A stretch of 34,504 nt of DNA from a virus. The notes below the pieces were generated by a model, which saw only the letters and a program-made list of their open reading frames with translations, had not been told where the DNA came from and made no database searches. The stretch lies in the IMG/VR virus record IMGVR_UViG_3300032241_001386, positions 1 to 34,504 of that record; one strand, 5' to 3'. How positions within the stretch are numbered: the first letter of the stretch is position 1; each line of letters starts with the position of its first letter. Of this stretch, positions 1 to 34,504 are shown in pieces. Made by a program: the position numbers and the translations under genes.

Positions 1-1
1 A

Positions 2-364
2 CGTGATGCTAAAGCAGATGGCATACAACCTGGTGAAAAAATAACAGTTGGTGGTAAAGAATATCCTGTTAAAGAAAGCCTAGCTGATATTGCTGCCTTG
101 GCCGGTATTGCCACTGAAGGTCGAGACTACGGTGATACAACATTTGAAGAGCCAGCAGAGTTTGACAACACACCCAAGGAAGAAGTTATGCCGGCTGATG
201 TAATGCTAAAAGGTGGCAATGGTGAAGTTGCCGGCATGGAAAAGAAAATGAGTAAAAATGGTGCTGCCCGTTTTAGCGACAATCCAATGGAATCTATCAA
301 TCCGTTAGAGTCCTTAGGTCGTAGACTAATGCAGGCATACAACAGCATTAAAATACAAAAATGA
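2..364 (+). CDS. Unknown protein, 5' end outside the window
   Basis: The reading frame is open from base 2 to the TGA at 362-364, giving at least 120 residues; the true start lies upstream. The visible part is hydrophilic and acidic and has no domain I recognise. It ends in a short basic tail. Its stop overlaps the ATG of the next gene (ATGA at 361-364), so it is the upstream member of a run of small, coupled genes at 2-1224. Three of those downstream genes carry T4-type capsid-targeting peptides, so a head-related role is possible, but this is inferred only from position. An internal TTG at 98 would give 88 residues, but the upstream frame looks equally coding. Confidence 0.6.
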   Translation, partial: RDAKADGIQPGEKITVGGKEYPVKESLADIAALAGIATEGRDYGDTTFEEPAEFDNTPKEEVMPADVMLKGGNGEVAGMEKKMSKNGAARFSDNPMESINPLESLGRRLMQAYNSIKIQK

Positions 365-534
365 TCAAGTCGTTTCTTGATTACCTAGCCGAAGCCCAAG
401 CAGTAGATGAAGATCAATATGGTGGAGGCTTTGGTGGTGGTAGTGTAGGACCTGTCACTGATACTACCAGCCCTATACATGGCGAAGATGTAGAAGAAGA
501 TAAAAAGAAAAAGAAAAGACGCGATGAAGATTAA
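361..534 (+). CDS. Small putative internal head protein with capsid-targeting peptide
   Basis: This 57-residue protein overlaps the previous stop by an ATGA and the next start by 11 bases, a sign of translational coupling. The N-terminus reads MIKSFLDYLAE, followed by AQ. It resembles the short peptide of T4 internal proteins (about ten residues ending in the gp21 protease motif L/I-x-E); here LAE sits at residues 9-11. The rest has a Gly-rich stretch (residues 21-30) and a Lys/Arg/Asp/Glu tail (residues 43-57). If processed as in T4, about 46 residues would remain in the capsid. The prediction of a gene rests on overlap, composition and the shared motif; the function is inferred. Confidence 0.6.
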   Translation: MIKSFLDYLAEAQAVDEDQYGGGFGGGSVGPVTDTTSPIHGEDVEEDKKKKKRRDED

Positions 535-937
535 AGATATCATTGTAGAAGATAAAATCAAAGTTACCAAGGTCAAAATTGACACCGACAGAAACAATGA
601 CGGCATTCCTGATAGTCATCAATCGGCTACACCAGGACTTAGAACTCATCCCAAACTAGACAATAGTAGTCCGTATCATCCATGGCGTTTTGCTGCCTAT
701 TTCTTAGGAGGAGCCGGAGATAAAAGTGGCAAGTACGAACACGAGCCCAACCGCGATGGTCCTAACGGACAGGCATTGATTGCTGCAGCATACTCTAAAG
801 GTGAACGAGACATACTAGATCAGGCTGCCAAGGCATTTGGTTGGGAAGCTAATCACACTAAACTATCACCAGATGGGTCTACAGAAACCAAAGATGTACA
901 CACAGTTAGTCCATTTCGTGTACGCACAAAAAAATAA
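524..937 (+). CDS. Putative internal head protein with a calcium-loop-like motif
   Basis: The protein is 137 residues long and starts MKIKDIIVE, ending in an I-x-E motif at residues 7-9, as expected for T4-type prohead-protease processing. Near residues 20-32 it has an Asp-rich loop, DTDRNNDGIPD, which fits the D-x-D-x-N-x-D-G-x-x-D pattern of thrombospondin type-3 and dockerin-like calcium loops. The remainder is polar, with an aromatic patch around residues 50-60, and I do not recognise it. It overlaps its upstream neighbour by 11 bases and its downstream neighbour by one base (TAATG). A head-interior role is inferred from the N-terminal peptide and gene position. Confidence 0.65.
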   Translation: MKIKDIIVEDKIKVTKVKIDTDRNNDGIPDSHQSATPGLRTHPKLDNSSPYHPWRFAAYFLGGAGDKSGKYEHEPNRDGPNGQALIAAAYSKGERDILDQAAKAFGWEANHTKLSPDGSTETKDVHTVSPFRVRTKK

Positions 938-1224
938 TGAAAATCTTTGAAATACTGAACGAAGTAACCACGCCCGACGGTGGCGGTAGTCGGGATTTTC
1001 AGAATATACCAAACGACAGCAATCAACAGATTGTCAGCCCAATTGGCACAGTACAGACTGGCACTGAACAACAGCTTAGAAAAATAGAACGAGAAAATAA
1101 TATTAAAGTAGGCAGCCCAGCTTGGTTCAGATTATACTCAAAACCAAATCTTAAAGGTGAAAAGCCCATTGGCGATGCACCGGCTCCTACTGTTGTGCGT
1201 GACATAGACCGTCACAAAGATTAA
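937..1224 (+). CDS. Small putative internal head protein with capsid-targeting peptide
   Basis: This 95-residue protein starts at an ATG sharing one base with the previous stop. It begins MKIFEILNE, an L-x-E motif at residues 7-9 that matches the T4 gp21-type cleavage pattern. The rest is polar (Gly, Asn, Gln and Pro rich at residues 12-45, basic in the middle) with no recognised domain. It is the last gene of the rightward cluster; the next two genes point the other way. Packaging into the capsid with the DNA is a reasonable inference. The sequence alone cannot show whether it is injected. Confidence 0.65.
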   Translation: MKIFEILNEVTTPDGGGSRDFQNIPNDSNQQIVSPIGTVQTGTEQQLRKIERENNIKVGSPAWFRLYSKPNLKGEKPIGDAPAPTVVRDIDRHKD

Positions 1225-1230
1225 AACTAA

Positions 1231-1494
1231 TTAAGATGTCGAACTAACGTTTGCTACTATTGGTGGCGGAGTAAATCCATTAATAAATGTTATCCACTCG
1301 TTTGCTGCATCTAATGTAGTCCAAGTTCTGATAGAAAATCCCGGTTGACTAGAATCTACTGACCCATTAGTTACTCCAGCATTTGGTCCGGTTGCTCTTC
1401 CAGACCCCATTAGTGTTCTTAGATGAGTTGAATAAGTTGCATTTTGGTCAGCGGTTAATGTTGTTTGCCATTGTTCTGTAGTTGTAATTGTCAT
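1231..1494 (-). CDS. Unknown 87-residue protein
   Basis: This reverse-strand gene has a good ribosome-binding site (AAGGA about seven bases before the ATG at 1492-1494) and sits head to tail with the HNH gene upstream on the same strand. The product is Thr- and Ser-rich with an N-terminal TTTTEQW-like stretch and a C-terminal Pro-rich segment. There is no signal peptide or membrane segment, and I do not recognise a family. The AT-rich gap upstream (1495-1554) contains an AATAAATA string on this strand, close to the T4 late-promoter sequence. It converges on the rightward head-protein cluster with only six bases between stop codons. Confidence 0.6.
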   Translation of the reverse strand: MTITTTEQWQTTLTADQNATYSTHLRTLMGSGRATGPNAGVTNGSVDSSQPGFSIRTWTTLDAANEWITFINGFTPPPIVANVSSTS

Positions 1495-1554
1495 GTTAAA
1501 TTCCTTTTAGTATATATCTTATTTATTATTATTTAAATAAAATGATACATATAC

Positions 1555-2085
1555 CTAAGCTACTTCTAATTTAGGTCTACCCAAGTATTGATACCAAGAA
1601 TCTTGTTTGACACTAAAAGGCATTTTCTTCCACTGCCCAACAAGACTGTAATAATCAGGTTTGTACGGTTTTACCAGTGGATTGATTAATCTACTGCCTT
1701 TAGTATGATTACATGATTTACAGCTAGTAACACAGTTAGTCCATATAGTTTTACCACCGGCGCTACGTGGGAGAACATGATCAATGGTTAACTCTTCATA
1801 ATCAAATACATCATCACAATACTGACACTTAAATAAATCACGCATATATAAATTATATCTGCTAAACTTAACAGATTTTTTATAATGAAAATAATCTTTT
1901 GTTACGCAAATACTAGGGACATTTAAGGCCAACCGTTCACTGTGAACAATCCAGTCAGGATAAGTTTCAAGTACATGAACTCTGCCCAAATACATTAATT
2001 TTATAGCATGTTGCCAATTAATAACGCTTAAAGGTAATACCGATATAGGTTCGTAATTTTGATTAAGTAATAGTGTGTCTGACAT
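1555..2085 (-). CDS. HNH endonuclease
   Basis: The 176-residue protein has the full HNH layout in its second half: CxxC at residues 87-90, the D-H pair of the catalytic strand at 102-103, the central Asn near 117, a second CxxC at 122-125 and a closing His at 127. The two CxxC pairs should bind structural zinc and the D-H pair the catalytic metal. It belongs to the small free-standing McrA/HNH type common in phages. It lies on the opposite strand beside the packaging genes and may be a homing-type nuclease. A role in packaging is known for HNH proteins of cos phages but is less likely next to a gp17-type terminase. Confidence 0.85.
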   Translation of the reverse strand: MSDTLLLNQNYEPISVLPLSVINWQHAIKLMYLGRVHVLETYPDWIVHSERLALNVPSICVTKDYFHYKKSVKFSRYNLYMRDLFKCQYCDDVFDYEELTIDHVLPRSAGGKTIWTNCVTSCKSCNHTKGSRLINPLVKPYKPDYYSLVGQWKKMPFSVKQDSWYQYLGRPKLEVA

Positions 2086-2112
2086 TAAATATACTTATAT
2101 GATTAAAACTGC

Positions 2113-2847
2113 ATGAACTTGGAATTTACTAACGACATACCAAAACACTTTAACACACCATTCAGTGGTAAAAGAGTATACTGGACATGGTCGGATCGCA
2201 AAGAGTCTTGGCTTAACAATGTTAAAACCAACCAACAATTTTTTGAAGAAAACGGGTGGTTGGATGAATTTGCTATAGAATATAATTATAACAGTCACGG
2301 ATTTAGAAGTCAAGAATTTAACAATAATCCAAGTTGGATTGCCTTAGGTTGTAGTTTTACTGAAGGAACAGGATTACCGATTGATGCAGTCTGGGTATCC
2401 TTGTTATCAAACCTAATGAAAATACATATATGGAACTTGGGTGTGGCCAGTGGTGCATTAGATACTTGTTTTAGGTTATTAGAGTATTATATAGATAAAT
2501 TAAACATACAAGGAGTATTTTTGTTACAACCACCAGCACATAGATTTGAGTTGTTCAGCGAAGGATATCCTTGTTTGTATCTACCAAATGATCGAGACAA
2601 TGCTGCATTTCCAATTTTTAAAAATTGGGTCGGCGATGATAATAATATTAAATTTAATGAAAAGAAAAATTTGCTAGCAATGCAAAAACTATGCGATATC
2701 AATAATATAAGATTAATAAAACGTACAAGTAATGATTTATTAAACAATGGCACGTCTGTTAGACAAGCAAGAGATTTAGCACACCCTGGCAAAGATAATC
2801 ACATTAATCTAGCCAATATTTTTTATAAAGATTATATAAATGGCTAA
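2113..2847 (+). CDS. SGNH/GDSL-hydrolase-like protein
   Basis: This 244-residue protein carries the signature blocks of the SGNH hydrolase fold. Block I is GCSFTEG at residues 79-85, with the nucleophile Ser81; a block-II-like NLGVASGALD follows near residue 107; and a D-x-x-H pair is at Asp221 and His224 close to the C-terminus. Such enzymes remove acyl groups from sugars, lipids or other esters. There is no signal peptide, so it would act in the cytoplasm or as part of the virion. Its end overlaps the terminase start by eight bases, so the two are probably co-translated. The substrate cannot be read from the sequence. Confidence 0.7.
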   Translation: MNLEFTNDIPKHFNTPFSGKRVYWTWSDRKESWLNNVKTNQQFFEENGWLDEFAIEYNYNSHGFRSQEFNNNPSWIALGCSFTEGTGLPIDAVWVSLLSNLMKIHIWNLGVASGALDTCFRLLEYYIDKLNIQGVFLLQPPAHRFELFSEGYPCLYLPNDRDNAAFPIFKNWVGDDNNIKFNEKKNLLAMQKLCDINNIRLIKRTSNDLLNNGTSVRQARDLAHPGKDNHINLANIFYKDYING

Positions 2848-4405
2848 AAGTTTAGAAGGCGTACTAGTAAAACCAGCTCACCGCAAGGAAAGCTATACCG
2901 AAGCACAGATCCTTGAAGTGGCCAAATGCATGGATCCAGTGACCGGTCCAGAATACTTTATGGACAACTACTTTTATATACAGCATCCTACTAAAGGTAA
3001 AATGCTGTATCATCCCTTTGGCTATCAACAGAAATTGATACACACATATCACAATTATAGATTCAGTGTTAGCCTAATGCCTAGACAAACCGGTAAAACA
3101 ACCAGTGCCGCGGGTTACCTATTGTGGTACGCTATGTTTAATCCAGATAGTACAATTTTAATTGCCGCACACAAATACACAGGCGCACAAGAGATTATGC
3201 AACGTATTCGTTATGCCTACGAACTGTGCCCAGATTTTATACGTGCTGGTAGCACCAGCTATAACAAAGGCAGTATAGAATTTGAAAACGGATCACGTAT
3301 TGTCAGTCAAACAACAACAGAAACAACAGGTCGTGGTATGAGTATAACCTTACTATACTGTGACGAGTTTGCATTTGTTAGACCTACTATTGCCAAAGAG
3401 TTCTGGACCAGTATATCTCCTACACTAAGCACTGGTGGTAAAGCAATTATTACAAGTACTCCCAACAGTGACGAAGATCAGTTTGCACTAATTTGGAAAC
3501 AGGCCAACAAAAACATTGATGAGTTTGGAAACACCACAGACCTAGGCGTAAATGGATTTAAGCCATATCAAGCAAGTTGGGACGAGCATCCAGACCGTGA
3601 TGAGCAATGGAAAGCAGAAGAAATTGGACGCATTGGCGAAGAACGTTTTAGACGTGAACACGGTTGTGAATTCCTGATCTATGATGAAACATTAATTAAC
3701 TCTACTACATTGGTTGAACTAGCCGGAATTGAACCTGTTGAACGACAGGGGCAAGTGCGCTGGTATAAAAAACCCAAAGCTGGAAATATATACTGTGTAG
3801 CATGGGATCCAAGTTTGGGCACAGGCGGTGATCCAGCAGCTATTCAAATTGTTGAGTTACCCAGCATGATGCAGGTGGGGGAATGGCAACACAACAAAAC
3901 TTCTGTACAACGACAGACAAGAATACTACAAGAAATTAATCAGTATTTGTTTGACTGTGTAGGCAGCAACTCGGACATATACTACAGCATAGAAAACAAT
4001 ACTCTAGGCGAAGCTGGGTTAATTGAAATTAATCATATTGGCGAAGAAAATATTCGTGGATATTTTTTAAGTGAACCGATACGCCCAGGACATTCAAGAA
4101 CGTATCGTAAAGGATTTACCACTACCAATAAAAGCAAGATTGCTGCTTGTTCCAAGTTGAAAAATTGGATCGAAACTAAAAAATTACACTTAGCCAGCAA
4201 AAACATTATCACAGAACTTAAAACCTTTGTAGCACATGGCACCAGTTTTGCTGCTAAAATAGGCGAAACAGATGATTTGGTAATGGCAATGTTACTGGCG
4301 GTACGCATGATACAGGTTATACAGGGCTTTGATGCCAGTATAGATGATCGTTTGCGTACACAGGACGAAACAATAGATCCGCTTCCGTTTATAATGGTCA
4401 GCTAA
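2840..4405 (+). CDS. terL: Terminase large subunit (gp17-like)
   Basis: The 521-residue protein is the motor of DNA packaging. The N-terminal ATPase has Walker A PRQTGKTT at residues 81-88 and Walker B ITLLYCDE with Asp175 and Glu176. The C-terminal RNase-H-like nuclease shows the expected acidic residues: the Asp in VAWDPSLGTGGDP, the Glu in YYSIENNTLGE, and the Asp pair in GETDDLVMAM near the end. This is the T4 gp17 arrangement, slightly shorter than the 610 residues of T4. It powers DNA translocation into the prohead and cuts the concatemer. It overlaps the SGNH gene by eight bases. No small terminase subunit is recognisable in the window. Confidence 0.95.
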   Translation: MAKSLEGVLVKPAHRKESYTEAQILEVAKCMDPVTGPEYFMDNYFYIQHPTKGKMLYHPFGYQQKLIHTYHNYRFSVSLMPRQTGKTTSAAGYLLWYAMFNPDSTILIAAHKYTGAQEIMQRIRYAYELCPDFIRAGSTSYNKGSIEFENGSRIVSQTTTETTGRGMSITLLYCDEFAFVRPTIAKEFWTSISPTLSTGGKAIITSTPNSDEDQFALIWKQANKNIDEFGNTTDLGVNGFKPYQASWDEHPDRDEQWKAEEIGRIGEERFRREHGCEFLIYDETLINSTTLVELAGIEPVERQGQVRWYKKPKAGNIYCVAWDPSLGTGGDPAAIQIVELPSMMQVGEWQHNKTSVQRQTRILQEINQYLFDCVGSNSDIYYSIENNTLGEAGLIEINHIGEENIRGYFLSEPIRPGHSRTYRKGFTTTNKSKIAACSKLKNWIETKKLHLASKNIITELKTFVAHGTSFAAKIGETDDLVMAMLLAVRMIQVIQGFDASIDDRLRTQDETIDPLPFIMVS

Positions 4406-4412
4406 ATACAAT

Positions 4413-5951
4413 ATGCGTGAAATAGAAAATATAGCCTCTGCACTTTTTGACAAAATCCGTACCAGATTTGACAATGTCAGTCTCGGCGACGAAAACTCAA
4501 AAGCAACAACAGACCCAGAAAAAGCCCGTTTTATCAACTTTGATTATACCGCGGACGGTAAAAAAGTTGGTAACATTACACTTAGTCTAATCGATGAAAA
4601 AAATCTAAAAGTCTACTACAGCACAGATATGGTAGATCGTATCAAAGCCTTAGACGATCAATCTGCATTGGGCGAAGATGATGCACTAGGACAAGAAACC
4701 CCTGGCAAAAACGAAGAACAACATTGGTACAGTTTCCTACAAGGATTACGTGGATTTGCCAAACGTAATATAATGGGCTTTGACGCACGTGATATTACCA
4801 AAAGCAATTTACAATTAAAAGATATTAAACAACAAAGCAAATCCGATAACACTTTGGGTGCTGAAGAAATTACAGTGGCAGAAAGCCGCATGTTTGGTAC
4901 TAGCCGTAGCAGTTATCAAGAATGTGGTCCAGTGCGTATTATTGTTCGTCATAGCGACAATGTAGATGAAACTAAACGTGGCGCCCGTACTCGTAATGTA
5001 GATGCTGTGTTTGTTGAAACACACCTGGGTGAGCGTTTCCTATTACCATTTAAGAACCTACACGGTGCTCGTGCAATGGCACAGCATTGTAGTCAAGGTG
5101 GTCGAGTTGAAGATGAGCTAGGCGAAGGCATTTGCGGCATGGTCAGTGAAATGGATGCAATGCGTCATTTTGTTCGCGAAGCTAAACGTCGGCAATTTGA
5201 AGACAACGAAACATCTGCAATGGCACATGCAGCGGTACAGCATTATAGCGAATTAAAAAATCAACTACGTCACATTGGCGGACGTCGTGGTTATGACAGT
5301 TATCGAGAATGTTACATGCCCACCGGGGATATTGAAGAAGATGTAGATATAGCCAGTTTACGTGAGCGTTTTGTTAAAAAAGTTTACAATGATCGATTTG
5401 ACGAAGCACTACCGTATGTATATCGCGCTTATAAAAATCAAAAGGCTCGAGAAGCAACACCAATGGCAGAAGAATTTGAATCATGGATAAATGACGTTTC
5501 CGAAAGTACATGGGCCGCACCTGACGATGATATGGATGTTAAAGAATTAGATCAAATAATGAGTCAACCAACTTTACGTGTAGGTGACCATGGTGATGAT
5601 GCCATTGGACAACTATACGATACCATAGGCGATGACGAACTATATGATAAAATTGCAGCTCGTGCCGCAGAAGAAGGCCCAGATGCTGACTGTAGAATGG
5701 ATGTAGTAGAATGGTTACATGATCATGGCTATCCAGATTTGGCAGAAAAATATAATCCACAGTATACACAAGATCAACAACCGTTACAGGCACAAGACCA
5801 AGCAGTAGCACAACAGCAAGCTGACATAAACGCACAAAATCAACAGTATGGTGCTGCTGGTACAGCAGATCCAAGTCCAGCAGTGAACCCTGCTAACGAA
5901 GACACAGATCCTTTGGACTTTATTCGTAGTTTGGCTGGATTAAAGAAATAA
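4413..5951 (+). CDS. Large unknown phage protein downstream of terminase
   Basis: This 512-residue protein begins seven bases after the terminase stop. It is rich in charged residues, with Arg/His-rich central parts (about residues 150-310), a likely helical middle, and a Gln/Ala-rich tail (about residues 450-490) ending in a short hydrophobic helix. No enzymatic motif or membrane segment is visible. Its N-terminus MREIENIASAL resembles the capsid-targeting peptides of nearby proteins but lacks an L/I-x-E motif in the right place. A CTAAATAC string just before the ATG also precedes the 518-residue protein at 13699, whose coding region likewise opens ATGCGTGAA. A virion or head-assembly role is a guess from position. 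Confidence 0.75.
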   Translation: MREIENIASALFDKIRTRFDNVSLGDENSKATTDPEKARFINFDYTADGKKVGNITLSLIDEKNLKVYYSTDMVDRIKALDDQSALGEDDALGQETPGKNEEQHWYSFLQGLRGFAKRNIMGFDARDITKSNLQLKDIKQQSKSDNTLGAEEITVAESRMFGTSRSSYQECGPVRIIVRHSDNVDETKRGARTRNVDAVFVETHLGERFLLPFKNLHGARAMAQHCSQGGRVEDELGEGICGMVSEMDAMRHFVREAKRRQFEDNETSAMAHAAVQHYSELKNQLRHIGGRRGYDSYRECYMPTGDIEEDVDIASLRERFVKKVYNDRFDEALPYVYRAYKNQKAREATPMAEEFESWINDVSESTWAAPDDDMDVKELDQIMSQPTLRVGDHGDDAIGQLYDTIGDDELYDKIAARAAEEGPDADCRMDVVEWLHDHGYPDLAEKYNPQYTQDQQPLQAQDQAVAQQQADINAQNQQYGAAGTADPSPAVNPANEDTDPLDFIRSLAGLKK

Positions 5952-5977
5952 ATTTATTACACAGGAGAATACACAAC

Positions 5978-6250
5978 ATGGATCCAAAACAGTTTAGACG
6001 CTACGCAGATTTAATTACAGAAGCTGAATCAGCTCCAGTACAAGCACCAGTTGACGAAGGTTTTAGCAATTATGATGGTACAGAATTAAATTTTTATCAT
6101 GTGGTGGTGGACTTTTTGATAGAAGCCAACACACCAGAAGAAGCTAGAAAAAAGGTTACTGAATATAATTTTGCCAAGGTACAAGAACGTGGCAACGGGT
6201 GGCATAATTTTGATGTAATAAAAGTTAAACAAACCCGAGATGTAATTTAA
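5978..6250 (+). CDS. Small putative head protein with prohead-protease motif
   Basis: The 90-residue protein has a clear ribosome-binding site (AGGAG, about ten bases before the ATG). Its first 15 residues, MDPKQFRRYADLITE, end in an I-x-E motif followed by AES, like the T4 capsid-targeting peptides but somewhat longer. A Pro/Ala/Val linker follows, then a compact domain (about residues 35-90) with an alternating hydrophobic pattern suggesting beta-alpha-beta structure. It is the last gene before an intrinsic terminator at 6275-6303, so it closes the packaging transcript. The molecular role is unknown. Confidence 0.65.
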   Translation: MDPKQFRRYADLITEAESAPVQAPVDEGFSNYDGTELNFYHVVVDFLIEANTPEEARKKVTEYNFAKVQERGNGWHNFDVIKVKQTRDVI

Positions 6251-6274
6251 CAATTTGTAAAATACAGTTTTACC

Positions 6275-6303
6275 AAAAGGGCACAATTATTTGTGCCTTT
6301 TTC
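6275..6303 (+). terminator. Intrinsic terminator after the packaging block
   Basis: A seven-base-pair stem (GGCACAA with TTGTGCC) with a four-base loop is followed by a run of T. It lies 25 bases after the stop of the 90-residue gene and just before the gp32 promoter. Confidence 0.8.
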
Positions 6304-6304
6304 T

Positions 6305-6334
6305 TTGACAGCATAAATACAAATGTTATATACT
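6305..6334 (+). promoter_or_regulatory. Sigma70-type promoter for gp32
   Basis: TTGACA at 6305-6310 is followed after 18 bases by TATACT at 6329-6334. A CATAAATA string inside the spacer is also close to the T4 late-promoter consensus TATAAATA, so early and late control could overlap. The start would lie about 55 bases upstream of the gp32 ATG. Confidence 0.6.
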
Positions 6335-6396
6335 AGCGGAGTGCTAGAATATATCTAGGCATATTAAAGACCATCTTAACATAAAGGAAATACATC

Positions 6397-7401
6397 ATGG
6401 CAATGACATTAGCAGAAATTAGAGCAAAGTTACAAGCAAACGAAGGCCGTAAAACCGGCGAATCATCTGGCCAGGGCGATAATGCAATATACGCACACTG
6501 GAACATCGCAGAAAACACCACAGCAAGAGTAAGATTTTTACCAGACGGCAATAACGCCAACTCATTCTTTTGGGTTGAACGTGCAATGATTAAATTACCA
6601 TTTGCTGGCATTAAAGGCCAAGCAGATAGCAAGCCTGTAGTAATACAAGTACCTTGTGTAGAAATGTATGGATCTGGTGAAAACTGTCCAATCTTGGCAG
6701 AAGTACGCACATGGTTTAAAGATCCTAACTTGGAAGAAATGGGTCGTAAGTATTGGAAAAAACGCAGTTACCTGTTCCAAGGGTTTGTACGCGAGAATCC
6801 ACTCAGTGATGATAAAACTCCAAGTAATCCAATTCGTAGATTTGTTATTAGCCCACAGATCTTTAACTTGATCAAGAACGCACTAATGGATCCAGATATG
6901 GAAAACCTACCAACTGACTACCAGTCTGGTCTTGATTTTAACATCAAAAAAACTTCAAAAGGTGGTTACGCAGACTACAACACCAGTACATGGGCACGTA
7001 AAGAAACTGCTCTTACAGCAGATGAAACTGCGGCCATTGAGCAGTTTGGACTGTATAACTTAACAGATTTCTTACCTAAGAAGCCTGGCGAAGTAGAACT
7101 CAAAGTTATCAAAGAGATGTTTGAAGCGTCAGTAGATGGTCAACCATACGATGCTGACAAGTGGGCTGCTTACTACAAGCCATATGGCTTAGAGGTAAAA
7201 GGTGGTGCAACTCCATCACCAGCAGTGGCTGACATTGACGAGGATACACCTGCTCCGACAGCAAAAGCTTCAGGGTATGTGGCCACTGACGAAGATGATA
7301 CTCCAGCCCCTACTGCTCCGGTACAGGCCGCACCTGCTAAACCTTCAAGCCAAAAAGCTGAAGATATTTTAGCAATGATCAGAAACCGTAAACAGCAATA
7401 A
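6397..7401 (+). CDS. gp32: Single-stranded DNA-binding protein (gp32-like)
   Basis: The 334-residue protein matches the T4 gp32 family in length, order and context. It has a basic N-terminal segment for cooperative binding (about residues 8-20), an OB-fold core with aromatic residues (about 30-220, including FFWVERAM and KYWKKRSYLFQGF), and an acidic, Pro/Ala-rich C-terminal tail with two DED-TPAPTA-like stretches. The core holds only Cys87 and Cys97 of the Cys set that binds zinc in T4, so the zinc site is probably incomplete. It coats single-stranded DNA during replication and recombination and should contact UvsX and UvsY, encoded downstream. Strong terminators on both sides make it a single-gene unit. 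Confidence 0.9.
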   Translation: MAMTLAEIRAKLQANEGRKTGESSGQGDNAIYAHWNIAENTTARVRFLPDGNNANSFFWVERAMIKLPFAGIKGQADSKPVVIQVPCVEMYGSGENCPILAEVRTWFKDPNLEEMGRKYWKKRSYLFQGFVRENPLSDDKTPSNPIRRFVISPQIFNLIKNALMDPDMENLPTDYQSGLDFNIKKTSKGGYADYNTSTWARKETALTADETAAIEQFGLYNLTDFLPKKPGEVELKVIKEMFEASVDGQPYDADKWAAYYKPYGLEVKGGATPSPAVADIDEDTPAPTAKASGYVATDEDDTPAPTAPVQAAPAKPSSQKAEDILAMIRNRKQQ

Positions 7402-7412
7402 TGCTTGTGTAT

Positions 7413-7443
7413 GGGTAGGGCTTACGGTCCCCACCCTTTTTCT
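7413..7443 (+). terminator. Intrinsic terminator after gp32
   Basis: GGGTAGGG at 7413-7420 pairs with CCCCACCC at 7429-7436 (one mismatch), followed by a T-rich run at 7437-7443. It lies 11 bases after the gp32 stop and eight bases before the next ATG. Confidence 0.8.
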
Positions 7444-7450
7444 ATTCAAA

Positions 7451-8608
7451 ATGTCAATGATAAAATCTATAGGTTTTGCCCTAGATCCAACCAATGTTCC
7501 TAGTTTCTTGTTAGACTGGGAAATTACCTTACGGTGTAATCTGGATTGTAGCTATTGCCCCAAGGAGTATCATGACAACACCACAGAACATCCGCCCTTG
7601 GCAGAGTGCCTCAAGTCCATTGATTTCATGTACGATTATGTTAATCGGTACATGCAGTATAAAAAACCCAGTCAACGAAAAGTTGTCTTAAACGTGTACG
7701 GTGGGGAAAGCCTATTTCACCCCGACATTGTAGAAATACTGGAAGCCTGCAAAGAAAAATACAAACAATACCAAGACCAATGGATACTCACAGTCACCTG
7801 TACTACCAACGGTATAGTAGGAAAAAATCTCTGGCAAAAAATTGTACCGCTGATAGATGAATTCACTGTCAGCTATCACACAGAAAATTTACCAAAGCAA
7901 AAACAACAATATTTAGAAAACATACTGTATCTCAAAGAACAGAACAAAAGATTTAAATCAGTAATAATGATGCATACCAATGCTGAATTATTCAAAGATG
8001 CCGAGACTGTGATTGAATTTTGTAAACAACACGAAATCAGATACGTGCCCAAACCATTTGATGTACCGGCCGGAGTATATGACCCGTATACCCAAGATCA
8101 ATTTAACAAACTAAAAACATTTTGGATTAAACAGGTGCCAGTTATCAGACAGGACGACTATACAAAAAGTTTAGCCGCAGTTGGGCAAGGGGACAAAGTA
8201 CAGAGCATCGACGAAGGTCGCCCGTGTTGTGGCGGTAGAAAGTTAAGTTTAAATGGGGATTTAAAATCAAATGTAAGTTTTGTTCCTAGACAAGGTTTTG
8301 AAGGGTGGAGTTGTAGTGTCAATTGGTTCTTCTTGTATGTGAGACAATATGACAAAAACATTTACACCAATAAAGATTGTAAAATGAGTACCACTGGCAA
8401 CATGGAACCATTGGGCACGTTAGACAATGCTGATCAAATACTAGATACACTACAAACACAACTGGATTCAAAAACCATGCCCATTATCAAATGCAAGAAA
8501 CAATCTTGTTTCTGTGGGATCTGTGCACCAAAAGCAGAAAGCCAAACGGATTTCATGGATTTAATTAAGAGAAACGTTCCCATTGACGTTTTTCAAAAAG
8601 AATGTTAA
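7451..8608 (+). CDS. Radical SAM protein with C-terminal Cys-rich region
   Basis: The 385-residue protein has the radical-SAM cluster motif CNLDCSYC (Cys29, Cys33, Cys36), which binds a 4Fe-4S cluster and S-adenosylmethionine, followed by a GGE-type motif (YGGES). The second half has further cysteines (RPCCGG, WSC, KDC, then CKKQSCFCGIC near residue 355), the pattern expected of a SPASM-like auxiliary cluster domain. Such enzymes modify peptides, proteins, sugars or nucleotides by radical chemistry. The start has almost no ribosome-binding site and lies directly after the gp32 terminator, so its expression is unclear. It is the first of four radical-SAM genes in the window. Substrate unknown. 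Confidence 0.8.
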   Translation: MSMIKSIGFALDPTNVPSFLLDWEITLRCNLDCSYCPKEYHDNTTEHPPLAECLKSIDFMYDYVNRYMQYKKPSQRKVVLNVYGGESLFHPDIVEILEACKEKYKQYQDQWILTVTCTTNGIVGKNLWQKIVPLIDEFTVSYHTENLPKQKQQYLENILYLKEQNKRFKSVIMMHTNAELFKDAETVIEFCKQHEIRYVPKPFDVPAGVYDPYTQDQFNKLKTFWIKQVPVIRQDDYTKSLAAVGQGDKVQSIDEGRPCCGGRKLSLNGDLKSNVSFVPRQGFEGWSCSVNWFFLYVRQYDKNIYTNKDCKMSTTGNMEPLGTLDNADQILDTLQTQLDSKTMPIIKCKKQSCFCGICAPKAESQTDFMDLIKRNVPIDVFQKEC

Positions 8609-8640
8609 AATAACAACAACTAATCAATAAGGAAATAATC

Positions 8641-9711
8641 ATGGCAATTACAAAACCATTTGATGTAAGTAAATTTAGAAAAAGCATTACAAAGAGTATT
8701 GACGGTATTAGTGTTGGATTTACAGATCCAACAGATTGGGTATCAACTAATAATTATGCTCTCAACTATTTGATTAGTGGAGATTTTAACCGAGGTATTC
8801 CGTTAGGTAAAGTTACTGTGTTTGCTGGTGAATCTGGTGCAGGTAAAAGTTTTATCTGTAGTGGCAACATTGTTAAGAACGCACAAGACCAAGGTATTTA
8901 CGTAATTTTAATTGACACGGAAAATGCACTTGATGAGGATTGGCTTAAGGCATTAGGGGTAGACACGTCAGAAGATAAACTTCTTAAGTTAAATTTAGCT
9001 ATGATAGATGATGTGGCTAAAGTTATTTTTGATTTTACTAAAGAATATAAAACGCTACCCGAGGATCAACGCCCAAAAGTCCTGTTTGTTTTGGACAGCT
9101 TGGGCATGATGCTTACACCAACTGATGTAAATCAATTCGAAGCAGGCGACCTTAAAGGTGACATGGGCCGTAAACCTAAGGCACTTACCGCACTAGTTCG
9201 TAACTGTGTAAATATGTTTGGTGCTTTGAACTTAGGCCTAGTATGTACAAACCACACTTATGCAAGCCAAGATATGTTTGATCCAGATGACAAGATCTCG
9301 GGCGGTCAAGGATTTATCTATGCAAGTAGCATAGTGGTAGCTATGCGTAAACTCAAGTTGAAAGAAGACGAAGATGGCAACAAGATATCTGAAGTCAAGG
9401 GTATACGTGCTGCCTGTAAGATTATGAAGACCAGATATGCTAAACCTTTTGAATCGGTGCAGGTCAAGATCCCTTATGAAACAGGCATGAATCCATATTC
9501 AGGTCTAGTAGATTTATTTGAAGGCAAGGGATTATTAGCCAAAGAAGGTAATAGTCTTAAATATACTCTAACAGATGGTACAGTTATCAAACAGTTCCGC
9601 AAGGCCTGGGAACGAAATGATGATGGTAGCCTAGATCGGGTTATGGCAGATTTTACTGCTAATCCACATCATGCTGTTGAAGAACAAACACAAGAGGATG
9701 CCACCGAATGA
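8641..9711 (+). CDS. uvsX: RecA-like recombinase (UvsX-like)
   Basis: The 356-residue protein has Walker A GESGAGKS at residues 63-70 and a Walker B strand VLFVLDSLG near residue 150, in the order of the phage UvsX/RecA core. The C-terminal 40 residues are polar and acidic, as in other RecA-type proteins. It forms filaments on single-stranded DNA coated by gp32 and carries out strand exchange for repair and recombination-driven replication. An AAGGAAA ribosome-binding site precedes the ATG. Its stop overlaps the next start (ATGA at 9708-9711), making it the head of a run of overlapping genes reaching to 15255. Confidence 0.92.
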   Translation: MAITKPFDVSKFRKSITKSIDGISVGFTDPTDWVSTNNYALNYLISGDFNRGIPLGKVTVFAGESGAGKSFICSGNIVKNAQDQGIYVILIDTENALDEDWLKALGVDTSEDKLLKLNLAMIDDVAKVIFDFTKEYKTLPEDQRPKVLFVLDSLGMMLTPTDVNQFEAGDLKGDMGRKPKALTALVRNCVNMFGALNLGLVCTNHTYASQDMFDPDDKISGGQGFIYASSIVVAMRKLKLKEDEDGNKISEVKGIRAACKIMKTRYAKPFESVQVKIPYETGMNPYSGLVDLFEGKGLLAKEGNSLKYTLTDGTVIKQFRKAWERNDDGSLDRVMADFTANPHHAVEEQTQEDATE

Positions 9712-9932
9712 CTATAGATGTTGATATTTTAAGTGAATTATATACTATTATGAAACAGTATGTACCGACCAAAGATCGTCAAGAGTGTGCTGATAATTTA
9801 ATGAGTATAATGGTTGATATGTTGGGTGATCAAGAACTCAGAGAGTTCGGCGGCACTGACAGTGCGTTAAAACGTGCTCTTAAAGAATATTCGGCAGACG
9901 ATGAAGAGCAAGACGCAGACGAAGACTATTGA
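9708..9932 (+). CDS. Small acidic protein of the recombination operon
   Basis: This 74-residue protein starts inside the uvsX stop (ATGA). It is helical in appearance with two Cys-poor amphipathic stretches and a very acidic end (DDEEQDADEDY). I do not recognise a family. It sits between uvsX and a radical-SAM gene and overlaps the latter by about 32 bases. A role as a recombination accessory is the simplest guess. A peptide substrate for the neighbouring radical-SAM enzymes is possible, but nothing in the sequence demonstrates it. Confidence 0.65.
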   Translation: MTIDVDILSELYTIMKQYVPTKDRQECADNLMSIMVDMLGDQELREFGGTDSALKRALKEYSADDEEQDADEDY

Positions 9933-11034
9933 GAATTATTATTGTTCTCAAAAGTTTTGGTGGATGACCATAGAACCCGAAAGACGTTCTATTGCATCTT
10001 GCTGTGCTGCTACACCTGATAAAATAGATTTAACCTGGTTGCGTAATAATCCTGGACAGTTGTTTAACGTACCAGGGTTACAGACTGACCGACAACAAAT
10101 GTTAGATAACCAACCTGTAGCTAGTTGCGAGGATACTTGTTGGCGAGCAGAACGTGCTGGATTGCCCAGTCGACGCACTACAATGGCGTCAACAGTTCGG
10201 ACTCACACAGATGTAGTGTCGACCCCAACTACCTTGCATATCAATCTAGGTAGCGATTGTAATTTAACCTGTAGCTATTGTACCAAGCAATATAGTACAG
10301 CATGGTTACGAGACATTGATAAAAATGGTCCTTACCTAGATGAGGACAGGTTTACAATTAACAACAATGATCGTATTGTGCTAAAGCTAGGGCAGAAGGC
10401 AATAAAAGAAAGTTCTAGTTATCAATTAATAATTAATGAAATACGTAATATTAAAACTGCCACTCAAATTGAGATCACTGGCGGAGAACCATTTCTATAT
10501 AACGGCCTTGCAGAATTAGTTAATAGCTTAACAGGTCCTGTGGACATATTTACTGGACTTGGGGTAGATACTAAACGTCTAGAACGAATTTTAGACACGT
10601 TGCCCGATACAGTGACCTTTACAGTTAGTGCAGAAAATGTAGATAGGCTATATGAGTTTAATCGCTACGGTAATACGTGGGAAAACTTTTTACGCAATTT
10701 AGAATTAATACAAAAGAGATTTAGTTATAGATTTTGTACAGTAGTTAGTAACTTAACAGTACACGGCCTAGAACAGTTCCGAAGAGAGTTTGGCACAGAT
10801 CGTGATCTAATAAATTTTTGCACAGATCCCGACTATCTAAGTGCTAGCGTATTGGATCCTGACAGTAAAGTAATTTACAGTCATCAGATGCCCGGCCTGG
10901 CAACAACACTAGCAGTAGAACCTACTGTAGAACAAAAACAAAAAGCAAAGCAATATATACATCGCTTTGCAGAAATTAGAAATTTAGAATTACGTAACTT
11001 TCCTTATCATTTTATAAATTGGCTCGATGAATAA
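9901..11034 (+). CDS. Radical SAM protein with N-terminal auxiliary Cys domain
   Basis: From the ATG at 9901 the product has 377 residues. A GTG at 9874 would add nine residues, and an ATG at 9961 would remove a Cys that looks conserved, so 9901 is preferred. The radical-SAM motif CNLTCSYC lies at Cys120, Cys124 and Cys127, followed by a GGEPF motif. Ahead of it, about 110 residues carry Cys15, Cys34-35, Cys76 and Cys80, the pattern of a twitch/SPASM-like auxiliary domain placed N-terminally. It overlaps its upstream neighbour by 32 bases and its downstream radical-SAM neighbour by eight. The substrate is unknown; the location between uvsX and uvsY is unusual. Confidence 0.78.
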   Translation: MKSKTQTKTIENYYCSQKFWWMTIEPERRSIASCCAATPDKIDLTWLRNNPGQLFNVPGLQTDRQQMLDNQPVASCEDTCWRAERAGLPSRRTTMASTVRTHTDVVSTPTTLHINLGSDCNLTCSYCTKQYSTAWLRDIDKNGPYLDEDRFTINNNDRIVLKLGQKAIKESSSYQLIINEIRNIKTATQIEITGGEPFLYNGLAELVNSLTGPVDIFTGLGVDTKRLERILDTLPDTVTFTVSAENVDRLYEFNRYGNTWENFLRNLELIQKRFSYRFCTVVSNLTVHGLEQFRREFGTDRDLINFCTDPDYLSASVLDPDSKVIYSHQMPGLATTLAVEPTVEQKQKAKQYIHRFAEIRNLELRNFPYHFINWLDE

Positions 11035-12253
11035 GTATTTCCCGATTAAAACAACAACAGCATGTCAGCTTAAATGGACATGGAGTACGGTATATTTGTA
11101 TGAAGCAAATACAAATAGCTGTCATCGTGTTGGCAAAAGTTCTATCATCGATGACTTTGATAGTTTTCATAATACTCCTAAAAAGCTAGACGACCGTCGT
11201 TTAATGCTAGAGGGCAAGTGGCCCACGGGTGGCTGTGAATACTGTGCTAAGATAGAAGCCGCCGGCGGATCTAGCGACCGTATGATGCATTTACAAATAC
11301 CTAACCTAGTGCCCGAGGAGTTAGATACCGATCCTACAGCCTTAGAAGTAACTCCTAGAATACTTGAAGTCTACTTTGATAATGTATGTAACATGAGTTG
11401 CATCTATTGTACGGATAAATTTAGCAGTAAGATACAACACGAAAATACCAAGTTTGGGCGTTTTGAAAAAGCAGGATTAGTAATAGAAAACACGTCTAAG
11501 AAGAATGACAAGTTTGAAGAAGTTACCAACAGCTTTTGGTCGTGGATGGATCGACACTATTCAAGTTTGCGTAGATTGCATATACTAGGCGGAGAACCTT
11601 TTTATCAACGGCAGTTTGATGTATGTTTAGACTTTTTAAACTCTCATGTTAACCAAGAATTAGAATTTAACATAGTTAGTAATTTAATGATCGACCCAGA
11701 TAAGTTTAAATCGCAAATTATGCGTATTAAAGAACTAGTGGCAAAACGTAAAATCAAACGCCTAGACATAACAGCTAGCATTGATTGTTGGGGACCGGAA
11801 CAAGAGTACATTAGATATGGATTAAACCTAGCCCATTGGCAAAAGAACTTTGAGTTCCTTGTAAATGAAAAGTGGATAACTCTAAACATAAATCAAACTA
11901 TATCAGTGTTATCAATTCCAACCACTTTAGAATTGTGTAAATACGTAAACCGTTTTAGAAGTCAACGTCCAATTGGGCAATACTTTATGTCCGTAACAGA
12001 ACCTAGTTACATGAATCCAGACATATTAGGCAACGTGTTTGATTTGTATTTTCAAGACATATTAAATGAAATGCCCAATTTGATATCAAAAGAATATATG
12101 AATGGTATACGGTTACAAATTGGTAATGCTAACCAAAATACTAGCGAAATTTCAAAATTGATAGTATACTTAACAGAGCTAGACCGTAGACGCAATACCA
12201 ATTGGCGTACAACATTTCCGTGGTTAGAGCAAAAGGTTAAAGATGTGGTATAA
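11027..12253 (+). CDS. Radical SAM protein with N-terminal auxiliary Cys domain
   Basis: The 408-residue protein repeats the architecture of its upstream neighbour: N-terminal cysteines (Cys13, Cys32, Cys70, Cys73), then the radical-SAM motif CNMSCIYC at Cys121, Cys125 and Cys128, then GGEPF near residue 193. Overall similarity by eye is low outside these motifs, so the two are diverged rather than recent copies. Cys70-x2-Cys73 followed by an Arg/Met-rich helix matches the layout of the fourth radical-SAM protein at 26447. It overlaps both neighbours (eight and 11 bases). It may act with the preceding enzyme as a pair, but their target is unknown. Confidence 0.78.
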   Translation: MNKYFPIKTTTACQLKWTWSTVYLYEANTNSCHRVGKSSIIDDFDSFHNTPKKLDDRRLMLEGKWPTGGCEYCAKIEAAGGSSDRMMHLQIPNLVPEELDTDPTALEVTPRILEVYFDNVCNMSCIYCTDKFSSKIQHENTKFGRFEKAGLVIENTSKKNDKFEEVTNSFWSWMDRHYSSLRRLHILGGEPFYQRQFDVCLDFLNSHVNQELEFNIVSNLMIDPDKFKSQIMRIKELVAKRKIKRLDITASIDCWGPEQEYIRYGLNLAHWQKNFEFLVNEKWITLNINQTISVLSIPTTLELCKYVNRFRSQRPIGQYFMSVTEPSYMNPDILGNVFDLYFQDILNEMPNLISKEYMNGIRLQIGNANQNTSEISKLIVYLTELDRRRNTNWRTTFPWLEQKVKDVV

Positions 12254-12695
12254 TAAAATTGTTGCAAACCTAAGTGAAATTCCTGCTTTCATTGAATACT
12301 ATGAAGGCGAGCTTATGGCCGCAAAAGGTGAAATTAAAATTCGTGGCAATGTAGAAAAGGCCTTGAGTAACTTGCCTGGCGAAACAGAGCAACGCTTTAA
12401 CCAATTACAAGAAATAGAAGCAGTATTAGAATACTTAAATATACAGTTACGTCGAATTCGTCAAACACATTACAAAAAATACCTAGAAGCCTATGCTCGT
12501 GCGTTAACGTCGCGTGATGCTGAAAAGTATGCCGAAGCCGAAGACGAAGTAATCGACATGGAAACTATTATTAACGAAGTAGCATTGTTGCGTAATAAAT
12601 GGTTAGGTGTTATGAAGGGCATTGAAAGTAAAAACTTTATGCTGGGTCACGTGGTTAGACTAAGAACTGCGGGAATGGAGGATATTGTAGTATGA
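12243..12695 (+). CDS. uvsY: Recombination mediator (UvsY-like)
   Basis: The 150-residue protein is close in length to T4 UvsY (137). It is helical, has a basic, Tyr-rich middle (RRIRQTHYKKYLEAYARAL at about residues 73-91), and ends with a helix resembling the UvsY C-terminus, where a leucine-rich helix leads into IESKNFMLGHVVRLR. UvsY loads UvsX onto gp32-covered DNA. Position in the same operon as uvsX and close to gp32 supports the call. The start overlaps the radical-SAM stop by 11 bases and its own stop overlaps the next ATG. The identification is by pattern and context rather than by a strict motif. Confidence 0.7.
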   Translation: MWYNKIVANLSEIPAFIEYYEGELMAAKGEIKIRGNVEKALSNLPGETEQRFNQLQEIEAVLEYLNIQLRRIRQTHYKKYLEAYARALTSRDAEKYAEAEDEVIDMETIINEVALLRNKWLGVMKGIESKNFMLGHVVRLRTAGMEDIVV

Positions 12696-12946
12696 TAGAC
12701 TTTAGAGAACATGCTAGACAACTACTAGAAGAATATAATTTATGTGTGCAGGCCAAACCTAGACACAATGCAGTAGACGTACAGTTGGAAAAAGATGCAG
12801 TGAGTAAATGGGCAGTACATTTAAACAACCAACTTGGGTGGGGATCGGAAAACGATATTGCCGAAGCTTGTTATCAACTTGAGCCTAGATTACAATCACT
12901 TAAAAAAAATTTAGTTATGGAAATATTACAAAATGGAACAATTTAG
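12692..12946 (+). CDS. Unknown 84-residue protein
   Basis: The gene begins within the uvsY stop (ATGA) and overlaps the methyltransferase start by 14 bases, so it belongs to the same translationally coupled chain. The protein is mostly helical and has two Cys residues, but no recognised motif. An L-x-E string lies near its N-terminus (RQLLEE), yet the surrounding sequence does not look like the capsid-targeting peptides found elsewhere. No function can be assigned. Confidence 0.6.
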   Translation: MIDFREHARQLLEEYNLCVQAKPRHNAVDVQLEKDAVSKWAVHLNNQLGWGSENDIAEACYQLEPRLQSLKKNLVMEILQNGTI

Positions 12947-13691
12947 TACACCTTACGACAGCCACGCACACAGTTTAAGTACAGCATTAAACTACCTCTA
13001 CCTTTACGATGATTTTATGGATAACATTGAAGTTGTTGCTGATATGGGTTGCGGTGCTGGACTTGATACTCATTGGTGGGCCACCAGAGAAACCAGAGAT
13101 GAAGTGCCAGAACCACAAGACTATCTTTGTTATGCTGTAGATATTGATACAGACAAGATCGAACCAACGGTATTAGAACATTCTAATATTATTCCTATCA
13201 GTGGCAACTTTGAAACACGAGTAATACCTAGACAGGTCGATTTAATGTGGTGTCACAACAGTTTTCAATACGCTGTTAATCCATTAAACACATTGAAAGT
13301 CTGGAACGAAACAATGAACGTTGATGGCATGTTAGTAATAACAATGCCCATGACACAGTCATATCAATATAATAGATTAAAAACACGTAGCGTAGATCGC
13401 TGTTATTATAATTACAATATTTGTAATCTTATGTACATGTTGGCCGTAAATGGGTTTGACTGTAGAGACAGCTACTTTGATATAAGTGCAAATAATCCCT
13501 GGATCAGTGCAGCAGTGTATAAAAGCGATCAAGAACCATTGGATCCGGCTACCACAACCTGGCACGATCTAGTAGAGCTAAAACTAGTAAATGATAGTGT
13601 AGCCTCAAGTTTGAACAAATACGGTTATGTTGCCCAAGAAGAACTAATATTCAAATGGCTAGACCAGGACTGGCGTTACGCTAAGAACTAA
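12933..13691 (+). CDS. SAM-dependent methyltransferase (class I)
   Basis: The 252-residue protein has a clear SAM-binding motif I, VADMGCGAG at residues 35-43, a post-motif acidic residue in the strand YAVDID, and a motif-IV-like strand LMWCHNSFQYA. This is the Rossmann-fold methyltransferase layout. The C-terminal part is rich in Trp and Tyr and could bind the substrate. It is coupled to the upstream gene by a 14-base overlap and lies seven bases ahead of the 518-residue protein gene. The methyl acceptor (small molecule, protein, nucleic acid or product of the radical-SAM enzymes) cannot be told from sequence. Confidence 0.75.
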   Translation: MEQFSTPYDSHAHSLSTALNYLYLYDDFMDNIEVVADMGCGAGLDTHWWATRETRDEVPEPQDYLCYAVDIDTDKIEPTVLEHSNIIPISGNFETRVIPRQVDLMWCHNSFQYAVNPLNTLKVWNETMNVDGMLVITMPMTQSYQYNRLKTRSVDRCYYNYNICNLMYMLAVNGFDCRDSYFDISANNPWISAAVYKSDQEPLDPATTTWHDLVELKLVNDSVASSLNKYGYVAQEELIFKWLDQDWRYAKN

Positions 13692-13698
13692 ATACTAG

Positions 13699-15255
13699 AT
13701 GCGTGAACTATTAAACTTACTCGATAATGTATTAACCGAAAGTAGCGGGCTAGTAGCACGTAAACCCGGTGATCCTTTTAAAAGAAAAGAACCCATGAAT
13801 GATGGCAACGATGATATTTCTTTTGTTGCCCGTCATTTTTATCCCGAACAAGGCGGTACGTTAGAGCCAGAACAGTTTGCACCTGTAGTTAAAAGATTAC
13901 AAAGTGCAGGTGTAAAATTTGTTAACAAAAAAATGCCCAATAAAGGCGGTATTTTAGTAATTGAATTTGTCAACGATAGTGGGCAACGTCTATATTGGGC
14001 AAAAGTTTTTGGAGCAATTAATCCTATATTTGATAAAAACAGCTTCCACGGTAAAGAAATTCCTGGTAATTATGCACTACAAACAGCAATAGCCAGCAAA
14101 GAACACGTGGGATATAAACCTTCTCAAGTGCTAGAAACATTTGCTAATCAAACTCCAGACTCTGTACTTGGACAAATAACCAAACGTTTTGGCAACAGTA
14201 GTCCACTTACAACTGCCGCCAAGGTAATCGCTGATGCTGGACAATTTCCTGTAAATGTCACTGGAGCTGGACAAATTGATTTCACTGGATTTAGAGATTA
14301 CTTTTGCGAAATGCTACAACCTATTGTGCTGATACATGGTGCCACCGTTGAAGGTAACGCCGGTGATGCTGCAACAAGATTTTTAGGACCAAACGGATTT
14401 AACGATTGCGTAATGACATTTAATGAAACGTCCGGCGGAGAGTTAGCAGACTGTATATTAACCAATCCCGAAGGCAAATCTATACAACTTAGTTCCAAAG
14501 GTGCCAAAGGTGCCGACGCCAGTGCTGTTAATTTATTAATGGAAGCACGTAAGTTACAAGAAGCTGGCCTAGGTGAATTTATTGACAATCACCCAGAGGT
14601 GATGGAAATACTTGAAGAAATTGAAAAAGGTGGGCACAACTCAACTCCATTGAACTTTGGCGTTAGGTATGGTCTAATTACTCAAATTGAATCAGAACTT
14701 ATAATGGAACATTTACCTAAACTCAGTACATTTGATCCTAATTCGGCTAAATGGATGACTGCTAATTTGCGTAAGATTTATAAAGAACGCACTGCCGAAG
14801 GCGAAATTATTCCGTTAAATCATATAATAGCCAGCATTGCTTACCAAGTGTCGGATTATATTAACTTAAACACTGACTTTGGAGAAGCATGTAGTGAAAT
14901 ATTAAACAACGGCGCATTGGTTCAAATGTATACCAGGGCTAAACAAACAGGCGATACAATTAGTGTTAATTTTAAAACAATTTGGCCAGGAAAAGCAGTT
15001 ACAAATGTTACATTACAGCCAGAAAAAGCCTATAATAGCAAACGGTCAAGTAAAGGCAAGTACGTATTTCGTATCAATGAAAAAGCTAAAGCAATTCCAA
15101 ATAAAGACGAAGCAACAACAGCAGTACCTGCCATGCCCCCAACAACACCTAAAGCACATGATGCATCGATGAGCGCAGATAAAATCACACGTCCAGGACG
15201 TCGGGCAGAACCACGTGGTGAACCCGCCGCAGGCCTAGGTCGCGAACGTCGTTGA
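13699..15255 (+). CDS. Large putative internal head protein
   Basis: The 518-residue protein starts with MRELLNLLDNVLTE, an amphipathic peptide ending in an L-x-E motif and followed by SS, as expected of a T4-type capsid-targeting sequence cleaved by the prohead protease. The body has mixed alpha/beta character. Around residues 255-275 a strand with LADCILTN is followed by a strand ending QLSSK, which loosely resembles the D...(E/Q)-x-K core of PD-(D/E)XK nucleases; this is weak. The C-terminal 60 residues are basic, Pro-rich and disordered, with an Arg-rich end. It closes the recombination operon. An enzyme packaged with DNA and delivered on infection would fit, but is unproven. Confidence 0.7.
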   Translation: MRELLNLLDNVLTESSGLVARKPGDPFKRKEPMNDGNDDISFVARHFYPEQGGTLEPEQFAPVVKRLQSAGVKFVNKKMPNKGGILVIEFVNDSGQRLYWAKVFGAINPIFDKNSFHGKEIPGNYALQTAIASKEHVGYKPSQVLETFANQTPDSVLGQITKRFGNSSPLTTAAKVIADAGQFPVNVTGAGQIDFTGFRDYFCEMLQPIVLIHGATVEGNAGDAATRFLGPNGFNDCVMTFNETSGGELADCILTNPEGKSIQLSSKGAKGADASAVNLLMEARKLQEAGLGEFIDNHPEVMEILEEIEKGGHNSTPLNFGVRYGLITQIESELIMEHLPKLSTFDPNSAKWMTANLRKIYKERTAEGEIIPLNHIIASIAYQVSDYINLNTDFGEACSEILNNGALVQMYTRAKQTGDTISVNFKTIWPGKAVTNVTLQPEKAYNSKRSSKGKYVFRINEKAKAIPNKDEATTAVPAMPPTTPKAHDASMSADKITRPGRRAEPRGEPAAGLGRERR

Positions 15256-15280
15256 CCTCAGCATAATATTGTAGTATACT
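15252..15280 (+). promoter_or_regulatory. Sigma70-type promoter of the CAU-anticodon tRNA
   Basis: TTGACC at 15252-15257 and TATACT at 15275-15280 are separated by 17 bases. The -35 element includes the TGA stop codon of the upstream gene, and transcription would begin within a few bases of the tRNA 5' end at 15289. Confidence 0.7.
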
Positions 15281-15288
15281 GTACCTAA

Positions 15289-15364
15289 GGGCCGTTGGCG
15301 CAGCGGTTAGCGCAGAGGACTCATAATCCTTTGGTCCTTGGTTCAAATCCAAGACGGCCCACCA
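15289..15364 (+). tRNA. tRNA with anticodon CAU (Ile2-like, or Met)
   Basis: A complete cloverleaf with encoded CCA. The anticodon loop CTCATAA places CAT at 15322-15324. The acceptor stem GGGCCGT pairs with ACGGCCC. The variable loop and anticodon stem (AATCCTTTGGTCC) look more like tRNA-Ile2, whose CAU is modified to read AUA, than like elongator tRNA-Met. This choice is an inference. It lies 10 bases before a PP-loop ATPase gene. Confidence 0.93.
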
Positions 15365-15374
15365 TATATAAAAA

Positions 15375-16559
15375 ATGTATAAATTTGATCAAAACGATAA
15401 ACTAGGTTTTTACCAATTTGGTGAACATAAGTTTCACAATAAAGTTGTGGCTCTAGTAGAAGGCACTAAACACAATCAATTTCCAGAATGGAACTTTAAC
15501 AAAGACCTGTTTGATAAAATTGATTGGTCAATTGAACCTGAAGTTGATCTTAAAGAAATATATAGAGTAAGAGCTCTACAACTCAGAGAAAAATACGACT
15601 ACATAAGGTTAGAAGCTAGTGGTGGTGGCGATAGTACTACTGTAGTCTACAGCTTCTTGTTAAACAGTATTCATTTAGATGAGGTAGTTTTTCGATATCC
15701 TAAAAAAGGAGAAAAGAATGTTGCCGATGATCCTTTTAACACCAAGCCTGAAAATACCTTAAGTGAATACAAATTTGCTGCACAACCGTTGTTACACTGG
15801 ATTGCTACTAACTATCCTACTACTAAAATTACTGTGCATGATTACAGTGAGGATATGCTAAACAGCAACCATGACGAATCATGGGTATATACTACTAGAG
15901 ATTTCTTTCAGCCTGGGCACCCTTTTAAGTTTACAGTTGATGCAGTCAACTCGCATAAAGATTTACTAAATCAAGGTAAAAGCGTATGCATACTATACGG
16001 TATTGACAAACCCAAGGTATGTATTAAAGACAAAAAATGGTATTTGTATTTTATGGACATACAGGCCAACAGTGCCAGCCCGGTTATAGGCGATTATACT
16101 AATGTTACCAACGAATACTTTTACTGGACTCCAGATTTACCCCAGTTGTTAGCCAAACAAGCACACATAATAATGAATTGGTTTAATATAGAATCTAATA
16201 AAAATTTACAACACTTAGTACGTTGGCCTAATTATAGCTTTGCACAACGCACAGCATTTGAACAAATTATAAAACCGTTAATATATCCCGACTACGACCA
16301 AACTACATTTCAAACTGGCAAGCCGACTAACAGTTTTTACAACGAAATGGACTTTTGGTTTTATACTAATTTCAAAGAAACACATACTCATAATGTATGG
16401 TTGGCGGGACTAAAACATTTGGTAGATAATATAGATGCTAAATATTTTAACTATGAATTAGGAAAACCTGTAGGACTAGTGGGATTTATAAGCCCGTCCT
16501 ATTATCTTGGAGAAGCAAAATTTGAGGATCCAAGACACAATTTGCACTTTAAATTTTAA
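15375..16559 (+). CDS. PP-loop ATPase, asparagine-synthase-like (paralogue 1)
   Basis: The 394-residue protein has the N-type ATP-pyrophosphatase loop SGGGDSTT at residues 82-89, which binds the ATP pyrophosphate in enzymes that adenylate a substrate before amidation or thiolation (asparagine synthase, QueC, TilS, sugar amidotransferases). A short N-terminal domain (residues 1-75) precedes it; no glutaminase domain is present, so nitrogen or sulfur must come from elsewhere. Two close paralogues lie at 29678-32262. It starts 10 bases after a CAU tRNA. TilS acts on that tRNA and has a similar loop, but in TilS the loop is near residue 25, so this is not a standard TilS. Substrate unknown. Confidence 0.75.
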   Translation: MYKFDQNDKLGFYQFGEHKFHNKVVALVEGTKHNQFPEWNFNKDLFDKIDWSIEPEVDLKEIYRVRALQLREKYDYIRLEASGGGDSTTVVYSFLLNSIHLDEVVFRYPKKGEKNVADDPFNTKPENTLSEYKFAAQPLLHWIATNYPTTKITVHDYSEDMLNSNHDESWVYTTRDFFQPGHPFKFTVDAVNSHKDLLNQGKSVCILYGIDKPKVCIKDKKWYLYFMDIQANSASPVIGDYTNVTNEYFYWTPDLPQLLAKQAHIIMNWFNIESNKNLQHLVRWPNYSFAQRTAFEQIIKPLIYPDYDQTTFQTGKPTNSFYNEMDFWFYTNFKETHTHNVWLAGLKHLVDNIDAKYFNYELGKPVGLVGFISPSYYLGEAKFEDPRHNLHFKF

Positions 16560-16560
16560 T

Positions 16561-16695
16561 ATGTCTAAATCAATTAAAAAGGGATCATACAGAATTATGG
16601 TATGGGATAGCAGATATTTGCATCAGATTAAACCATGTGCGGGCTACGCAAAAGAGAAATTAATGGCTATTAGTTTTAGAATTAGGACTAAATAA
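16561..16695 (+). CDS. Possible 44-residue basic protein
   Basis: An ATG one base after the PP-loop stop opens a 44-residue frame rich in Lys, Arg and aromatic residues, with a single Cys. No ribosome-binding site is seen other than possible coupling to the upstream stop. It may be a small real gene or chance. No family recognised. Confidence 0.35.
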   Translation: MSKSIKKGSYRIMVWDSRYLHQIKPCAGYAKEKLMAISFRIRTK

Positions 16696-16836
16696 ATATA
16701 GCAACGCCGGATTAACCGACGTCGGACTAAACAGACGCCTAGGGTAGCGAAACCCTTTTACTACTGTGTTACACGTAGAACGCCCACCGTGTGCATTTAT
16801 GCAAGCTACCAACAACTTAATAAAAGGAATAAAATA
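16696..16836 (+). promoter_or_regulatory. Structured leader before the DctP genes
   Basis: This 141-base gap holds several inverted repeats: CGTC/GACG around 16718-16737, AGGGT/ACCCT followed by TTTT near 16740-16760 (terminator-like), ACACG/CGTGT, and TGCA/TGCA at about 16792-16802. A TAAATA string sits at its start. I do not recognise a known riboswitch. The gap ends with the AAAAGGAA ribosome-binding site of the first DctP gene. Confidence 0.4.
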
Positions 16837-17790
16837 ATGAAACCAATTTCTATTAGATGGGTATTAGCTCATGAACCAATTGAAATTTTCATAAGAGCAG
16901 CAGAACATTTTGCTAAAGTAATTGAAGAAAAAGCTCCAGGACAAGTTAACATTGAAATTTTAACTTTAAGCGAATATAGCAAAAAATACAACAACGGCGT
17001 TAAAATCACTAAAAATCAATTGTTAGAGTTAATGGACTCTGGCAAGATTGAAATGAGTCAAATGTACACTTATGTATTAAGCAAGTACAACGAAGATTTA
17101 AATGCATTAGATATGCCATTTTTGTTTGACAGCCACGAACATGCAGCTCGAGTATTTGAAGGCTCAATTGGACAAGAACTGTTAGCTGGATACGAAAAAA
17201 ATAGTCACATTAAAGGTATGGCATTTACCTACAGCGGCGGATTTATGAATGTACCATTAAGCAAAGATATTTCTAGCCTAAGCGATATGGCTGGTGTTCG
17301 AGTTCGTGTAAGTAATAGCCCTGTTGCTATTGACACATGGTCCGCTTTAGGTGCTGACCCGGTGGTTATGGATGTAGAAGATCTCACAGAAGGTATACGT
17401 GATGGTAGCGTTGGCGCTGGCGAAAGCTCATGGCCGCGTTTTTATGCTTGTAACCATAATGAAGTTACTGAAAGTATTCTTGACAGTGGTCACAGATTAC
17501 TTTTAACTAATATTATTATTAATAGCGATTTCTTTGCTACATTGAGCCAAGAACTACAGACAGTAATGTTAGAAGCAGCAGTAGAAGCTGGGCGTTTTGA
17601 AAGAGCAATCAGCGTAGCTGATGTTGAACCAACTAGTGCTCGTGCTGTACAAGACGGAATACGTGTATTTAAATTAAGTGAACAAGATCAAGACCTTTTT
17701 AAACAGGCTACTGAAAAAGTTTATGCAAAATTTGAAAATCACTTTACACCCGGCCTAGTAAGTAAAATTCAAAAAGCCAAATATCATTAA
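16837..17790 (+). CDS. DctP-family TRAP solute-binding protein without signal peptide (copy 1)
   Basis: From the ATG at 16837, which has an AAAAGGAA ribosome-binding site, the product is 318 residues; a GTG at 16789 in the same frame lacks one. The sequence follows the DctP pattern: IRWVLAHEP at the first strand, a QMY/MPFLF segment near residues 75-95, AFTYSGGF near 130, and the helix-rich C-terminal lobe. DctP proteins normally bind carboxylates in the periplasm for TRAP transporters. Here mature sequence begins at residue 4, so there is no signal peptide and no membrane subunits are encoded nearby. It is the first of three related copies. A cytosolic or virion-associated ligand-binding role must be considered. 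Confidence 0.8.
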   Translation: MKPISIRWVLAHEPIEIFIRAAEHFAKVIEEKAPGQVNIEILTLSEYSKKYNNGVKITKNQLLELMDSGKIEMSQMYTYVLSKYNEDLNALDMPFLFDSHEHAARVFEGSIGQELLAGYEKNSHIKGMAFTYSGGFMNVPLSKDISSLSDMAGVRVRVSNSPVAIDTWSALGADPVVMDVEDLTEGIRDGSVGAGESSWPRFYACNHNEVTESILDSGHRLLLTNIIINSDFFATLSQELQTVMLEAAVEAGRFERAISVADVEPTSARAVQDGIRVFKLSEQDQDLFKQATEKVYAKFENHFTPGLVSKIQKAKYH

Positions 17791-17809
17791 TTTTAAAAGG
17801 AAAAATAAA

Positions 17810-18767
17810 ATGAAAACAACAACAATTCGCTGGGTTATTGCCCACGAGCCACTAAGCCTATTTGTACGTGCTGCTAAAGACTTCCAAGACTTTGTTAACA
17901 GTGCTCAAACAGCTGAAAAAATTGAAGTAGAAGTAATGACATTGAGTGAATACAGCCAAAAGTATAACAATGGTGTTGTAGTTACCAAACACGATCTATT
18001 AGACTTAATGGAAGCTGGCAAGATCGAAATGAGCCAAATGTATACAACTTGGTTAGCAGATCGCTATGAGCAAGATATGTTAGCATTAGAAATGCCATTT
18101 ATTTTTGAAGATCATGATCACGCAACTCGTGTATTAGAAGGCGAAGTTGGCGAAACATTGCTAGAAAAAATTACTGAAAAATCAAATGTACGCGGTATGG
18201 CATTTACCTACAGCGGCGGTTTCCGTAACGTAATTTCAACTAAGAAAGTAAGCACACTACAAGGTCTAGTTGATGAAGATTCGAACAAATAAGAATCCAG
18301 TAGCGCAGGCAACTTTTAGAGCATTGGGCGTAGAGTCTGAGGACATACATATCTGTGAAATTGAAGATCTTGCAGACCATATCAAAGCCGGTGATTGTGA
18401 TGCCGGCGAAGGTGTATATAGTCGTATCTACCCGTTGGGACAAAATGAAGTCACTGAATCAGTTATTGATTCTAAACACAGTTTGTTCCTAACTACCATG
18501 ATCATGCGTGACGACTTTTGGCAACAGTTAAGTCCTGAAGTTCGTGCTGTAATCAAAGATGCAGCTATCCGAGCCGGCCGCAAAGAACGTCAAGCAACTA
18601 TTGACGATGGTGAAGAAGCTAAAGCTAAGTTATTAGCCGAAGGTGTTAACATACATGATCTAACACTGGAAGAAAAAGCCGACTGGAAAGCTAAAACTCA
18701 AGTTGTCTATGATAAATTTGAACCAACTTTTACTCCTGGTCTAATTGATCGAATCAAACGTAGTTAA
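17810..18767 (+). pseudogene. DctP-family binding protein interrupted by a frameshift (copy 2)
   Basis: Residues 1-154 read in one frame from the ATG at 17810 (AAAAGGA ribosome-binding site) and then run into a stop at 18290-18292. The rest of the DctP fold continues in another frame from about 18270 to 18767, with good similarity to copy 1 (NPVAQATFRALG, EVTESVIDSKHSLFL). The switch occurs at about 18268-18275 and equals a one-base gain or two-base loss. An ATG at 18273 with AAGG eight bases upstream could restart translation, giving two half proteins. It may be a broken gene, a split gene, a recoding site or an assembly error. Like the other copies it has no signal peptide. Confidence 0.75.
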
Positions 18768-18772
18768 CCAAT

Positions 18773-18815
18773 AATGTAAGTGTATGTTGACATACACTTA
18801 CATTTCTTATATAAT
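18773..18815 (+). promoter_or_regulatory. Consensus promoter inside a perfect palindrome
   Basis: AATGTAAGTGTATGT at 18773-18787 and its exact reverse complement at 18790-18804 are separated by two bases. Within them lies TTGACA (18787-18792), and 17 bases further TATAAT (18810-18815). The palindrome overlaps the -35 and spacer, so it could be an operator, or a transcription terminator for the genes upstream. It drives the TctC gene. Confidence 0.75.
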
Positions 18816-18842
18816 ACAAAATATATCAATTTGGAAATTATT

Positions 18843-19748
18843 ATGAAGAAAATTCTATCAGTATTACTCTCTACCTTTGCATTAACTGCCATATCTGCAG
18901 AAACTGTAACAATCAACTACTCGTGGAGTGCCTCAGACACTGCTGCTAACTACTTTCGTGCTTTAGCCGAATCGGCCAATAAGTCGCAAACAAAATACAA
19001 TTTTATTGTTGATTATAAACCTGGGGCTGGCGGTGCTGTTGCGGCTGTACACGTAGGAAAAACACCTAACACTATTTTAGCAACCAGTTCGGCATTTTTT
19101 ATTCGTGCTAACTTGTACCCAGAATCTGGATACACACCAGACAATTATCAAGAACTTATGCCCGTTTGTTTTGCGCCATTTGCTATTAGCTCAATGAAGT
19201 ACAAGTCCTGGAACGAAGTACCGATGGACAAACGATTAACAATAGGCATAAGCGGAATGGGTACTACAACACACCTTACTGCTATTCAAATTGCTAAACG
19301 ATATCCCGATCTAGATATTATTCCGTTTAAGAGCACCAGCGAGGCAGTTATGTCTGTACTGAGCGGGCAAACTGATTTTGCAGTTAATCTACCAGGAGAT
19401 ACAGTACAACACGAAACATCAACGACTAGACGTATCTATGTATTAGGTACCGGCGGATCTGTGTCTGTTGATGGTAAACCATTATTAATTAATCAAGGAT
19501 TTGGCCAAGCAATGACCAAAATGGGTAGTCCAGCACAGTTAATTGTTCCTAATAATGGATCTGAAGAAAAATATGCAGAATGGCGCAAAATCTTAATAGA
19601 AGCTGCAAAAACACCATTAGTTAAACAGGCTATATCTGAAGATTTCTGTAGTCCTAATAAAGAAATGCAAACACAAGATCCAGCAACGTATTATAAAGAA
19701 TCAAAGGAATTTTGGTTACGCATGACCACTGGTGTTAAGGTAAATTGA
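18843..19748 (+). CDS. TctC/Bug-type periplasmic binding protein
   Basis: From the ATG at 18843 the product is 301 residues. It begins with a typical signal peptide, MKKILSVLLSTFALTAISA, cut before ETV, unlike the DctP copies around it. The mature part matches the TctC (Bug) family: a GAGGAVAA-type loop near residue 62 and GISGMGTTTH near residue 140, which bind carboxylate ligands. These proteins feed tripartite tricarboxylate transporters and are very numerous in Betaproteobacteria. It has its own consensus promoter. An upstream start in this frame at 18780 would precede the promoter and is rejected. It probably acts in the host periplasm during infection. Confidence 0.82.
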   Translation: MKKILSVLLSTFALTAISAETVTINYSWSASDTAANYFRALAESANKSQTKYNFIVDYKPGAGGAVAAVHVGKTPNTILATSSAFFIRANLYPESGYTPDNYQELMPVCFAPFAISSMKYKSWNEVPMDKRLTIGISGMGTTTHLTAIQIAKRYPDLDIIPFKSTSEAVMSVLSGQTDFAVNLPGDTVQHETSTTRRIYVLGTGGSVSVDGKPLLINQGFGQAMTKMGSPAQLIVPNNGSEEKYAEWRKILIEAAKTPLVKQAISEDFCSPNKEMQTQDPATYYKESKEFWLRMTTGVKVN

Positions 19749-19786
19749 TAAAAAGATAAATATTATTACATAAAATAGTATAAATC

Positions 19787-19794
19787 TATAAATA
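19787..19794 (+). promoter_or_regulatory. T4 late-promoter-like TATAAATA
   Basis: TATAAATA is an exact match to the T4 late -10 sequence and lies 35 bases before the third DctP gene; a near copy (TATAAATC) sits eight bases earlier. No late sigma factor is encoded in the window, so use as a late promoter is an inference. Confidence 0.4.
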
Positions 19795-19828
19795 ATAGTA
19801 ATATAAACCCCCCCAAGGAGAAATAAGT

Positions 19829-20818
19829 ATGAACAACCCCCAAACAATACGCTGGTTAATTGCACACGAACCTGTAAAACTATTTTTGCGTACAGCAGAA
19901 GCATTTTCGGCTAAATTAGATGAATTGACCAACGGTCAATACAAAGTAGAGATTTTCACTCCAACGCAGTATATGAGTAAACTTTCAGATAGCGGTACTA
20001 TGACAACAACATCAGTACAGGAATTTAAGTGGAATAACGGTCCAATGCAAGAAATTGATAGTGGTAATATTGAAATGAGTCAATTACATATTTCAGAATT
20101 AGGAAGATATCACAATCCAGATTTTTTTGCATTCGAACTACCTTTCTTATTCCGCGACCATGATCATGCTGCTTCAGTATTTGAAGGCCCAATCGGTAAA
20201 GGATTGATGTCTGGATTATCGGACCATAGTCCTGCACGTGGACTGGCATTTACCTACAGCGGCGGTTTCCGTTGTGTTGCCAGTGACACTGAAATTTCAT
20301 CAATTGATGAATTAAAAGGCATGAAGTTTACAACAGGAATAAATCCTGTAACTATCGACACCATTACCGCCATTGGTGCGATTCCTGATCCTGCTCCAAT
20401 CGCCGACCATGCTGAAAAAATTGCCAAAGGCAATGATGATGCTGATATATTAGAAACTACAATTCCACGTTATCTAGCACAGTTTCAGGGCACAGGTCAC
20501 AAATCTAACCTATTAAATACTAAACATAGTTTATTTTTAACAAGTATTATTATTAGCAATAAATTGTGGGAATCATTAGATGTTATTACTCAAGCTGCTT
20601 TTCAAGAAGCCAGTTTATATGCTAGTCGTTTAGAGCGCAAATGGTCTGTTGAAGACGCAGTAAATTTTGCTGATACAGCTGATGAAAAATTTGAAGGTAC
20701 TTATAAAGAGTTAAGTATTGAAGAAACAACTAAATTCAAAAAATTAACAGCACCATTGTACAACAAGTACGCCGACTTCTTTACTCCGAATTTCATTGAT
20801 GGAATCATCAAGTCTTAA
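19829..20818 (+). CDS. DctP-family TRAP solute-binding protein without signal peptide (copy 3)
   Basis: The 329-residue protein has a strong AAGGAG ribosome-binding site and the same core as copies 1 and 2: IRWLIAHEP at residues 7-15, LPFLFRDHDHA, and AFTYSGGF. It carries an extra insertion of about 15 residues near position 55-70 and differs most in the ligand-facing middle part, so it may bind something else. There is again no signal peptide. Its last bases overlap the start of the peroxiredoxin-like gene. The run of three tandem, diverged copies suggests duplication within phage lineages and retention for a purpose. Confidence 0.8.
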   Translation: MNNPQTIRWLIAHEPVKLFLRTAEAFSAKLDELTNGQYKVEIFTPTQYMSKLSDSGTMTTTSVQEFKWNNGPMQEIDSGNIEMSQLHISELGRYHNPDFFAFELPFLFRDHDHAASVFEGPIGKGLMSGLSDHSPARGLAFTYSGGFRCVASDTEISSIDELKGMKFTTGINPVTIDTITAIGAIPDPAPIADHAEKIAKGNDDADILETTIPRYLAQFQGTGHKSNLLNTKHSLFLTSIIISNKLWESLDVITQAAFQEASLYASRLERKWSVEDAVNFADTADEKFEGTYKELSIEETTKFKKLTAPLYNKYADFFTPNFIDGIIKS

Positions 20819-21320
20819 CAATCTAACAACAATAAAATTTAAAAGTCTGCATAAACAAGAAATTGGTTATGCAGAACTTTTTTCTGGGTACAGAACACTG
20901 ATATTTTCTATACCTAAGCCAATTGTTCAAACGGCATTTTGGCACTTTAAGAGTTTTGCAATAAAAGTTAATGCCATTGAACAATTGGGCGTTGATAAAG
21001 TATGTTGCGTAAGTTTTGAACCTTGGATAGTACCTTATGTAGAAATACATTCTACCGGTATTATTCCGCTACACGACTACAGTACAAATTTTGTGTCTTA
21101 TCTTAAAGAATATACCAATTCTGATGTAACATTAAAAACATTATATACTCATTGGCAATACGTAGTCATTGTCGACAATGGTAAAGTCGAAAAGTTGTTT
21201 TCGAACCCAGTTAAAGATAATATGCCACTAAAGATCCATAACGATCCAAGATATAAATTTCGAAATTTAGACACCGATACAATCATACGATACCTCGATG
21301 AGGTTGACAACAAAAGATAA
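20799..21320 (+). CDS. Peroxiredoxin-like protein lacking the catalytic cysteine
   Basis: The 173-residue protein follows the Prx5/redoxin layout: strand LIFSIPKP at the place of the P-x-x-x-T-x-x-C loop (residues 35-50), a following helix, the strand VDKVCCVSFEPWIV, an IIPLHDYS strand, and a late VVIVDNGKVEKLF strand. In working enzymes the loop ends with the peroxidatic Cys; here it reads PKPIVQTAFWHF with no Cys. Peroxidase activity is therefore unlikely, and the fold may serve a binding role. The start at 20799 lies inside the end of the DctP gene. Its last codons (DEVDNKR) belong to a sequence duplicated at 22434. Confidence 0.6.
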   Translation: MESSSLNNLTTIKFKSLHKQEIGYAELFSGYRTLIFSIPKPIVQTAFWHFKSFAIKVNAIEQLGVDKVCCVSFEPWIVPYVEIHSTGIIPLHDYSTNFVSYLKEYTNSDVTLKTLYTHWQYVVIVDNGKVEKLFSNPVKDNMPLKIHNDPRYKFRNLDTDTIIRYLDEVDNKR

Positions 21321-21434
21321 ATAAAGTACAATAGATACTATTATAACATTAAGAACTTGTAACCATCCATTATCACTACAGCCAATTTGGGCGTGTCAGC
21401 CTATTGGTCCCTGTTTACAATGATTAATAGTGAT
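21299..21434 (+). repeat. 136-bp direct repeat, copy 1
   Basis: This stretch recurs at 22434-22570 with only one substitution (ATA here, ATG there) and a one-base indel (AA versus AAA). It starts in the last codons of the peroxiredoxin-like gene, contains a promoter and ends inside a 93-residue frame. Confidence 0.95.
21304..21332 (+). promoter_or_regulatory. Sigma70-type promoter in repeat copy 1
   Basis: TTGACA at 21304-21309 and TACAAT at 21327-21332 with a 17-base spacer. It overlaps the end of the peroxiredoxin-like gene and would transcribe the 93-residue frame and the methyltransferase gene. Confidence 0.6.
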
Positions 21435-21668
21435 ATGCTGTTACATGTAACACAAGATCTACATCGTTTAGGCACAGGATACGTTTTTGTATCTGTAGCT
21501 GTAATGAGCAACAAACCAGATTTTGATCTTGAATGTTTTATAAATTACTGGAAAAATAATTTTAAAGATTTTTTTAAAATAGTAAAACGGGAATTAATTA
21601 CCCCCTCCGAAGAACTACCACAGTTAAAAGATCGTCAAATTGCAACTTTTCTATTAAAGAAAAAATAA
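21387..21668 (+). CDS. Possible 93-residue protein starting in repeat copy 1
   Basis: The frame opens at a TTG (21387) or at the ATG at 21420 and runs to 21668. Its start lies inside the direct repeat. In copy 2 the same frame has an ATG further upstream (22478) and one more base before this point, so copy 1 may have lost its start and picked up a frameshift. The product has a hydrophobic strand (GYVFVSVAVM) and a basic Lys/Phe-rich part. No family is recognised and no clear ribosome-binding site is seen. It may be the decayed remains of a larger gene. Confidence 0.35.
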   Translation: MGVSAYWSLFTMINSDMLLHVTQDLHRLGTGYVFVSVAVMSNKPDFDLECFINYWKNNFKDFFKIVKRELITPSEELPQLKDRQIATFLLKKK

Positions 21669-21674
21669 TATAAA

Positions 21675-21713
21675 TTCTGGTTACGTATGCCCACTGAGGC
21701 CAAGGTAAATTAA
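21675..21713 (+). pseudogene. Remnant of a TctC gene (last 12 codons)
   Basis: The frame reads FWLRMPTEAKVN then stop, against FWLRMTTGVKVN then stop at the end of the intact TctC gene at 19748; the DNA is likewise similar. Nothing upstream continues the similarity, so this is the broken 3' end of a second TctC copy. Confidence 0.75.
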
Positions 21714-21734
21714 AAATGTCTAGCAAAGTAAATT

Positions 21735-22343
21735 ATGGAAAAAAAATTCTACAGTTTAAAATATAAAATATTTCAAAAATATCTCCATAGTAACAACTAT
21801 CGGGGTGGTATATGGGGAAGGGCAACATCTTACAATTTTTGTGATACAGATTCTAGGGAAGTGTCAATAAATCAATTAATTGATACATTAACACCTAAAA
21901 GCATATTAGATTATGGATGTGGTAAAGGTTTTGCCGCTGACGATATAAAAAGTAATTATCCAGAAATTGAAATTTACAAATTTGATCCGTTTGTTAAAGA
22001 GTTTTCTAGTTATCCAACAGTTCCTTGCGATTTAGTTACTTGTTACCTTGTAATGAATCAGGTTGAACAAGAGTTCAGGAGTCAACTCATTGACGAATTA
22101 TATTCTTTAACTAATAAACATTTATTTTTATCAATTATATTACCAGCAAACATGTTAGAAGAAAAAATTAATATGTGGTTATCTTTATTTTCAAAATATA
22201 CAGTTATATTTAAAAGTGTTGGCCCAGAATACGAAATTCTTCGACATGCAATGGATTACACCAACCCTACTTTTGAAATTTTAGAAACTAAAGAATTAGT
22301 ACCGTATAAAAGTAATAATCTTTATATGTTGCTAGAAAAATAA
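21735..22343 (+). CDS. SAM-dependent methyltransferase-like protein
   Basis: The 202-residue protein has a class I SAM-binding motif, ILDYGCGKG at residues 57-65, followed after 20 residues by an acidic strand end (YKFDPF), and a motif-IV-like CDLVTCYLVMNQVE. It is shorter than typical enzymes, Lys/Asn-rich, and more AT-rich by eye than the surrounding genes. It lies between the two copies of the direct repeat along with a TctC remnant, so it probably arrived or was moved by recombination. The methyl acceptor is unknown. Confidence 0.65.
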   Translation: MEKKFYSLKYKIFQKYLHSNNYRGGIWGRATSYNFCDTDSREVSINQLIDTLTPKSILDYGCGKGFAADDIKSNYPEIEIYKFDPFVKEFSSYPTVPCDLVTCYLVMNQVEQEFRSQLIDELYSLTNKHLFLSIILPANMLEEKINMWLSLFSKYTVIFKSVGPEYEILRHAMDYTNPTFEILETKELVPYKSNNLYMLLEK

Positions 22344-22433
22344 ATTAATACACTATAAGTTATACAATTCTACAAATAGTCTGTATACAGTGCCACTTCC
22401 AAAAATCCATTTTAAGACCTTTATAGTATTCAT

Positions 22434-22570
22434 TGAGGTTGACAACAAAAGATAAATAAAGTACAATAGATACTATTATGACATTAAGAACTTGTAACCA
22501 TCCATTATCACTACAGCCAAATTTGGGCGTGTCAGCCTATTGGTCCCTGTTTACAATGATTAATAGTGAT
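22434..22570 (+). repeat. 136-bp direct repeat, copy 2
   Basis: Nearly identical to 21299-21434. The final codons of the peroxiredoxin-like gene are included here without the rest of that gene, so this copy is the derived one. The 90 bases before it (22344-22433) contain no gene that I can see. Confidence 0.95.
22439..22467 (+). promoter_or_regulatory. Sigma70-type promoter in repeat copy 2
   Basis: TTGACA at 22439-22444 and TACAAT at 22462-22467 with a 17-base spacer. Predicted transcription begins near 22474, just before a short frame and an attenuator-like structure. Confidence 0.65.
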
Positions 22571-22594
22571 CGTGAACCGGGGGGTCTTAGTTAA
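22478..22594 (+). CDS. Possible 38-residue leader peptide
   Basis: An ATG within a few bases of the predicted transcript start opens a 38-codon frame ending at TAA 22592-22594. It begins MTLRTCNHPL and ends REPGGLS. Its stop codon lies in the left arm of a long stem that competes with a terminator hairpin. No ribosome-binding site is visible, so translation would be leaderless or absent. It matches the N-terminal part of the decayed frame in copy 1. Confidence 0.3.
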   Translation: MTLRTCNHPLSLQPNLGVSAYWSLFTMINSDREPGGLS

Positions 22595-22654
22595 GATATC
22601 AATTTAATTTTATATTTTAATTAAGACCCTGGACTAAACACCCGGGGTTTTTTT
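22582..22654 (+). terminator. Attenuator-like terminator with competing stem
   Basis: CCCTGG (22627-22632) pairs with CCGGGG (22642-22647), followed by seven T, a good intrinsic terminator. GGGTCTTAGTTAA (22582-22594) can instead pair with TTAATTAAGACCC (22617-22629; one G-U), using the same CCC. The two structures exclude each other, as in transcription attenuators. A coiled-coil gene starts 12 bases after the T run. Confidence 0.65.
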
Positions 22655-22666
22655 ATGGAGAACAAA

Positions 22667-22825
22667 ATGTTAGAACGCAACAATATAGAAAAAGAAAATA
22701 AATTTTTGCTGTCAGCGGAAGAAAAAGTTGCTTTAATGGAAGCAAAAGTTAAACGAGCAGAAGCGCAAGTCCATGCGTTAGTTGAACAAATTAAACTAAT
22801 GGAAGCGATTAAAACTCGTAGTTGA
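22667..22825 (+). CDS. Small coiled-coil protein
   Basis: This 52-residue protein follows an attenuator-like terminator. The ATG at 22667 has a GGAG ribosome-binding site about six bases upstream; an in-frame ATG at 22655 is less well placed. The sequence is almost entirely Glu/Lys/Ala/Leu with hydrophobic residues in heptad spacing (about residues 14-50), so it should form a coiled coil. Function unknown; candidates include a small regulator or assembly factor. Confidence 0.55.
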   Translation: MLERNNIEKENKFLLSAEEKVALMEAKVKRAEAQVHALVEQIKLMEAIKTRS

Positions 22826-22937
22826 TAGTAAGTGTGTAAAGAGGAAACGAGGTCCTCGCTGGGCACTATAAACATCTGGCAAACGGGCGGATACTTGGAT
22901 CAAACTTGTGGCGATAACGCAAGCGGTAAAATAAGTA
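22826..22937 (+). other. Region with small hairpins, no gene seen
   Basis: The stretch contains CGAG-GTC-CTCG at about 22848-22858 and a GCG-ATAA-CGC hairpin near 22913, but no convincing ORF and no T-arm. It leads directly into the tRNA-like helix and may be the 5' part of the same RNA. Confidence 0.35.
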
Positions 22938-23032
22938 ATAGTAAAGCATATGGGATGATCTAACTGGATAGGATGCGGGACAATAAGAGCCTGCTGTGTG
23001 AGTTCGAGTCTCACTCTAGTATGCTTTACTAT
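22938..23032 (+). ncRNA. tRNA-like element closed by a 13-bp helix
   Basis: ATAGTAAAGCATA (22938-22950) pairs perfectly with TATGCTTTACTAT (23020-23032). Inside, a perfect T-arm is present (GTGAG, loop TTCGAGT, CTCAC at 22998-23014), as well as a D-arm-like hairpin containing GG and a GCGGG/CCTGC stem with a 10-base loop in the anticodon position. There is no encoded CCA and no U before an anticodon, so it is unlikely to be a working tRNA. It may be a decoy, a tRNA-mimic domain of a larger RNA, or a decayed tRNA, though the perfect outer helix argues against decay. Confidence 0.6.
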
Positions 23033-23076
23033 ACCTTTTGGCAACAGAGGGTTAAAAACTTAAAAGAAAGAAATCA

Positions 23077-23277
23077 ATGTCAAAATTAATGCAACGTAAA
23101 AAACCTGGCTATACCAAAGACGGTGAAGTTAAAATTGTTTCATTAAGTATTCCACAATTAGTACCTATGTTAGAAAAAACCGCCAGTGCAAAAAAGAAAG
23201 CAAAAATACAGCGTAGACTTAATATTTTAGGTTACGTGGCGCCTCCTCTAGTAGCAGAAGAAACTGCCACAGAGTAG
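23077..23277 (+). CDS. Small basic protein
   Basis: The 66-residue protein starts at 23077 behind an AGAAAG purine-rich stretch. It has Lys/Arg-rich patches (residues 5-12 and 35-46) and a hydrophobic, Pro-containing C-terminal half ending in acidic residues. The basic patch suggests nucleic-acid binding. It lies between the tRNA-like element and the first tRNA block. No family is recognised. Confidence 0.55.
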   Translation: MSKLMQRKKPGYTKDGEVKIVSLSIPQLVPMLEKTASAKKKAKIQRRLNILGYVAPPLVAEETATE

Positions 23278-23291
23278 AATTAAACAACGCC

Positions 23292-23365
23292 GCGGGATTA
23301 GTTTAATGGTAAAACTACAGATTTCCAATCTGTTGTTATCAGTTCGATTCTGATATTCCGCTCCA
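23292..23365 (+). tRNA. tRNA-Gly (anticodon UCC)
   Basis: Full cloverleaf with encoded CCA; anticodon loop TTTCCAA; U73, as expected for Gly. First of a block of three tRNAs. Confidence 0.95.
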
Positions 23366-23379
23366 GTAGTATTCCCAAC

Positions 23380-23464
23380 GGAGAAGAAGCATCAATGGTG
23401 ATGCAGTGGACTGTAAATCCGCCGCCTTCTGGCACGACTGGTTCGATCCCAGTGTTCTCCACCA
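23380..23464 (+). tRNA. tRNA-Tyr (anticodon GUA)
   Basis: Anticodon loop CTGTAAA, a long variable arm as in bacterial tRNA-Tyr, T-loop TTCGATC, discriminator A and encoded CCA. Confidence 0.93.
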
Positions 23465-23470
23465 ACCAAT

Positions 23471-23548
23471 CTCAGTGTAGGCTAGCCCGGCCAAGTCACT
23501 CGCTTTGGGAGCGAGATATCGTAAGTTCGAATCTTACCACTGAGACCA
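23471..23548 (+). tRNA. tRNA-Pro (anticodon UGG)
   Basis: Acceptor CTCAGTG pairs with CACTGAG; anticodon loop TTTGGGA; encoded CCA. Its last base abuts the end of the reverse-strand adenylation-enzyme gene. Confidence 0.94.
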
Positions 23549-24808
23549 CTAACTTATATTTTTGATACCACCGTTAGTATTTAACGTGTCATGGTATTTT
23601 ACAACCACGTCCGCGCCATTGTTTATAATGAAGCTAGCAATAGAGTCCTGATCTTGTAATAAGGCATGCAAAACAAATTCATTGTTAGCATATTCTATAG
23701 CATAGTCAAGTATCTTAGTTGATTTTTCAAGCGTTTGTTTAAATTGTTCAACACCGAGTAATCGCCCGTCTACTCTTATTAAGCCTAATTCTCGCCCTAG
23801 AAATTTTAATTTATTGCCAATTAAACTTCCACGATCTTTTGTTAAAAACACAACATCGTCGGGTCGAGTAATCTTAATTATATCTCCAATGATTGCGATC
23901 TGATAATTAAGATTGATCCAATCAAATGGCAAATTTAAATCAGATACTGATTGCACTTTACGTACCGCCAGTGGCGGAAGACATTCTGTCAGTCCGTATA
24001 TATCGTATATACTTTCAACTTCACATTGATCTGTAATTAACGTTAAGAAAACAGATGATAGCATATTGCCGCCGGTGGTTAACACTCTTAATTTTTTAGG
24101 CAATGGCAAGAAACTTGTTGTATTAAAGAATTGTATATGTGTGGCATGTAGTATTTCTTCCTTCCAGGTATGGTCGGCTAGGCTAACAACTTGTGCCTTG
24201 AACAAGCCAGGAAGTATAGCAGTAGTGTGTACTCCCATATGAGCCATACCGTGCGAAAAAACACAATAATCGTCTTCAACAAAGAAAGAATCCATGGCTA
24301 ATTGTATACTTAATGACTCCAAATATGCCGACATAGACACAGGCTTAGGTTTACCAGTAGATCCTGATGTAAAAGCGTATACTATTTGTTTATCGGTGAA
24401 TGGTATATTAAGTTCTTCGTAACCGTTCCATTGAGCACAGGCATAAGCATGGTCCCATGTATCTGTTTGATGCAATTGATCAGTAACGTGATCTAAATTA
24501 ATAGTAGAGTGGTATAGATCACCGACTACAAATATAGAACTTACTCCGTGTTCCAAAATTAGTGTTTCGTTTATTTCTCGTCCCACAACACCAAGATGCT
24601 TGAATGATCGTTGACTTTTGTATAATGCAAGCAAAAATGCGATGCTACTAAAACTTAAGGTAGCATAGGCAACACCAATTGGTCCTTCATCTATTTTGTT
24701 AATTTTAGTTAACCAGTAACTGACCGCTTGTGCTATATCTTTGTAATTGTAATTGCGTCGGCGGTATCGTAAAATAAAATCATCGCGTATTCTAAAATTA
24801 TTTTCCAT
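23549..24808 (-). CDS. ANL-superfamily adenylation enzyme, short form
   Basis: The start at 24808 has an AGGA ribosome-binding site; an upstream in-frame start would overlap the membrane-protein gene. The 419-residue product has the core ANL motifs: TSGSTGKPKP at residues 147-156 (ATP phosphates), YGLTE near residue 270, and a late Arg/Gly segment (RVDGRLLGVEQ) like motif A8. These enzymes activate carboxylic acids as acyl-AMP. It is shorter than usual (500-600 residues) and the C-terminal Lys of motif A10 is not seen, so the second half-reaction may differ. It sits on the reverse strand between tRNA blocks, overlapping a DUF6356-like gene by 11 bases. Substrate unknown. Confidence 0.75.
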   Translation of the reverse strand: MENNFRIRDDFILRYRRRNYNYKDIAQAVSYWLTKINKIDEGPIGVAYATLSFSSIAFLLALYKSQRSFKHLGVVGREINETLILEHGVSSIFVVGDLYHSTINLDHVTDQLHQTDTWDHAYACAQWNGYEELNIPFTDKQIVYAFTSGSTGKPKPVSMSAYLESLSIQLAMDSFFVEDDYCVFSHGMAHMGVHTTAILPGLFKAQVVSLADHTWKEEILHATHIQFFNTTSFLPLPKKLRVLTTGGNMLSSVFLTLITDQCEVESIYDIYGLTECLPPLAVRKVQSVSDLNLPFDWINLNYQIAIIGDIIKITRPDDVVFLTKDRGSLIGNKLKFLGRELGLIRVDGRLLGVEQFKQTLEKSTKILDYAIEYANNEFVLHALLQDQDSIASFIINNGADVVVKYHDTLNTNGGIKNIS

Positions 24809-24992
24809 TGCGTATCCTAGCAAGTCGAGCCAATGCCTGTGTTTTACGTTCGCTGTAAGTGGTAAAAATGTCAGGAAATACAGCATGAACAATACTAATA
24901 ATACCAGCTGACAGTAATACAATGCCTGCACCAAACGCAAACTTAAAGTGTATCATATAGCAAGTATTTTTAGATTTTAAATGATTGAACAT
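24798..24992 (-). CDS. DUF6356-like small membrane protein
   Basis: This 64-residue protein has one membrane segment (AFGAGIVLLSAGIISIVHAVFP, about residues 19-40). The order H-x-x-x-AF-x-x-G, AG and HA-x-x-P followed by a short polar tail is what I recall for DUF6356 proteins. It shares 11 bases with the adenylation-enzyme start, so the two form one reverse-strand unit. On this strand TATAAATA lies at 25015-25008, a T4 late-promoter match close to the ATG. A partner role for the enzyme at the membrane is possible. Confidence 0.65.
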   Translation of the reverse strand: MFNHLKSKNTCYMIHFKFAFGAGIVLLSAGIISIVHAVFPDIFTTYSERKTQALARLARIRNGK

Positions 24993-25030
24993 TACAGTAT
25001 TTATAGATTGCCTGTTTTACAATAAAATAT

Positions 25031-25105
25031 TGCCGTGTAGCTCAGTGGGAGAGCAATCGCTTGATAAGCGATAGGTCGTTGGATCGTTCCCAACCATGGC
25101 TACCA
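25031..25105 (+). tRNA. tRNA-Ile (anticodon GAU)
   Basis: Anticodon loop TTGATAA; encoded CCA. Two oddities: the 1-72 pair is U-U, and the T-loop is ATCGTTC instead of TTCRANN, with A54 and U58 swapped relative to normal. Confidence 0.88.
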
Positions 25106-25110
25106 AATAT

Positions 25111-25186
25111 CGGTCCTTAGTGAAATGGATTATCATTCTAGTCTTCGAAACTAGCGTTAGAGGTTCGAATCCTCTAGGACCGGCCA
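25111..25186 (+). tRNA. tRNA-Arg (anticodon UCG)
   Basis: Acceptor CGGTCCT with AGGACCG, anticodon loop CTTCGAA, T-loop TTCGAAT, G73 and encoded CCA. Confidence 0.93.
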
Positions 25187-25192
25187 AATTAT

Positions 25193-25266
25193 GGGCTTGT
25201 AACTTAAAAGTAAAGTAACGGACTTTTAATCCGTAAAAGAAGGAGCATTACCTTCCAGGCCTACCA
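25193..25266 (+). tRNA. tRNA-Lys (anticodon UUU)
   Basis: Anticodon loop CTTTTAA, A73, encoded CCA. The T-loop is AGCATTA, again with A at 54 and U at 58, and G in place of the usual U55. Confidence 0.9.
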
Positions 25267-25273
25267 AAATTGT

Positions 25274-25347
25274 TGGGGCATAGTTAAATGGTATAACAGC
25301 GGATTTTGATTCCGCTATTCTAAGTTCGATTCTTAGTGCCTCTGCCA
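25274..25347 (+). tRNA. tRNA-Gln (anticodon UUG)
   Basis: Anticodon loop TTTTGAT, weak first pair starting with U as in bacterial tRNA-Gln, G73 and encoded CCA. Confidence 0.94.
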
Positions 25348-25351
25348 GTCA

Positions 25352-25387
25352 ATGCTTCCGGTGGTTCGAACCCATCAGGGAGTGCCA
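25352..25387 (+). pseudogene. 3' remnant of a tRNA gene
   Basis: A T-arm (GGTGG, loop TTCGAAC, CCATC), a 3' acceptor strand AGGGAGT, G73 and CCA are present, but the tRNA-Gln CCA lies just upstream, so there is no room for the acceptor 5' strand, D-arm and anticodon arm. Confidence 0.75.
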
Positions 25388-25391
25388 AATC

Positions 25392-25466
25392 CTGGCCATC
25401 GTATAGTGGAAAATACAGGAGACTTCTAATCTCTAAACGGAAGTTCGATTCTTCCTGGCCGGACCA
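25392..25466 (+). tRNA. tRNA-Arg (anticodon UCU)
   Basis: Acceptor CTGGCCA with TGGCCGG (one G-U), anticodon loop CTTCTAA, A73 and encoded CCA. Confidence 0.93.
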
Positions 25467-25468
25467 AT

Positions 25469-25544
25469 GGTAACATTAGTGTAAAGGTCCGCACCCGACT
25501 CTGTGAAAGTCGTAGTATGGGATCGTTCCCCATATGTTACCCCA
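25469..25544 (+). tRNA. tRNA-His (anticodon GUG)
   Basis: Anticodon loop CTGTGAA. A G at position -1 faces C73, the His identity pair. The T-loop is ATCGTTC (A54, U58), as in the Ile and Asp tRNAs here. Confidence 0.92.
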
Positions 25545-25553
25545 AAAAAAAAT

Positions 25554-25645
25554 GGAGAGTTGGCTGAGCTTGGCTTAAGGCAACAGTCTTGAAAACTGAC
25601 GATTCAGAAATGGGTCCGTGGGTTCGAATCCCACACTCTCCTCCA
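25554..25645 (+). tRNA. tRNA-Ser (anticodon UGA)
   Basis: Acceptor GGAGAGT with ACTCTCC, anticodon loop CTTGAAA, long variable arm, encoded CCA. The discriminator is U rather than the common G. Confidence 0.93.
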
Positions 25646-25649
25646 ATAT

Positions 25650-25727
25650 ACCCCAGTGGCGCAATCTGGAAGACGCACCTCTCTTAAAAGGAGGCGGTTG
25701 AGGGTTCGAGTCCCTCCTGGGGCACCA
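25650..25727 (+). tRNA. tRNA-Leu (anticodon UAA)
   Basis: Anticodon loop CTTAAAA, six good acceptor pairs with an A-C mismatch at 1-72, encoded CCA. Followed by a small TGTTGT/ACAACA hairpin that may end the transcript. Confidence 0.88.
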
Positions 25728-25757
25728 TGTTGTATTTTTACAACACCTGTATTTTGG

Positions 25758-25786
25758 TTGACCAGTAATTCAATATACCGTATAAT
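25758..25786 (+). promoter_or_regulatory. Strong sigma70-type promoter of a stable-RNA unit
   Basis: TTGACC at 25758-25763 and TATAAT at 25781-25786 with a 17-base spacer. The predicted start is near 25793, and a boxA lies just downstream, as in rRNA operons. Confidence 0.8.
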
Positions 25787-25807
25787 AGTTGTATATTAAG
25801 TAATAAC

Positions 25808-25819
25808 TGTTCTTTAACA
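25808..25819 (+). promoter_or_regulatory. rRNA-type boxA antitermination element
   Basis: TGTTCTTTAACA matches the bacterial rRNA boxA (TGCTCTTTAACA) in 11 of 12 positions. It lies about 15 bases after the predicted start, where NusB and S10 could load. The RNA downstream carries tRNA genes. Confidence 0.7.
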
Positions 25820-25856
25820 AATTGAGTAGCAAAATATAAGCCTTGTGAAAGTCGCT

Positions 25857-26019
25857 ATATTGAAGCACATTAGTCTAAAGGGTCACCCTCCACTTGGGAG
25901 TTTTGGGCGATTAGTGTGTTTCAATATGGTTGAAAGAATTGGCACCCTAACAAGTCCATTAGAGGCCTGACGCCCCTGTAAACCAATCAATACTGTTTAC
26001 GAACCGGGTCACTAATTTG
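25857..26019 (+). ncRNA. Structured leader RNA before the Asp-Glu-Gly-Trp-Cys tRNAs
   Basis: ATATTGAAGCACATTAGTC (25857-25875) pairs along all 19 positions (three G-U) with 25909-25927. The loop holds an AGGG/CCCT and a CTCC/GGAG hairpin. Further on, GTAAAC/GTTTAC forms another stem before tRNA-Asp. There is no ORF of note. It may be a processed leader like those of rRNA operons, or a separate small RNA. Confidence 0.55.
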
Positions 26020-26094
26020 GGTCTCAAAGTGTTCATGGACGCACACGACACTGTCACTGTCGAAGAAGGGGATCGTTACCCCTTGAGACCGCCA
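26020..26094 (+). tRNA. tRNA-Asp (anticodon GUC)
   Basis: Acceptor GGTCTCA with TGAGACC; anticodon loop CTGTCAC with GTC at 26053-26055; G73, as expected for Asp; encoded CCA. T-loop ATCGTTA, the swapped A54/U58 form. Confidence 0.88.
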
Positions 26095-26119
26095 AGTTGT
26101 CATAAGTTGTACGAATAAT

Positions 26120-26194
26120 GACGCCATCGTCTATTGGTTAGGACTCCAGGTTTTCATCCTGGCAAGCGGGGTTCGACTCCCCGTGGCGTTACCA
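26120..26194 (+). tRNA. tRNA-Glu (anticodon UUC)
   Basis: Acceptor GACGCCA with TGGCGTT, anticodon loop TTTTCAT, T-loop TTCGACT, encoded CCA. Confidence 0.94.
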
Positions 26195-26212
26195 AGTAAT
26201 AAGTAATAATAT

Positions 26213-26286
26213 GCGGGTATGGTGTAATGGTAACCCGAGACCTTGCCAAGGTTTAGTTGAGAGTTCGATTCTCTCTACCCGCTCCA
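26213..26286 (+). tRNA. tRNA-Gly (anticodon GCC)
   Basis: Acceptor GCGGGTA with TACCCGC, anticodon loop TTGCCAA, U73, encoded CCA. Second Gly tRNA of the array. Confidence 0.95.
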
Positions 26287-26291
26287 GTTTT

Positions 26292-26365
26292 CTCTCCCAA
26301 GTGTTACGGTAGCACATCAGACTCCAAACCTGAGGGCCGCGGTTCGACTCCGTGGGGGGAGGCCA
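26292..26365 (+). tRNA. tRNA-Trp (anticodon CCA)
   Basis: Acceptor CTCTCCC with GGGGGAG (one G-U), anticodon loop CTCCAAA, G73 as in bacterial Trp tRNAs, encoded CCA. Confidence 0.92.
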
Positions 26366-26367
26366 AC

Positions 26368-26445
26368 AGTACGGTGGCTGAGTGGTCCAAAGCAACAGCC
26401 TGCAAAGCTGAACAACCGAGAGTTCGAATCTCTCCCGTACTTCCA
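26368..26445 (+). tRNA. tRNA-Cys (anticodon GCA)
   Basis: Acceptor AGTACGG with CCGTACT, anticodon loop CTGCAAA, U73 as required for Cys, encoded CCA. Ends two bases before the reverse-strand radical-SAM gene. Confidence 0.93.
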
Positions 26446-26446
26446 G

Positions 26447-27736
26447 TTAAATTTTTGACTTAAAATTTATTTTACAAGCATGATAATAATTTTTATCAGA
26501 CTCTGATAAACAGTTCCATAGACGTGAGTTAAACACACTTGCGTCTTGTTTTGTTCTTACGTCCCATTCGGCGGTTTCTTTTAGGTATGCACGAAACATA
26601 TCTAAGTTTTCTATATCTGAATTACAAAATTCAATAAAGTTCGACATGTTATTTTTTGCATGTTGCTCGATGCGAATTTTTTTGTTATCTAATATAGGAT
26701 GTTTAGTAATGTTATTGATGTACGTTTTTAAGTTTTGCTTATATAAATTTGGTAATATTTTAATTTCATAAAATTCTTTATTCATTAGTAAAACAGGAGA
26801 GAATCCTATACTTGGCCAATCTTTTGCTGTGCTGGTTTGATGCCAATAATCTAATATGTCATTGATGTAGAAAATATTGTTTAAGTAAGTTACAAAAGTA
26901 ACAGTATATTCAATATCAGTGTGCTGGAAAAAACAATCTAAATTGGTTTCTATTTTACTAAATTTTGCAGGCCATCTAAGATATTCGTAATTTTGATCAA
27001 CACTATCAATACTAAGAAAGATATGTGTGTTAAATAATTCTAATTTATCTACTATACGTTTAATATAAGAAGTACCATTTGTAGTCAGTATAATATTAAT
27101 ATTAAAATATTCTTTTTCAATCATATAATCTAATAGACGTTCTAGACCGGGTTGAATCATTGTTTCGCCACCCATTAATTGCAGTTGTATACCATCACTT
27201 AGACTATTGAGTATAAATTGCCATTCTTTGGGTATATCGCTTCGGTCAACGGTATAATTAGTCAACGGACCCTCGACAGTATTGGTCATTTTGGCATATA
27301 GACTACTATCCCAAGGAAAACAAGAACGACAACTAAGATTACATAGATTACTAAATTGTAAAAGGATTTCTTTTATTTTTAATTCTTTGTTGGGATAATT
27401 TGTAACAACATCTTTAACATAATCTTTATCAGGCCCATTTAATCTTATTTGGCTGTACATTATTCTATCACTGGTAGCACCCCATTCTTCGGTTTGGTAA
27501 CAATGAGCACAACCTTTGTGTTTCTGTCCATTGACTATATCAGTTCGGAGTTCGGTAAATTGTTTGCCAAGCCAAACATTTTCGGTAAATTTTGGTTTGT
27601 TTGTACTTCTCCAATAACAACAAGGGCCAATTTCGCCAACGTGATTAAATAAATTTGTAAATGGCAAAGGGCAAAAACTGGGATTATCTTTAATCCATTG
27701 TAATTGGTCTTCGGTTTCTTTGGGAAATTGTATCAT
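26447..27736 (-). CDS. Radical SAM protein with N-terminal auxiliary Cys domain
   Basis: The 429-residue protein has N-terminal cysteines at Cys22, Cys39-40, Cys76 and Cys79 (FCPLPF, then PCCYW, then C-x2-C), the pattern of a twitch/SPASM-like auxiliary domain, followed by the radical-SAM motif CNLSCRSC at Cys132, Cys136 and Cys139 and a GGE-type motif (MGGETM). It shares this order with the proteins at 9901 and 11027, but the DNA is more AT-rich. It is alone on the reverse strand between the tRNA-Cys and the DUF7448-like gene. An ATAAATA string precedes its start on this strand. Possible targets include a peptide, sugar or nucleotide; none is shown by context. Confidence 0.78.
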   Translation of the reverse strand: MIQFPKETEDQLQWIKDNPSFCPLPFTNLFNHVGEIGPCCYWRSTNKPKFTENVWLGKQFTELRTDIVNGQKHKGCAHCYQTEEWGATSDRIMYSQIRLNGPDKDYVKDVVTNYPNKELKIKEILLQFSNLCNLSCRSCFPWDSSLYAKMTNTVEGPLTNYTVDRSDIPKEWQFILNSLSDGIQLQLMGGETMIQPGLERLLDYMIEKEYFNINIILTTNGTSYIKRIVDKLELFNTHIFLSIDSVDQNYEYLRWPAKFSKIETNLDCFFQHTDIEYTVTFVTYLNNIFYINDILDYWHQTSTAKDWPSIGFSPVLLMNKEFYEIKILPNLYKQNLKTYINNITKHPILDNKKIRIEQHAKNNMSNFIEFCNSDIENLDMFRAYLKETAEWDVRTKQDASVFNSRLWNCLSESDKNYYHACKINFKSKI

Positions 27737-27825
27737 GACACAATATTTATTTGTAGCAAGATGTGGTATATTTTAATAGTTGACTTATAATCCAATTTGT
27801 TTTACAATAAAGAAAGGAGCACATC

Positions 27826-28260
27826 ATGAATACATTTAACCGATTGATAGGACGCAGAATCAATGGCATTCTGGTGACTCCTAACCACAATCGTTTTGCT
27901 TTTCGTACTGTGGAAGGCGAATTGCTGATATACTACACATCGGGTGATTGTTGCAACACAGTTTATCTCAATCACTTTATGGGTGCAGACGTAGTAGGTG
28001 GCAACAGTTTTGATCTGTTGCGTGGCGCAGTGGTATTGGGTGCCGAAGAAAAAGAATGGGTTAATGTCGATAATGAAGACAAAGAGTCATGGAATGTGGT
28101 CGAAGACGGATTCTTTACTATTCGTACTGACAGAGGCTACATTGACTTTGAAGTTCGCAATGAACACAATGGCTACTACAGTGGTCATGTTGGTGAATAC
28201 AGCGAGGGCGATCTTGATGCTGAAGAGTTGGCAGAATTTGAACCATTGGTAGATTTTTAA
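27826..28260 (+). CDS. DUF7448-like protein
   Basis: The 144-residue protein has an AAAGGAG ribosome-binding site. From memory of the family, DUF7448 proteins share an N-terminal G-x-x-I strand, a D-C-C pair, a GA-E-x-x strand and an NGYYS motif; here these appear as GRRINGI (residues 9-15), SGDCCNTVY (44-52), VVLGAEEKEW (around 70) and NGYYSGHV (about 115). The function of the family is not known to me. It is followed by a metallophosphoesterase gene after 16 bases, and both have a codon choice (more CGT, CTT and CGC) that seems different from nearby genes. Confidence 0.65.
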   Translation: MNTFNRLIGRRINGILVTPNHNRFAFRTVEGELLIYYTSGDCCNTVYLNHFMGADVVGGNSFDLLRGAVVLGAEEKEWVNVDNEDKESWNVVEDGFFTIRTDRGYIDFEVRNEHNGYYSGHVGEYSEGDLDAEELAEFEPLVDF

Positions 28261-28276
28261 AAGAAAGGAGGCGCTT

Positions 28277-28882
28277 ATGCCTAGTGTATTTTTAGTCAGC
28301 GACACGCATTTTGGACACGCAGGTGTATGTCGCTTCACACGTAACGACGGTGTTACAAAACTTCGTCCATGGGATGATCCTGCGGAAATGGACGAAGCCA
28401 TGATTCAAGCATGGAACGAACGTGTTCGTCCTAATGACAAAGTCTATCACCTGGGCGATGTTGTTATTAATAGACGTGCTATGTCAACACTTGCTCGCCT
28501 TAACGGGGATAAAGTTCTTATCCGCGGTAACCACGATATTTTCCGTGATGATGAATACAGACAGTACTTTCGTGAACTACGTGCTTACCACGTTATGAAC
28601 GGACTTATCTTGTCCCACATTCCTCTACACGAAGCAAGCCTTGGTAGGTTTGGTACGAATATTCACGGACACCTTCACGCTAACAGAGTTATGAAAGCAA
28701 GAGGAGTTGATGCTCGCACCGGAGAGACATTATACAGTGATGAAGTTGATACAAGATATCACTGTGTCTGTGTTGAACAAACTCCAGACTTCGCACCGAT
28801 TCTCTTTGAAGATGTATTAAAGAGGATTACCGAAGAGGGCGGTATTGTTGGCTTCCGTAATGGAAATGGTCCTACTATGTAA
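28277..28882 (+). CDS. Metallophosphoesterase
   Basis: The 201-residue protein has the full calcineurin-like motif series: DTHFGH at residues 9-14, GDVV with Asp61, GNHD at 84-87, SHIPLH near residue 115 and HGHLH near residue 130. These bind two metal ions and hydrolyse phosphoesters. The family has been linked to nucleotide and nucleic-acid phosphoesters in phages, but the substrate here is open. An AAAGGAGG ribosome-binding site precedes the ATG. It is probably co-transcribed with the DUF7448-like gene. The sequence looks less AT-rich than its surroundings. Confidence 0.88.
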   Translation: MPSVFLVSDTHFGHAGVCRFTRNDGVTKLRPWDDPAEMDEAMIQAWNERVRPNDKVYHLGDVVINRRAMSTLARLNGDKVLIRGNHDIFRDDEYRQYFRELRAYHVMNGLILSHIPLHEASLGRFGTNIHGHLHANRVMKARGVDARTGETLYSDEVDTRYHCVCVEQTPDFAPILFEDVLKRITEEGGIVGFRNGNGPTM

Positions 28883-28994
28883 TTGCTGACCCACATCTAG
28901 CAATAGAAGTCATTCAGCATCCGCCGGGGCGAAACGTGGGATGGGCTGCCGTCTGCGGGGTTTGATAGTTTTCCTGACACAAAAAAAACTATCA
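28883..28994 (+). other. Gap with inverted repeats before a stable-RNA promoter
   Basis: No gene seen. ATTGCT/AGCAAT near the start and TGATAGTTTT (28963-28972) with AAAACTATCA (28985-28994) are inverted repeats. The second ends exactly at the -35 element of the next promoter, so it could be an operator or a weak terminator. Confidence 0.4.
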
Positions 28995-29023
28995 TTGACA
29001 CACAGTTATAAACATAGTATAAT
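28995..29023 (+). promoter_or_regulatory. Perfect sigma70 consensus promoter
   Basis: TTGACA (28995-29000), a 17-base spacer and TATAAT (29018-29023). The predicted start is near 29030, seven bases before the 5' arm of the structured RNA. Confidence 0.85.
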
Positions 29024-29036
29024 TAATTTAAGATGT

Positions 29037-29312
29037 AAAAAGTTTGGGTACAGGGGTGACGCCCATCTGATACTAGTATAAGGCCGAGTATGTAGCATTG
29101 CAAAACAGTCGCTCGAAAATTTTGCAATATCGGGTATTCCCGAAGCGGCACCAGTATTTTAAAGCTACGAAATAGCCGACATTTTGTTAAAACGTACAAC
29201 GAATGGTTTTTTGCAGACCGATGTATTTGTTATACGGTACCGAGCTCGGGAGAACGTCCCGGGGGTGAACAATTTACAGTTGTAAAGCAGATTTTATGTA
29301 CCCAAACTTTTT
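29037..29312 (+). ncRNA. 276-nt structured RNA closed by a 16-bp helix
   Basis: AAAAAGTTTGGGTACA (29037-29052) is perfectly complementary to 29297-29312. Between them lie ATTGCAAAA/TTTTGCAAT (about 29097-29130), CGGG-TATT-CCCG, a palindromic ATACTAGTAT, GGG/CCC around 29054-29063, and TTTACA/TGTAAA near 29274-29287. No ORF of note fills the region. A consensus promoter lies just upstream and tRNA-Leu begins seven bases after it. It does not match the conserved parts of RNase P, tmRNA or 6S RNA as I know them. Ornate phage RNAs next to tRNAs (GOLLD, ROOL) are larger. Likely a new phage RNA. Confidence 0.7.
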
Positions 29313-29319
29313 AGATTTT

Positions 29320-29404
29320 GCGTCTGTGATGTAATTGGTAGCCATGCGAGTCTTAGAAGCTCGTGCCGTAAGGCGTGTCAGTTCGAGTCTGACCAGACGC
29401 ACCA
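29320..29404 (+). tRNA. tRNA-Leu (anticodon UAG)
   Basis: Acceptor GCGTCTG with CAGACGC, anticodon loop CTTAGAA, long variable arm, A73, encoded CCA. It follows the structured RNA and probably shares its transcript. Confidence 0.94.
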
Positions 29405-29413
29405 AAGTAATAT

Positions 29414-29487
29414 GGGGGATTGATGTAATGGGAGCCTGGGACCTTTGCAAGGTCTTCGTGAGAGTTCGATTCTCTCATCCTCCACCA
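29414..29487 (+). tRNA. tRNA-Ala (anticodon UGC)
   Basis: Acceptor GGGGGAT with ATCCTCC gives the G3-U70 pair that marks tRNA-Ala; anticodon loop TTTGCAA; A73; encoded CCA. Confidence 0.95.
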
Positions 29488-29499
29488 AGTATTAAATAT

Positions 29500-29574
29500 T
29501 CCTCGATAGCTCAGCGGTAGAGCAGCAGACTGTTAATCTGTTGGTCCGTGGTTCAATCCCACGTCGAGGAGCCA
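29500..29574 (+). tRNA. tRNA-Asn (anticodon GUU)
   Basis: Acceptor TCCTCGA with TCGAGGA, anticodon loop CTGTTAA, G73, encoded CCA. Confidence 0.95.
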
Positions 29575-29582
29575 AGAATACC

Positions 29583-29676
29583 GGAGAGCTGGCCGAGTGG
29601 TCGAAGGCACCTCCCTGCTAAGGAGGCATATGGGCTTAAACCTGTATCGAGGGTTCGAATCCCTCGTTCTCCGCCA
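29583..29676 (+). tRNA. tRNA-Ser (anticodon GCU)
   Basis: Acceptor GGAGAGC with GTTCTCC, anticodon loop CTGCTAA, long variable arm, G73 and encoded CCA. Ends just before the convergent PP-loop gene. Confidence 0.95.
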
Positions 29677-29677
29677 A

Positions 29678-30964
29678 TTAGTAAATTACTATTTGTCCTT
29701 TGATTACGTGTCTATGTTGTTTAACAGAGGATGGATTTTGATCTAAAGATAAAGATTTTGTTTTAAATCCTTTATTGTTTTGTTCAATGATACTATCGCC
29801 AATATAGTAATACGGACTTCCAAATATACCTATTTCATCTGGTTTTCCATTTGTTAAACTTATATACTTAGAATCTAGATTATCTAGCAAATATGTAATC
29901 CCAGACTCCCAGACAGAATATAATTTAGTATCTTTAAAATTAACGTGAAACCAATAATCCATCTGATTGAATATATTACTAGTAGGTTTTAAAGTTTGAA
30001 AAGTATGAAAATCATAATCTGGGTATATAATGTATTTAACTATTTGTTCGTATACAGTACGCCTAGCCAGATTATTGTTAGGCCATTGTAATACTCCTCG
30101 CATTTGAGAATTTTGTGGCATACTAAACCAACGTTTAACTTCATGTGCTTGTTTGGCTATTAGCTCAGGGCAATCAGGAGACCAATAAAAAAATTCATTT
30201 GTAATGTTAGTATAGTCATCTATTACTTGATTATTGTGGTTGGCTATTCCGTCTAAGAAAAATAAAAAAATTTTATCGTCTTTAATGCAAATTTTAGGTT
30301 TATCAACTCCATAAATTACGCACATTTTATATACCCGATCAGCAGTATTTTTATTATTAATAAGATGTTTAAATTTACTAGAATGACCGGGTTGTAAATA
30401 ATGTCTGGTGCGAAAGATCCACGACTCGTCTTTATCGTCGGATTCTTTAATCATATCTTCTGTATAATCATGCACTGTAATTTTAGTCTCGGGATAGTTA
30501 GTAGCAATCCAGTTCAACAAAGGCTTTGCCGCAAATTCCCATTCGCTTAAAGTATTCTCGGGCCGAGTATCAGTTGGATCACCTGATACCCCTTTTTCTC
30601 CCTGTTTAGGGTATCGAAAGATCACTTCGTCTAGGTGTATACCATTGAGTAAAAAGCTGTAAGCAACAGTGGTACTATCACTACCACCACTAAGTTCTAG
30701 TCTAATATAATCATAGGTGTCACGTAGTTGTTGAGCACGTCGACGATATAATTCTCGCAATGATTCTTCGGGTTCTATGTGCCATGGGTATTTAACAAAT
30801 ACATCTTCATTAAAGAACCATGTAACGTCTAGGTTCTTTTTTGAGGCCTCAATTAAGGCCTGTATTTTATTGTAATATATTTCGTCGCCTACTAGATAAT
30901 ATCCTAGTTTTTTATTAGGGTCAAATTTAACACCAGCATGGGAAGTATGTTCTATTTTGTTCAT
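29678..30964 (-). CDS. PP-loop ATPase, asparagine-synthase-like (paralogue 2)
   Basis: The 428-residue protein has the pyrophosphate-binding loop SGGSDSTT at residues 92-99 behind a 75-residue N-terminal domain, as in the copy at 15375, and continues with the shared ENTLSE(W/Y)(E/K)FAA(K/Q)PLL and HDYTEDM blocks. It should activate a substrate by adenylation; no glutaminase or ammonia-producing domain is present. It starts at a TAATG overlap with paralogue 3 upstream, so the pair is co-translated. The two are alike over almost the full length, in DNA as well as protein, which points to a recent tandem duplication. It converges on a tRNA-Ser gene one base away. Confidence 0.75.
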   Translation of the reverse strand: MNKIEHTSHAGVKFDPNKKLGYYLVGDEIYYNKIQALIEASKKNLDVTWFFNEDVFVKYPWHIEPEESLRELYRRRAQQLRDTYDYIRLELSGGSDSTTVAYSFLLNGIHLDEVIFRYPKQGEKGVSGDPTDTRPENTLSEWEFAAKPLLNWIATNYPETKITVHDYTEDMIKESDDKDESWIFRTRHYLQPGHSSKFKHLINNKNTADRVYKMCVIYGVDKPKICIKDDKIFLFFLDGIANHNNQVIDDYTNITNEFFYWSPDCPELIAKQAHEVKRWFSMPQNSQMRGVLQWPNNNLARRTVYEQIVKYIIYPDYDFHTFQTLKPTSNIFNQMDYWFHVNFKDTKLYSVWESGITYLLDNLDSKYISLTNGKPDEIGIFGSPYYYIGDSIIEQNNKGFKTKSLSLDQNPSSVKQHRHVIKGQIVIY

Positions 30965-32262
30965 TAGTAAATTACCAGTTTGCCATTGATTATATGCCTA
31001 CTCTGTCTAGGTGCATAATCAAGGGTTTGACTTAATCTTAACGATTTTGTATTAAAACCAGACACATTGTGATGTGCAAACTTGTCATCCGCAAAATAAT
31101 AATACATACTTTCAAACATTTGAATGTCTGTTGGGCGACCTAATCGTTTGCCCACGTATTGTGGATCAATATTATCTAGAAAATAGTTAATCCCTGATTC
31201 CCACGCAGCATACAAGTTAGTTTCTTTGAAGTTTTGATGAAACCATTGATCCATCTCGTTGTATATATTATTAGTGGGTTTGTTGGTCTGGAATGTATGA
31301 AAATCATAGTCGGGATATACAATACGTTTTACAAGTAGTTCATAAAATGTACGCACAGCAAAACTAGAGTTAGGCCATTGTAATACTCCTCGCATTTGAG
31401 AATTTTGCGGCATATCAAACCAACGTTTAATTTCGTGTGCTTGTTTGGCTATTAGTTTGGTACATTCTGGAGCCCAAAAAAAGAATTCATTTACAACATC
31501 TGATGTTTCTGCAGCAATTTCATTGGTATAACTAGCGATCCCGTCCTGAAAATATAAAAAGAATTTATCATCTTTGATAAAAATTTTAGCCTTGTCGACC
31601 CCGTATAACAAACACATTTTATTAGTTTGATTTAATAATTGTTGATGTTCTTTTAAGTGTCGATCTTCAAACTTATGTATATGTCCTGGTTGCAAATAGT
31701 GTTTAGTTCGAAAAATCCATGATTCATCTTTTGAGCCAGCTTCGGCTATCATATCTTCTGTATAATCATGTACAGTAATTTTAGTCTCGGGATAATTAGT
31801 AGCTATCCAGTTCAACAAAGGCTTTGCCGCAAATTCCCATTCGCTTAAAGTATTCTCGGCATGAGTATTATACGGATTTCCTGTCATACCTTTTTCTCCT
31901 TGTTTGGGATAACGAAAGATCACTTCGTCTAGATGTATGTTATTAAGTAAAAAACTATAAGCAACCGTAGTGCTATCACTACCACCACTAAGTTCTAGTC
32001 TAATATAATCATAGGTGTCACGTAATTGTTGAGCACGTTGACGATATAATTCTCGTAATGATTCTTCAGGCTCAATATGCCAGGGATATTTAACAAACAC
32101 ATCTTCATTAAAGAACCATGTAACGTCTAGGTTCTTTTTTGAGGCATCTATTAGAGCTTGTATTTTATTGTAATATATTTCGTCGCCTACAAGATAATAG
32201 CCTAGTTTTTTATTAGGTTCAAACTTAACGCCAGCGTGGGAAGTGTGTTCTATTTTGTTCAT
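30964..32262 (-). CDS. PP-loop ATPase, asparagine-synthase-like (paralogue 3)
   Basis: At 432 residues this is the upstream member of the tandem pair. The N-terminal 95 residues are almost identical to paralogue 2, including SGGSDSTT at 92-99. The two differ most in the middle (about residues 195-260), the part facing the substrate in related folds, so specificity may have diverged. Its start lies about 95 bases from a divergent tRNA-Thr gene; an AATAAATA string lies upstream on this strand and no good ribosome-binding site is seen. With paralogue 1 beside the CAU tRNA, all three PP-loop genes border tRNA genes. Confidence 0.75.
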   Translation of the reverse strand: MNKIEHTSHAGVKFEPNKKLGYYLVGDEIYYNKIQALIDASKKNLDVTWFFNEDVFVKYPWHIEPEESLRELYRQRAQQLRDTYDYIRLELSGGSDSTTVAYSFLLNNIHLDEVIFRYPKQGEKGMTGNPYNTHAENTLSEWEFAAKPLLNWIATNYPETKITVHDYTEDMIAEAGSKDESWIFRTKHYLQPGHIHKFEDRHLKEHQQLLNQTNKMCLLYGVDKAKIFIKDDKFFLYFQDGIASYTNEIAAETSDVVNEFFFWAPECTKLIAKQAHEIKRWFDMPQNSQMRGVLQWPNSSFAVRTFYELLVKRIVYPDYDFHTFQTNKPTNNIYNEMDQWFHQNFKETNLYAAWESGINYFLDNIDPQYVGKRLGRPTDIQMFESMYYYFADDKFAHHNVSGFNTKSLRLSQTLDYAPRQSRHIINGKLVIY

Positions 32263-32305
32263 TAGTGGGGAATAAAGGAAGTTCTGTAATATTTATTATT
32301 AGTTG

Positions 32306-32334
32306 TTGACGCTAGAATAAAAAATCTATATAAT
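32306..32334 (+). promoter_or_regulatory. Sigma70-type promoter of tRNA-Thr
   Basis: TTGACG at 32306-32311 and TATAAT at 32329-32334 with a 17-base spacer, 25 bases before the tRNA. Confidence 0.75.
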
Positions 32335-32358
32335 AAAAATATATTAAATAAAAGTATC

Positions 32359-32434
32359 GCCCGTTTAGCTCATTTGGTAGAGCAACTGATTTGTAATCAG
32401 TAGGTGGTCAGTTCGAATCCGACAACGGGCACCA
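32359..32434 (+). tRNA. tRNA-Thr (anticodon UGU)
   Basis: Acceptor GCCCGTT with AACGGGC, anticodon loop TTTGTAA, A73, encoded CCA. Transcription may continue into the parvulin gene 18 bases downstream. Confidence 0.95.
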
Positions 32435-32452
32435 ATTTCAAATAGGAAAATC

Positions 32453-32722
32453 ATGCAAGTAACCTGCAGTCATATTTTAGTTCCGACTCTGGAACAAGCT
32501 CAAGATCTACATACCCGCATCGTAGCCGGTGCTAACTTTGCCCAAATGGCCATGGAACACAGCCTTTGTAATAGTGCTTCAGTTGGTGGCAACCTAGGAG
32601 CATTTGGACCAGGCCAAATGGTTCCTGAATTTGAACAGGTGGCTTTTGCCTGTCCAGTTAATGCTATGAGCCAACCAGTGCAAACACAGTTTGGCTACCA
32701 CCTAATACTACGTACAGCTTGA
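32453..32722 (+). CDS. ppiC: Parvulin-type peptidyl-prolyl isomerase
   Basis: The 89-residue protein is a single parvulin domain, close in length to E. coli PpiC (93). It has the SHILV strand at residues 6-10, a helix, GGNLGAFGPGQMVPEFEQVAF (split over residues 46-66; key Gly, Phe and Met), and the closing FGYHLI strand. It catalyses proline cis-trans isomerisation and would act in the cytoplasm, as no signal peptide is present. It could assist folding of virion or host proteins. A GGAAA ribosome-binding site precedes the ATG. Two bases separate it from the next gene. Confidence 0.88.
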   Translation: MQVTCSHILVPTLEQAQDLHTRIVAGANFAQMAMEHSLCNSASVGGNLGAFGPGQMVPEFEQVAFACPVNAMSQPVQTQFGYHLILRTA

Positions 32723-32724
32723 TC

Positions 32725-32901
32725 ATGGCAGAAGAAAAGAAAAGTAAAAATCCATTTATAGCCGCTGCACAGGCCGCTAAAGACTCTGCGGCCAATCCCA
32801 AGATACCTGGTGCCAAGACAGCACAGGTACAAAAAGCCAAATTTGGCACACAGGTACAGGGCAATAAACCAGCTAAAAGATCCGCTGGCCGTGGTCGTTA
32901 A
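32725..32901 (+). CDS. Small basic Lys/Ala-rich protein
   Basis: The ATG at 32725 lies two bases after the parvulin stop, so translation is probably coupled. The 58-residue product is rich in Lys, Ala and Gln, lacks Cys and aromatic residues apart from two Phe, and ends in an Arg/Gly tail (KRSAGRGR). It looks disordered and could bind nucleic acid. No family is recognised. Confidence 0.55.
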   Translation: MAEEKKSKNPFIAAAQAAKDSAANPKIPGAKTAQVQKAKFGTQVQGNKPAKRSAGRGR

Positions 32902-32957
32902 GTACCTACTTAATTGTATTTTTTACTCAAAAACTACTAGAATCGCATTTAGCCTTA

Positions 32958-32986
32958 TTGACATATTTGGAATAAGAATATATTAT
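32958..32986 (+). promoter_or_regulatory. Sigma70-type promoter of the porin gene
   Basis: TTGACA at 32958-32963 and TATTAT at 32981-32986 with a 17-base spacer. A perfect GACACC-AAC-GGTGTC hairpin at 33013-33027 lies in the 5' leader, and a second TATAAT (33005-33010) lacks a -35. Confidence 0.65.
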
Positions 32987-33049
32987 ATCATATTAACATA
33001 GCTATATAATACTGACACCAACGGTGTCATAACAAAAAGGAAATTACGA

Positions 33050-33760
33050 ATGAAAAAATTATTAACCGCATTACTGATCGTGGCAGGTGTAAGTGTAGCA
33101 CAAGCAGAAGTATCAACCAACTTAGGCGCAGTCAGTGACTATCGCTTCCGTGGTATCAGTCAAACTCAATTGGCACCAGCAGTACAAGGTGGAATTGATT
33201 TTGCCGATAAAAGCGGACTCTATATTGGTAACTGGAATAGTTCAGTTAGCAGTCAGATGTACACTAACGGCGCAGGATTAGAAAGCGATTTCTATGCTGG
33301 ATACAAAAAAGAGTTTGGTGGAATTACATTCGACGTTGGTTCTTACAACTATCTCTATCCACGTGCCTCTGCCGCCAATGGTGCTCGGTTCGACACCAAC
33401 GAAGTTTACATTGGTGCCTCACGTGGCCCAGTTGCACTTAAAGCAAGTCAATCACTGAGTGATTATTTTGGTACAGCAAACAGCACAGGATCACGTTACT
33501 ATCAAGCAGATGTAGCCTTCCCAGTTGCCGCTAAGATAACACTAAATGCTCATGCTGGTATGACCAGTGTTGCCAATAACTCAACAGCAAATTATAATGA
33601 TTATAATGTTGGTGCAACATACGATTTATCTGGTTGGGCAATCAGTGCCAAGTATTATACAAACAGTTCGTTAGGTTCTAGTGTCGTCGGTAATAATACT
33701 ATCAACGGTTTAGATCTAACCAAAAACGCATTTGTATTATCAGCAAGCAAGTCATTCTAA
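33050..33760 (+). CDS. TorF-type outer-membrane protein (putative porin)
   Basis: The 236-residue protein has a classic signal peptide, MKKLLTALLIVAGVSVAQA, cut before EVS. The mature part begins with SDYRFRGISQTQ, a hallmark of the TorF/gcw_chp family of proteobacterial outer-membrane proteins, and shows alternating amphipathic strands and a C-terminal Phe for barrel assembly. It would be inserted in the host outer membrane, where it might alter permeability or mask a phage receptor. It is a separate unit with its own promoter, GGA ribosome-binding site and strong terminator. Such a gene in a phage was probably captured from a host. Confidence 0.85.
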   Translation: MKKLLTALLIVAGVSVAQAEVSTNLGAVSDYRFRGISQTQLAPAVQGGIDFADKSGLYIGNWNSSVSSQMYTNGAGLESDFYAGYKKEFGGITFDVGSYNYLYPRASAANGARFDTNEVYIGASRGPVALKASQSLSDYFGTANSTGSRYYQADVAFPVAAKITLNAHAGMTSVANNSTANYNDYNVGATYDLSGWAISAKYYTNSSLGSSVVGNNTINGLDLTKNAFVLSASKSF

Positions 33761-33781
33761 TCTAATTTAGAGCAACAAAAT

Positions 33782-33804
33782 AACCCGCTTCGGCGGGTTT
33801 TTTA
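33782..33804 (+). terminator. Strong intrinsic terminator after the porin gene
   Basis: AACCCGC pairs with GCGGGTT around a TTCG tetraloop (33782-33799), followed by T residues. It resembles bacterial terminators and may have come with the porin gene. Confidence 0.92.
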
Positions 33805-33833
33805 TTGACCTTTAATTCAATGCCTGCTATACT
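33805..33833 (+). promoter_or_regulatory. Sigma70-type promoter
   Basis: TTGACC at 33805-33810 and TATACT at 33828-33833 with a 17-base spacer, about 30 bases before the next ATG and abutting the preceding terminator. Confidence 0.7.
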
Positions 33834-33863
33834 ACATAAAGTTCAACTCCTAAAGGAATCGTT

Positions 33864-34028
33864 ATGTTTGAAAGTTTAGAAATCCGCAGAGCGGCAAATG
33901 GTTTTATTTTGGTAGTCAATACCGAAGAAGATGCACAAGAGTTTGTCTACGATACCGAACGTAAACTAGTTCGTGTTGTTAAACAATACCTAGGCGAACG
34001 TGTGAGCAAAGAAGAGATTGCTATTTGA
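33864..34028 (+). CDS. Unknown 54-residue protein
   Basis: The small gene has an AAAGGA ribosome-binding site and a good promoter. The product is highly charged, with an N-terminal strand pair (LEIRRAANGFILVVNT) and a helical second half. No motif is recognised. Its TGA shares one base with the ATG of the methyltransferase gene (TGATG), so both are co-translated. Confidence 0.65.
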   Translation: MFESLEIRRAANGFILVVNTEEDAQEFVYDTERKLVRVVKQYLGERVSKEEIAI

Positions 34029-34504
34029 TGAGTCGTTGGTATAGAGAATCGATTAAACAAGGGCAAACATCGCCCAATTACCTAGCCGCATTTGCCGTTA
34101 ATTGCATTAACCCAATATCAGTGGATCTAAACCGTCCGTTGACCATACTAGATGTTGGATGCGGGTCCGGCGAACAATTTAGTAATATATCTAATCGTGT
34201 TGGCCTAGAAAAGTTTAGCAAAAAGCTGGGCATCGAGTGGTCACCGTCGGCAGTTAAAAAACACCAGACAAAGTCAATCTTTGATCAGGTGGTACATTGT
34301 GAATCTGATCGATTGCCTTTTGCTGATCAAGAGTTTGATATTGTTACCAGTGTTGAAAATTTAGAACACTTATATGCCGAGGATGTTCGATTGGCCGTTG
34401 AAGAATTGAAACGTGTAGCAGACTACGTTATATTAATTACTCCCTTGCCCGTGGATGTAATTAATTATCAATTTCTAAACAGAGAAATAGCCGAAGCTTC
34501 GGCT
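34028..34504 (+). CDS. SAM-dependent methyltransferase, 3' end outside the window
   Basis: The frame is open from the ATG at 34028 to the window end, giving 159 residues with no stop. It has the class I SAM-binding motif LDVGCGSGEQ at about residues 43-52, an IEWSPSAV segment, a D-RLPFADQEFDIV segment typical of type 11 methyltransferases, and ENLEH. This is the ubiquinone/menaquinone-type methyltransferase fold. It is coupled to the upstream small gene. The acceptor is unknown. Confidence 0.8.
   Translation, partial: MSRWYRESIKQGQTSPNYLAAFAVNCINPISVDLNRPLTILDVGCGSGEQFSNISNRVGLEKFSKKLGIEWSPSAVKKHQTKSIFDQVVHCESDRLPFADQEFDIVTSVENLEHLYAEDVRLAVEELKRVADYVILITPLPVDVINYQFLNREIAEASA

Follow-up and report, generated by a model that had tools for sequence, protein, structure and literature searches.

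We describe what we take to be a discrete, probably abundant phage noncoding RNA of approximately 250-280 nt, encoded in the tRNA region of an uncultured jumbo-phage clade, a reading to which we give a probability of roughly three in four. Judged from sequence, it is a real functional RNA, because paired mutations across 15 phage sequences have maintained its fold, including the helix that joins its ends.

A sealed structured element between a promoter and a tRNA-Leu gene

The window, by which we mean the whole 34.5-kb viral record analysed, carries approximately 21 tRNA genes. An earlier note had pointed to a structured RNA devoid of ORFs at 29037-29312, sealed by a perfect 16-bp helix, preceded by a consensus promoter and followed seven bases later by tRNA-Leu, and all of these features were recovered. 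The first and last 16 bases of the segment are perfectly complementary and an extra pair (29036/29313) lengthens the sealing helix to 17 bp. No other perfect inverted repeat of at least 13 nt with an arm spacing of 150-400 nt occurs in the window; in first-order Markov simulations, a 14-nt repeat is expected 0.015 times per window and a 16-nt repeat appeared in 0 of 200 runs. The segment folds with a minimum free energy of -82.9 kcal/mol (z = -3.4), an equally good fold being obtained in 1 of 200 shuffles. No ORF of at least 60 aa lies within it, minus-strand ORFs of 58 aa overlap its ends, and no conserved ORF was seen in the RNA family. The promoter (TTGACA at 28995-29000, a 17-nt spacer, TATAAT at 29018-29023) ends 13 nt before the RNA and is one of only two perfect TTGACA-N17-TATAAT sites in the window, counting both strands, while tRNA-Leu(tag) starts 7 nt past the RNA end. 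The parts of the locus are listed below.

28995-29023, plus strand: consensus sigma70-type promoter; same perfect form in L086, L009 and L144, near-perfect in L123 and L162
29037-29312, plus strand: structured noncoding RNA of a 15-member family (covariance models R1-R3)
29037-29052, plus strand: 5' arm of the sealing helix P1, paired with 29297-29312; two-sided changes in 7/16 pairs
29053-29064, plus strand: P2 hairpin, GGG[GUGACG]CCC; covarying pairs 2/3, loop KUGRCR in most members
29065-29077, plus strand: 5' strands of P3a (AUCUG) and P3b (ACU-A-GU), around invariant GAUAC; partners 29288-29292 and 29276-29280, covarying in 4/10 pairs
29092-29168, plus strand: P5 (29092-29096/29164-29168), enclosing P6 and P6a; P5 covarying pairs 5/5
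29108-29112/29145-29149, plus strand: P6; covarying pairs 2/5
29130-29134/29139-29143, plus strand: P6a hairpin, loop UAUU; covarying pairs 2/5
29169-29275, plus strand: variable 3' domain with hairpins unlike between two clades (clade-specific consensus folds, MAFFT alignments)
29276-29292, plus strand: 3' strands of P3b and P3a, conserved GU-Y-G-N-AAAGCA (alignment)
29297-29312, plus strand: 3' arm of P1 (alignment)
29320-29404, plus strand: tRNA-Leu (tag), opening a run of four tRNAs that ends at 29676 (tRNA calls); its 5' processing would set the RNA 3' end

A 9-bp hairpin (29097-29105/29120-29128, ATTGCAAAA/TTTTGCAAT) that is strong in the minimum free energy fold of the window RNA was rejected as part of the core, being unconserved. 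Two extra self-matches that could be read as a second RNA copy correspond to the P1 arms, and each contig carries a single copy.

Other elements of the window were also recorded. A second conserved structured element, present as well in L086 and L144, occupies 28885-28990, between the phosphoesterase stop codon and the RNA promoter; it displays the motifs GACCCACA, CGAAACGUGGGAUGGGCUG and CCUGAC, shows compensatory changes at some pairs, may form a CCCAC/GUGGG pseudoknot and has no match in Rfam. At 22933-23037 lies an element resembling a tRNA, in which a T-arm-like GUGAGUUCGAGUCUCAC accompanies an acceptor-like helix of unusual length (18-nt arms, 89% complementary); neither ARAGORN nor Rfam returned a tRNA call for it. 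Ahead of tRNA-Asp, at 25760-25935, a promoter-like sequence is accompanied by a boxA-like GTTCTTTAACA and by a long hairpin (25857-25875/25909-25927), a combination that looks like an rRNA-type antitermination leader. Large minus-strand genes (23549-24940, 26447-27736 and 29678-32262) are found between the tRNA blocks, and their products include an AMP-binding enzyme and a radical SAM protein, together with two proteins (428 and 432 aa) that received no assignment.

Relatives in viral contigs

Relatives were searched for by pattern scans of IMG/VR and iterative covariance models. The phosphoesterase gene upstream of the RNA led to 80 loci, among which L009 carries the RNA, with approximately 70% identity, before the same tRNA-Leu. 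Conserved-block patterns added L086/L087, and covariance model R1, built from three sequences, retrieved L083 (57 bits, E ~6e-17), where the RNA has no adjoining tRNA; its contig measures 374 kb, the largest size reached in the clade. Strict core patterns gave at most three relatives each and were therefore relaxed, which together with model R2 brought the family to 15 distinct sequences, namely that of the window and 14 further relatives, 54-99% identical and all from viral contigs. Duplicate loci are counted outside the 15 (L087 = L086, L107 = L083, L115 = L113). The window RNA scores 231-309 bits with covariance models R1-R3, and the R2 scores of the relatives range from 120 to 306 bits as compared to less than 20 bits for chance matches.

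The L086 contig (IMGVR_UViG_3300006127_000024, 1-1740) has at its start a phosphoesterase tail that shares 96.5% identity with its window counterpart; unrelated DNA and then a second tail come next, an arrangement that reflects either an insertion/duplication or an assembly chimera.

Searches in bacteria and in known phages gave no relatives. None of 18 pattern matches in bacterial genome contigs corresponded to the RNA, and it was found in none of 150 bacterial genomes of one phylum, scanned without a positive control. The jumbo phage isolates PA5oct, Phosso, Vibrio 2.275.O, Munch, Atu_ph07 and GAP32 contain no significant model match, and blastn searches with the window and L083 RNAs against named phages, and with the window RNA against plasmids, returned nothing or short chance matches. 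A literature search of open-licence papers yielded no description of the family.

A locus of one jumbo-phage clade

The terminase large subunit (TerL) of the window is of T4 type and 53% identical to that of jumbo phage PA5oct. The seven other contigs that carry both TerL and the RNA have TerLs sharing 68-69% identity with that of the window. In all eight records TerL and the RNA are on the same strand, with the RNA 25-38 kb further downstream (26 kb in the window). On these sequence grounds the RNA occupies an orthologous locus within a single clade of jumbo phages, membership being judged where TerL could be compared, and its borders are conserved whereas its neighbours are not. The RNA accompanies the phosphoesterase in only 2 of the 80 loci, and G006, with a TerL 72% identical, spans the syntenic region and lacks it; its absence from most phosphoesterase loci and from G006 indicates that the wider group can do without it.

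Paired mutations preserve the fold

In alignment A7 of the 15 sequences, which was fitted to the structure of the covariance model and is biased to that extent, 98.9% of 642 core cells pair as compared to 35-39% when partners are slid by 1-3 columns, and two-sided changes occur in 22 of the 44 core pairs and in 71 cells, either number being reached by 0 of 500 shuffles. MAFFT alignments made without the covariance model agree, with two-sided changes in 22/78, 24/64 and 34/72 pairs. Compensatory change in the sealing helix P1, a check proposed in the earlier note, was observed at 7 of its 16 pairs, with 99.6% of cells paired across the 15 sequences; one of its segments reads GGGUACA/UGUACCC in the window, AGACACA/UGUGUCU in L009 and GAGCACA/UGUGCUC in L083. 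It is to be noted that the retrieval patterns fixed GUUU in the 5' arm of P1 or AAAC in the 3' arm, so that the invariance of those pairs is no proof. The last two patterns constrained one arm only, and the complementarity of the other arm was thus not imposed.

The conserved core consists of P1, P2, P3a/b, P5, P6 and P6a. P1 (16 bp) closes the molecule and P2 is a 3-bp hairpin. P3a (AUCUG/CAGAU) is separated by an asymmetric internal loop (AU / YGNAAAG) from P3b, which reads ACY-N-GU/AC-RGU in most members and has a GG/CC extension in many. P5 encloses P6 and the apical hairpin P6a (consensus UCGGR-NNNN-YCCGA), and the 3' domain differs between two clades. A pseudoknot between AGUA, before P5, and the P6a loop UAYU was considered and set aside: although visual inspection fits it to most members, it is incompatible with P5 in L083 and received no clear support in the covariation scan.

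Conserved borders and varied neighbours

A sigma70-like promoter ends 8-28 nt upstream of P1 in 11 of the 15 members, perfect in four, near-perfect in two and weaker in the others. In the remaining four (L113, L154, L160 and L161), P1 starts 5-10 nt after tRNA-Ser and no promoter was seen. A tRNA lies within 20 nt of the RNA in 8/15 members, and tRNA-Leu or tRNA-Thr follows it at 6-20 nt in 6/15. The description of the RNA as leading a tRNA block therefore holds for the window and its nearest relatives, while other members sit between or after tRNAs or beside protein genes.

These arrangements bear on whether the RNA could be a cis-acting leader of an untranslated tRNA block, i.e. a put-like processive antitermination or transcript-stabilising element through which RNA polymerase would escape Rho. 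Its position between a strong promoter and tRNA-Leu in the window, L086, L009 and L144 is what such a leader would predict, but the RNA follows tRNA-Ser instead of heading the transcript in L113, L154, L160 and L161, and no tRNA comes directly after it in L083, L112, L119, L120, L122 and L162. As the tRNA stretch downstream is moreover only approximately 360 nt long in the window and two genes long in L009, we regard this explanation as unlikely.

The downstream feature differs by member and may be a tRNA, a DctP-like gene, a 53-aa ORF or other genes, with no conserved class of downstream gene among members, which is evidence against a dedicated cis-regulator. A riboswitch or 5'-UTR regulator of the next gene could be suspected in L112, L113, L119, L120 and L122, where a DctP-like gene starts approximately 40-80 nt past the RNA; in L083, however, the DctP-like gene is upstream, elsewhere the next feature is one of the others just named, and the conserved structure stops at P1, with no conserved terminator or RBS-sequestering helix seen beyond it. 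We consider such a regulator very improbable.

Solute-binding protein genes of DctP and TctC type were noted near the RNA in L122 (4604-5602), L112 (4176-5183), L083 (7756-8712) and L123 (2988-3893), as assigned by Pfam matches except for the L083 copy, which was judged by eye and has no obvious signal peptide. In L123 (about 890-1420), an ORF separates a partial tRNA-Leu, directly 3' of the RNA, from a full tRNA-Leu further on, which looks like a gene insertion into a tRNA (compare segB in the T4 tRNA cluster).

The observation that borders are conserved, neighbours vary and each contig has one copy argues for a discrete RNA acting in trans.

Comparison with known RNA families

The window RNA has no match in Rfam 15 at gathering thresholds. 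At E<=10, four members (the window RNA and three relatives) gave only a chance mir-84 match well short of the threshold and one fragment under a tRNA, and recognisable GOLLD, ROOL, RNase P, tmRNA and 6S RNAs, each of which has an Rfam family, are thereby excluded. This search, which the earlier note had named beforehand, upholds its view that the element belongs to none of these families, and the lack of an Rfam family together with a conserved, covarying structure supports its suggestion of a possible new class of phage RNA. ARAGORN made no tmRNA call.

ROOL RNAs are longer than the jumbo-phage RNA and differ from it in conserved sequence and architecture. They are ornate phage or prophage RNAs of unknown function, often near tRNA islands, and GOLLD is a phage RNA found near tRNA islands whose expression rises during phage lysis (PMC12286853). 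Many GOLLD members exceed 800 nt, tRNAs can sit inside the GOLLD linker, and GOLLD shares neither its length nor its sequence with the jumbo-phage RNA. The same setting (PMC12286853), an ornate multi-helix fold, sealed ends and a strong promoter would suit a small RNA of GOLLD/ROOL kind, that is a self-assembling homo-oligomer or cage. The jumbo-phage RNA is nevertheless much shorter, the GOLLD and ROOL covariance models were unmatched at gathering thresholds or E<=10 in the four members, and the covariation scan revealed no outstanding extra conserved helix or kissing loop, which makes an assembly of this kind quite doubtful.

P1-sealed ends, the long-range P3 pairing and a location in tRNA operons recall RNase P RNA and could suggest a ribozyme, either RNase P-like or self-cleaving, acting on phage tRNAs. 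Against this, no RNase P or other ribozyme model matched the four members at E<=10, the CR-I/CR-V landmarks were not seen, and a probably high expression level would favour use in stoichiometric amounts over catalysis; we find a ribozyme scarcely credible.

The nearest precedent in kind is provided by RNAC and RNAD of phage T4, without sequence relation: the T4 genome (NC_000866) matched neither model R2 nor R3, and homology to these RNAs was thus not found. T4 RNAC and RNAD are late RNAs of unknown function, checked by Northern analysis (PMC9697503), and the T4 annotation places rnaC and rnaD as small stable RNAs directly adjoining tRNA-Arg in the tRNA cluster. A place in or adjoining a tRNA cluster, a few nucleotides from a tRNA, is common to them and to the jumbo-phage RNA in the 8 members where a tRNA lies within 20 nt. 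RNAC (species 1, 139 nt) and RNAD (species 2, 119 nt) are, however, half as long and classed as late, whereas the jumbo-phage RNA has perfect sigma70-type promoters in four members.

Proposed production and role

The spacing suggests that the RNA is produced from its own promoter or released from tRNA transcripts. Host RNA polymerase would transcribe it in either form, and tRNA-processing nucleases would free it, with RNase P cleaving at the 5' end of the next tRNA and 3' trimming occurring after tRNA-Ser. P1 would then tie and protect the ends, allowing a stable RNA to accumulate as with T4 RNAC/RNAD, and the RNA would act during infection by binding its partner stoichiometrically. The strength of the consensus promoters suggests an abundant product and, by extension, a stoichiometric role.

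As the most likely mode we tentatively propose, at clearly less than even odds, that the RNA acts in trans and in stoichiometric amounts, and that its fixed core binds, as scaffold or decoy, a protein or RNP of host or phage origin that takes part in translation or tRNA metabolism; the choice of this target is a guess consistent with the setting. It is likewise possible, again at clearly less than even odds, that jumbo phages use this RNA as a new class, unrelated to known families, which in trans would divert or protect translation or tRNA metabolism. It may for instance act as a decoy against a host defence nuclease that targets RNA, or as an RNP scaffold.

Stable RNAs with no known function have been recognised in phage tRNA clusters since T4. 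The present RNA is a separate, covariation-supported jumbo-phage family absent from Rfam 15, and its defined ends, fixed core and calibrated model make it searchable in infection transcriptomes and genetically testable, offering an independent handle on why structured RNAs sit among phage tRNAs.
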